Shown piece after piece: positions 1 to 64,000 of a stretch of 64,000 bases of DNA (position 1 is the first letter of the stretch; each line of letters begins with the position of its first letter). Location: positions 62,001 to 126,000 of the forward strand of contig JAOAIJ010000039.1 of the NCBI GenBank assembly GCA_026414765.1, written 5' to 3'. The stretch is from Clostridia bacterium (lineage in GTDB: Bacteria; Bacillota; Clostridia; Acetivibrionales; DSM-27016). The notes below the pieces were generated by a model that was not told the origin of the DNA, ran no database searches, and was given only the letters and a program-made list of their open reading frames with translations. The position numbers were made by a program, and so were the translations under genes.

Positions 1-212
1 TTTTTGAAGGCTTTAGCTACAGCTTCAGGTCTGGACAGGCACTCAACTGTAACAATAAGTTCTTTTGTTCCTGCATTGGGGGCGATATTAAGTTTGCTGC
101 CCACCGTCTTATAACCAAGTACTCCAATAACCAGTAATAATAATGCTACTACTGCAAGGTCAATTATATTAATAACTCCAAACAGACGACCCTTTTCATC
201 AAGAATTTTCAT
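1..212 (-). CDS. DUF4330 family membrane protein, N-terminal part only
   Basis: The reading frame starts at 212 behind an AGGAGG-type site and runs off the left edge, so only about 70 residues are visible. It opens MKILDEKGRLFGVINIIDLA, followed by a single hydrophobic segment (about residues 17-34) and an extracytoplasmic start beginning KTVGSKLNIAPNAG. This arrangement (short DEKGRLFG motif, one membrane anchor, beta-rich tail) is typical of DUF4330 proteins, which are often found in clostridial polysaccharide clusters. The function is unknown. It lies upstream of the glycerophosphotransferase on the same strand and is probably part of the same surface-polymer unit. Confidence 0.8.
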   Translation of the reverse strand, partial: MKILDEKGRLFGVINIIDLAVVALLLLVIGVLGYKTVGSKLNIAPNAGTKELIVTVECLSRPEAVAKAFK

Positions 213-308
213 GTTATTTTCCTCCTGTAAGTATCAATGGTATTAAGAATTTAGTAATTCTATTTTCTTTTACATTTTACAATTCACTCTTTGTTTTGTC
301 CATATCAA

Positions 309-1511
309 TCATTTTGTTTTTTCTACGCACTGCATGATTCTTTCTGCCGAGCGGTTGTCCGTATACTGGTTAACCAGGCCGTTTACAAGCTTGCGCTCAG
401 CTTTGTAATATTCTTTGTCCTGTAAACATTTCCTGAGACACTGTACATACTCATCAAAGGTTTTTGTTTTTGGTCCCGGCGTCCAGAAGTCATAATCTTC
501 AAATATTAAGCCTCTGCCGCTTTTGTATGTATTCAGGTCACTGGTGACAAAAACTATCGGGCGGTCAAGGAGCAGATAATCGAAATATATTGAAGAATAA
601 TCGGTAACCAGCACATCAAATAATCCAAGAATATCGTACATGCTCACGGTGTTGGTATTAAAGGCATCTGATTTTACCAGCACTGAATTTTGCGGCAGAT
701 CCAGTTCAGAACCGCTGTACTGTTTTTCCTCAAACGGATGGAGCTTAATAACAAGCAGTGCATTATGTGATTTGAGCAGCTCATCCAGTTCATTCCTTTG
801 ATAATCAGGAAAGTTGAACACATTTTTGTCAAGCTTTTTTCCCTCTACCCTTCCCATACCGGCTCTGAAGGTAGGGCAATACAGTATAAGCTTATCATAT
901 GCATCCAGATTTTTACCGCAAACCCTGGAAAGTACAGCTCTGTCTTCAGGTGAGAAAAGCTTGTCATTTCGGGGCTGGCCTGTGATAACAACTTTTCTTG
1001 CATCTATATTGAAGCAGCTTGCCAGTGCATATCTCATTATTGGTGAAGTGGATATGAATATATCAGATTTTTTACTTACTGTTTTGAAGCCTTTTATATC
1101 TTTTTTTGTACAAAGATTGTCAATATAGCCCATAGATTTCAGAGGCATGCCGTGCCATAGGGTTATTAAAAACTGATTTGAAGACTTGATGGCGATATGC
1201 TGACTGTGTGTACAAGCAATATATCTGGAAGTTAAGAGGGCTTTTATCCCCTTCCATGACCAGGAATATTCACAGGTTATGTTTTCTCTGCTCAGCTTCT
1301 CAACAAGGCTCTTATCGCTAAAAAGCCATACAGGTTCATATTTTTCGGAGCCGGCAAGGTATTCCCAAAGGCCCTTCGCATTATCTGAGAAGTCGGGAAG
1401 GCTGCTGAGGACTATTTTATTATCTTGTTTTGGAACAAACTCATTCAATGTCCTCAAAAGTAAAATCCTGCTTTTATATATAATCCTGTTTAGTAATGTA
1501 CTAATGCTCAT
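309..1511 (-). CDS. CDP-glycerol:poly(glycerophosphate) glycerophosphotransferase family protein
   Basis: 400 residues, which covers one catalytic domain of the TagB/TagF family. These enzymes move glycerol-phosphate (or a related polyol phosphate) from its CDP carrier onto a lipid-linked wall polymer at the inner membrane face. Visible family motifs are LWHGMPLK (118-125), GQPRND (178-183), YCPTFR (211-216), KLHP (256-259) and VTDYSSIYFDY (302-312). The start has GGAG eight bases upstream. It sits with a flippase and a nucleotidyltransferase, so the polymer probably carries phospho-alcohol groups. The exact donor (CDP-glycerol, CDP-ribitol or another) cannot be told from sequence. Confidence 0.88.
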   Translation of the reverse strand: MSISTLLNRIIYKSRILLLRTLNEFVPKQDNKIVLSSLPDFSDNAKGLWEYLAGSEKYEPVWLFSDKSLVEKLSRENITCEYSWSWKGIKALLTSRYIACTHSQHIAIKSSNQFLITLWHGMPLKSMGYIDNLCTKKDIKGFKTVSKKSDIFISTSPIMRYALASCFNIDARKVVITGQPRNDKLFSPEDRAVLSRVCGKNLDAYDKLILYCPTFRAGMGRVEGKKLDKNVFNFPDYQRNELDELLKSHNALLVIKLHPFEEKQYSGSELDLPQNSVLVKSDAFNTNTVSMYDILGLFDVLVTDYSSIYFDYLLLDRPIVFVTSDLNTYKSGRGLIFEDYDFWTPGPKTKTFDEYVQCLRKCLQDKEYYKAERKLVNGLVNQYTDNRSAERIMQCVEKTK

Positions 1512-1539
1512 AGTCTCTACTCCATATTACTATTTTACT

Positions 1540-3054
1540 TTATTTCCTTACAATTAACTGCTTTAGTTTCACTATATCACTTTTTGACAATCCGGCAATT
1601 AATACTATAGCATAGCTTGCTAAAACTGCCAGGCCTGCTTCGGCGATAAGGTAAAATCCGTCCAAATCAATAACCTGGTTTAAAGCAAGCGTAAGTACTA
1701 CACTGAATACGGTTCCAGCTAGTACCTTGATTATGCCGGTATCAAAGGGCAATATGCCAAATTTGATTTTAACATATATTACTTTTACGATGTTGTATAT
1801 AGCGAGACTTGAGGAAGAGGCAACAGCAGCGCCTGCCATACCATAGGCCGGTATCAGAGCTGCATTTAGCGTGATGCTCAGTACTGCAAGTATTATCTGT
1901 GTATACAAATCCATTTTATAGTGCTTGGAGAAACTTATTATGCCGCCGCACATTCCAGTTCCCACATTTATCAGCTGCCCTATTACTACTATGGAAAGAA
2001 CCACAGCTCCGGAGGCATAGACGGAACCTTCTCCACCGCGGGCGGTACCCAGAAGGGAAAGCAAGGCTTTTGAGTATATAACGATCACTACGGCAACAGG
2101 AAGTGTTGCTATCAAAGACCATTTTTGTGTGAACTTGTATACGTTATCCAGCTCTGTGATATTGTTATCGCCGATGTACTTACCCATCAAAGGGTGTCCG
2201 ATCATGGCGAGAGAGTTTCCGAATATTGCAATAGTTCCTCCTATAAGAACAGCGGTATTATACACCGCAAGCTGTGAATTGTCCGTAAACCAGTTGACCA
2301 GGATTCTATCCGCATAGGCAGCCAGCACGCTTGCTATTGCAGACACTGACATAATCAGACCATAAACATCCTGTTCAATGAACTTATTTCTGTTCAGATA
2401 CTTTTTTAGTACGTTCCTGATTTTTATAGGTTTTATATACCTGTTTTTTGCGATGACATAAAATAGGACAAGATTTATTGCGATCAGCAGATATAAATAA
2501 TAATGTATATAATTAATGACAGTCAGCCTGAAACGCAGGCAAATAAGGATCAAAAAGAAATTACCGCTTTTCAGTAAAGTATTTACTATGAATGACTGTG
2601 CCGATGTTTTATACCAGGCCCTTAGATAACTGCCTAGTATCTGCTGCAATCCGGTATTTACTATATAAAGGGGTATAACATAAAAATAAGTACCTATAAG
2701 TTGATTTTTTATAAGTATATTTACAAAAAAAGGTTTGAAAGCATAAATTAAAAGAATACATATGGCAGATACCAATATATTCTTTGTTATCTGATAAATA
2801 AAGAGGTCTGATGCTTCAGACTCCTTATCTCTGTTAATCCCGGGTATCACTCTTATGAAAATGTTGTTTATCCCAATGACAGTGATTGTAGATAGTATTG
2901 CCGTAGCATTGATAATAGCATTGAATAAACCTACATCTTCTACTGAAAAGGTTTTGGTGATAACCAGTATGCCAAGGAAGTTAAGGCACATTGCCGTAAA
3001 AAGTGCTATCAGGTTAAGTATTCCTTCCTTAAAAATCAGTTTATTTGCATTCAT
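1540..3054 (-). CDS. Polysaccharide flippase (Wzx/MATE-like oligosaccharide exporter)
   Basis: 504 residues with about 12-14 hydrophobic segments spread along the length and short charged loops, as in the polysaccharide biosynthesis (Wzx/RfbX) branch of the MOP superfamily. The N-terminal FKEGILNLIALFTAMCLN and the internal pattern of paired helices fit this family. The expected role is to flip an undecaprenyl-linked repeat unit from the inner to the outer face of the membrane. The gene lies 28 bases behind the nucleotidyltransferase-flippase junction and reads in the same direction as the glycosyltransferase and glycerophosphotransferase, so it is probably co-transcribed with them. Confidence 0.85.
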   Translation of the reverse strand: MNANKLIFKEGILNLIALFTAMCLNFLGILVITKTFSVEDVGLFNAIINATAILSTITVIGINNIFIRVIPGINRDKESEASDLFIYQITKNILVSAICILLIYAFKPFFVNILIKNQLIGTYFYVIPLYIVNTGLQQILGSYLRAWYKTSAQSFIVNTLLKSGNFFLILICLRFRLTVINYIHYYLYLLIAINLVLFYVIAKNRYIKPIKIRNVLKKYLNRNKFIEQDVYGLIMSVSAIASVLAAYADRILVNWFTDNSQLAVYNTAVLIGGTIAIFGNSLAMIGHPLMGKYIGDNNITELDNVYKFTQKWSLIATLPVAVVIVIYSKALLSLLGTARGGEGSVYASGAVVLSIVVIGQLINVGTGMCGGIISFSKHYKMDLYTQIILAVLSITLNAALIPAYGMAGAAVASSSSLAIYNIVKVIYVKIKFGILPFDTGIIKVLAGTVFSVVLTLALNQVIDLDGFYLIAEAGLAVLASYAIVLIAGLSKSDIVKLKQLIVRK

Positions 3055-3085
3055 TGGTTTTCCTCTGTTTCAGAGCATCTGAATA

Positions 3086-3757
3086 TTATTGTGTAAACAA
3101 TTCAGTTGCTATCTTCCAGTCTTCTTCAAAGTCTACTTCAATACACTTGAAATTGGATATGTTTACTATGTTAAACTTCTTACCGTTATCTATAAGCATC
3201 TCTATACCCTTTTCAAAATAATCGTTATCGGAGCAGTTTTCAAGTGCAGATTTGAAGTTCTCTATATCCTCTTTTGAGATTTTGTTTATTCCTACAGCTT
3301 CTCCATGAGCATCTTGTACCTGTTTAGATATAGCTGTCAGCTGGTTTTTGTTATCTGCTTTATACTTGACTTCCTCTTCGCCGCATTTTGAGCTGTTGAC
3401 AGCTATAGCATTTCCAGCCTGGTTTACCATATGTGCGATTATTTCTTCATCAAATATTACGTCTCCGTTTGTCCACAGTACATCGTCATTCATATCTCTG
3501 ATAGCGCATAACAGACTTTTGGAGGTATTTGTAACATAATATACCGGGTTATATCTATAAAATACTTCAGGGAAGCTTTCCATTATCAGACCCATCTTAA
3601 AGCCTACAACAACATATATTTCATTTATTCCGTTTTTTCGGAGTATTCTTATTTGCCTTCCAAGAATAGTCTCACCATTCGGCAGTTTATTGAGTGATTT
3701 CGGGTATGGTTTTCCTAGCCTGGAACCAACCCCTGCTGCTAGTATTACTGCTTTCAT
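3086..3757 (-). CDS. LicC-like sugar/choline-phosphate nucleotidyltransferase
   Basis: 223 residues. The N-terminal LAAGVGSRLG motif and the following PKSLNKL lysine segment are the nucleotide-binding signature of NTP transferases, and NGDVIFDEE (about 96-104) supplies the metal-binding aspartate. Length and layout match the short LicC/phosphocholine cytidylyltransferase-like branch rather than longer GlmU or RmlA proteins. It would make a CDP- or UDP-activated precursor (phosphocholine, another small phospho-alcohol, or sugar phosphate). AAGGAGG lies directly upstream of the start at 3757. Placement beside a CDP-alcohol transferase gene suggests it makes that enzyme's donor, but this is inference. 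Confidence 0.8.
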   Translation of the reverse strand: MKAVILAAGVGSRLGKPYPKSLNKLPNGETILGRQIRILRKNGINEIYVVVGFKMGLIMESFPEVFYRYNPVYYVTNTSKSLLCAIRDMNDDVLWTNGDVIFDEEIIAHMVNQAGNAIAVNSSKCGEEEVKYKADNKNQLTAISKQVQDAHGEAVGINKISKEDIENFKSALENCSDNDYFEKGIEMLIDNGKKFNIVNISNFKCIEVDFEEDWKIATELFTQ

Positions 3758-3791
3758 ATATTGCCTCCTTTTACTTGTATAAGACCTGTAA

Positions 3792-4757
3792 TTATTTTCC
3801 TGACCGGGACAATGCTCTCAACAAAACAGGATGGGTAAGCAGTATCTTCTTAATAAGAAGCTTTGTTGAGTGAATTGTCATTACCGGTTTGTAATCTTTG
3901 ACATATTTATACAATTCATCATTTATGAGGTCGCCAATAACTGCTTTTCGGTTTTTGATTTCTTCATATAGGCAGTGTATGGATACACCTGCAATCCTGT
4001 ATGTGCTTAAAATATCAATCAGGACTTTCTTATCATAATGCGGTATGCTTATTTGCAGATCCAACCATTCTTTGAGCCTTTTCCAGACCAGGATTTCACG
4101 TGTTCTGTCCGGTGAAGCGGTCAGTGAATCGCTCCTCCTTCTGTACAGTGCAAGATAATCTTTAACGGCACATACTTCAACAAAATATGTGACTTTTGAG
4201 AAAAATTCTATATCCTCGGCCATACTGCAACCTTCGGTAAAAAATAACCCATTGTTGAGTATAAGATCTTTTTTGATAACCCATGTACTTGTCCAGCCTA
4301 TTGCCTTATCCAGAAGCAGTTCTTTAAGGATTTTGCCCTCGTAAAACTTGCCCGGCATTTTCTTAAAAGGTTGACCGATGTTGAAAAACTCCCGGTATCC
4401 GCAGTAACATGCATCAAGACCTGTTGCATTAAGCATGGATATTTGTGCTTCAAGCTTTGTTTCCAGCCATAGATCGTCACTATCGAGAAATGCGATATAT
4501 TCGCCAGTAGAATTTCTGATGCCTACATTCCTTGCACTTGAAACACCGCCGTTTTCCTTATATATATATTTTAAATTACTAAACCGGCTTTGCATTTTTT
4601 TTACTATATCCGCGCTTTTATCCCTGCTCGAATCGTCTATTACAACTACTTCAATATTCTTATAGGTTTGGTTTAAAACGCTTGTAAGAGTTTCTTCAAT
4701 ATACCTTTCCACATTATACATAGGAATTACGACAGAAACCAAAGGGTTAGACAGCAT
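3792..4757 (-). CDS. Family 2 glycosyltransferase
   Basis: I place the start at 4757 (GGAGAGG six bases upstream) rather than an upstream ATG at 4793 that lacks a ribosome binding site; this gives 321 residues beginning MLSNPLVSVVIPMYN. The GT-A fold signature is clear: VSVVIPMYNVERYIEETL, then VVIDDSSRDKS and FLDSDDLW with the metal-binding aspartates. The C-terminal third is variable. It probably adds one sugar to a lipid-linked surface glycan. The donor and acceptor are unknown. Confidence 0.9.
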   Translation of the reverse strand: MLSNPLVSVVIPMYNVERYIEETLTSVLNQTYKNIEVVVIDDSSRDKSADIVKKMQSRFSNLKYIYKENGGVSSARNVGIRNSTGEYIAFLDSDDLWLETKLEAQISMLNATGLDACYCGYREFFNIGQPFKKMPGKFYEGKILKELLLDKAIGWTSTWVIKKDLILNNGLFFTEGCSMAEDIEFFSKVTYFVEVCAVKDYLALYRRRSDSLTASPDRTREILVWKRLKEWLDLQISIPHYDKKVLIDILSTYRIAGVSIHCLYEEIKNRKAVIGDLINDELYKYVKDYKPVMTIHSTKLLIKKILLTHPVLLRALSRSGK

Positions 4758-4904
4758 GTTGTTCCTCTCCGTTAAATGGCCATTTTTGACCATGCTAAGT
4801 ATAGTTTAGCACTATGATATTCGTATGTCAAACATGTGCAGGATAGGGTCAAGCGGGAACCTGGAGATAACGAAAAGAGATATTCCTTTGCCAAATGACT
4901 TGTT

Positions 4905-6005
4905 CTATAGCTGTGTCGTATGAGAACCCTGGATCTTTGAATGAATACCCGGCGTTTTTTTACCCACACCCCCAAAAAGAGTGGCAAAAGGCGTGAGACT
5001 TATTACATAGGTGAATATGAGTGAAAGAGCTAGGGTAAGTAAAAACAAAAGTACCATTCCCGGATTATTTGCTAAAACAGAATTAAGTCCAAAACTGCGG
5101 AAGAATGTAATTATCAAGCTTAATACCAACATGTGGCTTAGATATAGTGTATATGATTGTGCAGATATCCAGCATATAGTATTCCTTAGTGCAGGTGTAT
5201 CCGTTTGAAACCGCTGCAAGACAGAGTAAAAGGCGAAGAAGGATAAGAGACAATACAGCATGGTGCTGGGCTTTATTGAGGAAAACCCGGTTCCGGTAAT
5301 TCTACTGTCGACCAAAAGAATAAAAAGACCTGCGAACCATAGTGCAATAAGTTGTATCCTGTTGTTCTTTATTCTAACCTTCACTTTTTCTGTGTTTTCT
5401 GATAAATACATGCCGAAAATGAAATAAAAAAGCCAGGTAGGGAAAAATATATAATAGGGAATAATGAACTTGGGAAGATGTACTGCTTTTAAAAGAGACA
5501 TATATACTGCTGTTTGAAAAAACAGTGTTAGTAAAAAGCTGGAAGATATCAAAGCTTTAGGGTATTTTCCTAATAGTACTTTTAAAAATGGGTAAAGTAG
5601 GTACATCTGAATTATGATTATGACAAAGTATAGATGAGGGTATGCGGTTCCCCTGATTATATGTGTCAGTGACTCAACTAGAAACCCACTTTTATAGTAA
5701 ACCGAAGAAAGGTTGCTTCTATTCTCGAAAAGTATATATATAATGCTCCACACCAGATAAGGAATAAGGATTTTCTTAAACCTTTTTGATAAAAAGTTTA
5801 GGTAGCTTAATTCTCTGTCTGCATTTGAAAAATGCAGGAGGAAGCCTGACAGCAGAATGAATATAGGAACAGCATAGCGTACGAGTTGGTTGCTGTAATA
5901 GGCAAAACTGCTGGTGGAGGAGTATATTGCGGTAACATGTATTATGATTACCGAAATTGCGGCAATTACCCTAATCTGATCGAATTCATATATTCTTCGG
6001 TTCAT
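4905..6005 (-). CDS. Acyltransferase 3 family membrane protein
   Basis: 366 residues with about ten transmembrane segments. The N-terminal YEFDQIRVIAAISVIIIHVT contains the arginine and histidine typical of acyltransferase-3 (WecH/OafA-like) enzymes. These integral membrane proteins O-acetylate or O-succinylate surface polysaccharides. The start is preceded by GGAG seven bases away. It stands between a glycosyltransferase and a secreted protein on the same strand, which supports a role in decorating the polymer made here. Substrate position is unknown. Confidence 0.88.
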   Translation of the reverse strand: MNRRIYEFDQIRVIAAISVIIIHVTAIYSSTSSFAYYSNQLVRYAVPIFILLSGFLLHFSNADRELSYLNFLSKRFKKILIPYLVWSIIYILFENRSNLSSVYYKSGFLVESLTHIIRGTAYPHLYFVIIIIQMYLLYPFLKVLLGKYPKALISSSFLLTLFFQTAVYMSLLKAVHLPKFIIPYYIFFPTWLFYFIFGMYLSENTEKVKVRIKNNRIQLIALWFAGLFILLVDSRITGTGFSSIKPSTMLYCLLSFFAFYSVLQRFQTDTPALRNTICWISAQSYTLYLSHMLVLSLIITFFRSFGLNSVLANNPGMVLLFLLTLALSLIFTYVISLTPFATLFGGVGKKTPGIHSKIQGSHTTQL

Positions 6006-6175
6006 ATATTTACTCCGGTAAAAACATTTGACTATGAAAAACCTGTGCTAGACTATATTAGAAAATTTAGCCAGGCAGACTGATTATAGCAAAAGTTTTT
6101 GCAGATGTCACTATAATATGTGAAATAGAAAACAGGTCTGTTGTATGTGATATTGTCGGAGATAAAGGGGAACAG

Positions 6176-7252
6176 TCACTTATATGAGAAGACATATCCG
6201 CCATGCCAGTACATTTTGCAGTCTTTTGGCAGGCTGAACTCCAAACCGTTGATGAGATTGAAATAACTCTTTCCACTGCCTTTTGTTGGTTTGAAGGAGA
6301 ATGCATAAGGTTTGTCGCCAGATATATATTTCATTTTCCCCATGCCGTAGGTTGGGTCTATCCAGACTTCCAGCCTGTGTTTGCCATACGTTGCATTAAT
6401 AATAAGCTTTTCAGCAGTAGGGTAATATCTATTTGCATGTTCAATTTTCGTAAGTAGCATATTTTCACTAGTGGTTTTGGTTTTCTCGATTCTGAAAGAA
6501 ATATTTTGATTCCAGGGATTATTCTGAATCTGAAGTCCATAATACTTTTGAATTGATACATCCTCAAGAGCTTCGGTTTCAACGCGGACATCAATTCTAC
6601 CGTTGTTAATTCCATAGTACACATTTTCAAGCAGAATCTCCCTATGCTGCTGCTTGGTATTATAGCCCTGTATCAGGTTTGTAACATGGATTTCAGCAGT
6701 ATAGCATGGGATTACACCTTCGACAGCCTGATAACTTGAATCTGTTTTTACCTTTACAGATATAGTCCTTGCAGTAGGATTGCCCGTTTCGTTCCCATTT
6801 GAGCCGTGCCATCCCCCTGTGAAAGAGGGGCTGCCTGAATCACCGTTGTTCTTTGCACTTACTATGTAAGGACCTATGAAATCTGTATAGGCTTTCATAA
6901 AAGTTACTGTTTTTCTGCTAAAATCCGGATCAACACCGGTTTTCATATTAGGAGCCAGATAGATTGCACTGATAGACATTATTGAGTTTATACCGCACTT
7001 TTTGAACTCAATCCACATATCGTCGGTTTCATTGTATTTGAAGACAAATAACAATTTTTCTACCGGTGATTTTTCCAGTTTTGCATACAAATCAAACGAT
7101 TGAGACCTGGTATCCTCAAACTTTGTTTCAAATGAAGGATTTTCACTAATATGGGAATTATCCTGAATGATGTAATTTATACAGGATGAAAATGACAGGA
7201 TACAAGATATAAAAATAGTGATTGTCAATAAGATAAGGCTTTTTAGGTACAT
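6176..7252 (-). CDS. Secreted protein of unknown function
   Basis: 358 residues. The first 25 are a hydrophobic export signal ending near SFSSC, which could be a weak lipoprotein site, though the -3 residue is atypical. The mature part is rich in beta-forming stretches, aromatic residues and glycine (for example SFTGGWHGSNGNETGNP, about 135-150). I do not recognise a catalytic motif. The last gene before the strand switch at 7.3 kb, it is co-oriented with the polymer genes and may act on or bind the surface polymer, but that is only context. Confidence 0.65.
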   Translation of the reverse strand: MYLKSLILLTITIFISCILSFSSCINYIIQDNSHISENPSFETKFEDTRSQSFDLYAKLEKSPVEKLLFVFKYNETDDMWIEFKKCGINSIMSISAIYLAPNMKTGVDPDFSRKTVTFMKAYTDFIGPYIVSAKNNGDSGSPSFTGGWHGSNGNETGNPTARTISVKVKTDSSYQAVEGVIPCYTAEIHVTNLIQGYNTKQQHREILLENVYYGINNGRIDVRVETEALEDVSIQKYYGLQIQNNPWNQNISFRIEKTKTTSENMLLTKIEHANRYYPTAEKLIINATYGKHRLEVWIDPTYGMGKMKYISGDKPYAFSFKPTKGSGKSYFNLINGLEFSLPKDCKMYWHGGYVFSYK

Positions 7253-7627
7253 ACTAAAACTCTTCTCCGGCTGAGTACTTATTCTATAATAATTGATTAC
7301 TCCGAAAACTATTCATGTAGGAAATCATTTGCCTGACCTTTTTATACATTATACGACATAAAATGATACAGGATTTATCATAAATATGCAAGTAGCGGCA
7401 CTATGGCTGAGCTGGTAATAAAAACAAGTCAATGGTATAATATTAATACAATTTATTGTGTTGTACCGGCTGAATTTTATTCCTGGGACCAGATGTGCGG
7501 ATGTTGGATATAGCTGAACAACAATTGCCATGTAATCATAGGCCGGAACAAATCAAACCGGCACGGCAGGTTAATCAACCGGCAAAGAGATAATTTGAAA
7601 GTACAAAAGGTTCACAATGGAGGATTT
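7253..7627. other. Intergenic region between divergent genes
   Basis: About 375 bases separate the minus-strand secreted protein gene from the plus-strand hexapeptide acyltransferase. It must carry the promoters of both. The best plus-strand -10 is TATAAT at 7436-7441, with only a weak TGGTAA at 17 bases. No convincing small gene, repeat or terminator is visible. Confidence 0.4.
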
Positions 7628-8155
7628 ATGAAAAGAATAATGTACTACATCTGTCTGATACTGTATTATTTCGTTGCACGGCATCTTCCAGGATCCGATA
7701 CCGTGTACAGTCTGGGTTCAAAGAAAATCAGAAGGGGCATATGCAAGCAGTTATTCAGAAAAACAGGCAAAAACATAAATATAGAGCACGGTGCTTTTTT
7801 TGGATCGGGAAGGGATATAGAAATCGGGGATAATTCCGGGCTTGGCGTGAACTGCAGGGTTTCAGGCCCTTTAAAAATAGGAGATAATGTAATGATGGGG
7901 CCTGATGTTATGATATATACACAAAACCACAATTTTGACAGGACTGACATTCCTATGAACAGTCAGGGTAATTCTCCAAAAAGGGATGTGGTGATAGGTA
8001 ATGATGTCTGGATAGGAGCCAGATCTATCATACTTCCAGGGGTAAAAATAGGGGAAGGGGCTATTGTTGCTGCAGGTGCCGTTGTTACAAAGGATGTAGA
8101 ACCTTACAGTATTGTAGGAGGAAATCCTGCCAGAATAATAAAGTTTAGAAAATAG
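7628..8155 (+). CDS. Hexapeptide-repeat acetyltransferase (LbH family)
   Basis: 175 residues from the ATG at 7628, which has GGAGG just upstream; a TTG at 7595 would add 11 residues but has no site. The protein shows the isoleucine-patch pattern of left-handed beta-helix acyltransferases (GDNSGLGVNCRVSG, then IGNDVWIGARSIILPGV) and the catalytic-type histidine in TQNHNFD. The C-terminal GGNPARIIKFRK is typical of maltose/galactoside/O-antigen acetyltransferases. It would move an acetyl group from acetyl-CoA to a sugar hydroxyl, plausibly for surface polysaccharide. It is the only plus-strand member of this cluster. Confidence 0.88.
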   Translation: MKRIMYYICLILYYFVARHLPGSDTVYSLGSKKIRRGICKQLFRKTGKNINIEHGAFFGSGRDIEIGDNSGLGVNCRVSGPLKIGDNVMMGPDVMIYTQNHNFDRTDIPMNSQGNSPKRDVVIGNDVWIGARSIILPGVKIGEGAIVAAGAVVTKDVEPYSIVGGNPARIIKFRK

Positions 8156-8183
8156 AGCAATATTTTGAATCAGGGGGAAGTAT

Positions 8184-8816
8184 ATGTTTAAAATGTTTAA
8201 AAAAGCTGCCCATGCCAGTAAGCGTAATTTTGACAGAAAAGTTTTGAGAAAAAACGATATCTCCATTTTAATCTTGGACGAAAGATGGAACAAGCTTTTT
8301 GTAAATACTGAAAAAACTCCTGAAATCTTCAAATGTGAGGAAAAGCTAAAAGAATTATTAAAGGAACAAGCCAGACTTACGGCTGAAACCAAGGAAATAG
8401 CCCTGCGCAAAAAAAACTGTATTGAAAGGATAATGCAGCTTACTACGGAAGCTTACGAAAAGAATAATGAAGAAGCGAAAAATGAAATGCAGGAATGTGA
8501 AAAGGAAATAAAAAGAATAAATGAACGTATGATAGAGATAGAAGAGGGATTGGATAATATTCCTGATTTGATAAAAGAAGCAAATCTTGAGCTGCTTGAA
8601 CACACTGTCAATATAGTATACTTTAAAATGCGTTCGAACCAGCTAAGGGTGAAGGAACTTGAACAGCTGATTGAAGAGGCGCGTAAAAATCTACAGGAAT
8701 ACATAGATGAAAAAGGAACCATATCCGAGGATGACACGGATATATATTCCTACTTTCATGATTTGCTTGGAGGAGAGGAACTGGAAAAACTGGACAAGGA
8801 ATTCTTTAGCCAGTAA
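8184..8816 (+). CDS. Coiled-coil protein of unknown function
   Basis: 210 residues, highly charged, with a long predicted coiled coil from about residue 50 to 170 (runs of E/K/L/I heptads such as KEIKRINERMIEIEEGLDN). It has no signal peptide or membrane segment. AGGGGGA precedes the ATG. It lies 28 bases behind the acetyltransferase gene and 74 bases before the NAD(P)H-hydrate repair gene. I recognise no family and assign no function. Confidence 0.7.
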   Translation: MFKMFKKAAHASKRNFDRKVLRKNDISILILDERWNKLFVNTEKTPEIFKCEEKLKELLKEQARLTAETKEIALRKKNCIERIMQLTTEAYEKNNEEAKNEMQECEKEIKRINERMIEIEEGLDNIPDLIKEANLELLEHTVNIVYFKMRSNQLRVKELEQLIEEARKNLQEYIDEKGTISEDDTDIYSYFHDLLGGEELEKLDKEFFSQ

Positions 8817-8890
8817 CATGCCAGGGCTGGTCGATTTATTCATTGATGAGTAATATGTCGAACGATGTATAGAGTGGAGAGTTGAAGCTT

Positions 8891-10453
8891 ATGAAAGTTG
8901 TTACACCAAAACAGATGAGTGATATTGATAATGCAGCCATAACCAAAATCGGTATCCCTGGTGTTGTTTTGATGGAGAATGCAGCATTGAGGGTTGTTGA
9001 AGAAATCCTAAAGGAACTTGTGACTGTAAAGGATAGGAAAATCCTCGTTTTTGCCGGAAAAGGAAATAATGGAGGAGATGCTTTTGCAGTTGCCAGGCAT
9101 TTGTTTAATAAAGGTGCGCTGGTGAAAGTATATATACTGGCTGAAAAGGAAAGTATCACTAAGGATGCGGGGATCAACCTCAGCATCATCGATAAAATGG
9201 GAGTTGATACAGCTGAAGTAACTGATGCGAGTGATACGGAAGATATAAAGACAGAGTTGGAGCGTGCGGATATTGTAATAGATGGTATTTTCGGGACAGG
9301 CCTGAAGGGAGAAGTAAAAGGTACAGCAAAGAAAATAATTGAACTGATAAACAGCTCAAAAAGGACAGTGATCGCTATAGACACACCTTCAGGTGTTTGT
9401 GGAACAACAGGGAATGTCCTGGGTGCAGGTATAAAAGCAGACAAAACTGTAACCTTTGCGCTGCCAAAGCTGGGGCTTATAGTTCATCCTGCGGATGGAC
9501 ACGTGGGAGAATTGGTGGTTGCAGACATAGGAATGCCTGAAAAAGCAATTGCAGACATTGATATCAAAACACATCTGCTTGATAGAAGCTTTATTTCCGG
9601 TCTTATACCGAAAAGGGCTGTGGAAAGCAACAAAGGGGATTATGGGAGGGTATTGATTCTGAGCGGTTCTACAGGTATGACGGGAGCCGGAATCTTAAGT
9701 GCGGGTGCGGCATTACGTACAGGGGCCGGACTTGTATACCTGGGAGTTCCTGCTTTGCTGGCATCAATTTATGACGCTGCTCTTATAGAAGCTGTTATCG
9801 TACCACTGGAGGACGAGGGCAAAGGTATACTTTCTCAAAGCAGTGCGGCACATGTTCTGGGCAAACTTCAGAGAATGTCTGCTGTTGCAGTAGGGCCGGG
9901 GCTTTCTACCGGGGAAGGAGTGCATGAGATTGTTCGAAATGTGGTTTGCCACGCCCAAGTACCGGTTATTCTTGATGCAGATGCACTGAATGTGCTTGCA
10001 GGAGATATTTCCTTACTTGCTAACCTGAGAGCAGATGCAGTATTGACTCCTCATCCGGGTGAAATGTCCAGGTTGACAGGTATAAGCATAGATGAAATAC
10101 AGAAAGACCGGATCGGGGTTTCCAGGGAGTTTGCTTGTAAATGGAAGGTGACTCTGGTACTGAAGGGTTCGAAGACAGTAATAGCATTTCCTGATGGGAA
10201 CATATTCATCAATACCACAGGGAATTCAGGTATGGCCACAGCAGGAACAGGCGATGTATTGACCGGCATAATAGCAAGCTTTGTAGGACAAGGACTGACT
10301 GCAGCGAATGCAGCAATTGCTGGGGTATATTTACATGGACTCGCAGGAGATAATGCGGCTAGAATAAAAGGTGAACATGGGCTTGTCGCAGGCGATCTGG
10401 TAGAAGAATTACCTTATGCAATCAAGCAATTGTCCGAAGGCGCTGGAAGTTAA
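8891..10453 (+). CDS. nnr: Bifunctional NAD(P)H-hydrate epimerase / ADP-dependent NAD(P)H-hydrate dehydratase
   Basis: 520 residues. The N-terminal half (to about 215) is a YjeF_N epimerase domain with GKGNNGGDAFAVAR. The C-terminal half is a ribokinase-like dehydratase with TPHPGEMSRL and NSGMATAGTGDVLTG, the latter being the nucleotide/catalytic loop. Together they repair damaged hydrated NADH and NADPH in the cytoplasm. I prefer the ATG at 8891 (MKVVTPKQMSD) because family members start this way; a TTG at 8882 is possible. In Bacillus the homologue also lies shortly before alr, and the same order is seen here. Confidence 0.93.
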   Translation: MKVVTPKQMSDIDNAAITKIGIPGVVLMENAALRVVEEILKELVTVKDRKILVFAGKGNNGGDAFAVARHLFNKGALVKVYILAEKESITKDAGINLSIIDKMGVDTAEVTDASDTEDIKTELERADIVIDGIFGTGLKGEVKGTAKKIIELINSSKRTVIAIDTPSGVCGTTGNVLGAGIKADKTVTFALPKLGLIVHPADGHVGELVVADIGMPEKAIADIDIKTHLLDRSFISGLIPKRAVESNKGDYGRVLILSGSTGMTGAGILSAGAALRTGAGLVYLGVPALLASIYDAALIEAVIVPLEDEGKGILSQSSAAHVLGKLQRMSAVAVGPGLSTGEGVHEIVRNVVCHAQVPVILDADALNVLAGDISLLANLRADAVLTPHPGEMSRLTGISIDEIQKDRIGVSREFACKWKVTLVLKGSKTVIAFPDGNIFINTTGNSGMATAGTGDVLTGIIASFVGQGLTAANAAIAGVYLHGLAGDNAARIKGEHGLVAGDLVEELPYAIKQLSEGAGS

Positions 10454-10529
10454 GATTATTCCGTTTTCTTTTCTCCGGTTATCCATATCGGATACAGGGC
10501 ATACTATGAAAAATAAGGGGTGTATGTTT

Positions 10530-10985
10530 ATGAAAGCAAAAGAAATAATGTCTTCTAATGTTGTTACCGTAAAAACCGATGCTACTATCGGGGAAATTGC
10601 ACACATACTTACTGACAACAATATCAGCGGAGTGCCAGTTGTTAATGAAAAATATGAAATTGTGGGTATTGTAACTGAGAAGGATTTGTTATATAAAGAT
10701 GTAGAGCCGCATTTTCCACCTGTTGTAGAATTGCTTGGAGGAATGATTTTCCTTAAAAGTGTAAAACACTACAATGAAGAGTTGCGCAAGCTTGTAGCAA
10801 CCAGGGCTGAAGATATTATGACAAAGCATGTTGTTACTGTAGATGAGGAAACGGTAGTAGAAAGAGTAGCTGAACTGATGACAGAGAAAGATATAAACAG
10901 GGTTCCGGTAGTCAGTAAAGGAAAACTTGTGGGTATTATAAGCAGGGCGGATATAGTGAGGTATATAGCTAAAACACTTGAATAG
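10530..10985 (+). CDS. CBS-pair domain protein
   Basis: 151 residues from the ATG at 10530, chosen because AAGGGG lies nine bases upstream; in-frame ATGs further upstream lack such a site. Two CBS motifs make up the whole protein: MKAKEIMSSNVVTVKTDATI at the start and AEDIMTKHVVTVDEETVV in the second half, each ending in GxxxxxDI-type strands. Stand-alone CBS pairs bind adenosine nucleotides and act as energy sensors. The partner is not evident. It sits between nnr and alr on the same strand. Confidence 0.88.
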   Translation: MKAKEIMSSNVVTVKTDATIGEIAHILTDNNISGVPVVNEKYEIVGIVTEKDLLYKDVEPHFPPVVELLGGMIFLKSVKHYNEELRKLVATRAEDIMTKHVVTVDEETVVERVAELMTEKDINRVPVVSKGKLVGIISRADIVRYIAKTLE

Positions 10986-11081
10986 ACACCTTCGGTTCCG
11001 GCTATAGGTTATTGGCTATGGGTAATTCCCTGTTGACCGGTACCTGCTGTAAAATGCTTGCGACCGACGGGGGGAGGTCAA

Positions 11082-12251
11082 ATGGATTATAAGTTTAACA
11101 GGTCATGGGCGGAGGTAAATCTTGATAATATTGCCCATAATGTCCGTGAAATAAGAAGGATCACAAATAAAAAGGCTGAGATAATGGGAGTTGTCAAGGC
11201 AGATGCGTACGGCCACGGGGTAATGGAGGTGGCAAGGACACTTTTAGGTAACGGTGTTACCCGGCTGGCGGTGTCTATGCTGGATGAGGCTATCCAGCTG
11301 AGAAAAAACGGTATTAGCGTACCCATACTTATACTTAGCTATACAGATCCACGAAGGGCTGAAGAAATAATCCGGCATGATGTTACACAGACGGTATTCA
11401 GCCAGGACTTGGCAAAAGCACTTTCTGATGCTGCTGTAAAGCTTGAGAGAAATGTAAAGATCCATATAAAAATTGATACCGGTATGACAAGGGTTGGCTT
11501 TATGCCCGGGTATAGTGCCATAAAAAATGTTGTAGAAATCAGTAAACTGCCCGGAATAATAATTGAGGGGCTGTTTACACACTTTGCTTCAGCGGATGAA
11601 AGTGACAAAAGCTACACACATATGCAGTTTGAGAAATTTATGAGCATATGCAATGAATTAAGCAGGATCGGACTATATATACCGGTAAAGCATGTAGCAA
11701 ACAGCGCAGCGATTATAGAGTTTCCCGAGATGCATCTTGATATGGTAAGACCCGGTATAATCCTGTACGGTATGTATCCATCCAGTGAAGTTGATGCGGC
11801 AAGAATCCATTTAAAGCCCGCTATGACCCTAAAAGCAAATGTTATACTTGTGAAAGAGGTGGAGAGAGACACGAGTATAAGTTACGGAAGAATATTTACT
11901 ACACAGAGGGAGAGCAAAATAGCCACAATACCGATAGGATATGCGGATGGATTTACAAGACTTATGACTAACAAGGCAAAGGTACTGATAAATGGCGAAT
12001 TGGCGCCTGTTGTAGGCAAAATTTGTATGGATCAGTGTATGGCAGATATAACAGATACATGTAAAGAGGTATGTGTCGGAGATGAGGTAGTCATATTCGG
12101 CAGGCAGGGCGAACAGGAAATCAAAGTGGAAGATCTGGCTGCAGCTATAGGTACGATAAACTATGAGGTGGTTTGTCTGATAGGTAAAAGAGTACCTAGA
12201 TTCTATCTTCAGGGCGGTAAGATTTCAAACGTATTGAATTACTTGATTTGA
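11082..12251 (+). CDS. alr: Alanine racemase
   Basis: 389 residues, the usual family length. The PLP-binding lysine is in VVKADAYGHG (about residue 39) and the second catalytic tyrosine lies in the SISYGR segment. KICMDQCMADIT and GYADGFTR are also diagnostic. It converts L-alanine to D-alanine for peptidoglycan. The ATG at 11082 follows GGGGAGG; an earlier in-frame start would only add eight residues. It is followed by the mazEF-like pair, as in Bacillus subtilis alr-ndoAI-ndoA. Confidence 0.96.
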   Translation: MDYKFNRSWAEVNLDNIAHNVREIRRITNKKAEIMGVVKADAYGHGVMEVARTLLGNGVTRLAVSMLDEAIQLRKNGISVPILILSYTDPRRAEEIIRHDVTQTVFSQDLAKALSDAAVKLERNVKIHIKIDTGMTRVGFMPGYSAIKNVVEISKLPGIIIEGLFTHFASADESDKSYTHMQFEKFMSICNELSRIGLYIPVKHVANSAAIIEFPEMHLDMVRPGIILYGMYPSSEVDAARIHLKPAMTLKANVILVKEVERDTSISYGRIFTTQRESKIATIPIGYADGFTRLMTNKAKVLINGELAPVVGKICMDQCMADITDTCKEVCVGDEVVIFGRQGEQEIKVEDLAAAIGTINYEVVCLIGKRVPRFYLQGGKISNVLNYLI

Positions 12252-12335
12252 ACGGGTTAAAGGTACTGAAACCATTAAAAATAGTACTGGCAATATTTAC
12301 ATGCAGCTTTAATACTATAGTAATAAAATCTTAAT

Positions 12336-12365
12336 TTGACCCATATCTTAAGGAGGTTATATAAT
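12336..12365 (+). promoter_or_regulatory. Possible promoter of the mazEF-like pair
   Basis: TTGACC at 12336-12341 and TATAAT at 12360-12365 are 18 bases apart. This lies about 155 bases before the antitoxin start, so the leader would be long. An AAGGAGG inside the spacer is not followed by a start codon. Confidence 0.4.
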
Positions 12366-12520
12366 CAGTATATATGCCTTAAATAAAAAACACTATTCAA
12401 TTCATCATTATAATGTGGAAGTATTTGTTTCAAATTTATACATTTTTGTCCTTCATCTTGAGAAGTATAATATATAGATATATTGATTCGCAGCCCGAAT
12501 GAAGGAATGGGGGTATTATT

Positions 12521-12799
12521 TTGGCGGAATTAAGAAAAATAATTATTAGTCTTCCGGATAATTTGCTGAAAGAAGTAGATTATATCGTTTCCGAAGCAAA
12601 AAGTAACAGAAGTAAATTCGTTCGGGAAGCAATGAAGCTTTATATTAGAGAGATACGAAAGATCGAAATGAGGGATAGGATGAAACGGGGCTATCAGGAG
12701 ATGGCTGAGATAAACATCAGACTAGCGGAAATGTGCGTGGAAGCAGATAACGATCAGCAAAAAAAATATGAAGAAAGGCTTGAGGAGATGGATAGATAG
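12521..12799 (+). CDS. Ribbon-helix-helix antitoxin (MazE/EndoAI type)
   Basis: 92 residues starting with TTG at 12521 behind a GGAATGGGGG segment. The first 50 residues match CopG/RHH repressors ([19 protein letters not shown], then [17 protein letters not shown]); the acidic C-terminal tail is the usual toxin-wrapping region. The stop overlaps the first base of the toxin start, so translation is coupled. The expected role is to neutralise the following mRNA interferase and repress the pair's own promoter. Confidence 0.9.
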
Positions 12800-13149
12800 T
12801 GGTGATAAAAAGAGGAGACATTTTTTACGCAGACCTCAGTCCGGTTGTGGGTTCTGAACAAGGAGGCGTCAGGCCTGTACTTATTGTTCAGAATGATACC
12901 GGAAACAAGTATAGTCCTACAGTTATAGCAGCGGCTATTACATCACAGATTAATAAGGCTAAACTGCCTACTCATATAGAGATAAGCGCGCAGGAATACG
13001 GATTGATGAAGGATTCGGTCATTCTCCTGGAGCAGATAAGAACCATAGATAAGCAGAGATTAAGAGAAAAAATAGGACATCTGGATGATGAACTTATGGA
13101 TAAGGTTAACGAAGCGTTAAGTATAAGTTTTGGCCTTATAGATGTATAA
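12799..13149 (+). CDS. mRNA interferase toxin, MazF/EndoA type
   Basis: 116 residues, start GTG. The sequence [20 protein letters not shown], followed by RPVLIVQND and later [15 protein letters not shown], is the classical EndoA/PemK signature. It is an endoribonuclease that cuts mRNA at short U-rich sites (UACAU in Bacillus). It overlaps the antitoxin by one base. The position after alr is the conserved chromosomal position in Firmicutes, where the pair is a stress module rather than a plasmid system. Confidence 0.95.
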
Positions 13150-13526
13150 AAGCATTTTTTTGTTACGGATATACCGGGCGCAATGGATAAAACAAATAAT
13201 ATACCTGACTTACTGTATTAATAGAAAGTACATATGGATAAATTTGAATAGATACATATTGATAAATGCTGTTTAGCTTATTTTGAGAGAAAATTGTACA
13301 AGCCCATATTTCTTGTATAGGAGTTCCTAAATGTAAAATTTAAGATAATAGCCTGAGTGAATATAGCGATGAGTACCTGGAGGTTTTGCCTGAAAAACGG
13401 TGAAACCTCTTTAACATTATGTTATGAAAAAAGTGAAATAATCCGAATTAGATAATAGAGATCCAACCAACTAGCACAACGGGTTAATTTAGTGAACAGC
13501 ACATCAAGTTAATTTTCGGGGGTTTT
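13150..13526. other. Intergenic region with one hairpin
   Basis: 377 bases between the toxin gene and the oxidoreductase gene. The one clear structure is a hairpin at about 13390-13413 (GAGGTTTTGCC paired with GGTGAAACCTC, with wobbles), followed by only three Ts, so it is a weak terminator at best. I compared it with riboswitch cores I know (c-di-GMP, cobalamin, SAM) and found no match. Confidence 0.4.
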
Positions 13527-15350
13527 ATGAAGAAGGAATTTACTTTCAGGTTGGCAATAGTATGCTTAATAGTAATACTTATATATGAGTTTGGGATAGG
13601 CCCGACAATTGGCGGCAATAAGAAGAACAGTGAATGGGCTAAGGGAAAGATTACTGCCGAACAGGGAATGTATGACGTAGTAGTAGTAGGGGAAGAGCCG
13701 GAGGGTATAGCTGCAGCTGTTTCCGCTGCAAGAGCCGGAGCCAAAACCCTTCTGGCGGCACAAAGCGACAACCTTGGAGGTGTTATAGCACAAAGCCTTC
13801 TTACCGACTTGGAAACAAGTCAGGGCCCGAAAGGGGAACTGCTTAACAAAGGCTTCTATTCCGAGCTTTATAGCAGGCTTGGCAAGAATTTTACAACAGC
13901 AAGGTATCTCAGTGTAGTTAACAGTATAACTAATAAAGAGAAGAACCTGGAGATATTATACAGTGTTAAAGTTCAGGCACCTGTTCTTGAAGATAATATT
14001 ATAAAGGGCGTAAGTACGGTCATAGATGGTAAAAGGCGTGATTTATCAGGTAAAATTTTTATTGATGCTACAAGAGAAGGAGATTTGCTGACTGCCTGTG
14101 GAGTGCCTTATTTCAAAGGCTCTGAAGATCTAAATCTAAAGAAAAGCTTTTCGCCTGCATATCTGAATTTTGTAGTGGAAGGAATAAGTTCTTCACAGAT
14201 TTCACAAGTAAAGAAACTACCTGAGTTTTTTTCTAAAATTCATAAATATCAGATATCACAGATAAATGCAGTAATAAAAAATATTGATATAACTCCTCAT
14301 GGAAGCAATAAGGCGGTAATCAGAGGTATTGAGGTATGGGGGGTTAATGCAGACGACAAAAAGGCTGTTGACGCTGTTTACAGGGAAGCGGCAAATGAAG
14401 CTTCAATTTTTACGGACTTCCTGAAAAAAGAATTTAAAGAGTTTGAGGGAATAAAGTTTTTAGGAGCCGCAAATAGAATGTATATGAGAGAATCCACTCA
14501 TTTCATAGGGGAATATATGCTTAGTGTAAACGACATACTTGATAACAGGGATTTTAGTGACAAAATTGCAGTCGGCTCACATCCTGTAGATGCGAGCAAG
14601 TTCGTCAGAGGAAGCAGCTATATCATCGGCAAGCCTGTTATTTACTCTATTCCCTTAGGTTGTATCGTGCCTCTTAAAGTAGACAATTTGCTTATGGTCG
14701 GCAGCAAAGCATCATTTTCGTCCCTGGCTGCGTCCAGCGCAGGAGTTTTGAGCGTAGGAATAGCCATGGGGCAAGCAGCAGGTATAATATCTGTATATTC
14801 GATTATAAAGGATATTGCACCAAGAGATCTGGTAAGACAGAAAAATGCGGACATAGAGAAGGAAATCCAAAATCTGTTGAAGGAGCAGGGACTATATCTG
14901 CCTAAACAGGAATCAAAATCTAAAAATCAGGACGAATGGTCATATCCTTACATAAGGCAGTTGATTAATCTGGGCTTAATAGCAGGGGGAACGGAAAACG
15001 ACTTCAGAACGGAAAAGCCTGCAAGTCAAGAAGAGTTTGCAATGCTCCTGCTAAACGGGATATATAGGCTTGCCCCCGAAAAATACTCATTAGAGCTGGA
15101 CGCAAGAATCAGAAAGTATTTTAAACAAAACAGTCTATCCAAGGAAAAAGCAGGAGAAGTACTGCTGGCACTCTATAATAAAAGCTTCAAAGCAGGATAT
15201 GCATATATTGAAGCTTGTAAATACGGATATATAGATAATATCATGCAGCAGCGCCTGAAGAAAAACAGTGAAATAAGGATGGAAGATGTTTTTTACTTAA
15301 GTTGCTATAACATTAAGAAGTTTACAGGAAAGAGGATATTAGAAGAATAG
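13527..15350 (+). CDS. Membrane-anchored FAD-dependent oxidoreductase with SLH-like tail
   Basis: 607 residues. Residues 7-25 form one membrane segment. The FAD-binding strand-turn is DVVVVGEEPEGIAAAVSAA (about 50-70), followed by the FAD_oxidored-type IDATREGDLLTACGVP. The rest fits FAD-dependent dehydrogenases of unknown substrate. From about 470 the sequence changes: YPYIRQLINLGLIAGGTEND and KPASQEEFAMLLLNG resemble an SLH module, though the usual FxD motif is missing. GGGGG precedes the ATG. The gene is convergent with the operon encoding a CsaB-type protein, which fits surface display. The redox partner is unknown. Confidence 0.75.
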   Translation: MKKEFTFRLAIVCLIVILIYEFGIGPTIGGNKKNSEWAKGKITAEQGMYDVVVVGEEPEGIAAAVSAARAGAKTLLAAQSDNLGGVIAQSLLTDLETSQGPKGELLNKGFYSELYSRLGKNFTTARYLSVVNSITNKEKNLEILYSVKVQAPVLEDNIIKGVSTVIDGKRRDLSGKIFIDATREGDLLTACGVPYFKGSEDLNLKKSFSPAYLNFVVEGISSSQISQVKKLPEFFSKIHKYQISQINAVIKNIDITPHGSNKAVIRGIEVWGVNADDKKAVDAVYREAANEASIFTDFLKKEFKEFEGIKFLGAANRMYMRESTHFIGEYMLSVNDILDNRDFSDKIAVGSHPVDASKFVRGSSYIIGKPVIYSIPLGCIVPLKVDNLLMVGSKASFSSLAASSAGVLSVGIAMGQAAGIISVYSIIKDIAPRDLVRQKNADIEKEIQNLLKEQGLYLPKQESKSKNQDEWSYPYIRQLINLGLIAGGTENDFRTEKPASQEEFAMLLLNGIYRLAPEKYSLELDARIRKYFKQNSLSKEKAGEVLLALYNKSFKAGYAYIEACKYGYIDNIMQQRLKKNSEIRMEDVFYLSCYNIKKFTGKRILEE

Positions 15351-15382
15351 AGACAGGGGATGGTTCCCTATCTCTGTTTATT
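15349..15382. terminator. Terminator between convergent genes
   Basis: The stem AGAGACAGGG (15349-15358) pairs with CCCTATCTCT (15366-15375) with one mismatch and is followed by TTTATTT. It starts inside the stop codon of the oxidoreductase and lies next to the end of the converging TagA-type gene, so it may serve both strands. Confidence 0.6.
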
Positions 15383-16121
15383 TGATTTTATATAATCCCA
15401 AACGTGCGAATACGGCGTAAATGACAAATTTGGGCAGCTTTAGCATCCGCTTGAAACGCCAGGGCTCTTTATACAATCTGTATAGCCACTCCAAGCCATT
15501 ATTCCGGAAAAAGTCCGGAGCAAGACTTGCTTTGCCTGCATATATGTCAAGACTTCCGCCTACACCTATACATATCTTGACATTCAGTATGTCTTTATGC
15601 TCATAAATCCACTTTTCCTGCTTCGGAGCGCCAAGTGCGACCAACAAGATATCAGCTTCCGAAGAATTGATCTGATTTACTATATCAGGATCTTCATCCT
15701 TTGAGAAATAACCGTTTCTACAGCCTACGACCTCAATCCCGGGATATTGCGATTTAAGCCTTTCAGCAGCTTCTTCAGCTACACCGGGTTTACCCCCGAA
15801 AAAGAAATACCTGATTTTTCTGTCTAAGGCAATACTGAAGGAGTTCCTAGTGAGGTCTATCCCGGATACCTTTTCCGGTACCTTCCTGGCCAGGATTTTG
15901 GAAGCCAGTACTACCCCGGCTCCGTCAGCTACAAGCATATCGGCTTCATTTAGTATGTTTCTCAGATACAGGTCCTTTTGTGCATCCATTATTATTTCTG
16001 CATTTGGAGTATATATAGTATGGAGTTTGTTTTTTGAGATAAATGACTTCACTATATCTACCGCCTGATGCATTGTTACGCTATCAATTTTTATCCCCAT
16101 TATGTTTTGTGTATTTCTCAT
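15378..16121 (-). CDS. WecG/TagA/CpsF family glycosyltransferase
   Basis: 247 residues, whole-family length. Diagnostic segments are YTPNAEIIMDAQKD, ADMLVADGAGVVLASKIL with the catalytic aspartate, FFFGGKPGVAEEAA and LVALGAPKQEKW. TagA enzymes add N-acetylmannosamine to undecaprenyl-diphospho-N-acetylglucosamine, making the linkage unit of wall polymers. It is the last gene of a minus operon, 16 bases behind the glycosyltransferase-CsaB fusion. TagA and CsaB together are the usual starter and pyruvylation enzymes of secondary cell wall polymers that hold S-layer proteins. Confidence 0.92.
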   Translation of the reverse strand: MRNTQNIMGIKIDSVTMHQAVDIVKSFISKNKLHTIYTPNAEIIMDAQKDLYLRNILNEADMLVADGAGVVLASKILARKVPEKVSGIDLTRNSFSIALDRKIRYFFFGGKPGVAEEAAERLKSQYPGIEVVGCRNGYFSKDEDPDIVNQINSSEADILLVALGAPKQEKWIYEHKDILNVKICIGVGGSLDIYAGKASLAPDFFRNNGLEWLYRLYKEPWRFKRMLKLPKFVIYAVFARLGLYKIK

Positions 16122-16137
16122 ATTTTTCTACCCCTTT

Positions 16138-18366
16138 TTATCTATCCGGAGTGCTTTCTATCAAATCAACAGCGATACGGGCATTTTCAAATGCTTTTTC
16201 CTTTAATTGGGAGGTCACTGCATACAGGGTATTTCTTATTGATTCCTTGTTTCCCCATACCTCATTCATCACTGCCGTAAGCCTTTCAAAGCTCAAGTCC
16301 TGTACATGCCCTGCTGAAGCCTGATGAAAATATTCCAGAAACCCTTCAACCTTTGTATCGTAAACAAGACCCACTACTGGTATACCCAGATTAGCTGCGT
16401 AGATAAGAGAATGCAGCCTCATTCCCACAAGCATTTCCATCCTGCTGATGATACCGATAATGTCATTTACTTCATACCTTCCCCTTATTATATATCCCTT
16501 GTACTTCATTTTGGACACTATACTTTCCAAAACCACGAGATCTATAGGCTGCATAGGTATAAACAGGGGAACAGCGCTATATTTCTCTACCGTATAGTCG
16601 GCAGCTTTTGCTATGATAGCTTCATCATAAGTGATATTGCTTTCGATTATACGTGCGGAAAAGCCTATGAATGGCCCTGTTTCCTTTATTCCTTCAGACT
16701 CCAATATAGCATCTACCTCATTTTTAGGCGCTGCCTCTACAGTCAGGGCGGGATCTGCAGTAACTACTATTCTTGGCTTGCTTACACGCAGATTTTCTAA
16801 TTCCTGCATTGATAAATCTTCTCTGAGCGTAATTACATCAACCTGATTAAGAACGCTTCGCGTCAATATTTTATTAATGCTCTTGTTTATAGGGCCGATT
16901 CCGTTAGCATACACCATGACTTTTGCGCCCATTTTTTTTGCAAGCCAGGTTACTCCAAGGTAGTAAAGCAGAGAACGTGTGCTTGTACCGTCCTGCATCA
17001 GATTTCCGCCACCGTTAATAAACAGCTTGGATCGTTTCATTATTGACAGGGCCTTATACAGGTTCAGCCTGTTAATTGAATCGACATTATTATGCTTACC
17101 GGTTTCTACCGGACTCTTTGACAAAACGACGATTTTAACATCATCTTTATAAGTTTTCAAATTATTTATGATAGCCATAAGTATTGCATCGTCGCCGCTG
17201 TTCTTAAAGCCGTAATACCCTGACAGAATTACATCGTAGCTGTTTTTTGCCTGTTTTGTTCTTGAAATCGTATCATATATCCGGAGCTGGGTTTTGCACA
17301 TACTGCTCATTGAGAATATGTCCTTTGCCTTAACGTAAATCCTTTCACCTATCTCTCTTCTTTTTGCAGTGTTCCTCGATAGCTCCACTATATATTCTGA
17401 AAGCTTCAGATAGTCCCCCGGTGCAAATAAGAATCCGTTTTCCCCACTGTCGATAAGATCGGGAATGCCGCCTACCCTGCTGCTTACAGTAGCTTTTTTC
17501 AGTAAAGCGCCCTCAAGTATGGAGTATGGAAACCCTTCACTTACGGAAGAAAGCACATTTATATCAATAGCATTCAGGAAGTTGAATGATTCCTTTATAT
17601 AGCCAAGGAAGAAAATATTACCGGTTAGGCCTTCGGAAGTTACCATTTGTTCCAGTGCTTTCCTCTCATCTCCATCTCCTGCTATTAAGAATTTTATGTT
17701 TGAGTTTTTTTCTATTACTTCTTTTGCCGCCTGGATGAATATTTTTACTCCCTTAACAGGGGTGAGCCGTGCAAGTATGCCTACGAGTACATCATCCTTG
17801 CCGACGGGCAGGCCAAACTTGCCGACAAATTCTTCTCTTGAGCAGACGACAGGCTGATTGTCAAAATCAATCCCATTAGGGATTGTAAATAATTTGCTTG
17901 GCATAAATTTTCTTTCAATAAGCGTCTCTTTAATATTCTTCGAAACACAGGTATAATAATCTATAAAGCGAAGAGCAACGGTATTTATAATACCGAAGCT
18001 GTACCTTCTTACAGCGCTATGCATATAGTCAAGTTTATAGTCACTGTGGACTGTTGTTACAACAGGGAGTCTGGTAAACATTTTGGCAAGTACAGCAATC
18101 ATGTTTGCCTTTGCTCCGTGTGAATGTATTATCTGGTAGTTTTCTTTCCTTATTAAGCTGACAACATGCTTTATATCAGTGAATATATTTCCGGTGCGGA
18201 TTATTTCCGTATTAATACCCATATCCTGGGCCTCTTCAGCAAATGCCCCAGGACGGAAGCTTACCAGCTTTACATCTATATGTTTTCCAAGATTCTTAAC
18301 CAGAGACACGACATGGGTTTTTGCTCCCCCAATATCTCCGCCGCCGGTTAAATGAAGTACTTTCAT
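16138..18366 (-). CDS. csaB: Fusion: family 4 glycosyltransferase plus CsaB polysaccharide pyruvyl transferase
   Basis: 742 residues, about twice the length of either parent. Residues 1-370 form a GT-B glycosyltransferase (LHLTGGGDIGGAKTHV start, ILARLTPVKG at 197-206, E-x7-E in SEGFPYSILEGALL at 276-289). Residues from about 377 are CsaB: YDVILSGYYGFKNSGDDA, FINGGGNLMQD and GMRLHSLIYAANLGIPVVG. CsaB adds a ketal-linked pyruvate to wall polymer sugar, the group recognised by SLH domains. GAGGAG precedes the ATG. The junction is continuous with no frameshift. Fusion implies that one sugar addition and the pyruvylation are coupled. Confidence 0.92.
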   Translation of the reverse strand: MKVLHLTGGGDIGGAKTHVVSLVKNLGKHIDVKLVSFRPGAFAEEAQDMGINTEIIRTGNIFTDIKHVVSLIRKENYQIIHSHGAKANMIAVLAKMFTRLPVVTTVHSDYKLDYMHSAVRRYSFGIINTVALRFIDYYTCVSKNIKETLIERKFMPSKLFTIPNGIDFDNQPVVCSREEFVGKFGLPVGKDDVLVGILARLTPVKGVKIFIQAAKEVIEKNSNIKFLIAGDGDERKALEQMVTSEGLTGNIFFLGYIKESFNFLNAIDINVLSSVSEGFPYSILEGALLKKATVSSRVGGIPDLIDSGENGFLFAPGDYLKLSEYIVELSRNTAKRREIGERIYVKAKDIFSMSSMCKTQLRIYDTISRTKQAKNSYDVILSGYYGFKNSGDDAILMAIINNLKTYKDDVKIVVLSKSPVETGKHNNVDSINRLNLYKALSIMKRSKLFINGGGNLMQDGTSTRSLLYYLGVTWLAKKMGAKVMVYANGIGPINKSINKILTRSVLNQVDVITLREDLSMQELENLRVSKPRIVVTADPALTVEAAPKNEVDAILESEGIKETGPFIGFSARIIESNITYDEAIIAKAADYTVEKYSAVPLFIPMQPIDLVVLESIVSKMKYKGYIIRGRYEVNDIIGIISRMEMLVGMRLHSLIYAANLGIPVVGLVYDTKVEGFLEYFHQASAGHVQDLSFERLTAVMNEVWGNKESIRNTLYAVTSQLKEKAFENARIAVDLIESTPDR

Positions 18367-18376
18367 ATATATCTCC

Positions 18377-19315
18377 TCACTGTTTTTTCATCCACTGGAC
18401 CAAATTTTGCAATCCCTCATATACCTTTACTTTTGGCATATACCCTAATATCTTTCCGGCGTTTGATATATCAGCCGCAGAAAATCTTACATCACCTATT
18501 CTTTCCTTTTCATACTTAACGGAAAAGCTGGTCCCCAGAATTTTATTGAGCATTTCTACCAGCTCCTTCAGTGTAATGCTTTCACCACAGCCGATATTAA
18601 TTATTTCAGGTTTTCCTGGCCATTTGCATTTACAGGCAAGCAAGTTTGCTTCAACTATGTTGTCAATATAGACAAAATCCCGTGTTGTGAGGCCGTCTCC
18701 GAAAATAACCGGTTGTATGCCATTCAGCATTTGGGATGTAAAAATTGAAATGACACCTGAATAGAAAGATTTCGGATCCTGTTTCGGGCCAAAAACGTTA
18801 AAATATCTCAACGAAAATACTTCCAGTCCATATACGTTAAAGAATGCTTTGCCGTAGTATTCCTGAGTGAGCTTTGCCACCGCGTAAGGGGAAATAGGAT
18901 CAGGCAGCATGTCCTCTTTGTTTGGTACCCCTGAAGAGTTACCGTAAGCAGCAGCAGAAACAGCCTGGACAATTCTTTTTACAGTCTTGCTTTCAACAGA
19001 AGCTTTAAATAAGTTTAAAGTAGCGGTTACTATACTTTCATTTACTGAAACCGGGTCTTCTATTGATAGTACAACGGATGGCAGTGCTGCATGGTGCATT
19101 ATGTAATCGACTCCGGTTACTGCTTTTTGAGCTGTTTTATAATCAGATATGTCACCGCATATGAATTCTATATCATTTATAAATTCCCGAATATTTTCAA
19201 ATTTTCCTGTTGAGAGATTATCTACAACTCTTACCTTATGACCATCATTCAGTAGTCTTTCAACAATATTGGAGCCTATAAAGCCTGCTCCACCTGTAAC
19301 AAGATACTTATCCAT
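18377..19315 (-). CDS. NAD-dependent nucleotide-sugar epimerase/dehydratase
   Basis: 312 residues. The extended SDR family is shown by TGGAGFIGSNIVERL (N-terminal NAD binding), the serine in VSAAAYG, the catalytic YAVAK, and RYFNVFGPKQDP in the substrate half. The closest well-known relatives are UDP-glucose/GlcNAc 4-epimerases, but the exact sugar cannot be read from sequence. It acts in the cytoplasm to supply a nucleotide sugar. It lies 10 bases before the glycosyltransferase-CsaB fusion and probably supplies its donor. Confidence 0.9.
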   Translation of the reverse strand: MDKYLVTGGAGFIGSNIVERLLNDGHKVRVVDNLSTGKFENIREFINDIEFICGDISDYKTAQKAVTGVDYIMHHAALPSVVLSIEDPVSVNESIVTATLNLFKASVESKTVKRIVQAVSAAAYGNSSGVPNKEDMLPDPISPYAVAKLTQEYYGKAFFNVYGLEVFSLRYFNVFGPKQDPKSFYSGVISIFTSQMLNGIQPVIFGDGLTTRDFVYIDNIVEANLLACKCKWPGKPEIINIGCGESITLKELVEMLNKILGTSFSVKYEKERIGDVRFSAADISNAGKILGYMPKVKVYEGLQNLVQWMKKQ

Positions 19316-19351
19316 AGTTGTCTCTCCTTGTAATCGAGCGTTCTCTTCACA

Positions 19352-20731
19352 TTATACGTAAAGTTTATTGTAAACAGCTTTGTTTGTCAATCCTGCGAGG
19401 CAGCTCATAACATCACGGCGTTTCAGATATCCGTTATGGAACGAAGGTGTCCAATCAATATCCTCACCATCGGATATGCAATTCAGAAACTTTTCAAACC
19501 CTTTGACAGATACAGGTTCATTAACCATGAAGTCACCCTTTGACCCCCAGGTTTTTCTAAACCATGACTGCTTTGATGCCAGCATAATTACCTTATAGTA
19601 CGGATGTTCTTTAGAGTTTTGATCATACTGCTCTCTGTGTATTTTGTTCAGAACTTCCGGAGGTGTAAGCATTACTGCAAGTTCCCCGTTTGTCAAAATT
19701 CTGTCAGGCTGGAAAGTGTTGTTCTTATATCCGATACAGTGTCCCAGGATTGCAAGATGTTGTACATATTCAAATGCAGGGTCCTTATCTCCAATATCTG
19801 AAAATGGTGATATCTTTAATAGCTCTGATGCGGTTATAATCTTGTAGCCCGCCTGTGACAGAAGGCGAAGGTGCTCATCAAGGGCATCAGCCACCGGAGT
19901 CTGACGGGACATGTTACAGCCGTCCTTCTGGAATATTATTTGCCCGTTTAGTATGTCAGGGTCACTAAGCAGTGCCTGCTCCAGGGGCTTTACCATCATA
20001 TCTACATCAGTTTTATAGTTTCCGCTTGAAGGCTTCCAGCCCCCGCCATCAAAGCTTGCAGCCAAATACTGATACCCCATGTACTTATACACATCATATG
20101 AACTATGACCTCCGAGTATCCGGTCTATGTAATGCGGGGGGCGTGACAGCTTCATTTCATAGTTTAATTCTGTCAGTACATAATCATGTAAAACCGATAA
20201 GTCGTCTATAACTTCCTGCAGATTTTTATAATATGCTCTGCGTCCATATACTATCTTCATAGGGCCAAAAAGCACATGCCTGTAGCCATGGTTTGACAAC
20301 TCATGGCCTTCGGATATCATGCGCCTTGCCGTTTCAAGCTGGTTTTTTACTCCTCCGGAACTATCTTTTTTGAAATCCGGATAATGGTCAAATTTCATTC
20401 CTCCCCAGGAAAAATAATTGACTTTTCCGGCTTTATCGGGATAGTTGTATTCGGTAGTTCCTATTACATCGAAAGTACCCTTTGCGTCATATCTGCCGAG
20501 TATATCAAGGAGTATGTCTGTTAGGCCCTCATGTGCATACTCTATTTTTGTCAATGGATTAGGAGGCAGCGCACTGGGACCGTCATCAAAAGTCATAGCA
20601 ACATATCGGCCTTTGCTTGACGGAGCAACCCGCTCTATCCGCCTGACAGGGCTTAAATAAAGGCCAGCCAGTTCTTTCTGACGGAGCTTCCTTTTGTGAT
20701 TTATTTTACGCGCTATATCATAAAGAAACAT
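19352..20731 (-). CDS. NodB-type polysaccharide deacetylase with C-terminal SLH module
   Basis: 459 residues. The deacetylase domain has the metal and catalytic motifs MTFDDGPS (46-53), HELSNHGYRH (143-152) and LSRPPH (195-200). An SLH module follows at about 310-355: SPFSDIGDKDPAFEYVQHLA then TFQPDRILTNGELAVML. Unusually there is no clear signal peptide; the N-terminus is basic and not hydrophobic, so surface location is uncertain. The start directly abuts the stop of the PHP gene. Substrates of such enzymes are N-acetyl groups of peptidoglycan or wall glycans. Confidence 0.85.
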   Translation of the reverse strand: MFLYDIARKINHKRKLRQKELAGLYLSPVRRIERVAPSSKGRYVAMTFDDGPSALPPNPLTKIEYAHEGLTDILLDILGRYDAKGTFDVIGTTEYNYPDKAGKVNYFSWGGMKFDHYPDFKKDSSGGVKNQLETARRMISEGHELSNHGYRHVLFGPMKIVYGRRAYYKNLQEVIDDLSVLHDYVLTELNYEMKLSRPPHYIDRILGGHSSYDVYKYMGYQYLAASFDGGGWKPSSGNYKTDVDMMVKPLEQALLSDPDILNGQIIFQKDGCNMSRQTPVADALDEHLRLLSQAGYKIITASELLKISPFSDIGDKDPAFEYVQHLAILGHCIGYKNNTFQPDRILTNGELAVMLTPPEVLNKIHREQYDQNSKEHPYYKVIMLASKQSWFRKTWGSKGDFMVNEPVSVKGFEKFLNCISDGEDIDWTPSFHNGYLKRRDVMSCLAGLTNKAVYNKLYV

Positions 20732-21553
20732 CTAATTTCCGCCTTTCCTGCTTTCTATATCTATCCATCCTTCACAGGCTTTTTTCCCAAAACCTGAAAT
20801 ACGTGAGCATTCAAGAACGAGGGAATAAATCATTTTTAAAATGGGCTTTACAGTCAGAATATATTTCGATGACTTAATGCCCTTATATATCTGGCTTGCG
20901 GGCTCATAAAGCCTATGAGTTGCAGAACCCCAAACCCTCCCGGTGCCGTCCATCAAAGATGATTTTATTTTCTGAAGTATTTCAGTACTATTAGTTTCAT
21001 TCAAAATATCGCATTCCCAGTATGCATTGCCGACTTCTCCAAGCCAGTGGGAGTCACTTCCGGCTGAAAACGGTTTTTTATAGGTACTTAGTGCTTCTAG
21101 TGCCTGGGGATTGGCATGGACATTTCTGCATAGGGAAGCTCTACTGTTATAGACTTCTATGCCGTCGATATGGTTCCATATTTCAGAATCATGTTTTTTT
21201 GAGTATTTATAGGGATGTGCAACAAAAACAAGAGCATTCTGGTCATGGGCTGCGATAGTTAATTCCTTCCAGTTAAAGCGGCCGCGGGAATCTCTTGCGA
21301 GACCTTGATTTTCAAGCCCTTTGTTAAGGAAATAAACAAGAAAGTGGCCCTGATCCGTTGAGTATTCTACTCCTGGTATAATAATCATGTCTTTAGGAGC
21401 AATCATTAAAGCTTCTTCGCTGCCGTTAAAGCTGTTGTGATCAGTGATTGAAATCCCCTGTAAACCACGGTTCTTTGCCTTTTCTATTATGTTTTTTACA
21501 CTGCTGCAGGAGTCGTGAGAGTGTCTTGAATGTATATGAAGATCAAATTTCAT
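20732..21553 (-). CDS. PHP-domain metal-dependent phosphoesterase
   Basis: 273 residues. The polymerase and histidinol phosphatase metal motifs are present: DLHIHSRHSHDS at the start, TDHNSFNG, FVAHPYKYS and GSDSHWLGEVG. These bind a trinuclear metal centre and cleave phosphoesters. It could act on a phosphorylated sugar or a signalling nucleotide. The start codon overlaps the stop of the ATP-grasp gene (ATGA), and its own stop touches the deacetylase start, so the three are translationally coupled. Confidence 0.88.
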   Translation of the reverse strand: MKFDLHIHSRHSHDSCSSVKNIIEKAKNRGLQGISITDHNSFNGSEEALMIAPKDMIIIPGVEYSTDQGHFLVYFLNKGLENQGLARDSRGRFNWKELTIAAHDQNALVFVAHPYKYSKKHDSEIWNHIDGIEVYNSRASLCRNVHANPQALEALSTYKKPFSAGSDSHWLGEVGNAYWECDILNETNSTEILQKIKSSLMDGTGRVWGSATHRLYEPASQIYKGIKSSKYILTVKPILKMIYSLVLECSRISGFGKKACEGWIDIESRKGGN

Positions 21554-22761
21554 TGCTTTTTCCTCTTTCCTTTCCTCAATAGCTGCATCACATAATAAAA
21601 AGACGGGCGCCAGTCCCTTAGCTCTAATACGCCATCAGATATTCTCGGGTTTAGTAATTGCAATACAAAGCTTGCCAGAAATCTCAGCTTATTACTTGAA
21701 AGCTTCAAATACCCGGGTAGGGACATAATATCCTGAAATAAAAAACGCATTTTTTTGCCAAGCTTGTAACGGCTTGGGTGCCATTCATATAACCGGGTTT
21801 CAGCTTTTTCACCCATGGAAGCACGGTAGTATGCATAGGGTATGTCACATTTTGCTGCAACAGAGAGTGGGAGGCTTCCCCAGAACCGCGGATTTATTTC
21901 CATCAAGCGGATGTCTCCTTCAGGATCTCCTTTGAACTCCACCATAGCAACTCCCTGCCATTTCAATGCCTTCAGAAGTGTTACAGCATAGCTGACCAGT
22001 CTGTCGTTCCAGATGCTTTCACATAAACAACTTGGTCCACCTGTAACAGGATATTCACGCAGTCGTTTATGACAGAAAATTTCCAGAGGATCACTGTTTT
22101 TGTCGAAAACCACTGAAACACCGTACCCACTGCCGTTAATATATTTTTGTACAATAGGACAGGATTGTATGCTATGCATTTCTTCAAACACTTTTATAAA
22201 GCGGTCAGGGGATTTTACAATACTATATCTCTTTTCTGGTTTGAATTTAAGGATTTCTCCTTCTCTATATTTGATAACAACCGGATATGCAAGTCTTGCA
22301 GCAAGCTCTTCAATTGTTTCATTTTCGTACAGAGTAGTGGTTTCAGGGCATGGTATACCTTTACAGGCTGCTATCTCGAGCAGCTTGCCGGTATCATTCG
22401 CGATTTCTATGCTTTCTGGTGAAGGGACAATAAAGCTTAAATAAGGTTCAAGAACATCCTTATGCTTTGAAACAGCCGTAAGACTATCCAACCCGACAGG
22501 GATGAGCACAGGCTTTACAAATTGAGAATCTGTGGAGACTGAAGCTAGATTTATTATTTTGTTAATAAAAGCTGTGTTTTCATATGGAGCGCCCGGTAAA
22601 AATTCCTTTTTCCGTGTGTATCTGGAAAAAAAGCCTAAGGCTGATTTATATGGAGTAGTATCATATTCGACTGCAGTTACGGGAATGCCTTTTTTCCCAA
22701 GTGAACGAATTATGGCAAGGCTCATACGGTATCTGACATCTGTTACAATAACGCTATTCAA
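21550..22761 (-). CDS. ATP-grasp domain ligase
   Basis: 403 residues if started at the TTG at 22761 (AGGGAG nine bases upstream; the start is then NSVIVTDVRYRMSLAIIRSL); a TTG at 22797 has no site. It has a pre-ATP-grasp Rossmann-like part, then VVIKYREGE and LMEINPRFWGSLPLS, the ATP and magnesium signature. Members join a carboxylate to an amine (or thiol/hydroxyl) with ATP. The substrate is unknown. It leads the six-gene operon and is coupled to the PHP gene. It could modify the polymer or build a peptide or lipid tail. Confidence 0.83.
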   Translation of the reverse strand: MNSVIVTDVRYRMSLAIIRSLGKKGIPVTAVEYDTTPYKSALGFFSRYTRKKEFLPGAPYENTAFINKIINLASVSTDSQFVKPVLIPVGLDSLTAVSKHKDVLEPYLSFIVPSPESIEIANDTGKLLEIAACKGIPCPETTTLYENETIEELAARLAYPVVIKYREGEILKFKPEKRYSIVKSPDRFIKVFEEMHSIQSCPIVQKYINGSGYGVSVVFDKNSDPLEIFCHKRLREYPVTGGPSCLCESIWNDRLVSYAVTLLKALKWQGVAMVEFKGDPEGDIRLMEINPRFWGSLPLSVAAKCDIPYAYYRASMGEKAETRLYEWHPSRYKLGKKMRFLFQDIMSLPGYLKLSSNKLRFLASFVLQLLNPRISDGVLELRDWRPSFYYVMQLLRKGKRKKQ

Positions 22762-22868
22762 TAGGTACAACTCCCTTGTGGTTTGAAGATATATCAAATA
22801 TGGTCTGTTCTATATCAAAATAAAAAATTTCTGGCATAAAAACTGCGTTACCCATATATATTGTTTAG

Positions 22869-22897
22869 ATTTTATCATTTTTCTTTTTTAGTGGCAA
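22869..22897 (-). promoter_or_regulatory. Promoter of the ATP-grasp to TagA operon
   Basis: On the minus strand TTGCCA (22892-22897) and TAAAAT (22869-22874) are separated by exactly 17 bases, about 110 bases before the TTG start. No operator-like dyad stands out. Confidence 0.55.
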
Positions 22898-22984
22898 TAT
22901 TCATGGTATTTTGGTTTCATCAGGATTATTTTTGCTTACATGGGGAAAATAAAGTTAACGCGCAGTATATTCATGAGGTGTAAT

Positions 22985-23890
22985 ATGGGTATTGCAAAAA
23001 AAACATTAAGAGGGTGGAGGGACTATTTATGGATTATTATTGGCTCTTTTTTAACTGCCATATCCATAAATGTGTTCATGGTTCCTTATAAGATTGCACC
23101 CGGGGGAGTGAGTGGAGCTGCCACAGTTGTTTACTATCTGACAGGCGGTAAAATGCCGGTGGGTATTACCATGCTTATTTTAAACATTCCCCTTTTCATC
23201 GCAGGGATAAAATTCATAGGCAAAAGATTTGCATTCAGGACATTGTTCAGTACCTTGCTTCTGTCGTTAATAATAGACACTACGGAACCTTTTACGAATT
23301 TATTCGTTGAAAATTTTCTGGCGAAATTCGGACAGGATGCTTCACAACCGGATCTTTTGTTATACTCCATATTTGGAGGCGGGTTTATGGGACTGGGCTT
23401 GGGTCTTGTTTTTAAATCAGGCGCAACCACAGGGGGAAGCGACCTTGCATCCAGGATAGTCAATCATTTTATTCCTAACTTTACAATGGGACAAATCCTG
23501 CTGTTCGTTGATACAAGTGTAATAATTTTTGCGGCTGTCGCATTCAGAAGTTTTATTCTTGCACTTTATGCCATAGTAACGTTGTATGTTTCCTCGCAGG
23601 TTATAGATGCGATACTTGAAGGTGTAAATTTTGCCAAGGCTGTATTTATTATTTCTGATAAATCAGAGGAGATAGCAGACAAGATCCTGGTTGATCTGGA
23701 CAGGGGAGTTACCGCACTGAAGGGAACCGGAATGTATACAAGAAATGATAAAAATGTTTTGCTATGCGTACTTCACAGGGGACAGCTTTCCCTTTTAAAG
23801 GAAATTGTAAGGGAGGTTGACAGCAAAGCCTTTATTATACTGACAGATATAAGGGAAGTGCTGGGTGAAGGCTTTAAGACCTATGACTGA
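22985..23890 (+). CDS. YitT family membrane protein (DUF161/DUF2179)
   Basis: 301 residues from the ATG at 22985, which follows GAGGTG; the earlier ATG at 22940 is less likely. About five or six membrane segments lie in the first 200 residues, then a soluble DUF2179 domain (KILVDLDRGVTALKGTGMYT, and LLCVLHRGQLSLLKEIV). YitT family proteins are widespread in Firmicutes and their transport role is not firmly known. The gene is divergent from the polymer operon and single. No terminator was seen behind it before the transketolase leader. Confidence 0.88.
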   Translation: MGIAKKTLRGWRDYLWIIIGSFLTAISINVFMVPYKIAPGGVSGAATVVYYLTGGKMPVGITMLILNIPLFIAGIKFIGKRFAFRTLFSTLLLSLIIDTTEPFTNLFVENFLAKFGQDASQPDLLLYSIFGGGFMGLGLGLVFKSGATTGGSDLASRIVNHFIPNFTMGQILLFVDTSVIIFAAVAFRSFILALYAIVTLYVSSQVIDAILEGVNFAKAVFIISDKSEEIADKILVDLDRGVTALKGTGMYTRNDKNVLLCVLHRGQLSLLKEIVREVDSKAFIILTDIREVLGEGFKTYD

Positions 23891-23990
23891 TATTGTGGCA
23901 ATATGTAAATTTTTTTTGGCAAAATATCAACTTTTTTATCGAAAAACTGACATAATGTGGACTTATTAAATATGCTATAGTATACTAATG

Positions 23991-24058
23991 TATGGCGATG
24001 TGCATTTAAGTGTAATCGCCATATTTTATCAGAAAAGGGATAATATTTTATCGCCATA
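23991..24058 (+). promoter_or_regulatory. Transketolase leader with competing stem arms
   Basis: The left arm TATGGCGAT (23991-23999) can pair with ATCGCCATA at 24015-24023, which is followed by TTTTAT, or with a second identical arm at 24050-24058. The two pairings exclude one another. The leader is about 70-100 bases before the start codon. The arrangement resembles an attenuator, but the function is inferred only from the layout. Confidence 0.4.
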
Positions 24059-24090
24059 ATATAAAGAACTATTTTTAAAGGAGTGTAATA

Positions 24091-24936
24091 ATGGAAAAGC
24101 AAAAGCTTAAGGAACTGAAGTTGAAAGCGGTGCAAATCCGCAAGCATATCCTTACAGAAGTACATAATGCTGCTTCAGGACATCCAGGGGGATCACTTTC
24201 ATGTGCTGATATACTGACTGTTTTATACTTTGCTGAAATGCGTGTAGATCCTTCAAACCCCAAATGGGAGGATAGAGATAGATTCGTTTTATCAAAAGGA
24301 CATTGCTCACCCGCTCTGTATGCTGTATTGGCAGAAAAGGGGTTTTTTCCAAAAGAGGAGCTGGCAAGGTTCAGGAATATAGACAGCTACCTTGAGGGGC
24401 ATCCGAGTATGAGATATGTGCCTGGTGTAGATATGTCTACAGGATCTCTTGGACAGGGAATCTCTGCTGCTGTAGGTATGGCTATTGCCGGAAAACTGGA
24501 CAAGAAAGAATACGGCGTTTTTGCAGTGCTTGGTGACGGGGAGATCCAGGAAGGTCAGGTATGGGAAGCTTGCATGGCGGCAGCTCATTATAAACTGAAT
24601 AACCTTACCGCATTCTTAGACTATAATCAATTGCAGATAGATGGGAAGATTTCGGAAGTAATGTCTCCTGAACCGGTTGCAGATAAGTTCAGAGCCTTTG
24701 GCTGGAATGTGATAAATGCCGACGGACATGATTTTGAACAGCTTTCCAGTGCGATAGCACAGGCAAGGGAAGTAAAGGACAAACCTACCATGATAATTGC
24801 CAATACCGTTAAGGGTAAGGGAGTTTCCTATATGGAAAATCAGGCGGGCTGGCATGGGAATGCACCTAATAAAGAGCAGTACGATCAAGCAATGGCAGAA
24901 CTGAATGAACTTCTGACGAAGTTGGAGGTGGAGTAA
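24091..24936 (+). CDS. Transketolase, N-terminal subunit
   Basis: 281 residues, the thiamine-diphosphate-binding half of a split transketolase. SGHPGGSLSCADILTVLYF, SKGHCSPALYAVLAEKG and GDGEIQEGQVWEA (the TPP/Mg motif, GDG...) are all present. With the next gene it moves two-carbon units between sugar phosphates in the pentose phosphate pathway. The start follows AAAGGAG. The next gene begins two bases after this stop. Confidence 0.94.
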   Translation: MEKQKLKELKLKAVQIRKHILTEVHNAASGHPGGSLSCADILTVLYFAEMRVDPSNPKWEDRDRFVLSKGHCSPALYAVLAEKGFFPKEELARFRNIDSYLEGHPSMRYVPGVDMSTGSLGQGISAAVGMAIAGKLDKKEYGVFAVLGDGEIQEGQVWEACMAAAHYKLNNLTAFLDYNQLQIDGKISEVMSPEPVADKFRAFGWNVINADGHDFEQLSSAIAQAREVKDKPTMIIANTVKGKGVSYMENQAGWHGNAPNKEQYDQAMAELNELLTKLEVE

Positions 24937-24937
24937 T

Positions 24938-25876
24938 ATGATGCAGAAAATTGCAACGAGAGAAGCGTATGGAAATGCATTGGCTGAATTCGGCAGTGAT
25001 AATAGAATAGTTGTAATGGATGCGGATCTTTCCAAGTCTACAAAAACAGAGAATTTTAAAAAGATATATCCTGAAAGATTTATTAATATGGGAATAGCCG
25101 AGGGCAATATGATTTCTACTGCTGCAGGTATTGCTACCTGTGGGAAGATAGTTTTCGCCAGTACTTTTGCAATATTCGTTTCTGAAAGGGCATGTGAGCA
25201 GATAAGGAATTCAGTTTGCTATCCAAACCTAAATGTGAAAATCGGGGCAAGCCATTCCGGTATAACAGTAGGCGAGGATGGTGCATCACATCAGTGCCTG
25301 GAGGATATAGCCATAATGAGGGCTTTACCTAATATGGTTGTGGTAAGTCCTGCCGATGCTACAGAAGCGAGACTGGCAGTCAAGGCTGCTATTGAATACG
25401 ATGGTCCTGTGTATTTGAGATTGGGGCGTTCAGGTGTACCCGTTATTTTTGATGATAGCTATAAGTTCGAACTGGGTAAGGGCGTTACTGTTGCGGAGGG
25501 TGAGGACGTAACAATAGTTGCAACGGGAATTATGGTCCACTCTGCTTTGGAGGCCAGGGAAATACTTAAAAATGAAGGAATCAGTGCGAGGATAGTCAAT
25601 ATACATACTATAAAGCCTATAGATAAGGATATTATCATTAAAGCTGCGAAGGAGACAGGTGCTTTAGTGACAGCAGAAGAGCACAGTATTATTGGAGGGC
25701 TTGGAAGTGCAGTAGCCGAAGTTTTGGTGGACAACTATCCTGTACCTGTAAAAATGGTTGGTGTTTCGGACAGGTTCGGAAAGTCAGGTAAACCTGATGA
25801 GCTACTGAAGATGTATGGTCTGACATCAACAGATATTGTTGAAAAAGTTAAGGCAGTTGTTAAGATGAAACGTTAA
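24938..25876 (+). CDS. Transketolase, C-terminal subunit
   Basis: 312 residues. The pyrimidine-binding domain (MDADLSKSTKT, NMGIAEGNM with the catalytic glutamate) is followed by the C-terminal domain (IHTIKPIDKDII, EEHSIIGGLGSAVAEVL). The second ATG three bases on would lose one residue only. The split format is common in Clostridia and archaea. It is co-transcribed with the N-terminal subunit and ends before a strong terminator. Confidence 0.94.
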   Translation: MMQKIATREAYGNALAEFGSDNRIVVMDADLSKSTKTENFKKIYPERFINMGIAEGNMISTAAGIATCGKIVFASTFAIFVSERACEQIRNSVCYPNLNVKIGASHSGITVGEDGASHQCLEDIAIMRALPNMVVVSPADATEARLAVKAAIEYDGPVYLRLGRSGVPVIFDDSYKFELGKGVTVAEGEDVTIVATGIMVHSALEAREILKNEGISARIVNIHTIKPIDKDIIIKAAKETGALVTAEEHSIIGGLGSAVAEVLVDNYPVPVKMVGVSDRFGKSGKPDELLKMYGLTSTDIVEKVKAVVKMKR

Positions 25877-25947
25877 TGCGTAGATAATGTAAAATGGAGA
25901 AAACGAAAGATAATTGAAGCTTTATTTGTTTTAGATCGGTAAAGTAT

Positions 25948-25990
25948 ATACGGGTAGGATTTTTAACCAAATCTTACCCGTATTTTATTT
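25948..25990 (+). terminator. Terminator of the transketolase operon
   Basis: ATACGGGTAGGATTT pairs with AAATCTTACCCGTAT (one wobble) across a short loop and runs into TTTTATTTT. It stands about 70 bases behind the stop codon. Confidence 0.85.
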
Positions 25991-26018
25991 TGACAATTAT
26001 ATAGCGTAGATGTATACT
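25990..26018 (+). promoter_or_regulatory. Promoter of the LemA operon
   Basis: A consensus TTGACA (25990-25995) and TATACT (26013-26018) are 17 bases apart. The start of transcription would lie near 26025, about 230 bases before the first gene. Confidence 0.7.
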
Positions 26019-26019
26019 G

Positions 26020-26043
26020 CATAGTGTAGAGTAACACACTATG
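26020..26043. promoter_or_regulatory. Dyad at the LemA promoter start site
   Basis: CATAGTGT (26020-26027) and its reverse complement ACACTATG (26036-26043) flank an 8-base centre, giving a perfect 8-8-8 dyad directly after the -10 element. This is the usual place for a repressor operator. The regulator is unknown. Confidence 0.5.
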
Positions 26044-26254
26044 ATAAATGACGCGTTATACTAAATGTTGTTAAAGTTTGTTTTAGAAAAGGAAAGGTTT
26101 CTGATATTTTTACTTGTGGCCGGCAAAAGTTTAAGTAGAGAAATCTGTTATCCGATTAAAGTCAGCTGGTAATTATACTGATTGCTTTAATTTTTTGTTA
26201 ATGAATGAAATATCTATTAAGTAGTGAGAAATTATTTGAGAGGATGACACTTGT

Positions 26255-26845
26255 ATGAACTATAATTATAACGCTTATCCATGGGGAAGATGGATTAAAT
26301 TGGGAATAGCCGTATTGATTGTTCTGATTTTGCTGGTAAGCACTGTCTCGACATACAACAATCTTGCAGCTGCCGACCAGAAGGTAAAGAGCAACTGGAG
26401 CCAGGTGGAGAATGTAATGCAGAGAAGAGCTGATGTGATAAACAATCTTGTCGAAACGGTGAAAGGATATGTAAAACATGAGGAAAAGGTTTTCGGTGAT
26501 ATTGCTTCGGCGAGGTCAATACTCATGAATGGCAACGCTGATATGCAAACCAAACTGGAAGCCGACAAGAGGATATCGGATGCAGCAAAGAGCGTACTAC
26601 TGCTGGTGGAGAATTACCCCAACCTGAAAGCAAATGAGCAGTTCGGAAATTTACAGATGGAAATAGAGAGAAGTGAAAACAGGGTTTCTATTGCAAGGAG
26701 AGACTTTATAGGCGCTGTCGAGGCTTATAATTTAAAGCTTGCACGATTCCCGGGGAATGTATTTGCAAAAGTATTGGGATTTTCTGAAAAGGACTACTTT
26801 GAGGCTTCTCCTGAAAGTAAAGAAGCACCAAAGGTCAAATTTTAA
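26255..26845 (+). CDS. LemA family protein
   Basis: 196 residues with one membrane segment (about 13-31) and a helical extracytoplasmic or cytoplasmic body. NNLAAADQKVKSNWSQVENV and QRRADVINNLVETVKGY, then SRAESRV-like SENRVSIARRDFIGAVEAYN, are LemA hallmarks. Function is not settled; the family is often linked with TPM-domain proteins, as here. It is the first gene of a three-gene operon. Confidence 0.93.
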   Translation: MNYNYNAYPWGRWIKLGIAVLIVLILLVSTVSTYNNLAAADQKVKSNWSQVENVMQRRADVINNLVETVKGYVKHEEKVFGDIASARSILMNGNADMQTKLEADKRISDAAKSVLLLVENYPNLKANEQFGNLQMEIERSENRVSIARRDFIGAVEAYNLKLARFPGNVFAKVLGFSEKDYFEASPESKEAPKVKF

Positions 26846-26867
26846 ATGGTGCTTGTTGGGGTGATAT

Positions 26868-27677
26868 ATGAATATAAAAAGAATATATATAGCGATCATA
26901 ATATTTGTAATTATAGCAGTAGTCCAAGCGCCGGTCATGGCTGCAGATGAGTACCCTTCGCCTACAACCGGCTTTTTTGTAAACGATTTTGCAAATGTGA
27001 TTAAATCTGATACAGAGTATAGTATAATAGACTTAGGAAGGCAGCTTGAAGATAAAACAGGAGCTCAGGTAGTAGTCGTTACAATTGACACCCTGGGAGG
27101 GAAAAACATTGCCGATTATGCTCTGGAGTTGGGACGGGAATGGGGAATAGGGAAGAAGGAAGAAAACAACGGAGTATTATTACTTAATGCTGTACAGGAA
27201 AGAGAAATAGATATAGAAGTAGGATACGGACTGGAAGGAGCAATTCCAGATGTCAGAGCAAGAGAAATCATAAGGGATATCATTAAGCCATATCTTAAAG
27301 ACGGAAATTATGACAGCGGTCTGCTAAACGGATATATAGCAGTGATTAACGATGTAGCAAAAGAATACGGTATAGCACTGGATATGGATGGTGCGGATAC
27401 GCAGCTGGAACCGCAGAGACAAAAAAGCCTGCCGGATCAGAAGCAATCCAGGGGACTAAGGATGGCTCCGCTTCTTATAAGCTTACTTTTGATCGTAGAC
27501 GGAGTATTATTCAGATTCAGAATAACATCGACTCTGATAAAGATCTTTTTTTGGAGTAATATTTTCAGAGGAGGACGCGGCGGCGGATGGGGAGGTTCTG
27601 GCGGTGGTGGCTCCTGGGGCGGTTCATCAGGCGGCGGAGGAAGCTTTGGGGGCGGTGGCAGCAGTGATAAGTATTAA
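26868..27677 (+). CDS. TPM-domain (YgcG) protein with glycine-rich tail
   Basis: 269 residues. A signal or anchor segment at residues 7-24 is followed by the TPM domain (FVNDFANVIKSDTEYSIIDL, VVVVTIDTLGGKNIADYALE, NNGVLLLN, EVGYGLEGAIPD). A second membrane segment lies near 198-220, then a tail of glycine and serine with GGGG runs that ends GGGGSSDKY. The typical partner of LemA. Gly-rich tails are common in this family and low-complexity DNA (27570-27665) results. A role in membrane protein or wall maintenance is inferred from the family only. Confidence 0.9.
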   Translation: MNIKRIYIAIIIFVIIAVVQAPVMAADEYPSPTTGFFVNDFANVIKSDTEYSIIDLGRQLEDKTGAQVVVVTIDTLGGKNIADYALELGREWGIGKKEENNGVLLLNAVQEREIDIEVGYGLEGAIPDVRAREIIRDIIKPYLKDGNYDSGLLNGYIAVINDVAKEYGIALDMDGADTQLEPQRQKSLPDQKQSRGLRMAPLLISLLLIVDGVLFRFRITSTLIKIFFWSNIFRGGRGGGWGGSGGGGSWGGSSGGGGSFGGGGSSDKY

Positions 27678-27695
27678 TTAATAAGGGGGATAATA

Positions 27696-28175
27696 ATGAG
27701 ATATATCGTAAGACAAAAGATTTTTTCATTGGGTGACAGTTTCACTATAAAGGATGAATTCGGAAATGATTTGTTTGTAGTAAGAAGCCAGCTATTATCT
27801 TTTGGTAAAAAACTACGAATATTTGATTTGTCAGGCAATGAATTATGCTATATTGAGCAGAAAGTCTTCAGATTCATGCCTGAGTATGATATTTATATAG
27901 GTGGAGAGCATATAGCAAACGTTAAGAAGAAATTTGCATTTTTTAGAAATGATTTTGAAATAACTAGTCCAGTGAGCCGATACTACGTAGAAGGAGACTT
28001 TTGGGCCCATGAGTTTGGCCTGTTTAAGGATGGGCAGCAGATAGCGGGTATATCAAAACAGTTTTTCTCATTTGCCGATACTTACGGAGTAGACATAGAT
28101 GATCGTCAGGATCAGGTAGGGACGTTAGCTTTGGCCATAGTTGTGGATATGGTGTGTCACGACCACGATAATTAA
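27696..28175 (+). CDS. LURP-one-related (DUF567) protein
   Basis: 159 residues without signal peptide or membrane segment. It starts MRYIVRQKIFSLGDSFTIKD and shows the repeating beta-strand pattern of the LURP-one/tubby-like barrel (LSFGKKLRIFDLSGNELCYI, then YEIYI-like and YYVEGDFWAHEFGLF). The fold family is related to phospholipid-scramblase-like proteins; bacterial members have no settled role. GGGGG precedes the ATG and the gene is 18 bases behind the TPM gene, so it belongs to the LemA operon. Confidence 0.88.
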   Translation: MRYIVRQKIFSLGDSFTIKDEFGNDLFVVRSQLLSFGKKLRIFDLSGNELCYIEQKVFRFMPEYDIYIGGEHIANVKKKFAFFRNDFEITSPVSRYYVEGDFWAHEFGLFKDGQQIAGISKQFFSFADTYGVDIDDRQDQVGTLALAIVVDMVCHDHDN

Positions 28176-28206
28176 ATAAAACGATAGCAGTTCTTTTGCT
28201 CCAAAA

Positions 28207-28242
28207 CAGGATTTGCGGACCCCAAAGGGTCCCCAAATCCTG
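28207..28242. terminator. Hairpin behind the LemA operon
   Basis: CAGGATTTG and CAAATCCTG pair across an inner GGACC/GGGTCC stem, giving a long hairpin about 32 bases behind the LURP-one stop. There is no clean T run on the plus strand, so termination efficiency is uncertain. Confidence 0.5.
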
Positions 28243-28296
28243 CATAATGAAGATGGTGAAGCAAATAAATACCCAAATTCTGACCGGTGGTATTGC

Positions 28297-28341
28297 TTGT
28301 TTAGGGTGTGTGTAAAGTGTTTTACCCCACTCTAAACAGGC
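28297..28341 (-). terminator. Probable terminator of the minus-strand M23-like gene
   Basis: The arms around GTTTAG and CTAAAC pair through several mismatches (GTGTAAA with TTTTAC inside). It lies directly behind the stop of the minus gene at 28353. Confidence 0.45.
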
Positions 28342-28352
28342 TTTTAGTTGTA

Positions 28353-29390
28353 TCAGTATGTCGGCAGATTTCTTGCCCCCATAGGATTCTGCAAGTCTGA
28401 TCTGCGTTGATAAATGCCATATGCGCCGTCTGGCACATAGGTGTATGTATTATTGGAATAATTTGTGAGAGTATCCCATCCACCGCTGACAGTACCTTGA
28501 TACACTTCAAGGTGCAGCATACATGACCGTTCGCTGGTATTGTTCCTTATCAGATACCCAAGCTCAGTACCCCTGGATACGGAAGTGGTTTTTCCCGCTT
28601 TATAATTGTCTATAAGTGTTTGTGACGGCTGCATTTCGCAATAACGCGCTATAGTATTATCGGAATTCCTTACAATGACTTGTCCGGTGCCTATATCAAA
28701 ATCGCCTGCATAGATTACAGTTCCACTGGTCATTGAATATACCTTTGTACCTGGATCGGCAACAAAATCTATGCCTGCATGTGTTCTGGTTGAACTGTTC
28801 CTGCTCCTGCCAAATGCCCTTACGCCTTCAAGGGGATCCAGGAATGAAGCATCTTTCAGTGGCCTTAGCCAGGATGATCTGCTGGTGAAGAAATCACTGA
28901 TCGGACCGCTGTTGCCCATGATATACTGCCAAGTTCTTGGACCGACAATGGCATCGGGCTCCAGACCGATTTTTGCCTGCAAGTTCTTTACTGCACTGCT
29001 TGTCCCAGGGCCAAAGGCACCATCTACTGTAATGCTGTAACCATACTTGTTTTTCAACTGGTACTGTAAAGCTTTTACTGCTGAATTGTTGGAATTGGTT
29101 TGTACGGTTACAACCAGTTTTGTCCAGGTGTTTGTGCCGACGATCCCATCAGGGTATAAACCTTTGCTTGTCTGAAAGTTTTTGACTGCTGTTTCTGTTC
29201 CAGGGCCAAAGGCGCCGTCTACTGTGATATTGTAGCCATGGTAGACCAGCAGATATTGCAGCGAGTATACATTGGTACCGTTGTTTCCATTTTTCAGAAC
29301 AGGCCATGCAGGCGCGGGTGCTGCGATACTTGTACATAAAAATGTCAATAATAGCGACAGAGTAACTATAATTGATATGACCTTTTTCAT
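28353..29390 (-). CDS. Secreted peptidoglycan-binding protein with degenerate M23 domain
   Basis: 345 residues from the ATG at 29390 (AAGGAGG upstream). Signal peptide 1-24. Two PG_binding_1 repeats follow: about 33-92 and 100-157, each with VDGAFGPGT and (K)xFQ or LQAK. The C-terminal half is an M23/LytM-like domain with the zinc ligands H204 and D208 (THAGIDF) and H293 (MLHLEV). However both catalytic histidines are changed: the Y-x-H site reads YCE (E252) and HxH reads MLH (M291). It may bind rather than cut the wall. Monocistronic. Confidence 0.85.
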   Translation of the reverse strand: MKKVISIIVTLSLLLTFLCTSIAAPAPAWPVLKNGNNGTNVYSLQYLLVYHGYNITVDGAFGPGTETAVKNFQTSKGLYPDGIVGTNTWTKLVVTVQTNSNNSAVKALQYQLKNKYGYSITVDGAFGPGTSSAVKNLQAKIGLEPDAIVGPRTWQYIMGNSGPISDFFTSRSSWLRPLKDASFLDPLEGVRAFGRSRNSSTRTHAGIDFVADPGTKVYSMTSGTVIYAGDFDIGTGQVIVRNSDNTIARYCEMQPSQTLIDNYKAGKTTSVSRGTELGYLIRNNTSERSCMLHLEVYQGTVSGGWDTLTNYSNNTYTYVPDGAYGIYQRRSDLQNPMGARNLPTY

Positions 29391-29528
29391 AATATATACC
29401 TCCTTAGTGTTTTGGTTTGTTTTTTGGAACATCAGCATGATTTGAAATCATTTCACAATTCTTTGCAGCTGCAATAATTTGGTTATTTCTTACGAACCAT
29501 TTTATAGGTACTATATTGGAAAAAGTTT

Positions 29529-29561
29529 GAAAAAATACTGAAAAAAAACTGAAAAAATACT
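29529..29561. repeat. Three 11-base tandem repeats with phased A-tracts
   Basis: GAAAAAATACT, GAAAAAAAACT and GAAAAAATACT follow one another exactly. The A-tracts recur every 11 bases, close to the DNA helix turn, so this piece should be curved. It is about 140 bases upstream of the start of the minus-strand peptidoglycan-binding gene. Confidence 0.8.
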
Positions 29562-29807
29562 GAATGAAGATATAGAATATGATACAGAAAGAAGATCTGT
29601 GCAAAAAATAGAAGTGGATGGAGATTAGGAAAATTTGATTTGACCCGAGTTGAATTAAGCAGCTTCTTACACTCGTAGTATTTAGTCCGAGTAATAAAAA
29701 TTTATCTGTCACAATAAGGTTAACTAAAAATACATGCCTGATATAAAAATATAGTATTGACAGGAACAAGCTGTTCAAGTTATACTTTTATTACCAATTA
29801 TCTTGTG

Positions 29808-29838
29808 TTGGCAGATAAAAGTTAATACTTTGTATAAT
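29808..29838 (+). promoter_or_regulatory. Promoter of the cation-efflux gene
   Basis: TATAAT at 29833-29838 with TTGGCA at 29808-29813 (19-base spacer, longer than ideal). Transcription would start near 29845, directly before the structured leader. Confidence 0.5.
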
Positions 29839-29844
29839 ATGAGC

Positions 29845-29961
29845 AGGCGATGAACGTAAATTTACGTTTGTGGGGCTGGGCCAAATGGTGGATTTAAAAT
29901 CCTTCAGGCAGCGGAGTAACAAGTACCCGTGGGACATATAAAATTGTCTTGCGGGTTTTTT
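29845..29961 (+). promoter_or_regulatory. Probable NiCo (czcD) riboswitch with terminator
   Basis: The leader between the promoter and the cation-efflux gene holds hairpins AACGTAAA/TTTACGTT and GGATT/AATCC, a purine-rich CAGGCAGCGGAGTAAC segment, and GGGACA inside the 5' arm of a terminator. The terminator (29925-29961) pairs ACCCGTGGGACA with TGTCTTGCGGGT and is followed by six Ts. A metal-sensing leader in front of a CDF transporter matches the known Ni/Co riboswitch arrangement in Clostridia. The assignment rests on context and on motifs recalled, not on a covariance search. Confidence 0.55.
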
Positions 29962-29986
29962 ATTGTCTATGTATCAGGAGGTTAGT

Positions 29987-31396
29987 ATGAGCGGGGAAAA
30001 GCAAAGAGTAGCATTTACTTCAGTTATTGCGGCTGTTTTTCTTACAGTAATAAAAATCGTAATAGGTGCTGCGACAGGTAGTTTAGGTATTATGGCGGAG
30101 GCAGCACATTCGGCGCTGGATATGGGCGCGGCAGTAGTAACTTTTTTTGCTGTCAGAATGGCTGATAAGCCTGCAGATATGGAGCATAACTATGGACATG
30201 GAAAGATAGAAAGCTTTTCTGCACTTATTGAAACTGCATTATTACTTATTACATGCGGATGGATTATGTATGAAGCTGCAGAAAGACTTTTGCTCGGCAA
30301 AGCTGCACCTATTGACACAATTGAAGCTACCTGGGGAGTAGGGATAATGGTGCTCTCCATAGTAATAAACATATCAAGGGCTAGGGCACTCAAGAAAGTT
30401 GCAAAAAAATATGGAAGTCAGGCCCTTGAAGCAGATGCCCTGCATTTTGACAGTGATGTCTGGAGCTCGCTTGTTGTAATAGGCGGATTAATATGTGTTG
30501 CCGCGGGTGATTACTTCGGCATTGCAGCCTTGGATTTTGGTGATCCGGTTGCAGCCTTAGGGGTATCGGTGCTGGTTATTGTGGTAAGTATGAAGTTAGG
30601 GAAACGGACAATAGATGTGTTGCTGGATACAGCGCCTAAAGGTATGGTTAATACCATACTGCATGAGGTAAATGATATTAAGGGAATTCTGGATGTAGCA
30701 AGTGTAAGGGTCAGACCTTCGGGGCCAAACTACTTTATAGATATAAACGTAGGTATAAACAGAAACGAAAGCCATAGGGTAGTACACTGTATTGTAGATG
30801 AAGTAAGAGAGAGACTTCAGAATAAGATTCCTAACAGCGACATAGTAATAGGTACATTTCCGGTTGATATGGCAGGGGCTGAAGACAGGGAGGTATACCA
30901 TGCTGTAAAACGTATTGTTGACAAGTTTCCTGTTTGTACAAATATTCATAATATTCATATATATGAGGTTTCAGGAAAGAAGTATATCTCTGTCCACATA
31001 GAAGTCAGGGAGACTATGAGTTTGAAGGATTCCCATGAGCTTTCCCATGATATAAGCAAAAAGATCCAGGAGAGCATTGAAAATATTGAAGATGTAAGTG
31101 TAAATTTTGAATATGTAAAACAGCGGCATATTGTAGCAGAAGATATTACCGAAAGCAGTAAAAACCTGATAGAGGAGATAGAGTGTTTGCTAAATAAAGC
31201 TCCTGACAAGTTAAACTGCCATGATATAAGGGTATACAGAGGAGGAGACAGGATCACCATATTTTTACACTGTGAGATGTGCAGCAGCTATACTACCGAA
31301 AAAACAGAAGTCATTACAAAAAACATATCAAATAAAATACGGAAGACATTTGATAACATTGAAAGTGTACACATCCATGTGGAACCTATTGATTGA
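29987..31396 (+). CDS. Cation diffusion facilitator transporter with long C-terminal domain
   Basis: 469 residues from the ATG at 29987 (AGGAGG upstream); a TTG at 29963 is less likely. Six membrane segments lie in residues 10-210, with the CDF metal site residues in AEAAHSALDMGAA and ALEADALHFDSDVWSS. The cytoplasmic part is about 250 residues, longer than the usual 80-100, and holds what look like three ZT_dimer-type repeats (HEVNDIKGILDVASVRVRP, HAVKRIVDKFPVCTNIHNI, EIECLLNKAPDKLNCHDI). Exports a divalent metal; the leader suggests Ni or Co. Confidence 0.92.
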   Translation: MSGEKQRVAFTSVIAAVFLTVIKIVIGAATGSLGIMAEAAHSALDMGAAVVTFFAVRMADKPADMEHNYGHGKIESFSALIETALLLITCGWIMYEAAERLLLGKAAPIDTIEATWGVGIMVLSIVINISRARALKKVAKKYGSQALEADALHFDSDVWSSLVVIGGLICVAAGDYFGIAALDFGDPVAALGVSVLVIVVSMKLGKRTIDVLLDTAPKGMVNTILHEVNDIKGILDVASVRVRPSGPNYFIDINVGINRNESHRVVHCIVDEVRERLQNKIPNSDIVIGTFPVDMAGAEDREVYHAVKRIVDKFPVCTNIHNIHIYEVSGKKYISVHIEVRETMSLKDSHELSHDISKKIQESIENIEDVSVNFEYVKQRHIVAEDITESSKNLIEEIECLLNKAPDKLNCHDIRVYRGGDRITIFLHCEMCSSYTTEKTEVITKNISNKIRKTFDNIESVHIHVEPID

Positions 31397-31988
31397 ATTG
31401 ATAGCTACTAGGTGTCGGTTCTCAAAAAGTTTCAAAAAGTATTATAGAAAATCACGATCTTTGTCGATTGATACAAAGTCCCCTCCCATAAATTCTAATG
31501 GCACAAAGCTAATTCCGATGTCGGAGAACATCCTTTTCCTTATTTGCAAGAACCTTATGCTGACAAGATTGTAAACTATGGTACTTGTGGAATCCTTATC
31601 TACTAAAAAAATATAATTATCTGAGTTCTTTATGGTTCATAAAAGTTTATATTTTGAGATATAGGCAGTCTAAAAACATTTTTCAGAGGATTTATAATCC
31701 GAATAATGATAATAAGGATTTGAAAGAAGTAGGCCGAACATGATTGATATTGAAATGATTATATATGGGGAGAGTAGTGAGAAAAAAGCTGGGCGCATAT
31801 CCGCTGCATATCCGGCCCAGCTTTTTTTATTCCAATAAAGATTTATTATTTGGTTATATATTGAAATAGTTTCTTACAAGAGGTAAAATAAAATCATCCA
31901 TATTTTGGAAGGCAAATTCATACACCAGGTCGAGTATACAAAACTGGTATTGAAAAGTAAACTAAGATAATAAATGAGGAAGCCTTAA
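31397..31988. other. Intergenic region with possible decayed sequence
   Basis: About 590 bases with a strong terminator at 31783-31828. At 31405-31445 a segment (CTACTAGGTGTCG, then TTCTCAAAAAGTTT) is similar to 33063-33100 on the other side of the next gene. A minus-strand frame at about 31455-31640 has protein-like residues (for example ISFVPLEFMGGDFVSIDKD) but no plausible start or length, so I do not call it a gene. Confidence 0.4.
31783..31828. terminator. Bidirectional terminator
   Basis: AAAAAAGCTGGGC pairs with GCCCAGCTTTTTTT across a 20-base loop that contains a repeated GCATATCCG. With A and T runs on both sides it can act in both directions. Confidence 0.85.
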
Positions 31989-32801
31989 ATGAAAAATGGA
32001 TTTAGGAAACAGTTAATAAGTATTGATATATGGATTTTAATATTAGCGGTAATTTGCTTATCTATCATAATAATCAATGGAATGTCCTTTAGATTTTTTC
32101 CCCTTTTAAACTCATTAGATATAAATACACAAAACTATATCAAAAATAAAATAAATGAGTTTGCTATGGGATATATTGTAAGCTATTTTTTCTATTTACT
32201 TGTTGTGAAATATCCGGAAAAAAGAAATGATGCTTATGTAAAAAGTTCAATAGCAATTTTTGTTGAAAATATTGTAAATTATTCTTCAAGTATACTCTAT
32301 ATTCTTCATGACGACCTAACTGAAAATCATAATGCAATATCCATGTTTAATTTACGGAAAGATGATATCGAAAGATTATGCAGGTTATTTAACTCTGAAA
32401 AAAAGCATCATATTGATCTACTGTATAATAAAATACGAGCTATTAATGAATCATCTAATCGAATATTCCAGTTTGTACCATATGTAGATACTGAACTTAT
32501 ACATTTAATAAACAAAATTTTGAACTCAAGTATGCATTATGCAATTGAAAGGTATTTTAATATCTCTGTAGACGGGAAAAAATTAGAAATAGAGGAATTT
32601 TCAACTTTTAATCTCTGGACAAAGTCATATTATGAAAATGTCTTACAATTGGAATCTTACTTCAGAAACTGCCTAGACTGGAAGCTGAAATTGGCCAAAA
32701 GACTTAAATGGAAACTGAAAGTTAAGAAGGGTAAAGAAAGATTCATTAACCAACTCGGGAATATTAGGAATTTGATAAGGATTAAGAAGAATAAAACTTA
32801 A
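31989..32801 (+). CDS. Orphan membrane protein of unknown function
   Basis: 270 residues, AT-rich and lysine/asparagine-rich compared with its neighbours. Two hydrophobic segments lie near 12-32 and 58-75, then a long helical cytoplasmic part with many I, N, K and Y residues (LYNKIRAINESSNRIFQF). The C-terminal 45 residues are strongly basic (KLKLAKRLKWKLKVKKGKER). I recognise no family. It is isolated by long gene-free stretches on both sides, which together with its base composition suggests acquisition from elsewhere. Confidence 0.6.
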   Translation: MKNGFRKQLISIDIWILILAVICLSIIIINGMSFRFFPLLNSLDINTQNYIKNKINEFAMGYIVSYFFYLLVVKYPEKRNDAYVKSSIAIFVENIVNYSSSILYILHDDLTENHNAISMFNLRKDDIERLCRLFNSEKKHHIDLLYNKIRAINESSNRIFQFVPYVDTELIHLINKILNSSMHYAIERYFNISVDGKKLEIEEFSTFNLWTKSYYENVLQLESYFRNCLDWKLKLAKRLKWKLKVKKGKERFINQLGNIRNLIRIKKNKT

Positions 32802-33335
32802 CGAAGAAAACAGGGTATATCCAATTTTACCCTTTAATTTCTAAGGACCTCTATGTTCAAAAAGGTTTTATTGATATTTACTGACCAGAAAACCTTCATA
32901 GTAAGTAGTGAGTAAAATAGACAGGGACACTTTAGATATATAAAAATTCATGGGAAGTAACTATGTATTATTCGACAATTTTATAGGCATTACGGGAACT
33001 TAAGTGTAAAATTTTTTCATACATTATGAGATTTAGGAGTTTTTTTCAAACTTTATAAGAACCTACAGGTGTTGTGAGTTCTCAAATAGTTTGAAAATAC
33101 TATAACTTAATCAGTGAGATGGGGAGACTTTATAGTATTCTATGAAGTATCTACCTATTTCTTGAGTGAAGGTGTTTGTCGAATGGCAACATAAAATGGG
33201 ATAAAGTGAACCTTATCCGTTGGTTATTCATACTATATATTAAGGAATTGTTTGCTGATTTACAGAACTTTACCGGTTGCATCAATCAGCAAGTATTTTT
33301 GTATCAATAACCTAATTACGATAAGGAGTGATCAC
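32802..33335. other. Intergenic region with imperfect inverted repeat
   Basis: About 530 bases. A weak terminator (AGGGTA...TACCCT then TTAATTT) lies at 32815-32842. At 33045-33097 a roughly 20-base imperfect inverted repeat (TTTTCAAACT...AGAAC / GTTCT...AGTTTGAAAA) encloses CTACAGGTGTTGTGA. Part of it resembles 31405-31445. No gene seen. Confidence 0.45.
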
Positions 33336-33932
33336 ATGCCGCAAGTTGCTAATCTGGTTGACGGTGAGTTGCCTGAATGGGTTTGCAATTCAATATATTC
33401 AAAATTAGAAAATCCCGGTTTGCTGGATAAAAAGAATATAATTATACAAAAATGTTTTGACCCTATAACTGCAAAATCCATGATAATAGCTTATGCAAAT
33501 GCAAATAAGTACGATGGAGCTTTTAGCATTTTTGAGGATACTGATGGTAAGTACAAAGAAATTTTCGGAACCCGGGTAAAGCTTATTGTATCTGTCCAAA
33601 TCCGGCATCCTAATATAATTCTGGCTAGTATGGACGAATCGGGTACTGGTGCTTCAAGCGTCAATTTCCACGTGATAAAAAATACAAGTAAGGGATATAA
33701 AAATGTATGGCAGGGGTTAGCTAATTTTTATGATCAAAGCTATTTTCCGCAGCACTGCTTTGAAGTTACAGCAGGCATCAGCTTTTCGGATAACGGGGAA
33801 CTGATACATTCTATATTGAAAAGAATATATATGCAAGGCAACCAGGCTAATCCTGTGAGTGTAGAAAAGTTATTTGATATTTATGTATATAATGAAAGCA
33901 ATGCGCAGTATCAATTTGTAAAAAGGTTGTGA
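33336..33932 (+). CDS. Orphan protein of unknown function
   Basis: 198 residues from the ATG at 33336, behind AAGGAG; an earlier start at 33252 has no site. No signal peptide or membrane segment. Central residues (IRHPNIILASMDESGTGASS, VNFHVIKNTSKGYKNVWQGL) look like a beta-rich globular domain. I do not recognise the family. It ends before a bidirectional terminator and stands alone. Confidence 0.65.
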   Translation: MPQVANLVDGELPEWVCNSIYSKLENPGLLDKKNIIIQKCFDPITAKSMIIAYANANKYDGAFSIFEDTDGKYKEIFGTRVKLIVSVQIRHPNIILASMDESGTGASSVNFHVIKNTSKGYKNVWQGLANFYDQSYFPQHCFEVTAGISFSDNGELIHSILKRIYMQGNQANPVSVEKLFDIYVYNESNAQYQFVKRL

Positions 33933-33967
33933 CACATATACCCGGACATCTACTTCTCTTGATAATG

Positions 33968-34006
33968 AAAGGGTTACGGGAGGAGGCTTTCCTCAGGTAA
34001 CCCTTT
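33968..34006. terminator. Terminator between convergent genes
   Basis: AAAGGGTTAC pairs with GTAACCCTTT around an inner GGAGGA/TTTCCTC stem. It lies between the orphan gene stop at 33932 and the convergent BlaR1-like stop at 34018. Confidence 0.75.
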
Positions 34007-34017
34007 GATGAAAGTGT

Positions 34018-36600
34018 TTATTTTTGATTTAAGGGATAAATTTTATTTCCGATAATCTTATACTGATATTCCTTTACAACAGCTCCATCTTCCCTGGTTT
34101 TCTTAAAGGATATCAAGTCATAGCCGTCACTGGTTTTGCTCTGGGAAGTCTCATAAATATATCTCATACCATTTTCTACTGATTCTTTAGTGCCCAGCCA
34201 ATATGGAAATTTATTGAGCTCTGCGTCAAACTTGGTATATTCGGTAAAAATCTTATTGGATGCCTCAACGTCAATCTTTGGAAGGGTTTTTTCCGTATAT
34301 GCTTCACTGACCGTCGCTTTTCTGTTTATACTCTGGAGATATTTTTTTGCTTGTTCTTCCTGCTGCTTTGCAAGGTCAGGATAATATTTATGCTCTGAAA
34401 TAACACTATCCCAAAGCTTTCGGGGAAACATGTCTTTCTTCGATTTAAGATTGTAAGAGCCATCCATAGGCTCCTTATACTCCAGCAGTGTGTACTCACC
34501 TTTTTCATTCCTGGAGAAAGTCAGTACTGTTGCAATAGCTCCACTGCCGCTTACCTTTGTAAAAATTCCGTTTTCAAATCCAAAAGCTCCATAGCTTGCA
34601 ATTGTATAGACTTTTGTTTTTCCGTTTTTCTCTTCCATGTCAAATATAATATGTCCTTCCGTAGAAGTTTCTCCGGATACATATCCCTCGCCTTTGGCTT
34701 TGATAGCAATGCTTACAGCCTCTTCAACAGTTTTAGGATTTTGGGGCTCGTTTGGTGTGGTATCTGCTATAATTACATCATCGGACGGCACAACAGTATA
34801 AGAATAAGTTGGGGTATCAAGTTTAATAGTCAATTGCTTTTGCGTCAATTTAACATTTTTATAATAAATTGCAGCTTTTACGATAATTCCGTCCTGAGCT
34901 TTATCTGTTTCATCTGCCGAAGGTCCCCAGTATATTGGCGCAGACAATGGCAATTTAGCGTTTTGTCCATATTCAGTAATCTTCCCGCTGGTGCTGTCCC
35001 ATGTCATTAACCTGCCACTTGTTGCTGAGTATTCAACCATGTCTGCCGTACCTCTGAACTGTGCCAGTATGCGGATACCCGGTGTACTTGACATCGTCAA
35101 TGCGTACTTTTCGGGATATGCTGCAAAATTCATTGAAAAACCATATAGTAAAGTTTTTAGTGCATTTGTGTCCTTTGCATATTCTCTCAGATCTTTATTA
35201 TAGCTTTTTTGCAGGTGCTCCCTATTATACCGATAACTTTTTTCTTTTCCGGAAAAGCTTGAAATGAAATTGATTTCATCTACATTATCTATTAACGCGA
35301 ACATTGCAGTGGCATTTTTCCTAAAAGTAGATTCGATTAATCCTGTATCCAGACTGGAAGTATTTAAGTCATATTGTACTGAGATTCCATATGGCCTGCT
35401 ACCGGTTTTAAGGGAAACCTCCCTGCGCATATTCGCAAGCGGCAGACTGTTGAGCAGATTTACAACTTTACTGTTGTCTCCTACATAGGCAGTCTTAAAT
35501 TTCAGTAGTGTAGCAGCATTGTACTCATCTGATAGAACAGTGTTTTCTTTCTGATCCAGTGCAGAATCATCTTTTGTAAGGCTGCTGGTAAGTAAAACAC
35601 CGCTTAATATGGTAATGCAGAGTATACCGATTACAAGGACAGTTCTTCTTCTGCTCTTAAAAAAGCTTGTCATTTTTATCATTTTTATTCTTTTTTCAAT
35701 ATTTTTTTTATCATCAATCATACCGATTAGCCTAGGTGCAAGCCTTGTATAGCTGAAAGTTTCAACTACTGACAGAAGAGCTTTTCCATATTCCTTTTGC
35801 TCTGTAGATTTCAATAGTGTAAGCACCTGTTCGTCAGCAGCTACTTCCATATCCAGACGTATTCTTTTAAAACAGTACCATATTACCGGATTAAACCAGT
35901 GGATTAATTGAAGTAAAAGTAAAAGGTGGTTTGCAATCAAATCCTTCCTTTTATAATGAGCAAGTTCGTGTAATAGAACGTATGAAATCTCTCTGTGGCT
36001 AAGATCTAAAATTGCAGGAGTTATCAGGATTTTCGGGCTAAACACTCCTAAAAGTGACGGAGTACGGATTATGTTTTGGATAACAATGCGGAGATCTTTT
36101 TTTACTCCCATTTTTTCCTTACATTCTTCAAGAATGTGGGTTATGGATTCCGGTACCGGAATCATGGAAGCTTTTATCCGTTTATTCAATGAGTGGTTTG
36201 TAAATAGCAGCCAGCATAGCATCAACATTGCGCCGGCAAGCCAGATATATGGGGTGGCTGTTTCAGCCTTTGCGGCGAGGAAAAGTAATGAATCCCGCGT
36301 TGTAAAAGACGGCAGGGTATATGAGTTTTCCTGACGGATGGAGATAGATGATTGGCGGTACTCCTCATACATTTTGGTAAAACTTGTTTGCTGCGGTATT
36401 TCGGGTATAGTATTGAATAGGCTTACAGCACTTTCCGGACCGAAGGGGATAAGTAGCTTCAGCATAAGAATTATCCATACTATATAATGCCATTTCGGAC
36501 TGATTCTGTTTTTTAGTATCGCTTTAAGTATTATTATGACTGCTCCTACAACGCTTGCGTATAAGGATGTGGATAAAACCAGTAAAAACATGGATTCCAT
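34018..36600 (-). CDS. BlaR1-like M56 membrane metallopeptidase with non-penicillin-binding sensor region
   Basis: 860 residues. Membrane segments lie at about 5-28, 37-53, 116-134 and 323-343. The zinc site HELAH (211-215) with third ligand in EVAADEQ (252-258) marks an M56 peptidase of the BlaR1/MecR1 type, which cleaves to start release of the repressor. The extracytoplasmic C-terminal part (about 345-860) starts with a DUF4825-like segment (FKTAYVGDNSKVVNLLNSLP). The STxK, SxN and KTG motifs of the beta-lactam sensor are not seen. It is five bases behind the BlaI-like gene. Confidence 0.87.
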   Translation of the reverse strand: MESMFLLVLSTSLYASVVGAVIIILKAILKNRISPKWHYIVWIILMLKLLIPFGPESAVSLFNTIPEIPQQTSFTKMYEEYRQSSISIRQENSYTLPSFTTRDSLLFLAAKAETATPYIWLAGAMLMLCWLLFTNHSLNKRIKASMIPVPESITHILEECKEKMGVKKDLRIVIQNIIRTPSLLGVFSPKILITPAILDLSHREISYVLLHELAHYKRKDLIANHLLLLLQLIHWFNPVIWYCFKRIRLDMEVAADEQVLTLLKSTEQKEYGKALLSVVETFSYTRLAPRLIGMIDDKKNIEKRIKMIKMTSFFKSRRRTVLVIGILCITILSGVLLTSSLTKDDSALDQKENTVLSDEYNAATLLKFKTAYVGDNSKVVNLLNSLPLANMRREVSLKTGSRPYGISVQYDLNTSSLDTGLIESTFRKNATAMFALIDNVDEINFISSFSGKEKSYRYNREHLQKSYNKDLREYAKDTNALKTLLYGFSMNFAAYPEKYALTMSSTPGIRILAQFRGTADMVEYSATSGRLMTWDSTSGKITEYGQNAKLPLSAPIYWGPSADETDKAQDGIIVKAAIYYKNVKLTQKQLTIKLDTPTYSYTVVPSDDVIIADTTPNEPQNPKTVEEAVSIAIKAKGEGYVSGETSTEGHIIFDMEEKNGKTKVYTIASYGAFGFENGIFTKVSGSGAIATVLTFSRNEKGEYTLLEYKEPMDGSYNLKSKKDMFPRKLWDSVISEHKYYPDLAKQQEEQAKKYLQSINRKATVSEAYTEKTLPKIDVEASNKIFTEYTKFDAELNKFPYWLGTKESVENGMRYIYETSQSKTSDGYDLISFKKTREDGAVVKEYQYKIIGNKIYPLNQK

Positions 36601-36605
36601 TATTC

Positions 36606-36977
36606 TTACACCTCCTCGTCAAGCAGCTTCTTAAGCTCATTTATTTCTTCTTTTGAAAGTCTTTTTTCTTTTACATAACTTGTTAGCATTAAGTTCAGAG
36701 ATCCGTTGTATAACCTTTGGAGAAAGGATTTGCTTGCATAGCTTTTATAGTCATCCTCAGATACGTTTGGTGAGTATAAATAAGATTTTCCGTCTATTTT
36801 TTTTGCGGTAACCGCTTCTTTCGCTACCAGACGTGCTATGAGTGTATGTATGGTTTTAGGCTTCCAATCGGAAGTCTCTGCAAGTTTCTCAACTATTTGG
36901 GTACTTGTGGCATCATGAAGCTCCCATAATATTTTCATTACTTCAAATTCCGCGTCAGATATTTGTGGAATGGACAT
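36606..36977 (-). CDS. BlaI/MecI family repressor
   Basis: 123 residues, the usual length. The winged helix (IPQISDAEFEVMKILWELHD, then KPKTIHTLIARLVAKEAVTA) and the C-terminal dimer part (KEEINELKKLLDEEV) match BlaI. It binds TACA-N2-TGTA dyads as a dimer and is inactivated by the partner metallopeptidase. Two such dyads lie on the promoter just upstream. It is the first gene of the pair. Confidence 0.94.
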   Translation of the reverse strand: MSIPQISDAEFEVMKILWELHDATSTQIVEKLAETSDWKPKTIHTLIARLVAKEAVTAKKIDGKSYLYSPNVSEDDYKSYASKSFLQRLYNGSLNLMLTSYVKEKRLSKEEINELKKLLDEEV

Positions 36978-37002
36978 TAATAAATCACTCCTAACTATGG
37001 AC

Positions 37003-37012
37003 TACATTTGTA
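37003..37012. promoter_or_regulatory. BlaI-type operator, downstream copy
   Basis: The core TACA-TT-TGTA is a perfect dyad of the BlaI/MecI type. It lies just after the predicted start of transcription and 25 bases from the second copy. Confidence 0.75.
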
Positions 37013-37023
37013 AGAATAATTAT

Positions 37024-37052
37024 ATACTACACTTGTAAGAAATATTTGTCAA
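37024..37052 (-). promoter_or_regulatory. Promoter of the BlaI-BlaR1-like pair
   Basis: On the minus strand TTGACA (37047-37052) and TAGTAT (37024-37029) are 17 bases apart. One BlaI-type operator overlaps the -10 and spacer, and the other the start region. Confidence 0.72.
37028..37037. promoter_or_regulatory. BlaI-type operator, upstream copy
   Basis: TACA-CT-TGTA, again a TACA-N2-TGTA dyad. It covers the -10 edge and spacer of the promoter. Confidence 0.75.
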
Positions 37053-37091
37053 TAGGTATGGAAGACTGTGATGATTATTCTCACGTGCAGC

Positions 37092-37136
37092 AAAAAATCC
37101 TCGCATGCCAGCAATTTGCTGATTTGTGAGGATTTT
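37092..37136 (-). terminator. Terminator of the arginine operon
   Basis: AAAATCCTC and GAGGATTTT pair, with an inner CAGCAAATTGCTG-like dyad. Read on the minus strand it ends in a run of six Ts. It lies about 130 bases behind the GNAT gene stop. Confidence 0.7.
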
Positions 37137-37262
37137 ATCATGTGCTTGCTCTTGGATTTACTTGGTCACTATGATTAAAATTTTTGCTTTCCGATAGGCT
37201 AGAACTTTTTGTAAAAGTAGAGTTTATTTTGCTAGTTACAGCAGATTATCTCTCATAGATTC

Positions 37263-37739
37263 TTATTCATACTCTTTGACCAGCAAAGCCCTTACGTAGC
37301 CTCTGTCCTTACTGGTTGAATCTATATAGAAACCCCTTCCATAATAAAAACGTACCAGATCCCTGTATTTTGAAGCTGTATGGAGACTTACCTTTGTAAT
37401 GCCTTTTGTTTTCAGTATCTTGTCTACAAGATTCATCAATGATTTTCCTATCCCAATATTATGATACTGGAGACATACTCCGAACCTGCTTATATAAGCT
37501 GTATTGTCAGGATTTAGCTGCAGTCTGATCGTACCAACGGGTACATCGTCTATAAGGGCAATATAGACCAGCTTTGTTTCTATATCATTCCGTATGGCAT
37601 CCACTGATTCTTCCAAGGCTTCCATACTGCCGACCAGACCCGTATCATGCATGTATTTCTTAAAAGCTTCCTGCATAATGCTCTGAATAGCTTCTGCATC
37701 TTCTGTAACAGCTCTTCTGATTAAAAACGAATAATTCAT
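37263..37739 (-). CDS. GNAT family N-acetyltransferase
   Basis: 158 residues. The fold is visible in the N-terminal RRAVTEDAEAIQSIMQEAF, the acetyl-CoA loop (FGVCLQYHNIGIGKSLMNL, a degenerate R/Q-x-x-G-x-G/A) and the C-terminal FYYGRGFYIDS. It lies 21 bases behind argF and is the last gene before the terminator. An amino acid acetylation role in arginine synthesis is possible but only by context; most GNAT proteins of this size have unknown substrates. Confidence 0.85.
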   Translation of the reverse strand: MNYSFLIRRAVTEDAEAIQSIMQEAFKKYMHDTGLVGSMEALEESVDAIRNDIETKLVYIALIDDVPVGTIRLQLNPDNTAYISRFGVCLQYHNIGIGKSLMNLVDKILKTKGITKVSLHTASKYRDLVRFYYGRGFYIDSTSKDRGYVRALLVKEYE

Positions 37740-37759
37740 TTCGCACTTACCTCTAAATC

Positions 37760-38680
37760 TTATTTATTCATAAGAAGTGCCATGATAGCCTTCTGTACAT
37801 GCAGTCTGTTTTCTGCCTCATCGAAAATGACAGATTGAGGCCCATCCAGAATTTCTTCGGTTACTTCATAGCCCCTGTAAGCAGGCAAGCAATGAAGGAA
37901 TATGGCATCTTCCTTGGCATGTGATAATAACTCACTGTTTACCTGGTAAGGCATGAATAATTTTACCCGCTGTTCCTTCTCAGCTTCCTGACCCATACTA
38001 ACCCATGTATCTGTATATATTACATCAGCATCCTTTACAGCTTCTACAGGGTCTTGCGTTAGGATAATCTCCGAGCCTGAAAGTTTTGAATCCTCATGTG
38101 CTTCAAAAGTTATGTTTCTATCGCACTCATAACCTTTTGGCGTTGCAACGGCTATATCCATTCCGACCTTAGCGCAGCCATGCAGTAAAGAGTTTGCCAC
38201 GTTATTGCCATCTCCTACATATGCAAGCTTCAGTCCTTTCAGTGTACCCTTATGTTCATATACGGTAAACAAATCAGCCAATATCTGACATGGGTGCATT
38301 AAATCAGTCAAACCGTTTATTACTGGGATGTTCCCGAATTTGGCCAGCTCTTCCACATCACTGTGTTTATATGTTCGGATCATTATTCCGTCAATATATC
38401 TGGATAAAACCTGAGCTGTATCATAAATGGTTTCCCCACGGCCCAACTGAATGTCATTGGAGCTAAGGAAAAGGGAATAGCCCCCTAACTGATACATACC
38501 CACCTCAAAAGATACCCTTGTTCTGGTAGAAGATTTGGTAAATATCATGCCAAGGGTCTTACCTTTCAGAATATGATGCTGGATACCTTCTTTTGTTTGT
38601 CTTTTGAGTTTTTCAGCAAGTTTGAATATTTCTTCAAAATCTTCGATAGTCAGATCATAAAGACTGATTAAGTGCTTCAT
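37760..38680 (-). CDS. argF: Ornithine carbamoyltransferase
   Basis: 306 residues from the ATG at 38680 (GGAGG upstream); an extension to 38704 is less likely. The carbamoyl phosphate motif KSSTRTRVSFE, the ornithine HPCQILADL and catalytic HCLPAYRG are all present. It makes citrulline from ornithine and carbamoyl phosphate. The order carA-carB-argF places the carbamoyl phosphate enzymes next to their user. Confidence 0.96.
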   Translation of the reverse strand: MKHLISLYDLTIEDFEEIFKLAEKLKRQTKEGIQHHILKGKTLGMIFTKSSTRTRVSFEVGMYQLGGYSLFLSSNDIQLGRGETIYDTAQVLSRYIDGIMIRTYKHSDVEELAKFGNIPVINGLTDLMHPCQILADLFTVYEHKGTLKGLKLAYVGDGNNVANSLLHGCAKVGMDIAVATPKGYECDRNITFEAHEDSKLSGSEIILTQDPVEAVKDADVIYTDTWVSMGQEAEKEQRVKLFMPYQVNSELLSHAKEDAIFLHCLPAYRGYEVTEEILDGPQSVIFDEAENRLHVQKAIMALLMNK

Positions 38681-38744
38681 AGTAGTCAACCTCCACATTA
38701 ACATAGCAAATTTTCTAAAACTCTAATATCAATCTAATTTTTAT

Positions 38745-41700
38745 TTACTGTATGCAGCCCGAGTAAGCAGAATAATCATCCAAAGAATATATTTCTGTTT
38801 CTCTTTGATGTATTATGTGATCTATTACCTGAAGGGCTGCTTTGGTAGTATCCAGTGAAGTTATACAGGGAACATTGTATTCGATAGCAGTCCTTCTCAG
38901 AAGAAATCCGAGTCTGGAAGCAATCTTCCCCTTTGTTGGAGTATTTATTATAAACTGTACCTTATCATTCTTGATATAATCTATAATATCATCACTTGAT
39001 ACAGCATCAACTTCTACACCTGCTCCTGATAGGAAATTATAGGTATCTTCAGTTGCCATGAGTCTGAAATTCAGTTCTGAAAGCCTGTGAGCTATATCAA
39101 TACATTCGTCCTTATCCCTGTCAGCTACTGAGAGCAGAACACTTCCGCCAAGCGGGATCTTGAGGCCGGAAGCGACAAATGCTTTATACAAGGCACTGAG
39201 GAAATCCTTGTCTACGCCCATAACTTCGCCTGTAGACTTCATTTCAGGTCCAAGGAACGTATCAACTGTGGCCAGTTTTGAGAAAGAAAATACGGGAGCT
39301 TTTACAGCTGTAAATTCCGTCTCTTTTGCAAGTCCCGGTTTATAGCCAAGGTCTTTGAGTTTTTTACCCATTATGAGCTTTGTAGCAACATTTACCATAG
39401 GTATCCCTGTTATTTTACTCATAACCGGAACTGTACGGCTTGCACGTGGGTTAACTTCAATTACATAAACCTTGTTGTTTTCATCAAGTACAAATTGTAT
39501 ATTGAATAATCCTTTAACATTTAAAGCTTTAGCAAGCTTCATTGTATAATCCACAACAGTATCTTTCGTTTTTTTATCGAGAGTTCTCGGGGGGTATATG
39601 GCTATACTGTCGCCTGAGTGTACTCCGGCTCTTTCCACATGTTCCATTATACCTGGGATAAGCACCTCGGTACCGTCGCATATTCCATCTACTTCAACTT
39701 CCTTACCTGTAATATACTTATCTATCAATATCGGATGTTTGGTAGATATATCAACAGCAAGGCTCATATATTCCTCAAGAGCCGAATCATTATACACGAT
39801 TTCCATAGCTCTGCCGCCTAGCACGTAAGAAGGTCTTACAAGCACCGGATACCCGATTTTGGCTGCAACTTCTTTAGCTTGATCAAATGAGAAAACTGTA
39901 TTTCCGGGAGGGATAGGAATATCAAGTTCTTCAAGCAACTTAAGAAATTTATCCCTGTCCTCGGCTATGTCGATGTCTTCTACATTGGTACCCAGAATTT
40001 TTACACCTTCCTTGTGCAGAGGACCTGCAAGGTTGATAGCTGTCTGCCCTCCAAACTGAACAATAACCCCAATCGGTTTTTCTTTTCTTATAATATCCAA
40101 TACGCATTCCTTGGTAAGGGGTTCAAAATAGAGCTTATCTGATGTATCGAAATCTGTGCTGACAGTTTCGGGATTGTTGTTTATGATAATCGACTCAAGG
40201 TTGAGTTCTTTAAGCGCTCTTACAGAGTGAACGCTGCAGTAGTCAAATTCTATTCCCTGCCCGATTCTTATAGGGCCTGAGCCGATAACAAGAACCTTTT
40301 CGTTTTCCGATACGATAACATCATCTTTTTCTTCATAGGTAGAGTAATAGTAAGGTGTAACGGCTTCAAACTCACCTGCACAAGTATCAACAATTTTATA
40401 TACGGGATTTATGGGATACTTATCTCTCAGCTCCAGTATACTTTCAAGGGAAACATTAGCCAGATTTGCAATATATGAATCACCAAAGCCTATTTTCTTT
40501 GCCCTTGAGTATAAGTCATAGTCGAGCCATGCAATACCTGCACGTTTGATTTCTTCCGCAAGCTTTACTATTTTTTTGAGCTTTCTAATAAAGAACTCAT
40601 CTATTTTGGTGATATTGACGATTTCTCCGGCAGTAACACCTTTCTGAAGAGCCTTGCATATAGCAAAAATCCTCTGGTCATTAGGTTTTTTTATTGATTC
40701 AATGAGCTCTTCCTTTGTTTTATTTTCAAATAGACTTAAACCCAACTGATAGTTGAATTTTATATCAAGTGAATCTATAGCTTTCAGCAGTGATTCTTCA
40801 AAAGTTCTGCCGATAGCCATTACTTCTCCGGTCGCCTTCATCTGTGTACCCAGACTTCTGTCTGCAGTAGTGAATTTATCGAAGGGCCACCTTGGAACCT
40901 TTGTGACAACATAGTCGAGTGAAGGTTCAAAGCATGCATAGGTGTTCTGAGTTACCGAGTTTTTTATCTCATCAAGGTTAAGGCCTATAGCAATCTTTGC
41001 TGCAACCCTTGCAATAGGGTAGCCTGTAGCCTTTGAAGCAAGGGCGCTGGAACGGCTTACCCTTGGGTTAACTTCGATAACGACATATTCAAGACTTAAA
41101 GGATTTAGGGCGTATTGGATATTACACCCACCTTTTATATCAAGAGCACGTATGACTTTAATAGAAGCAGAACGGAGCATCTGATATTCTATATCTGACA
41201 GAGTCTGACTCGGTGCAACAACTATACTGTCTCCCGTATGAACACCTACCGGGTCGAAGTTTTCCATATTACATATGATAATACAGTTATCTGCGCCGTC
41301 TCTGACTACTTCATATTCTATTTCCTTCCATCCCGCAACACTCTGTTCAAGCAAAACCTGATTAATCATACTGAGCTTCAGACCTTTACCGCAAATGTAC
41401 CTGAACTCATCCATATCATTTGCTATGCCTCCGCCTGTTCCACCTAGAGTGTAGGCCGGACGTATTATAATGGGAAAGCCGACCTCTTCGGCAAAGGCGA
41501 CAGCATCGGTCAGGGTTGTTACTATAGTACTGTGAGGAACCTTTTCACCTATTTCCTGCATAGTACGTTTAAATAATTCTCTGTCTTCGGCTTTTTTTAT
41601 TGACTGAAGTGAAGTTCCCAAAAGCTCCACGTTCATCTCTTCGAGGATGCCGTCATTAGCTAGTTCTACTGCCATATTAAGGCCTGTTTGGCCGCCGAGG

Positions 41701-41966
41701 GATGCAAGTATTCCGTCAGGTTTTTCCTTTTTAATTATTTGTTTCACAAACTCTAGAGAAATAGGCTCTATATAAACTTTATCCGCAACTTCGGCATCGG
41801 TCATAATGGTAGCGGGGTTACTGTTTACAAGTACTACTTCGATTCCTTCTTCTTTAAGGGATTTGCAGGCCTGCGTTCCTGAATAATCAAACTCTGCAGC
41901 CTGACCGATTATTATGGGACCTGAACCTATCACAAGTACTTTTTTAATATTTTCAATTTTTGGCAT
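38745..41966 (-). CDS. carB: Carbamoyl-phosphate synthase, large subunit
   Basis: 1073 residues, full length. Two ATP-grasp halves are visible, with [20 protein letters not shown] at the start of the first and [20 protein letters not shown] at the second, and paired SLGGQTGLN and QFGGQTAIN segments. The C-terminal MGS-like domain (about 930-1073) is intact. It forms carbamoyl phosphate from bicarbonate, ATP and ammonia from carA. Fourteen bases separate it from carA. Confidence 0.97.
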
Positions 41967-41979
41967 AAAGAACCTCCAC

Positions 41980-43050
41980 CTATTTCACCTGTTTTTCCAT
42001 CATCCTGATGAAGTCATCAAAGATGTATGCTGAGTCCTGAGGCCCTGGTGCTGCTTCAGGATGGTACTGAACACTTATGATAGGCATGAACTTATGCCTG
42101 AAACCTTCTACAGTGCCATCATTTACATTCAGATGTGTTATTGTTATATCCGGACTAAAATCTTTTTTTAGTGCGTAGTTGTGATTCTGTGACGTTATAT
42201 AGCAGCGGCCTGTGGTAAAGTCTTTCACAGGGTGGTTGCCGCCGTGGTGCCCGAACTTTAATTTATAGGTGTCTCCGCCTAAAGACAGACCCAGCAGCTG
42301 ATGTCCCAGACATATCCCCAGCATTGGCTTCCTGCCGAGAATTTTTTGTATGTTGGATTTTATCATAGGGAGATCCATAGGATCACCGGGGCCGTTGGAC
42401 AGTAATATCCCATCCGGATTATAGCCCATGATTTCTTCAACGGATGAAAATGCAGGGAGTATAAATATATCACAATCCCTTTTTTCAAGAGATCTGACGA
42501 TATTGTATTTTACTCCGAAATCAAGAAGTACAACTCTTTTGCCCGTACCAGGTTTGTGTATGGGAGTTTTGGTGGTCACTTCCATTACAAGATTTCTTTT
42601 TGCATCCTTCTTCTGTTTTAGTTTTTCCAGCAGTATGTCTATATTTCCGCACTCTGTAGAGATAATCCCATACATGCTTCCAAATTTCCTTATATGCTGA
42701 GTGAGTGCTCGGGTGTCAATTCCCTTTATCCCGATAATGTAGTTTTTTGTAAAGTATTCTTCGGGATTTACACTGTATCTCCAGTTACTGGGAGCATCGC
42801 ATAACTCTTTTACGATAAAGCCCTGTATATGAGGTTTATAGGATTCATCGTCAAATTCATTGAAACCGTAGTTTCCTATCAAGGGATAAGTCATAGTAAC
42901 AATTTGACCGTTATAGGACGGGTCTGTGGATATTTCCTGATATCCTGTCATACAGGTATTGAATACAACCTCACCTATAGTTTCGCCGTGATGACCAAAG
43001 GCCTCACCGGAAAAATATGTTCCATCTTCTAAAACTAAAACAGATTTCAT
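41980..43050 (-). CDS. carA: Carbamoyl-phosphate synthase, small subunit
   Basis: 356 residues. The C-terminal glutamine amidotransferase domain has the nucleophile cysteine in [10 protein letters not shown], and the HisGlu pair in [10 protein letters not shown]. The N-terminal CPSase domain starts [18 protein letters not shown]. It supplies ammonia from glutamine to carB. The start is two bases behind the argD stop, so translation is probably coupled. Confidence 0.97.
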
Positions 43051-43052
43051 AT

Positions 43053-44258
43053 TTATTGATCCCCTATTTCAAATAATATTTTATCAAGTACATCTATTAT
43101 TCCGTCGATATCCTTTTCTGTAACGATAAGAGGGGGAAGTATCCTTAAAACATTACTTCCTACATTGCCTAACAGATAACCCTCTATCATGCATTTATCC
43201 TTTATTTCCTTGGCTTTGTCAATGGAAAGTTCTACTCCGATCATTAACCCCTTGCCCCTGACCTCGGAAATTGAGCTATGTTTTGCTTTCAGGCCAAGAA
43301 GTTTCTCCATGAAATAGTTGCCTGCCTTATGTGCATTGTCTATTAAGTTATCGTTTAGCATTGCATCCATAACTGCCAAACCTGCCGCACACGCTAGCGG
43401 ATTTCCCCCGAAGGTGGACCCGTGGTCTCCTGGCTCAAAGCTGTCAGCAACTGATTTTTTAGCACAGATGGCGCCTATTGGAACTCCTCCGCCAAGAGCT
43501 TTAGCTAAAGTAAATATATCCGGCTCTATACCAAAGTGCTCATAGCCGAAAAGTTTACCTGTTCTGCCTATACCGCACTGTACTTCATCAAAAATCAGAA
43601 GTAAGCCGTTTTTGTCACACAACTTTTTTACACCTTTCATATATTCGGGTGTAAGGGGATGAACACCGCTTTCACCTTGTATGGGTTCAAGCATTATTGC
43701 ACAAGTCTTGCTGCAAATTGCTTTTTCGAGTGAAGCAAGATCGTTTATCGGCACATTGACAAAGCTTGGTGTAAGGGGATAATAGGGTTTCTGATATTTT
43801 GGTTGTCCGGTGGCGGCAACGGTAGCAAGGGTTCTGCCGTGAAAAGAGTTTGTGAGTGTTATTATTTCGTGCTTTTCCGGCTGTCCCTTTTTATAGAAGT
43901 GAATCCTTGCAAGCTTTATGGCACCTTCGTTTGCTTCCGCTCCACTGTTTGAAAAAAAGACTTTGTCCGCACAGGAATTTTCTACAATTACTTTTGCAAG
44001 CTTTGACTGTGGTTCAATATAATAAAGGTTGGAACAGTGTATGAGCTTTTCGGCTTGCTCCTTTATTGCATTCACAAGCTTTGGATGCGCATGTCCCAGT
44101 GAACTCACAGCTATTCCTGAAAAAAAGTCGGAGTACTTTCTGCCTTCAGTATCCCAGAGGTTGATGCCTTTTCCATATGTAAAGCATACAGGTGTTCTGC
44201 TGCCAAAAGTATTCATGAAGTATTCCTGATCCATTTTCATTATGTCTAATAAATCCAT
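43053..44258 (-). CDS. argD: Acetylornithine aminotransferase
   Basis: 401 residues from the ATG at 44258 (GGGAGG upstream). Class III aminotransferase motifs: FFSNSGAEANEGAIKLAR (PLP phosphate), LIFDEVQCGIGRTG, and the PLP lysine in LAKALGGGVPIGA. It transfers an amino group to N-acetylglutamate semialdehyde. It starts behind its own ARG-box-type promoter and leads the argD-carA-carB-argF-GNAT unit. Confidence 0.95.
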   Translation of the reverse strand: MDLLDIMKMDQEYFMNTFGSRTPVCFTYGKGINLWDTEGRKYSDFFSGIAVSSLGHAHPKLVNAIKEQAEKLIHCSNLYYIEPQSKLAKVIVENSCADKVFFSNSGAEANEGAIKLARIHFYKKGQPEKHEIITLTNSFHGRTLATVAATGQPKYQKPYYPLTPSFVNVPINDLASLEKAICSKTCAIMLEPIQGESGVHPLTPEYMKGVKKLCDKNGLLLIFDEVQCGIGRTGKLFGYEHFGIEPDIFTLAKALGGGVPIGAICAKKSVADSFEPGDHGSTFGGNPLACAAGLAVMDAMLNDNLIDNAHKAGNYFMEKLLGLKAKHSSISEVRGKGLMIGVELSIDKAKEIKDKCMIEGYLLGNVGSNVLRILPPLIVTEKDIDGIIDVLDKILFEIGDQ

Positions 44259-44326
44259 GTTAACCTCCCAAAAGTCTGACTTATAGATGCTTGGCATTAT
44301 TTGAACTATATTGAATAGTATTTATA

Positions 44327-44355
44327 ATTATACATTCAGATGCATAAAAATGCAA
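44327..44355 (-). promoter_or_regulatory. Promoter of argD-carAB-argF with ARG-box-like site
   Basis: On the minus strand TTGCAT (44350-44355) and TATAAT (44327-44332) are exactly 17 bases apart. The palindrome TGCAT-AAAA-ATGCA (44341-44354) covers the -35 and spacer and matches the shape of an ArgR/AhrC box (TGAAT-N4-ATTCA), with symmetric changes at one position. Confidence 0.65.
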
Positions 44356-44439
44356 TATTAATATTTCTATGGTTTCCAGGTAGACATGCACATCTATATA
44401 TTTTATACGCTGGAAAATAAGCAGTAATTTCCCATATAT

Positions 44440-44469
44440 TAAATAAAGCTGCTGACATTAGTCAACAGC
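44440..44469 (-). terminator. Terminator of the PilZ gene
   Basis: GCTGTTGAC pairs with GTCAGCAGC across TAAT and is followed on the minus strand by TTTATTTAA. About 50 bases behind the PilZ stop. Confidence 0.65.
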
Positions 44470-44519
44470 ATTTACTTAACAAGGTTTTCAATATATGTTT
44501 GACATTTGGAAAACGTTGT

Positions 44520-45272
44520 CTATATAAGTCCTCTGATATTTTCAAAGAAATTCACTTGCAGGGCAGCTATATCCTCATCCAGTTCAGCGAGATAGTTTGA
44601 AAGTATAATACTGTTTTCTTCGGTCATATCTACAAACTGCATGCTATAGCTGAACTGTCCGTTTTTAACACTTTTCCTTATTACTTTGCCCCTGCCGGAT
44701 ATTGTCTGATTCCCGGGCAGATAAACAGATACTTCCGATTCTTCGCCATAATCAAATTCATGTTTTGATAAGAAAGCAATACCGCCAAGGCATATATTTG
44801 TAACAATAGAAAAATTCTTTGTATCTTCCCATAATGGCTTTATGCTTGCTGGCAGGTAAATGTCGTATCTGGGAAATGCTCTGGTATTGACAAGCTCTTC
44901 AACTTTATGTATGGTCATAAGGACGTGTGATGGATACTCCGGACATATGTCTGATATGCTTCCTTCAAACAGGTATTCAAAAAATTCATTTGTAAGCTTT
45001 AATGTAATTTTCAGATCTTTTGCAATAATGTTTTCCAGATAGCTTTCTAAAAGGCAAATATATGCTTTGTCCTCTTCGCATTTGTAAATGATGTTCTTAT
45101 ACCATGCAGCACTTGATCCAAGTCTGGTACTAACGATCAAGCCTTCTTTTAAAATGGATGATGAAAAATTAGGATTCAAGAGCATTAGCCCCCACTCTTT
45201 ATTATGAGATTGTAAATTAAGGTTTTGAAACGCCATGGTAGAGTTAGGGTATTTTTTCTCAAACCAGTTCAT
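44520..45272 (-). CDS. PilZ-domain (c-di-GMP-binding) protein
   Basis: 250 residues, cytoplasmic. The C-terminal PilZ domain has RAFPR (131-135, the RxxxR motif) and NICLGG (159-164, the D/NxSxxG motif with C in place of S). The N-terminal 120 residues have no clear family, though they resemble a YcgR-N-like flank. It lies between argB and argD on the same strand but has its own terminator and probably its own promoter, so it may not belong to the arginine operon. Role: bind c-di-GMP and change a partner, unknown. Confidence 0.78.
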   Translation of the reverse strand: MNWFEKKYPNSTMAFQNLNLQSHNKEWGLMLLNPNFSSSILKEGLIVSTRLGSSAAWYKNIIYKCEEDKAYICLLESYLENIIAKDLKITLKLTNEFFEYLFEGSISDICPEYPSHVLMTIHKVEELVNTRAFPRYDIYLPASIKPLWEDTKNFSIVTNICLGGIAFLSKHEFDYGEESEVSVYLPGNQTISGRGKVIRKSVKNGQFSYSMQFVDMTEENSIILSNYLAELDEDIAALQVNFFENIRGLI

Positions 45273-45394
45273 TTCAAATCTTAACTATATATAAATAATA
45301 TTCTGCAAAATGATATAAATTCCTTCAAAAATTTGCTAGTTTTTGATGAATTTTAAAAAAAATTTTTGTATAAAAACATACCAGCCCTTATAAT

Positions 45395-45426
45395 GGAACA
45401 AAGCCCGGATTTCCGGGCTTTGTTCC
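45395..45426. terminator. Hairpin behind argB
   Basis: A perfect 14-base stem (GGAACAAAGCCCGG paired with CCGGGCTTTGTTCC) lies seven bases behind the argB stop. It lacks a clean T run, but the strength of the stem suggests termination or RNA end protection. Confidence 0.65.
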
Positions 45427-45432
45427 ATCTTA

Positions 45433-46347
45433 TTATATCTGTTCCTGACTATGGTATAATACTTTTTCCTTCATTATCATGGTACCTATACCTTTATAGG
45501 TGAAAATTTCAAGCAATATGCAGTGGGGAATTCTGCCGTCGATTATGTGTGTGCGTCCGACACCTTTTTCCAAAGCTTCTATACAACCCAATACTTTTGG
45601 TATCATACCACCGTCGATAACCTTTTTATCTATAAGGTCATGGACTTCCTTTGCTGTAAGCGCTGTCAGAATGTCGCTGCTGTCTTTGGACATTTTTACA
45701 CCTTCAACATCGGTCAACAGCATCAGCTTCTCTGCCTTTAATGCTGCTGCTATTTCACCTGCTACCGTATCTGCATTTATATTGTAGCTTTCACCATTAG
45801 GGCCTACTCCTATTGGGGCTACTACAGGAATATATTCGTCTCTGGCTATCAAGTCAAGAACTTTTGAATTAATTCTGGTGATTTTCCCTACATGGCCAAG
45901 GTCAACTTCTTTTCCGTCAACAGTAGTTTTATACTGTTCACATTCTATCAACCTTCCGTCTATACCGCAAAGGCCTATCGCATTACCGCCTTTCTGATTT
46001 AGAAGAGAAACTATTTCCTTGTTGGTTTTTCCGACAAGAACCATTTGGGCTACTTCCATTGTTGCTGCATCCGTTACTCTGAGACCATTTACAAACTGGC
46101 TTTTTATGTCGAATTTTTCCAGGGCCTTATTGATCTCAGGGCCTCCTCCGTGGACTACTACAGGATTCATACCTATATACTTCAGCAGAGTTATGTCTTC
46201 CATTACGGAATTTTTAAGCTCATCATTTATCATTGCATTGCCGCCATACTTTATCACAATTGTCTTTCCATAAAGCTTTTGTATATAAGGTAAAGCTTCA
46301 ATCAGGATTTCTGCCTTTTTAATAATTGGTTCCATAAAACTATTCAT
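45433..46347 (-). CDS. argB: Acetylglutamate kinase
   Basis: 304 residues from the ATG at 46347, behind GGAGG; an upstream start at 46401 is unlikely. Amino acid kinase motifs are clear: [37 protein letters not shown] and [10 protein letters not shown]. It phosphorylates N-acetylglutamate in arginine synthesis. It has its own ARG-box promoter. argC and argJ are not in the window. Confidence 0.95.
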
Positions 46348-46831
46348 TATTATAATCCTCCATTTACCTGAATAAACGTGCGACTGCAGGCAAAATCCCA
46401 AGGTGATAGCAGATGCCTTAAGTATTGCCTGCAGTTGTACGGTTTCAGCCAGCTGAAATTTTAATTTTGCGTGTTGTGTGAGCTAAATAATAATATGGGT
46501 AAACTAGGGCTCATAGCACAGTAGTTTTCCATATATTTTCAAGCATACACATAAGTTTATTATTTATTCGGTGTTATAATTATACAAAATCATGTATAAA
46601 AATTCAATACATTATTTCCAAATTTATGTCTCTGCCGCTATTCTGACGATAACATATATAAAACCGGCATTCCAGGATATGTTCCATATGGTATTTTTAG
46701 GCCATTTATGCAAAGTTACTAAATACAAAAAAATAATTTTGTTAAAAAATGTACTAGTTGCTATATCAGATAAGTGATATATTATAGATGTGTATATTAG
46801 TTGTGTCGTATAATTATTAGGAGGGGAAAAG
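46348..46831. other. Divergent intergenic region argB / ABC ATPase
   Basis: About 480 bases. It contains the argB promoter and ARG box (46579-46608). For the plus-strand ATPase gene the nearest TATAAT (46809-46814) is too close to the ribosome binding site to be its -10; no better promoter is obvious. AT-rich, with no small gene seen. Confidence 0.4.
46579..46608 (-). promoter_or_regulatory. argB promoter overlaid by an ARG box
   Basis: On the minus strand TTGAAT (46602-46607) and TATAAT (46579-46584) are exactly 17 bases apart. The sequence CATGTATAAAAATTCAAT (46591-46608) covers the -35 and half the spacer and matches the ArgR/AhrC box TGAAT-N4-ATTCA with one mismatch. Arginine repression of argB is the natural reading. 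Confidence 0.72.
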
Positions 46832-47944
46832 ATGGCTAGCTTAAAATTAAAGAATATCTACAAAAAATATGATGGTGGAGTTATCGCTGTTAACGATTTC
46901 AATTTGGACATTGATGACAAGGAGTTCATCATTTTGGTTGGTCCTTCAGGATGCGGTAAAACTACTACATTAAGAATGATAGCCGGTTTGGAAGAAATAT
47001 CTGAGGGTGAACTTTACATAGGAGACAAACTTGTAAACGATGTTCAGCCAAAAGACAGAGACATAGCAATGGTTTTCCAAAACTATGCGTTGTATCCTCA
47101 TATGACTGTATTTGATAACATGGCATTTGGTTTGAAACTCAGAAAGACACCTAAGGATGAAATAAAGAGAAGAGTTATGGAAGCTGCAAAAATTCTCGAT
47201 ATCCAACACTTGCTTGATAGAAAACCAAAAGCTTTGTCAGGTGGTCAGAGACAGAGGGTTGCGTTAGGGCGTGCCATGGTTCGTGAGCCTAAAGTATTCT
47301 TACTGGACGAACCTTTATCAAACCTCGATGCAAAATTAAGGGTTCAGATGAGAACTGAAATAAGCAAGTTGCACCTGAACTTACAGACAACTTTTATATA
47401 CGTAACGCATGACCAGACAGAAGCTATGACAATGGGTACAAGAATCGTTGTTATGAAAGACGGTTACATTCAGCAGGTTGATACTCCTACAGCTCTTTAT
47501 GACAGACCTTGCAATATGTTCGTTGCAGGATTTATAGGAACTCCTCAAATGAACTTCATTAACGCACAGCTTGTAAAGCGTGGCGATGAAATGCATTTGT
47601 TATTCGGAAAAGACGATATCAAGCTTCCTGAAGGAAAGGCTAAAAAGCTTGAAGGAACAGATTATATAGGTAAAGAAGTTGTTTTAGGTATAAGGCCTGA
47701 AGCTATTCATGATGAAGCAGTATTTTTGGAATCAATGTCAGACAGTGTTGTTGAAGCTGAGATTACACTTGTTGAAATTCTTGGTTCCGAAACAAACCTG
47801 TATATGACAATAGACGGAGTTGAATTTACTGCTAAAGTTAATGCCAGAACAAAAGTTAGAGCAGGAGATAAGATTAAAGTAGCTTTTGATGCAAATAAGA
47901 TTCACCTGTTTGATAAGGAAACAGAAAGAACAATTATTAACTAA
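46832..47944 (+). CDS. MsmX/UgpC-type sugar ABC transporter ATP-binding protein
   Basis: 370 residues. Walker A GPSGCGKTTTLR, Q-loop VFQNYALYPHMT, signature LSGGQRQRVALGRAMV and Walker B VFLLDEPLSNLD are intact, and the C-terminal OB-type regulatory part (VVLGIRPEAIHDEAVF) is that of the MalK/MsmX/UgpC group. It stands alone without permease or binding protein genes, as do multitask ATPases that serve several sugar importers in Firmicutes. AGGAGGGG precedes the ATG. Confidence 0.93.
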   Translation: MASLKLKNIYKKYDGGVIAVNDFNLDIDDKEFIILVGPSGCGKTTTLRMIAGLEEISEGELYIGDKLVNDVQPKDRDIAMVFQNYALYPHMTVFDNMAFGLKLRKTPKDEIKRRVMEAAKILDIQHLLDRKPKALSGGQRQRVALGRAMVREPKVFLLDEPLSNLDAKLRVQMRTEISKLHLNLQTTFIYVTHDQTEAMTMGTRIVVMKDGYIQQVDTPTALYDRPCNMFVAGFIGTPQMNFINAQLVKRGDEMHLLFGKDDIKLPEGKAKKLEGTDYIGKEVVLGIRPEAIHDEAVFLESMSDSVVEAEITLVEILGSETNLYMTIDGVEFTAKVNARTKVRAGDKIKVAFDANKIHLFDKETERTIIN

Positions 47945-47960
47945 ACAAGCTTAAATTAAT

Positions 47961-48008
47961 ATAAAAATGAGGATTGTCTCAAAAGAGGCAATCCTCATTT
48001 TTATATTA
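47961..48008 (+). terminator. Terminator of the ABC ATPase gene
   Basis: ATATAAAAATGAGGATTG pairs perfectly with CAATCCTCATTTTTATAT across a 12-base loop (18 base pairs). Confidence 0.9.
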
Positions 48009-48098
48009 ATTTTACAGCATGTTGCCAATAGTGTATAATTATTTTGGAGGTTAATCAAATAACTCCATGCTTTTTCAAAACAGGTAGGGGGAATATCG

Positions 48099-49190
48099 TT
48101 GTCAAAAAAGCTGTTTCAAAATCTGGTTCTTCAGATTAGGGAAGTTATTGATTGGGAATTTGGTATAACAGACGATACCGGTACTATTATTGCATGTTCG
48201 GACGAAGATAAGGTTGGACAAGCTTTCTCTTTTATTAATGAAGTGCTGGAAGATAAAAATGATATCATAAATTTCAACGGTTTTCACTTAAAGAAAATTT
48301 TTATTAAAGGAAAGCTTGAGTTTATATCATTTATTGCATCAGACCATAAGGAAAGTGAAAAATATCTTTTTCTGATTTCAATGAACATATTGAATATAAA
48401 AAATTTTTATGATGAAAAGTTTGATAAAGGCAGCTTTTTGAAGAGCATACTGACAGGGAGCGTTTTACCGGGAGATATTTCTGTAAAATCCCGTGAACTC
48501 CATATTACGCATAATATACCCAGAGTAGTTATACTGATAAATATTGAGAAGTCCGCAGAAGTATTTGCCCATGAGATTGTTCAGGAGTTATTCCCAAACA
48601 AGTCCAAGGACTTCATCATATTACTTGACAATGAAAATGTTGTATTGATAAAAGAGTTGAAAAATGCCGAGGACACCCGGGAGATCGAGAAAACTGCTCA
48701 AACGATTATTGATACACTGAGTACCGAATCCATGGTAAAAGCGATGATCGGTATAGGTACTGTTGTTGATAGTATCACTGATATAGGGCGCTCTTTCAAG
48801 GAAGCCCATACTGCTCTGGAAGTCGGAGGAATATTTGAGAGTAACAAATCAGTAATAAACTATAACAATCTTGGAATAGGAAGGCTTATTTATCAACTTC
48901 CTGAAAGCTTGTGCAGACTGTTCCTGAAGGAAGTTTTTAAGAGCGGATCTTTTGAATCCCTTGATTCTGAGTACATTTTGACTATTCAAAAGTTTTTTGA
49001 AAACAACCTGAATGTAAGCGAAACATCCAGACAGATGTTTGTTCATAGAAATACGCTTGTGTACAGACTGGATAAAATACAGAAGGTGACGGGTCTAGAC
49101 ATCACAAAGTTTGATGATGCGATAATCCTTAAATTTGCTATGCTTGTAAAGAAATATCTTGATAAAAATCATAATGAAGATACGGATTGA
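48099..49190 (+). CDS. PucR/CdaR family transcriptional regulator
   Basis: 363 residues starting with TTG at 48099, behind AGGGGGA. The N-terminal 130 residues have a sensor-like part (WEFGITDDTGTIIACSDEDK), the centre a GGDEF-like CdaR part, and the C-terminus the PucR helix-turn-helix: FFENNLNVSETSRQMFVHRN, TLVYRLDKIQKVTGLD. Such proteins control sugar diacid, purine or other catabolic genes. The target is unknown; ABC ATPase in front, ftsE behind. Confidence 0.88.
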   Translation: MSKKLFQNLVLQIREVIDWEFGITDDTGTIIACSDEDKVGQAFSFINEVLEDKNDIINFNGFHLKKIFIKGKLEFISFIASDHKESEKYLFLISMNILNIKNFYDEKFDKGSFLKSILTGSVLPGDISVKSRELHITHNIPRVVILINIEKSAEVFAHEIVQELFPNKSKDFIILLDNENVVLIKELKNAEDTREIEKTAQTIIDTLSTESMVKAMIGIGTVVDSITDIGRSFKEAHTALEVGGIFESNKSVINYNNLGIGRLIYQLPESLCRLFLKEVFKSGSFESLDSEYILTIQKFFENNLNVSETSRQMFVHRNTLVYRLDKIQKVTGLDITKFDDAIILKFAMLVKKYLDKNHNEDTD

Positions 49191-49356
49191 TTTATTACAC
49201 TACTGAATTTTTGTTAATGGAATAAATCATATTTTGTCAGAACAGACAAGAATTTGTTTAAAGTTTAAGAGGATTTTTTATATTAATTGTCGAAAATTTA
49301 TCTTATGTTTTACCTTAATAAATTATTACTTTGTTTAGTTGACTGGGGTGTGTGGA

Positions 49357-50064
49357 GTGGTCGAGCTGAAAAACATAGCTAAAAAGTATCCGAATGGTAC
49401 TGTTGCTTTAAGAGATGTAAGTATTAAAATAAATAAAGGTGAGTTTGTTTTTATTGTAGGTTCAAGTGGATCAGGAAAATCGTCATTGATAAAACTGATT
49501 CTCAAGGAAGAAAATCCTACTGAGGGAGAGGTCATTGTCAACGGTTTTGATGTGTCCTCCATGAACAGGAAGGAAATTCCTTATCTAAGAAGGAGTTTGG
49601 GAGTGGTTTTTCAAGACTTCAGACTGCTGCCTAATAAAACTGTATATGAAAATGTTGCCTTTGCAATGCAGATAACAGAAGCCCTTCCTAAGGAAATTAG
49701 GCGTCAGGTGCCTATGGCTCTGGCACTTGTAGGCATAAGCAGAAAGGCAAATGTATATCCGAATCAGCTTTCCGGCGGTGAACAGCAAAGGGTTGCCCTG
49801 GCAAGAGCACTGGTCAATAATCCGTCACTTTTGGTGGCAGACGAGCCTACAGGAAACCTGGATCCGGAAACCTCCTGGGAAATTATGAAGCTGTTAAACG
49901 AAATAAATCAGAGGGGTACAACAGTTATCATTGCAACTCATGAGAAAAGTATTGTAGATGCCATGAAAAAGAGGGTTATTGCTCTCGATAAAGGTATTTT
50001 AGTAAGGGATCAACAGAAAGGATTATACGGAGATGAAGATAAGAACTACCAAATATATAATTAA
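49357..50064 (+). CDS. ftsE: Cell division ATP-binding protein FtsE
   Basis: 235 residues from the GTG at 49357, so the protein begins VELKNIAKKYPNGTVAL as in FtsE; alternatives at 49339 and 49348 would add a few residues. GSSGSGKSSLIKL, LSGGEQQRVALARAL and LLVADEPTGNLDP are the ATPase motifs. It binds FtsX at the membrane and drives wall hydrolases during division. It overlaps ftsX by 32 bases. Confidence 0.94.
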   Translation: MVELKNIAKKYPNGTVALRDVSIKINKGEFVFIVGSSGSGKSSLIKLILKEENPTEGEVIVNGFDVSSMNRKEIPYLRRSLGVVFQDFRLLPNKTVYENVAFAMQITEALPKEIRRQVPMALALVGISRKANVYPNQLSGGEQQRVALARALVNNPSLLVADEPTGNLDPETSWEIMKLLNEINQRGTTVIIATHEKSIVDAMKKRVIALDKGILVRDQQKGLYGDEDKNYQIYN

Positions 50065-50935
50065 GGAAGGTATGCTTAATGCATACAGAAACAAACTTAT
50101 GTCTCTGGCTTCATTAAGTATAGTTACTGCTTCTCTTGTCATTTTCGGAGTATTTTTTCTTTTTTCTATAAATTTGAATCATAATATTGCTGGGCTGAAG
50201 GAGCAGCCTGAGATAGAAGTATTCTGCCTGCCTGAGTTGGATGATACCCAGACAAAGCAGATTGAAGATGATATAAAGAATAATGCAGATATTCAATCAT
50301 ATACTGCAGTGACTAAAAAAGAAAATTTCGATAAAATGAAAAAAAGTATGCTTAACGGTAAAGAAAGCGTATTAACCGGCCTGGATGAGAGTTTCATGCC
50401 TGTTTCGTATATCGTCAAACTTAAGGACCCGCAAAAAAGTGAGAAAATTGTAAGTTATTATAAGGCTTTGAGCGGAGTGGAAAATGTAAAATATCCTCAG
50501 CAGGTGATTGAAATCATTACAAAACTTACTTACTGGGTACCTCTGATATGCGCTTTCCTTCTGATAATACTTCTAATCGTTTCGATGTTTATTATTTCTA
50601 ATACTATAAAGCTAACGGTATTTGCCAGGAGAAGAGAGATAAACATCATGAAATATATAGGAGCGACTGACTGGTTTATACGCTGGCCTTTTATCATAGA
50701 AGGTGTTATAATAGGTTTAATAGGTGCATTATTTGCCTTTTTATTGACTAGCTATTTTTACAATGTTCTGGAAAATATGTTAAGCGACAATCTTTTTAAA
50801 ATGGGTATCGACTTATTCAGAATGGTTAGTATAAAAGATGTTGCTCCTAACATAATCCTTATTTATTCTTTAATCGGAGCCTGCGTAGGTTCGATAGGAA
50901 GTTTCATATCAATTCGTAAATACTTGCATGTATGA
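50033..50935 (+). CDS. ftsX: Cell division permease FtsX
   Basis: 300 residues. Four membrane segments (about 22-42, 170-195, 220-245 and 270-290) with an extracytoplasmic loop of about 120 residues between the first two, the known FtsX topology. The segment VFARRREINIMKYIGATDWFI is the family hallmark. It passes the ATPase signal to the following extracytoplasmic M23 coiled-coil protein. The start lies inside ftsE. Confidence 0.94.
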   Translation: MKIRTTKYIIKEGMLNAYRNKLMSLASLSIVTASLVIFGVFFLFSINLNHNIAGLKEQPEIEVFCLPELDDTQTKQIEDDIKNNADIQSYTAVTKKENFDKMKKSMLNGKESVLTGLDESFMPVSYIVKLKDPQKSEKIVSYYKALSGVENVKYPQQVIEIITKLTYWVPLICAFLLIILLIVSMFIISNTIKLTVFARRREINIMKYIGATDWFIRWPFIIEGVIIGLIGALFAFLLTSYFYNVLENMLSDNLFKMGIDLFRMVSIKDVAPNIILIYSLIGACVGSIGSFISIRKYLHV

Positions 50936-50987
50936 TGCTTTTTATATTATGTAAGGTTAACAATGTTATTTGTCGGAGGTTTAACTA

Positions 50988-52115
50988 ATGAAAAAAGTAG
51001 TAGTATTCGGACTTGTTGTTACTATTACATTAGGCTGTGTGCTGCAGGTTCAGGCAGACAAGCTATCCCAGTACAAAAAACAGAGGAGTTCGGTAAACAA
51101 TCAGCTTAATAAGATAACCAGCGATAAGAAGAAAGTAAAGCAGCAGATAGAGACTAAGAAGGACGAAAAAGAGTATCTTGAAAATGTACAGCAAAAGAAG
51201 GAAAAGGAATATGCCCAGTTGAAAAACGAGGAAAATGAACTGGAGCAGATAGCCAGACAACTGGAAGAGGAATTGAATGCAGCAGAGGAGGAATACGATA
51301 GCCAGAGGGAATTGCTTAAAACAAGGCTGAGAGTAATGTACGAGAATTCCAACGTATCCTACTGGCAGACGCTGATTGAATCAAAAAGCATTATAGACTT
51401 TTTTGAACGCTTGCAACTGATATCTTTAGTATCTAAAAATGATAAACGTCTCATGGAAGAACTAGATGTAGCCCGTCAGGATGTCGAACTGAAGAAACAG
51501 AAAAAGGAAGAAGCCAGGCTGGCAGTACTGGAGAAGGCTAGAAGTAAAGAAAAGGCTATAACAGATTTGAAGGTTTCCAGAGCTGATGTCGAGCAGGATT
51601 TAAAAAAATACGAAATTACACTGGAAGAGCTGGAAAAACAGGAAGATGAACTGAACAAACTGTCAAAACAGCTTAATTCCAAGATTCAGAGCCTTATGAG
51701 CAAGGGTAAGTATACCGGAGGAGTAATGAAATGGCCCTGCCCCAGCTCATCCAGGATTACATCTGAGTACGGAAACAGGTATCATCCGGTGCTGAAAAAG
51801 CGGAAATTACATACAGGAATTGATATAGGTGCTAAAAAGGGAAGTTCTATAGTAGCGGCAGCAAAAGGAAAGGTCATTAAGGCAGGATGGGAAACCGGAT
51901 ACGGTAATACAGTAGTAATTGACCATGGCGGAAATATAGCTACACTATACGCTCATTGCAGTAAGATACTTGTCAGTGTCGGTGATGAAGTGGAAACAGG
52001 ACAAACTATTGCCAAGGTTGGTTCTACGGGTTGGTCAACTGGACCACATCTGCATTTTGAGGTTATAAAGAACGGCAGTTGCACAAATCCTGTGCCATTT
52101 TTAAAAGGAAAATAG
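50988..52115 (+). CDS. Murein hydrolase activator with coiled coil and M23 peptidase (EnvC/PcsB-like)
   Basis: 375 residues. Signal peptide 1-23 (ending VQA), long coiled coil about 25-240, then an intact M23 domain: HTGIDIG (H275, D279), YAHCS (H323) and GPHLHFE (H354, H356). It is the FtsEX-activated partner in the division system, either cutting peptidoglycan directly or activating an amidase. It stands 53 bases behind ftsX. Its complete catalytic set makes it a useful in-window contrast to the degenerate M23 protein at 28.4 kb. Confidence 0.93.
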   Translation: MKKVVVFGLVVTITLGCVLQVQADKLSQYKKQRSSVNNQLNKITSDKKKVKQQIETKKDEKEYLENVQQKKEKEYAQLKNEENELEQIARQLEEELNAAEEEYDSQRELLKTRLRVMYENSNVSYWQTLIESKSIIDFFERLQLISLVSKNDKRLMEELDVARQDVELKKQKKEEARLAVLEKARSKEKAITDLKVSRADVEQDLKKYEITLEELEKQEDELNKLSKQLNSKIQSLMSKGKYTGGVMKWPCPSSSRITSEYGNRYHPVLKKRKLHTGIDIGAKKGSSIVAAAKGKVIKAGWETGYGNTVVIDHGGNIATLYAHCSKILVSVGDEVETGQTIAKVGSTGWSTGPHLHFEVIKNGSCTNPVPFLKGK

Positions 52116-52131
52116 TCAAACTATATATATG

Positions 52132-52165
52132 ATTATTAAACCCGGATAAAATCCGGGTTTAATAA
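52132..52165 (+). terminator. Terminator of the ftsEX unit
   Basis: ATTATTAAACCCGGAT pairs with ATCCGGGTTTAATAAT across AAA (16 base pairs). Confidence 0.8.
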
Positions 52166-52256
52166 TGTCTAAGCAAGCATAAAATATTATAAATTAAGAG
52201 ATGTAAATAGTACTACTTTCTATTTCTTAATCCGAAATTTAGGGGGAGTGTTAATT

Positions 52257-53468
52257 TTGTATAAAAATAGAAGTAATCTTATTACTTTAATCACATTGGT
52301 GGTTGTGACTTCCATAGTTTCCTTCACAATATCCGCATTTGTCTTTATCGGATGGAATAAGCTGAATCCTGACAGTATATCTTTTGATACAAAGGTAGTC
52401 AGCAAGGAGAATATTACTAAATTCAATCAAGTCAGAGATATACTGAAGTCTCAATACTATAAGGGCGTAGATGAAAACATAATGCTTGAAGGGGCGATTG
52501 CGGGGATGGCAGAGTCTCTGGGTGACAGGTATACTGCATATTACCCTAAGGAAAAGTGGCAGGTTTTTGAGCAGGAGCTTGAAGGAAGTTTTGTTGGTAT
52601 AGGTGTTACTGTAAAAATGGATAGTGATGGCCTTCTTACTATCATGGATATATATGAAGATTCTCCTGCACAAAAATCAGGTGTTTTGCCTGGGGATAAA
52701 GTTGTGAAGGTAGATGGCACTGATGTAACAAAAATGGAGGAAGATGCAATTATTAAGCTTATAAGAGGAAAAGAAGGCACAAAAGTGAAAATTACAATAT
52801 TTAGAGAATCTGAAACGCGGTTTGTTGATATTGATATCACAAGACAGAAGATTAAAGAGGAGAATATTAAAAGTAAATTAATATCAAACAATATAGGTTA
52901 CATCAAACTGGTGAAGTTTGACAGTGAGATTGCCAAATACTTTGAAAAAAGCCTTAATAAGCTGATAGATAAGGGAATAAAAGGATTAATCATAGATGTG
53001 AGGGATAACCCGGGTGGGTATTACAGGCAGGTTGTAGATGTGGCTGACTTGCTTTTGCCCAAATGTACCATTGTTTACACTGAAGATAAATATAGAAAGA
53101 AGGAGTTTGAATATTCAGACTCCAACCAAATAAAATTGCCAATAGTAGTCCTTGTGAACGGTAATAGTGCGAGCGCGTCGGAAATTCTTGCCGGTGCTAT
53201 AAAAGATAATAAGAGAGGAATTCTTGTGGGAACAAAAACATACGGCAAGGGTTTGGTTCAGGCATCTTTTACACTGGATGACGGGTCTGGGATAAAACTA
53301 ACGGTGCAAAGGTACTTTACACCCTCGGGGGTATGCATACAGGGAAAAGGAATAGAACCCAATGAAGTTATTAATCTCCCGGAGAAATATCAAAACATTC
53401 CTGTTTCGAGGATTCCTGCAGAAGAAGATACGCAGCTTCAGAAAGCTATAGAAATGATGCGGAACTAA
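52257..53468 (+). CDS. ctpA: S41 family C-terminal processing peptidase
   Basis: 403 residues from the TTG at 52257 (AGGGGGAG eight bases upstream); the GTG at 52248 has no spacing from that site. N-terminal membrane anchor (about 7-33), PDZ domain (about 110-185, GSFVGIGVTVKMDSDGLLT), then the catalytic Ser motif in NGNSASASEI and Lys in GTKTYGKGLVQ. It processes extracytoplasmic proteins, often division or spore proteins. It has its own position behind the ftsEX terminator, a common clostridial order. Confidence 0.93.
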   Translation: MYKNRSNLITLITLVVVTSIVSFTISAFVFIGWNKLNPDSISFDTKVVSKENITKFNQVRDILKSQYYKGVDENIMLEGAIAGMAESLGDRYTAYYPKEKWQVFEQELEGSFVGIGVTVKMDSDGLLTIMDIYEDSPAQKSGVLPGDKVVKVDGTDVTKMEEDAIIKLIRGKEGTKVKITIFRESETRFVDIDITRQKIKEENIKSKLISNNIGYIKLVKFDSEIAKYFEKSLNKLIDKGIKGLIIDVRDNPGGYYRQVVDVADLLLPKCTIVYTEDKYRKKEFEYSDSNQIKLPIVVLVNGNSASASEILAGAIKDNKRGILVGTKTYGKGLVQASFTLDDGSGIKLTVQRYFTPSGVCIQGKGIEPNEVINLPEKYQNIPVSRIPAEEDTQLQKAIEMMRN

Positions 53469-53647
53469 GATAGTGTGACATGCTTGGTGAATTATTCATA
53501 AAATCTATCAAGCTGGCACATAAGGCCAAACTATATGTATAAAATCCGATATTCTCCATAAAATACCTGCTGAAGGGTTTGTGTGACAGACTAAAAATCG
53601 TAATAAGAACCCTTAAGAGCTAACTGGAGCTCGTAGGAGGTGTAGAG

Positions 53648-53833
53648 TTGGATAGGATGCAAAAAGAAGAGGATATGAAGTTGAAATACGAGATTGCAGT
53701 TGAGTTGGGCCTGTTTGAAAAGGTAAAGCGTGATGGGTGGAAAAGCTTGACTGCAAAGGAGACAGGTAGAATTGGCGGAATGATTTCAAAAAGGAAAAAA
53801 ATGATGCAAGCAGAAAAAAGTCAGCAAATATGA
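53648..53833 (+). CDS. Alpha/beta-type small acid-soluble spore protein
   Basis: 61 residues, starting TTG at 53648 behind AGGAGGTG. LKYEIAVELGLFEKVKRDGW and LTAKETGRIGGMISKRKK match the clostridial alpha/beta SASP pattern. These coat and protect DNA in the forespore. Expression should need sigma-G; I could not find a clear sigma-G promoter with correct spacing upstream. The terminator stem starts inside the end of the coding region. Confidence 0.85.
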   Translation: MDRMQKEEDMKLKYEIAVELGLFEKVKRDGWKSLTAKETGRIGGMISKRKKMMQAEKSQQI

Positions 53834-53848
53834 TTTGCTGACTTTTGT
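53814..53848 (+). terminator. Terminator overlapping the SASP stop codon
   Basis: AAAAGTCAGCAAAT pairs with ATTTGCTGACTTTT across ATG; the loop holds the end of the coding region and its TGA (53831-53833). Confidence 0.85.
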
Positions 53849-53882
53849 GTTATAATAAAATATATGCATTCAGGGGGTAATT

Positions 53883-54632
53883 ATGTACACTAACTTTGCT
53901 TATATATATGATGAGATGATGTATGATGTTGATTATAAAAAATGGGCGGATTACATCGAAAAAATATTCAAGAGGTACAGACAAAAACCTTCATTGATTC
54001 TTGATTTAGGTTGTGGTACGGGAAGTTTTACTCTGGAGATGGCAAAAAGGGGCTATGAAATGATAGGTATAGATATTTCTCCGGACATGCTTTCATGTGC
54101 CCGTTCCAAAGCTGAGAATGCCGGTACGAATATACTTTACCTTAATCAGGACATGACGGAATTTGAGCTTTATGGAACGGTTGATGCAGTTGTATGCCTT
54201 ATGGACAGTGTTAATTATGTCACAGTAAAAAAAGAATTGCAAAAGCTTTTTAAGCTGGTAAACAACTACCTGAATCCTGGAGGCCTTTTTATATTTGATA
54301 TAAACACATGCTATAAATTTGACAAGGTACTGGATGGAAATGTGTTTTATGATGTAGGTGACGACATAACTTATATATGGGAAAACCGATTTGATAAAAG
54401 AAAAGGTATTTGCCAATTTGACCTGACATTTTTTGTGCGTGAAGGAATAAACTATAGGAAATATGAAGAAATACACCTTGAAAGGGCTTATACTCAAAAG
54501 GAGGTATCCCGTCTTATAGATAATTCCGGGATGGAATTGATTAATATTTATAACGAGATGGAGTTTAAACCTCCCTTTAATGAGAGCCTGAGAAATTTCT
54601 TTGTTTGCCGGGAAAGGGGAAAGACTAAATAA
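53883..54632 (+). CDS. Class I SAM-dependent methyltransferase
   Basis: 249 residues. Motif I is LDLGCGTGSFTLEMAKRGYE, then IGIDISPDMLSCAR and the following QDMTEFELYGTVDAVVCLMD. The substrate cannot be read. It lies downstream of the SASP terminator and has a GGGGG-type site. It may share transcription with the MGMT-like gene 56 bases downstream. Confidence 0.9.
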   Translation: MYTNFAYIYDEMMYDVDYKKWADYIEKIFKRYRQKPSLILDLGCGTGSFTLEMAKRGYEMIGIDISPDMLSCARSKAENAGTNILYLNQDMTEFELYGTVDAVVCLMDSVNYVTVKKELQKLFKLVNNYLNPGGLFIFDINTCYKFDKVLDGNVFYDVGDDITYIWENRFDKRKGICQFDLTFFVREGINYRKYEEIHLERAYTQKEVSRLIDNSGMELINIYNEMEFKPPFNESLRNFFVCRERGKTK

Positions 54633-54688
54633 ATAGTTATACTATTTACATACATATTGTTGGAAAAAGTGGAATTGAGGGGTACTAA

Positions 54689-54994
54689 ATGGGTTTTTTT
54701 GAAGATGTATACGGAATGGTAAGGCAAATTCCCATGGGAAAGGTTGCTACTTATGGTCAGATTGCAAAAATGCTCGGCGAGCCGAGGAAATCAAAAATTG
54801 TTGGGTGGGCTCTACATGCGAATCCATATTATGGGGATGTCCCGTGCCATAGGGTTGTAAACAGAAATGGTGAGCTAAGTGGAGGATTTGCATTTGGAGG
54901 AAGTAAAGCTCAAAAGTTACTACTTGAAGAGGAAGGAATAATTTTTGATCAGGGAGAGATAATAAACTTACAGAAATATTTATGGAAACCTTAA
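54689..54994 (+). CDS. MGMT/ATL-like DNA-binding domain protein
   Basis: 101 residues, only the DNA-binding domain of O6-alkylguanine-DNA alkyltransferase (VRQIPMGKVATYGQIAKMLG and the active-site-type DVPCHRVVNRNGELSG). Alkyltransferase-like (ATL) proteins of this size usually have W or A in place of the cysteine, but here PCHR is intact. So it is either a minimal methyltransferase or an ATL-like sensor that feeds nucleotide excision repair. Not decided by sequence. Confidence 0.87.
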   Translation: MGFFEDVYGMVRQIPMGKVATYGQIAKMLGEPRKSKIVGWALHANPYYGDVPCHRVVNRNGELSGGFAFGGSKAQKLLLEEEGIIFDQGEIINLQKYLWKP

Positions 54995-55090
54995 TATTGT
55001 GTATGTGTAGGGGTATGTCCAGGTGAAGAAATGAGCGGTTGTAGCGGGTAAATAACAGGATTTTGTTGACATAATGATGAAATTAATTCA

Positions 55091-55119
55091 TTGACAAGCT
55101 GTTTAGACATGTGTTAAAC
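55091..55119 (+). promoter_or_regulatory. Promoter of the cold-shock gene
   Basis: TTGACA (55091-55096) and TTAAAC (55114-55119) 17 bases apart, leaving a leader of about 65 bases as is common for csp genes. The -10 is weak. Confidence 0.45.
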
Positions 55120-55190
55120 TTTTAATTGTTTGATTGGTACGAATACTATACATACCAAATCATAGTAATTATTTCAGGAGGAGTGCAATA

Positions 55191-55394
55191 ATGGAAAGAG
55201 GAAGAGTAAAATGGTTTAATGCTGAAAAGGGTTTTGGCTTTATTGAAAGAGACGGAGGAAACGATGTTTTCGTTCATTTTTCAGCAATAAACATGGATGG
55301 ATTCAAGACATTGGAAGAAGGCGCTGAAGTTGAATTCGAAGTTGTTGAAGGAGCAAAAGGCCCTCAGGCAGCTAATGTTCAGAAGGCTATGTAA
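55191..55394 (+). CDS. Cold-shock protein (CspA family)
   Basis: 67 residues, start ATG at 55191 behind AGGAGG. The RNA-binding motifs KGFGFI and VFVHF are intact. It is a single OB-fold RNA chaperone. An upstream extension to 55134 in the same frame has no start site and is not protein-like. It is monocistronic with its own terminator. Confidence 0.96.
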
Positions 55395-55440
55395 TTAAAG
55401 TTAATTAGACTTTAACATAAATTCTAGTAGCCAGTAATTA

Positions 55441-55471
55441 CCCCGGTATATAATATTATATACCGGGGTTT
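55441..55471 (+). terminator. Terminator of the cold-shock gene
   Basis: CCCCGGTATATAAT and its perfect complement ATTATATACCGGGG follow one another directly, then TTTT. About 47 bases behind the stop. Confidence 0.85.
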
Positions 55472-55521
55472 TCAATATGTTGCAGCTTCAGGCTATGTAA
55501 GAAAGGTGACAGGAGAATATT

Positions 55522-56427
55522 ATGAGTGAAGAGTATACAAGTCTAAACAAAACCGAAGATTATATTATTGCTGCTACTGCTGCCGGAGGGACCGTAAGAG
55601 CTTTTGCGGCGACCACTACAAATATGGTTAGGGAAGCGAAAGCTACCCATGACCTTTCTATGGTATCTTCTGCTGCATTGGGCAGGACAATAACAGCGGC
55701 TGCCATAATGTCTAAGATGCTTAAAGGCGAAAAAGATACAGTTACAATACAAATTAAAGGTAATGGCCCTATCGGTGGGCTTGTTGTTGTTTCGGATTCA
55801 GCTGCCAATGTGCGGGGATATGTATACAATCCTCAGGTTGAGCTTCCGCTTAATGAAGCCGGTAAGCTGGACGTAGGCGGAGCAATAGGCAAAGAAGGCT
55901 ATATGAATGTAATTAAGGATTTGGGGCTGAAGGAGCCATATATAGGGTATGTTGATCTGGTTACAGGGGAAATAGGGGATGATATTGCATACTATTTTGC
56001 GTTGTCAGAACAGGTGCCTTCTGTAGTTGCACTTGGCGTATTAGTGGACACCGATGGAGGTATAATTAATGCCGGAGGATATATTATCCAGCTTATGCCG
56101 GGAGCCGAGGATAGCCTGATTAATTATATAGAAAACACAATAAATGCTATCCCTACTGTATCACAGCTGCTAGCTTATGGGGAATCCCCGGAAAGCATTC
56201 TGGAAATAATATTCGGTGAAAAAGATCTCAGGATTAATAGTAAATCGCCTTGCCGCTACTTATGCAACTGTTCCAGGGACAGGATGGAAAGAAATCTTAT
56301 CAGCGTGGGAAAGGATGAAATACGCAGTATCATAGAGGAGCAGCACGGCGCAGAACTCCATTGCCATTTTTGTAATAAAAAGTATCAATTCACTGAACAG
56401 GAACTAAAGGGACTTATTGGCGAATAA
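55522..56427 (+). CDS. hslO: Redox-regulated chaperone Hsp33
   Basis: 301 residues. The N-terminal domain starts with DYIIAATAAGGTVRAFAATT. The C-terminal zinc centre is seen in CRYLCNCSRDRM (C-x-C pair) and HCHFCNKKY (C-x2-C pair), the redox switch. It protects proteins under oxidative and heat stress. It is followed by the tRNA operon 180 bases on. Confidence 0.96.
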   Translation: MSEEYTSLNKTEDYIIAATAAGGTVRAFAATTTNMVREAKATHDLSMVSSAALGRTITAAAIMSKMLKGEKDTVTIQIKGNGPIGGLVVVSDSAANVRGYVYNPQVELPLNEAGKLDVGGAIGKEGYMNVIKDLGLKEPYIGYVDLVTGEIGDDIAYYFALSEQVPSVVALGVLVDTDGGIINAGGYIIQLMPGAEDSLINYIENTINAIPTVSQLLAYGESPESILEIIFGEKDLRINSKSPCRYLCNCSRDRMERNLISVGKDEIRSIIEEQHGAELHCHFCNKKYQFTEQELKGLIGE

Positions 56428-56546
56428 TGGGCTGAGAGCATTAATTGAGTGGTGTTTGAAAAATTACTATAAGCAAGCATGAAATAGAATTAAGCAGATA
56501 TAGAGAGTTTAATTTGTGTAATTTGAAATTAATAAGGTTTTTGATA

Positions 56547-56575
56547 TTGACTTTGAATTATTATTTTTGTATACT
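56547..56575 (+). promoter_or_regulatory. Promoter of the tRNA operon
   Basis: TTGACT (56547-56552) and TATACT (56570-56575) 17 bases apart. The start of transcription lies about 25 bases before the first tRNA. Confidence 0.75.
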
Positions 56576-56606
56576 ATGTATTGTCGCTTGACGGCGACAG
56601 ACATGT

Positions 56607-56682
56607 GGGCGCTTAGCTCAGCTGGGGGAGCACCTGCCTTACAAGCAGGGGGTCATAGGTTCGAGCCCTATAGTGCCCACCA
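56607..56682 (+). tRNA. tRNA-Val (anticodon TAC)
   Basis: Full cloverleaf: acceptor GGGCGCT/AGTGCCC, anticodon loop CTTACAA, T arm GGTTCGAGCCC, encoded CCA end. First gene of a five-tRNA operon. Confidence 0.97.
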
Positions 56683-56687
56683 CATGT

Positions 56688-56764
56688 GGCCCGGTAGTTC
56701 AGTTGGTTAGAATGCCAGCCTGTCACGCTGGAGGTCGAGGGTTCGAGCCCCTTCCGGGTCGCCA
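56688..56764 (+). tRNA. tRNA-Asp (anticodon GTC)
   Basis: Acceptor GGCCCGG/CCGGGTC, anticodon loop CTGTCAC, encoded CCA end. Five bases behind tRNA-Val. Confidence 0.97.
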
Positions 56765-56768
56765 ACTT

Positions 56769-56844
<76 letters not shown>

Positions 56845-56875
56845 AGATTTTTACTCAGGTAAAAATCTTATATAT

Positions 56876-56950
56876 GCGGGTTTAACTCAGCGGTAGAGTG
56901 TCACCTTGCCAAGGTGAAAGTCGCGAGTTCAAATCTCGTAACCCGCTCCA
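56876..56950 (+). tRNA. tRNA-Gly (anticodon GCC)
   Basis: Acceptor GCGGGTT/AACCCGC, anticodon loop TTGCCAA, encoded CCA end. Confidence 0.97.
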
Positions 56951-57000
56951 AATAGAGACTAGTCACTAAAGAATATTTAGTTCCTAGTCTCAAATATTCG

Positions 57001-57077
<77 letters not shown>

Positions 57078-57082
57078 GTATG

Positions 57083-57139
57083 AAAGTGGCTTGAATCAAG
57101 ACTTCTAAGGAAGTTGGAAATTCAAGTCACTTTTTGTTT
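57083..57139 (+). terminator. Terminator behind tRNA-Cys, inside the element
   Basis: AAAGTGGCTTGAAT pairs with ATTCAAGTCACTTT and is followed by TTTTGTTTTT. It lies in element DNA, so the element brought a new terminator for the tRNA operon. Confidence 0.75.
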
Positions 57140-57169
57140 TTCTGAGACCTTTGTGTTGTGTTTTAGGGG

Positions 57170-57220
57170 TAGACCTTTTCGTGGAGCAGGATAACGGTTC
57201 AAATACTAAGGGGGTCTACA
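57170..57220 (+). promoter_or_regulatory. Inverted repeat over the integrase ribosome binding site
   Basis: GTAGACC (57170-57176) and GGTCTAC (57214-57220) are perfect 7-base arms. The second arm includes part of the AAGGGGG site of the integrase, so folding would hide the site. Confidence 0.5.
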
Positions 57221-57221
57221 A

Positions 57222-58211
57222 ATGGCTAGAAAACGCATTTCTTTGGATGAAAAATTCAACTATTCAGAACCTTTTTGCTCTGAAAAAGAGGAAAATTCGG
57301 GCTTTAGTATGAAGGATTTTTTCTCGCAGCACGAGCAGTTTATGACTGTGAAAAAACTCGAAGGGCTTGCAAAAAAAACACTTCAAGACCATGTTGCTTT
57401 TATGAGGTATGTGCAGGAGTGGATGAAAACTGAGGTAAAGGACTACGAGGACCGTTTCGTCGAAAAGGGCTTATTTTTGGAGTATATCGCTTATATGTTC
57501 GGTAAGGAATATAAGCCCTGCACTATGAATTTGAGGCTGCGAACGCTTAAATGCTATTTGAGGTGGTTGTACTCTGAAAAGCTTATCAACGAGGATGTAT
57601 CAGCAAAAATCAAGCTTGTGAAAGTTCCTAAAGACACAAAAGAGCCATTAACTCCAGCGGAGATTAAGAGGATATTTAAGGTGCTGGATTTGGCAGAGTA
57701 TTCACATTACAGGGATTTTGTTATTATGCTTGTTATACTTGACTGTGGAGTCAGGATAAATGAACTGCTGAATGTCACTATTGATGATTACAACAATAAG
57801 GATAAGACCATTAAAATCGGCAGCGAGACTGCCAAGACCAGAGAAACAAGGATTTTACCCATCAGCCCCAAGACAGCCAAGCACCTTCAAAGACTGATTG
57901 ATATTGCCAAGACTAACAATGAGGAATACATTTTTAATTCGACCTATGGAGGCAGAATTTACACTCTTAATGTGATAAAGAATTTTGAGAAATACGGCAA
58001 ACAGGCTGGGATAACCAATAAACAGACTACGCCTCACCAGTACAGGAGGACATTCGCTGTAGAGTGCGTAAAGGCTGGAATGGATGTGTTTACACTACAG
58101 AAGATGTTGGGACACGCAAGCATTTCTACAACCCGTATTTATGTCAATCTTGATAATAGTCATTTGATTAACAGTCACAGCAAGATTAATGTGATATCCA
58201 AGTTCATATGA
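57222..58211 (+). CDS. Tyrosine recombinase (integrase)
   Basis: 329 residues. An N-terminal SAM-like core-binding domain (about 30-125) is followed by the catalytic domain with R178 (CGVRINELL), H272 and R275 (PHQYRRTFA), H298 (LGHAS) and the nucleophile Y307 (TTRIYVNL), a full catalytic set. It catalyses strand exchange between the element and the tRNA-Cys site. It lies directly beside the intact tRNA, the usual integrase placement. Confidence 0.95.
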   Translation: MARKRISLDEKFNYSEPFCSEKEENSGFSMKDFFSQHEQFMTVKKLEGLAKKTLQDHVAFMRYVQEWMKTEVKDYEDRFVEKGLFLEYIAYMFGKEYKPCTMNLRLRTLKCYLRWLYSEKLINEDVSAKIKLVKVPKDTKEPLTPAEIKRIFKVLDLAEYSHYRDFVIMLVILDCGVRINELLNVTIDDYNNKDKTIKIGSETAKTRETRILPISPKTAKHLQRLIDIAKTNNEEYIFNSTYGGRIYTLNVIKNFEKYGKQAGITNKQTTPHQYRRTFAVECVKAGMDVFTLQKMLGHASISTTRIYVNLDNSHLINSHSKINVISKFI

Positions 58212-58219
58212 GCAGAAGC

Positions 58220-58266
58220 TTCCAGCCGATGGCAGTATAACACTGTTGCCGGTTGGACTTTTTATG
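58220..58266 (+). terminator. Terminator of the integrase gene
   Basis: TCCAGCCGATGGCAG pairs with CTGTTGCCGGTTGGA (with wobbles) and is followed by CTTTTT, directly behind the stop. Confidence 0.65.
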
Positions 58267-58760
58267 TAGTAAACAGTAGATGATGACACTAACGGAGGAG
58301 GCGGTATAGAGGTTATGTTGCATTAGCATTTAAACGAAATGTACACCCAAAAAACTTTCAGCAATTAAATGATATTCATGAAGCCCAGCAATAATGCGGT
58401 ATACAGGTGAACAGTCTAACACAAAATTTATATCTGTTAAGTAACGGGCTTCTAATCAGAGCAGCCAAACACAACATTATTTTAACTGCTCATTGACTTA
58501 TTATGTTGCGATACAGGAAATTTGCCTTGACTTCTTCCCTTACCATTATCATTAATACTGTTCTAAATGCTGTATGAGGGATTGGCAGTATATACAGTAG
58601 TATATAATATACTCCCATGTGCTTACACTCTTATAATACTATTAAATTCTGATTGTTTGACACATCATGAGAATTTTTTTCACAATTAACCGCCTTTCCA
58701 TACATTACTTATGTCACAAATAGCAAAGTATTAACTTATTTATTATGGGAGGCGATAGAA
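58267..58760. other. Gene-free stretch inside the element
   Basis: About 495 bases between the integrase terminator and the sigma-like gene. No ORF with a ribosome binding site and no clear RNA structure was found. An AT-rich palindromic patch (GTATATA...TATATAATATAC) at about 58590-58613 is the only notable pattern. Confidence 0.4.
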
Positions 58761-59474
58761 ATGTTATTTATTACAGCACATGGAGCTATAACATATAGTT
58801 ATCAGGAATGGGAAGCAGATTTATATAGAAGACTGTCTGGAAAGTATAAGACATCGAAGATAAAGTTTATTATTGAAGTTGAAGATTTATGGAAGGATGG
58901 GTACTTCGATAAGTTATATAAAAAGCTGGCAGGGATAATCCGAGGAAAGGCTAAAAAGCATGTTGGGCAGTGGGGGAATACCTATAAAATTGAGGTAGAA
59001 GAACTGGAAAGCCTATATTCTGAACGGCTGTGGCGGCTATTTGAAGATGATTATTACTGCACATCATCGAAACTTTCTTTCTATGAGAACTTTATTAATC
59101 ATATTGAGAGTAATGTTCTTATGAACTATTTGAAGGGATTGAAGGCAAACAAAAGGTTTTTAGCTTATTCACAAAAAGAAGTTTGTTCATTTGAACAAGC
59201 AGTTGAAGATAGAAGCAGAGGGAACGCTTCAAATAAAGATAAGGCATTAGAGGTACCTGATGTTGCAGAGGAAGCACTGGCTAAAGTAATTATTGAAGAA
59301 ATATATGATAAAATTGGCAGTGGTTACTTCACAGAAAGGGAAGAGGCTGTCTTGAAGGCGTTAAGGCTTAACCCAGAGGCTAATTATAGCGAAATAGCAA
59401 GGATAACTGGATTGTCACATGCTAAACAGGTTCAAAGGGTAATGGAGTATATCAGGCGTAAACTATTGCCGTAA
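58761..59474 (+). CDS. Sigma-70-like factor (element cargo)
   Basis: 237 residues, start ATG behind GGGAGG. The N-terminal 140 residues have no clear domain, though the length and helical pattern (YSERLWRLFEDDYYC, FINHIESNVLMNYLKGL) resemble sigma region 2. The C-terminus is a region-4 type helix-turn-helix: FTEREEAVLKALRLNPEANY, SEIARITGLSHAKQVQRVME. Element-encoded sigma-like factors often switch late genes of phage or conjugative elements. No target promoter could be assigned here. Confidence 0.72.
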   Translation: MLFITAHGAITYSYQEWEADLYRRLSGKYKTSKIKFIIEVEDLWKDGYFDKLYKKLAGIIRGKAKKHVGQWGNTYKIEVEELESLYSERLWRLFEDDYYCTSSKLSFYENFINHIESNVLMNYLKGLKANKRFLAYSQKEVCSFEQAVEDRSRGNASNKDKALEVPDVAEEALAKVIIEEIYDKIGSGYFTEREEAVLKALRLNPEANYSEIARITGLSHAKQVQRVMEYIRRKLLP

Positions 59475-59693
59475 ACATGCCGCTGGGTAGAGCTGAAAGA
59501 GTTGGGAAAATCTAAAAATCAATACACCGGTTAGATAGACCTGTTCTTCTTATGGAACTATTTGCTGTACAACCCAATATCGTGTACTATCATTATAGAA
59601 AATTAATTGATAATTTGTTATTTTTGTTTTGCAGAATTCCTGAATTTTCTGCAATATTGAAAAAAATATCAAAAATGAAAAGATGATGTTTGC

Positions 59694-59699
59694 TATAAT
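59694..59699 (+). promoter_or_regulatory. Extended -10 promoter of the AraC gene
   Basis: TGCTATAAT is a perfect extended -10 (TGNTATAAT), 22 bases before the start codon. A good -35 is not seen. Confidence 0.5.
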
Positions 59700-59720
59700 T
59701 CGTATAGAAGGAGCAAGTAA

Positions 59721-61049
59721 ATGAATTACTATGAACGCGTTCAAAATGCACTTGATTTTATAGAAGATAATCTTACAGAGCCTATAGAGTTAGAGGAAAT
59801 TGCTTTAAAAGCTGATATGTCATTAACAAACTTTTACAGATTGTTTTACTCTATTGCCGGGTATACAGTTAAGGACTATATCCGAAGGAGAAGGCTTTCT
59901 CATGCCTCGATGCTGTTAACTAATACAAATATGAGGATTTTAGATATTTCACTGGAATGTCAATTTGAAAGTCAGGAAGCGTTTACAAGGGCATTTAAAC
60001 AGCAATTGGGGTGCACTCCGAAGGTGTGTAGGACAGGAATGAATTTATTCAGATTTGAAAGGATTGATATAATGGACACATATTTTGAAGTTCAAGATAA
60101 AGAACTCATTAAAAAGTACCCAGATATAAAGGTTTTCAAAAGGCTTGAACCAATAAAGGTTGCATATTACAAGGCATACAGCAGAACTCCAGAAAACGAC
60201 GCTTTTGCTGTGTTGAGGGAATGGGCGGAAAGGAGTAAACTGCATGTAGGAGATACTAAATACCGCATATTTGGATTTGACTCTCCTGACTCGAAGCCAG
60301 GTGATGAAATTTATGGTTATGAAGTATGGATGACGATAGACAAAGACTATGCTGTTAATGATGACAAGGTTCAATCAAAGTTGTTTGAAGGTGGAATGTA
60401 TGCCGTTACATCAACATTTATCAAAGACATTGTAACTACATGGGACAGGTTTAGAGAGTGGTTAAAGGTAAGCAAATATGGCTTGGGTAAACACCAGTAT
60501 CTTGAGGAACACCTGCCATTTAGTGAATGGGATAGGGATAAATCCCAGGGTGAACACAAAGTTGACTTGTATATGCCAATAGCTGATAAGGAAGATAAGG
60601 TGCCGGAGCAGATACTGCCAGTACAGGTAGTGTATTGTCGGGTAAATGGAGTAGAGAAGAAGGCTCCATTTGAGGCGTGGGGGATAATTCTTGATTGGGC
60701 TAACAAAAGTGGCCTTTTTAAAGGTCAACAACATAGTTTTTTCACTTATCATAACTACAACATTGAGAAAGACAAAGATAAACAGTGGTATGAGGTTATG
60801 GTAACTTACGATAGAAATATTGAAAATACTGATGAAAAAATAAAACTGAAAGTGTTTGAGGGTGGCGACTATATTACAAGCAAAACTATAAGAAAAAACC
60901 TTCCGAAAGCATGGAAGGATATGCTGCGCTGGCAGGATATAACAAAAACTAAAGGTGGAAAACACCAATGGGTAGAAGAATGGATTGTTATTGATGGCTC
61001 AATCTCAATGGAAACGGATATGAAGATTTATCTACCTGTACAGAAATAA
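59721..61049 (+). CDS. AraC family regulator with two GyrI-like effector-binding domains
   Basis: 442 residues. Residues 1-105 are an AraC-type double helix-turn-helix (IELEEIALKADMSLTNFYRL, and FESQEAFTRAFKQQLGCTPK) at the N-terminus. Two GyrI-like/effector-binding domains follow, at about 118-287 and 300-440, each ending in the ...HKVDLYMPI and ...TDMKIYLPV pattern. A single copy is usual; two in tandem suggests an internal duplication. It would bind small hydrophobic or cationic compounds and switch export or resistance genes. It is the last gene of the element. Confidence 0.92.
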   Translation: MNYYERVQNALDFIEDNLTEPIELEEIALKADMSLTNFYRLFYSIAGYTVKDYIRRRRLSHASMLLTNTNMRILDISLECQFESQEAFTRAFKQQLGCTPKVCRTGMNLFRFERIDIMDTYFEVQDKELIKKYPDIKVFKRLEPIKVAYYKAYSRTPENDAFAVLREWAERSKLHVGDTKYRIFGFDSPDSKPGDEIYGYEVWMTIDKDYAVNDDKVQSKLFEGGMYAVTSTFIKDIVTTWDRFREWLKVSKYGLGKHQYLEEHLPFSEWDRDKSQGEHKVDLYMPIADKEDKVPEQILPVQVVYCRVNGVEKKAPFEAWGIILDWANKSGLFKGQQHSFFTYHNYNIEKDKDKQWYEVMVTYDRNIENTDEKIKLKVFEGGDYITSKTIRKNLPKAWKDMLRWQDITKTKGGKHQWVEEWIVIDGSISMETDMKIYLPVQK

Positions 61050-61217
61050 CTTACCGTTTTACAAAGGAGGCTGGTAATATCTGCTGTAAGCTTGCTGTAA
61101 CTTGACTGTCAGGGTTAGCAGTAGTAAACTGAAGGTAACCGTTACATTTCTGCAAGAGTAAACAGGCTCAAAGCCTTATAATAACTGGGTTGTGACAACT
61201 GGATTAACTGTAGGGAA

Positions 61218-61264
61218 CTGCAAAACCTTTACTCCCCAGTTCAAATCTGGGTGGCGCCTCCAAA
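61218..61264. repeat. Right attachment site copy (tRNA-Cys 3' fragment)
   Basis: A partial tRNA-Cys gene: anticodon-loop end, variable loop, T arm, acceptor and CCA, but no 5' half, so not functional. It ends the integrated element. Confidence 0.88.
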
Positions 61265-61282
61265 TTATAACTCAAATTTTAA

Positions 61283-61322
61283 TACAACAAGAAGTCCTTA
61301 TATAAGGGCTTCTTGTTGTATT
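61283..61322 (+). terminator. Ancestral terminator of the tRNA operon
   Basis: TACAACAAGAAG pairs with CTTCTTGTTGTA through an inner CCTTATATAAGG. It lies 18 bases behind the tRNA fragment, the place expected for the original tRNA-Cys terminator before insertion. Confidence 0.75.
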
Positions 61323-61501
61323 TAGGGCAAAAATTCAGTAAGAATTCGTTCTGTTATATCCAAATATGATGTTAATAAGTGAGAAAAACGAGCATGTTTT
61401 TAGGATTTTTGGCATAAGGGTATGCGTACTATTCGGTGATTATGACATATAAATCTGATTTTTTGATGTGGTAGAATTATGAAAACTCTAGATGTATAAT
61501 G

Positions 61502-61540
61502 TTGGTACATGGTATTTTTCGTCCATGTACAATTTTTCTT
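61502..61540 (+). promoter_or_regulatory. Hairpin at the 5' end of the LysE transcript
   Basis: GTACATGG pairs with CCATGTAC and is followed by AATTTTTC. A TATAAT at 61495-61500 (weak TAGAAT at 17 bases) means the hairpin starts within about 10 bases of the transcript end. This could be a short attenuator. Confidence 0.4.
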
Positions 61541-61579
61541 ATGGAGGCTATTTAAATTGGTACTTTTAGGGGATTCAAT

Positions 61580-62215
61580 ATGATTGTAAAAGGTTTCAGA
61601 TTTGGAATGTTACTTCAGCTTGCGGTTGGACCGGTATGTGTTTTTATTTTTAATCTTGCAAGCAACAGAGGTTTTACAGAAGGCATTTTTGCTGTCATAG
61701 GAGTTACATTAATTGATGCATTATATATTCTTCTAGCTACTGTTGGCATTTCAAAGCTTGTCGATTTGAAAAGACATGAACGGTTATTTACTATAATAGG
61801 AGCATCCGTAATATTACTTTTTAGTCTAAATATCATTTTGGGAGCTGCATGTAGCATAGACATATTCCCCCAATTATCGGGTATCGCTGGCAACGTAAAT
61901 GCTTTAAGCGGATTCTGGCAAGCGGTTATTCTTACAGTTTCAAATCCCATTACGATATTGTTTTGGTCTGGAGTCTTTTCTGTAAAGATAATAGAACATA
62001 AAATGGGTAAAACAGATGTACTTTTTTTCGGCATTGGAGCTGCACTATCAACGTTTGTATTTTTGAGTTTAATTGTCTGTTTAGGAATGCTGTTTCATAG
62101 TTTTTTATCTGAGACATTCACAAAATTGCTGAATATTATCATTGCAATAATTCTTATACACTTTTCGGTAACAAACCTTGTGAAAAAAAGAAAAAGGAGT
62201 GATATTTCATTATGA
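61580..62215 (+). CDS. LysE/RhtB family amino acid exporter
   Basis: 211 residues with about six membrane segments. LLQLAVGPVCVFIFNLASNRG and GFWQAVILTVSNPITILFW are LysE/RhtB hallmarks (the G-P-V and NP elements). It exports an amino acid or a related small metabolite. The last base pair group overlaps the next gene (ATGA), so translation is coupled to the short-chain dehydrogenase. Confidence 0.88.
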   Translation: MIVKGFRFGMLLQLAVGPVCVFIFNLASNRGFTEGIFAVIGVTLIDALYILLATVGISKLVDLKRHERLFTIIGASVILLFSLNIILGAACSIDIFPQLSGIAGNVNALSGFWQAVILTVSNPITILFWSGVFSVKIIEHKMGKTDVLFFGIGAALSTFVFLSLIVCLGMLFHSFLSETFTKLLNIIIAIILIHFSVTNLVKKRKRSDISL

Positions 62216-62964
62216 ATATATATTATGATGAAGTCTTAAAGGGCAAGGTAGCGGTTATTACCGGAGCAGGGCGAGGCATAGGAAAAGCAATTGCAATAGC
62301 TTATGCAAATGCAGGTGCGGATGTTGTCTGTGCAGCTAGGACAGAAGCTGAAATCGAGCAAACTGTAAATGAAATATCAGCGAAGGGCGGAAAGGCGATA
62401 GCAATAAAAACAGATGTTACTTGTATTGAATCAGTTAATAGTATGTTTGAAAAAGCTGTACAGAATTTTGGAGGTATTGATATCCTGGTTATAAATGCAG
62501 GCGCAAACTATGACCGGGAAACAGTAGAAAACAGTAAATTTGAAAACTGGAAGAGAACGCTTGATGTTAATCTGTACAGAGCCTACTACTGCGCTCATGC
62601 AGCTATTCCATATCTAAAGCAGAGGGGTGCGGGTAAGATAATCACTGTAGGTTCAGGCCTTGGACACCGTGGATATGCAGGTGGTGCAGCATATTCCTGT
62701 TCAAAAGCCGGCTTATGGATGCTGACACGCATATTGGCTCAAGAACTTTTGCAGTACAAAATCAGTGTAAATGAATTAATTCCAGGGCCTGTACAAACAT
62801 CGATTGATGATAATGCTAAAACCAGTAGTAATAAAGTTCAGGCAATGGAAAGCGAGTGGCAAAAGCAGCCTGAAGATGTTATCCCACTTGCGTTATTTCT
62901 GGCAGGCCAGCCTGATATTGGGCCAACAGCTCAAAGCTTCAGCTTAATGCGTAGAGATAATTAG
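62212..62964 (+). CDS. Short-chain dehydrogenase/reductase
   Basis: 250 residues. The classical motifs TGAGRGIGKA, the NAG core (INAGAN), SGLGHRG and YSCSK are present. A classical SDR with NAD(P) cofactor. The substrate is unknown. Overlap with the exporter suggests that the pair processes and exports one compound. Confidence 0.88.
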   Translation: MNIYYDEVLKGKVAVITGAGRGIGKAIAIAYANAGADVVCAARTEAEIEQTVNEISAKGGKAIAIKTDVTCIESVNSMFEKAVQNFGGIDILVINAGANYDRETVENSKFENWKRTLDVNLYRAYYCAHAAIPYLKQRGAGKIITVGSGLGHRGYAGGAAYSCSKAGLWMLTRILAQELLQYKISVNELIPGPVQTSIDDNAKTSSNKVQAMESEWQKQPEDVIPLALFLAGQPDIGPTAQSFSLMRRDN

Positions 62965-63029
62965 CTTTTGTTTTACGTACTGCTGGCAAGTAATGCTTAG
63001 TAAATTTTACCGGTCAGGTTTTATTTGTA

Positions 63030-63161
63030 ATGCACTCTTTTACAGCAACTGGATACGAGTACGCTGATGCCCCTGAACTCGAGGTATATCCACCGGAGAA
63101 TGAAGATTCAGAAGGCTACCGTTGCGAAGTATGGGTATTTATTCTAAATATTAACCAATGA
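63030..63161 (+). pseudogene. Remnant of a GyrI-like effector-binding protein
   Basis: A 43-codon frame translates as MHSFTATGYEYADAPELEVY, then PPENEDSEGYRCEVW, ending in a stop. It has the C-terminal end of a GyrI-like/effector-binding domain (ATGYEYADAPELEVYPP) but nothing of the domain's start. It is best read as the 3' end of a deleted gene. Confidence 0.6.
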
Positions 63162-63167
63162 AATAAA

Positions 63168-63806
63168 TTATGGGATCCTTCTGAAGCCCAGGATGTTGCT
63201 CCTATATCGCAGCTCAGGCACTAAATTCCCACTCCCATTAAATATCATATGGCTATACCAAATACGGTAAGGCTTATCCGATTGATTAAGTATGCAGTGC
63301 CGGTTCAGGTCTTTATCCTGCCAATACAAATATCTGCCGTTGTGTACATCTCTTTTCCCGTCATCCCTTATGTAACAAAAAGCAATGGATTGGGTAGGGA
63401 GTATTTTATCAACATCATTTTTATGGATGGTATAGTATGAAGAGCCCGGCCGGAAATCTTTACAATAACCGCTGATATCCTTATACCTGATAGGATTCTC
63501 GAAATCCCTATAACGATAATTGAAGCCCGGAACCAGCTGGACCTCCCTCACATTGAATACTCCGATTTCACTAAAATTCGGATTTCCACTCGTACAATGT
63601 CCTGCGTGGTTAAAAACTACTACTTCCACACTATTAATAGCATTCGTATTAAAGGTATCGACCTTAGCCCCATTCACTATTGCATACGTAAATTTTCCAT
63701 TATGGATGCAATACCGCCCGCTTTTATCCGAATGTGAACAATACTCTTCATTATTTGCACGTGTAAATTTGATTCCAATACAGGAACCTTTCACAATAAT
63801 TGCCAT
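63168..63806 (-). CDS. Cys/His-rich protein of unknown function
   Basis: 212 residues, start ATG at 63806 behind AGAGGTG. No signal peptide, no membrane segment. Eight cysteines and several histidines are spread along the length (CSHSDKSGRYCIHNGKF, FNHAGHCTSGN), which could bind metal, though no known zinc motif fits. Many aromatic residues suggest a beta-rich fold. Not recognised. Confidence 0.6.
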   Translation of the reverse strand: MAIIVKGSCIGIKFTRANNEEYCSHSDKSGRYCIHNGKFTYAIVNGAKVDTFNTNAINSVEVVVFNHAGHCTSGNPNFSEIGVFNVREVQLVPGFNYRYRDFENPIRYKDISGYCKDFRPGSSYYTIHKNDVDKILPTQSIAFCYIRDDGKRDVHNGRYLYWQDKDLNRHCILNQSDKPYRIWYSHMIFNGSGNLVPELRYRSNILGFRRIP

Positions 63807-63994
63807 TTAAGTTCACCTCTATACTATATTATGAAAACTCTATTTATAGTGTTACTCCATCGCTTCAAATCAACAGCCTCCATTATCAACAAATATAGTT
63901 ATGTTAATGAAGGTAAAAGAATTTATCAAAACACTGGTGACATTTTATGTCTACTCAGCATATCTGTATAGTAATAAGTATACGAGGTGGAATT

Positions 63995-64000
63995 ATGAGA
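63995..64000 (+). CDS. Start of a gene cut by the window edge
   Basis: GAGGTGG at 63984-63990 is followed by ATG at 63995 and then AGA, so a plus-strand gene probably starts here; two codons only are visible. Confidence 0.45.

Follow-up and report, generated by a model that had tools for sequence, protein, structure and literature searches.

A single gene in the window, by which we mean the whole 64,000-nucleotide stretch of clostridial DNA that was analysed, joins a family 4 glycosyltransferase (GT4) to the pyruvyltransferase CsaB in one open frame of 742 residues. Proteins of this kind are already present in public genomes: the fusion is real, ordinary for its group, and a moderately useful clue to function. 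It is the norm in the order to which the source organism belongs and a class-level habit of the Clostridia. With moderate confidence we favour a description of the protein as a bifunctional enzyme of secondary cell wall polymer (SCWP) assembly at the inner membrane face, in which the GT4 half adds a sugar to the same lipid-linked glycan that CsaB modifies.

Table 1 The fusion gene, its parts and its two immediate neighbours in the window
Feature	Position	Strand	Description and evidence
GT4-CsaB fusion gene	16138..18366	-	742 aa; ORF, Pfam, NCBIfam, AlphaFold2
GT4 half, residues 1-370	17257..18366	-	retaining GT-B fold; Pfam, conservation, AlphaFold2, fold search
Linker, residues 371-376	17239..17256	-	AlphaFold2 model
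CsaB half, residues 377-742 + stop	16138..17238	-	Pfam, NCBIfam, conservation, AlphaFold2
WecG/TagA-family ManNAc transferase	15378..16121	-	16 bases downstream of the fusion gene; the genome's only member
NAD-dependent sugar epimerase/dehydratase	18377..19315	-	ends 10 bases before the start of the fusion gene

The two-part nature of the protein is apparent from several kinds of analysis. Pfam places GT4 domains at residues 12-169 and 188-343 and a PS_pyruv_trans domain at 389-670, and the NCBIfam model for CsaB, TIGR03609, matches residues 379-686 at 252 bits, above its curated cut-off of 213.1. An AlphaFold2 model, computed from an alignment of 37 fusions taken from the window and the loci of its relatives, has high confidence along almost its whole length (mean pLDDT 90.7, pTM 0.85). 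In this model the last GT4 helix ends at residue 370 and the first CsaB strand starts at residue 377, which leaves a linker of six residues. The original prediction had read GT4 and CsaB as sharing one frame with a junction near residues 370-377; ORF, Pfam and TIGR03609 agree on the former, and the modelled linker on the latter.

How far the architecture extends was judged by frame length, a proxy for fusion in the counts for order, class and phylum; GT4 content was checked in a set of 108 loci. Both genomes examined from the window genome's family carry the fusion (2/2). Within the order 58 genomes were searched, 56 of which have a CsaB above the cut-off, and 50 of these 56 frames are at least 700 residues long. 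Three of the six shorter frames are separate CsaB genes (G031, G032, G057), and the other three (G035, G038, G040) are truncated, either at contig ends or by an N gap, with G038 and G040 judged from coordinates. G045, with a CsaB below the cut-off, and G050, with no CsaB match, hold gene pieces that run into contig ends. Across the class, 204 of the 391 genomes searched match at 1e-40; among the 150 best-scoring rows listed, 90 are at least 700 residues long, 58 at most 410, and two lie in between. A sample of the phylum (299 genomes) gave 147 listed rows outside the class, one of at least 700 residues, nine of 600-699 and 137 of at most 530.

These counts bear directly on what had been said of the fusion before. 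It had been taken as unusual, a view that does not hold for an architecture seen in 50 of 56 frames of the order and 90 of the best 150 rows of the class; the original prediction had itself named frequent occurrence in the family as a ground for refutation, and the fusion is indeed frequent. When databases were compared for the same domain order and for separate genes, fused and separate forms both turned up across Clostridia. The accompanying worry that an assembly artefact or a lost stop codon had joined two genes is refuted by recurrence: numerous independent genomes, named isolates among them, encode the fusion as well, and the chance of such an error here is negligible.

The N-terminal half belongs to GT4 by its GT4/GT1-type Pfam domains and by the presence of an EX7E motif. 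In the 37 fusions compared, R200, K205, E277 and E285 are invariant; the last two are presumably the glutamates of the EX7E motif of this family. A degenerate GT4 half was ruled out by the same four invariant residues, and judging by them the half looks active. Among the matches listed, its closest solved folds are the retaining UDP-sugar enzymes HepE, MshA, BshA and PglA. Sequence searches of solved structures gave only GT4 relatives among the matches listed, with none for the CsaB half, and in the fold search with the model the matches listed likewise fell on the GT4 half only.

For the CsaB half, conservation can be followed in fused and separate forms alike. All 108 distinct CsaB domains compared carry R515, R650, H652 and K672, and 107 of them carry R572. 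In CsaB of P. alvei the residues R148, R207, R306, H308 and K328 are PEP-binding or loop residues tested by mutagenesis or docking (PMC10435577). R306, H308 and K328 correspond to R650, H652 and K672 by exact motif spacing rather than by alignment with the P. alvei sequence itself, and R148 and R207 were paired with R515 and R572 as the invariant arginines of their regions, again independently of such an alignment. Residue 519, the equivalent of R148 by plain offset, was dropped for the invariant R515. By this pattern the CsaB half also looks active, and it is the only PS_pyruv_trans pyruvyltransferase of the window genome.

A broader view is obtained from the 108 distinct csaB loci. Their upstream partners form two clearly separate GT4 subfamilies, types A and B, the window's being of type A. 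Type A is fused in 53 loci, lies directly upstream as a separate gene in four and further upstream in six, and in both loci examined of these six a Wzy_C polymerase gene stands between GT4 and csaB. Type B is fused in ten loci and a separate gene directly upstream in 12. In 23 of the 108 neither type occurs on the csaB strand of the sequenced flank examined. A stricter regular expression for EX7E matches 47 of the 53 type-A fusions. From the type-B partner in the ten fusions examined the first Glu of this motif is missing (by eye), and type B may differ in mechanism from type A. The lone listed row of at least 700 residues outside the class is a GT4-CsaB fusion of 746 residues, whose GT4 half by eye resembles type B.

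A tree of CsaB, of the 'quick' kind with weak forks and some long branches, calls for at least 16 changes among six partner states. On it the 53 type-A fusions fall into more than one clade, and forcing them to share one origin costs 115.9 log units (p-AU 7e-6), so that such an origin is rejected. Together, these two results imply that fusion, splitting or partner exchange occurred more than once. In one clade close to the window's CsaB, eight of ten members have a separate upstream type-B GT4 and two of ten a separate type A.

The partnership extends to the gene on the other side of csaB. Among type-A fusion loci with enough sequence, tagA is directly downstream in 37 of 51, and within the order in 28 of 32; it is not the next gene in the other 14 of 51, nor in nine of ten type-B fusions. 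Two genomes of the order with a separate CsaB are instructive here: G031 (locus L172) and G032 (L117) keep a stand-alone type-A GT4 beside tagA, which in G031 follows it directly, and their CsaB comes from a distant clade and is located elsewhere or divergently. GT4 thus stays with tagA even when its own CsaB has been replaced. Outside the class, six of the nine rows of 600-699 residues were examined. In one, CsaB stands by itself in an over-long frame; the other five (L185, L186, L187, L188, L190) are CsaB-TagA fusions with a WecG/TagA ManNAc transferase at the CsaB C-terminus. The row GT4-csaB-tagA is therefore fused at either junction depending on lineage. This speaks for a common intermediate on which all three enzymes act.

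In the window genome there are 27 SLH matches, spread over 16 frames, one WecG/TagA gene, six Wzy_C matches, and a wecB-type epimerase and a PF00953 transferase about 0.5 kb apart on contig C16. On sequence grounds the set for SLH/pyruvylated-SCWP display appears complete, with SLH proteins, TagA, and counterparts of TagO and MnaA.

Further genes of the window were noted as well. Convergent with tagA, a FAD-dependent oxidoreductase (13527-15350, plus strand) has a weak C-terminal SLH match, and homologues of it are found near the csaB locus in L006, L117, L130, L131 and L134. Anaerobacterium chartisolvens (L006), whose fusion is 65% identical over residues 1-737, has an NAD-dependent sugar epimerase/dehydratase at the same place relative to the fusion gene. 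Upstream of the epimerase in the window are polysaccharide deacetylase, PHP-domain and ATP-grasp genes (19352-22797, minus strand), in an order that is the same in A. chartisolvens and was not seen in the other compared loci; the tail of the deacetylase is SLH-like by eye. A second polysaccharide-type row (309-6005, minus strand) holds genes that by eye are flippase-like, family 2-like transferase, nucleotidyltransferase-like and acyltransferase-like, and a Wzy_C match (G000:C39:60032-60448) lies just outside the window.

What might the joined enzymes do? TagA of P. alvei, an inverting transferase that uses UDP-ManNAc, adds beta-D-ManNAc, and CsaB attaches pyruvate to the ManNAc of the lipid-linked disaccharide (PMC6030368). 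The pyruvylated repeat is made there by TagO, TagA and CsaB from a cluster for which section 18 of PMC6801904 reports no GT4, so that a GT4 is no general requirement for a pyruvylated SCWP, and section 48 of the same review terms the steps after pyruvylation elusive. It is because of this chemistry, and of the rest of the pathway set in the genome, that we assign the GT4 half to the lipid-linked glycan on which CsaB works. TagO would provide GlcNAc-PP-undecaprenyl, TagA from the next gene would add beta-ManNAc to it, and the CsaB half would form the 4,6-ketal on this ManNAc with pyruvate from PEP. Most likely one step after CsaB, the fused GT4 half would then add a further sugar, probably alpha-linked, from a UDP-sugar; this donor is probable by analogy, in view of the resemblance to the UDP-sugar-using retaining enzymes HepE, BshA, MshA and PglA. 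Being joined, the two halves would hold their active sites together on a single intermediate that is membrane-bound and short-lived, and the finished SCWP would be the wall ligand of the cell's SLH-domain proteins. The sequences themselves show the domains, the conserved active-site residues, the order of the genes, the repeated joining and separation of these three genes, and the presence of the remaining pathway genes and of SLH proteins; both activities, the donor and acceptor of GT4 and which of the last two steps comes first are inferred. Counting against an assembly-line reading are the 23 of 108 loci without a GT4 of either type on the csaB strand of the flank examined and the fusions in which tagA is not next (14 of 51 for type A, 9 of 10 for type B).

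Other roles for the GT4 half have to be weighed against this scheme. One is that it adds the very ManNAc that the CsaB half pyruvylates, as the covalent joining of the two domains might suggest and as the 14 of 51 type-A loci without tagA as the next gene would allow. Yet the genome's only WecG/TagA gene follows 16 bases downstream, and for P. alvei it is proven that TagA transfers ManNAc with inversion. GT4 enzymes, in contrast, retain the anomeric configuration (PMC6801904, section 51) and would not form a beta-linkage; with the alpha-linkage expected of it, the window's enzyme is poorly suited to the addition of beta-ManNAc, which renders this role quite improbable. The same chemistry speaks to the coupling in the original prediction, by which the fusion could ensure that each newly added sugar is pyruvylated: in P. 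alvei the pyruvylated beta-ManNAc comes from the inverting TagA, and here tagA is next door, so that this part is not supported. Its link between CsaB and SLH domains is supported, since TIGR03609 is passed, the PEP-site Arg, His and Lys are kept, the genome has 27 SLH matches, and this is its sole pyruvyltransferase. The proposed coupling suits the CsaB-TagA fusions outside the class better.

It is also conceivable, if unlikely, that the GT4 and CsaB halves compete for O4 of ManNAc: a unit would be extended by the one or capped with pyruvate by the other, in a ratio set by the fusion. In favour, neither active site looks degraded, and in B. anthracis the backbone runs via ManNAc O4 with the 4,6-ketal on the terminal ManNAc only (PMC6801904, section 18); the P. 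alvei chain of the same section, however, runs via O3 with every repeat pyruvylated, which leaves no competition, and the bond between repeats may come from Wzy instead of GT4. More speculatively, and with a similarly small chance of being right, such a built-in switch might set the number of SLH-binding sites per chain, GT4, CsaB and TagA forming a physical assembly line whose junctions are variously fused by lineage. The GT4 half could, finally, serve another glycan, the fusion merely co-regulating two envelope enzymes or anchoring CsaB on the membrane side. A partner drawn from two different GT4 subfamilies and the many genomes in which a separate CsaB suffices would fit with this, but the position of the partner and its neighbours are the same in fused and split loci, and the GT4 of G031 and G032 remains with tagA after loss of its CsaB. 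We consider this possibility doubtful.

GT4 enzymes that recur beside or inside CsaB, together with the CsaB-TagA fusions, offer a concrete candidate for the enzyme after pyruvylation, and the fusion a single polypeptide in which this candidate next enzyme could be assayed. In the part of the open-licence PMC literature covered, we found no published description of a GT4-CsaB or CsaB-TagA gene fusion. CAZy lists clostridial 'pyruvyltransferases' of C. stercorarium and C. thermosuccinogenes as GT4 (PMC6801904, section 5.2/51). That review presents the listing as a pyruvyltransferase classification, and its main text uses none of the terms fusion, fused or bifunctional. These two proteins probably share the architecture of the window's, and an N-terminal GT4 half would explain the listing, for which the fusion thus offers a reason.

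Comparison with known systems places each half on familiar ground. HepE, BshA and PglA share with the GT4 half the GT-B fold and the EX7E motif, at TM-scores of 0.70-0.84 by target length; for MshA two of four rows fall in this range and the other two at 0.50-0.51. Identity in the rows of all four is 17-23%, and their acceptors differ among themselves. The C-terminal half passes the cut-off of the model, TIGR03609, that covers the 4,6-ketal pyruvyltransferase CsaB of P. alvei, and it retains the spacing of the PEP-site residues R306, H308 and K328. Both organisms have tagA in the csaB gene cluster (PMC6801904, section 18 for P. alvei). The csaB gene of P. alvei, at 1209 bp as reported, has no room for a GT4 half, whereas in the window 370 GT4 residues are joined N-terminally. 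The CsaB-TagA fusions outside the class, like the window's protein, join CsaB to a transferase from the GT4-csaB-tagA row; they carry TagA behind CsaB and no GT4 in front, whereas the window's fusion has its GT4 in front.
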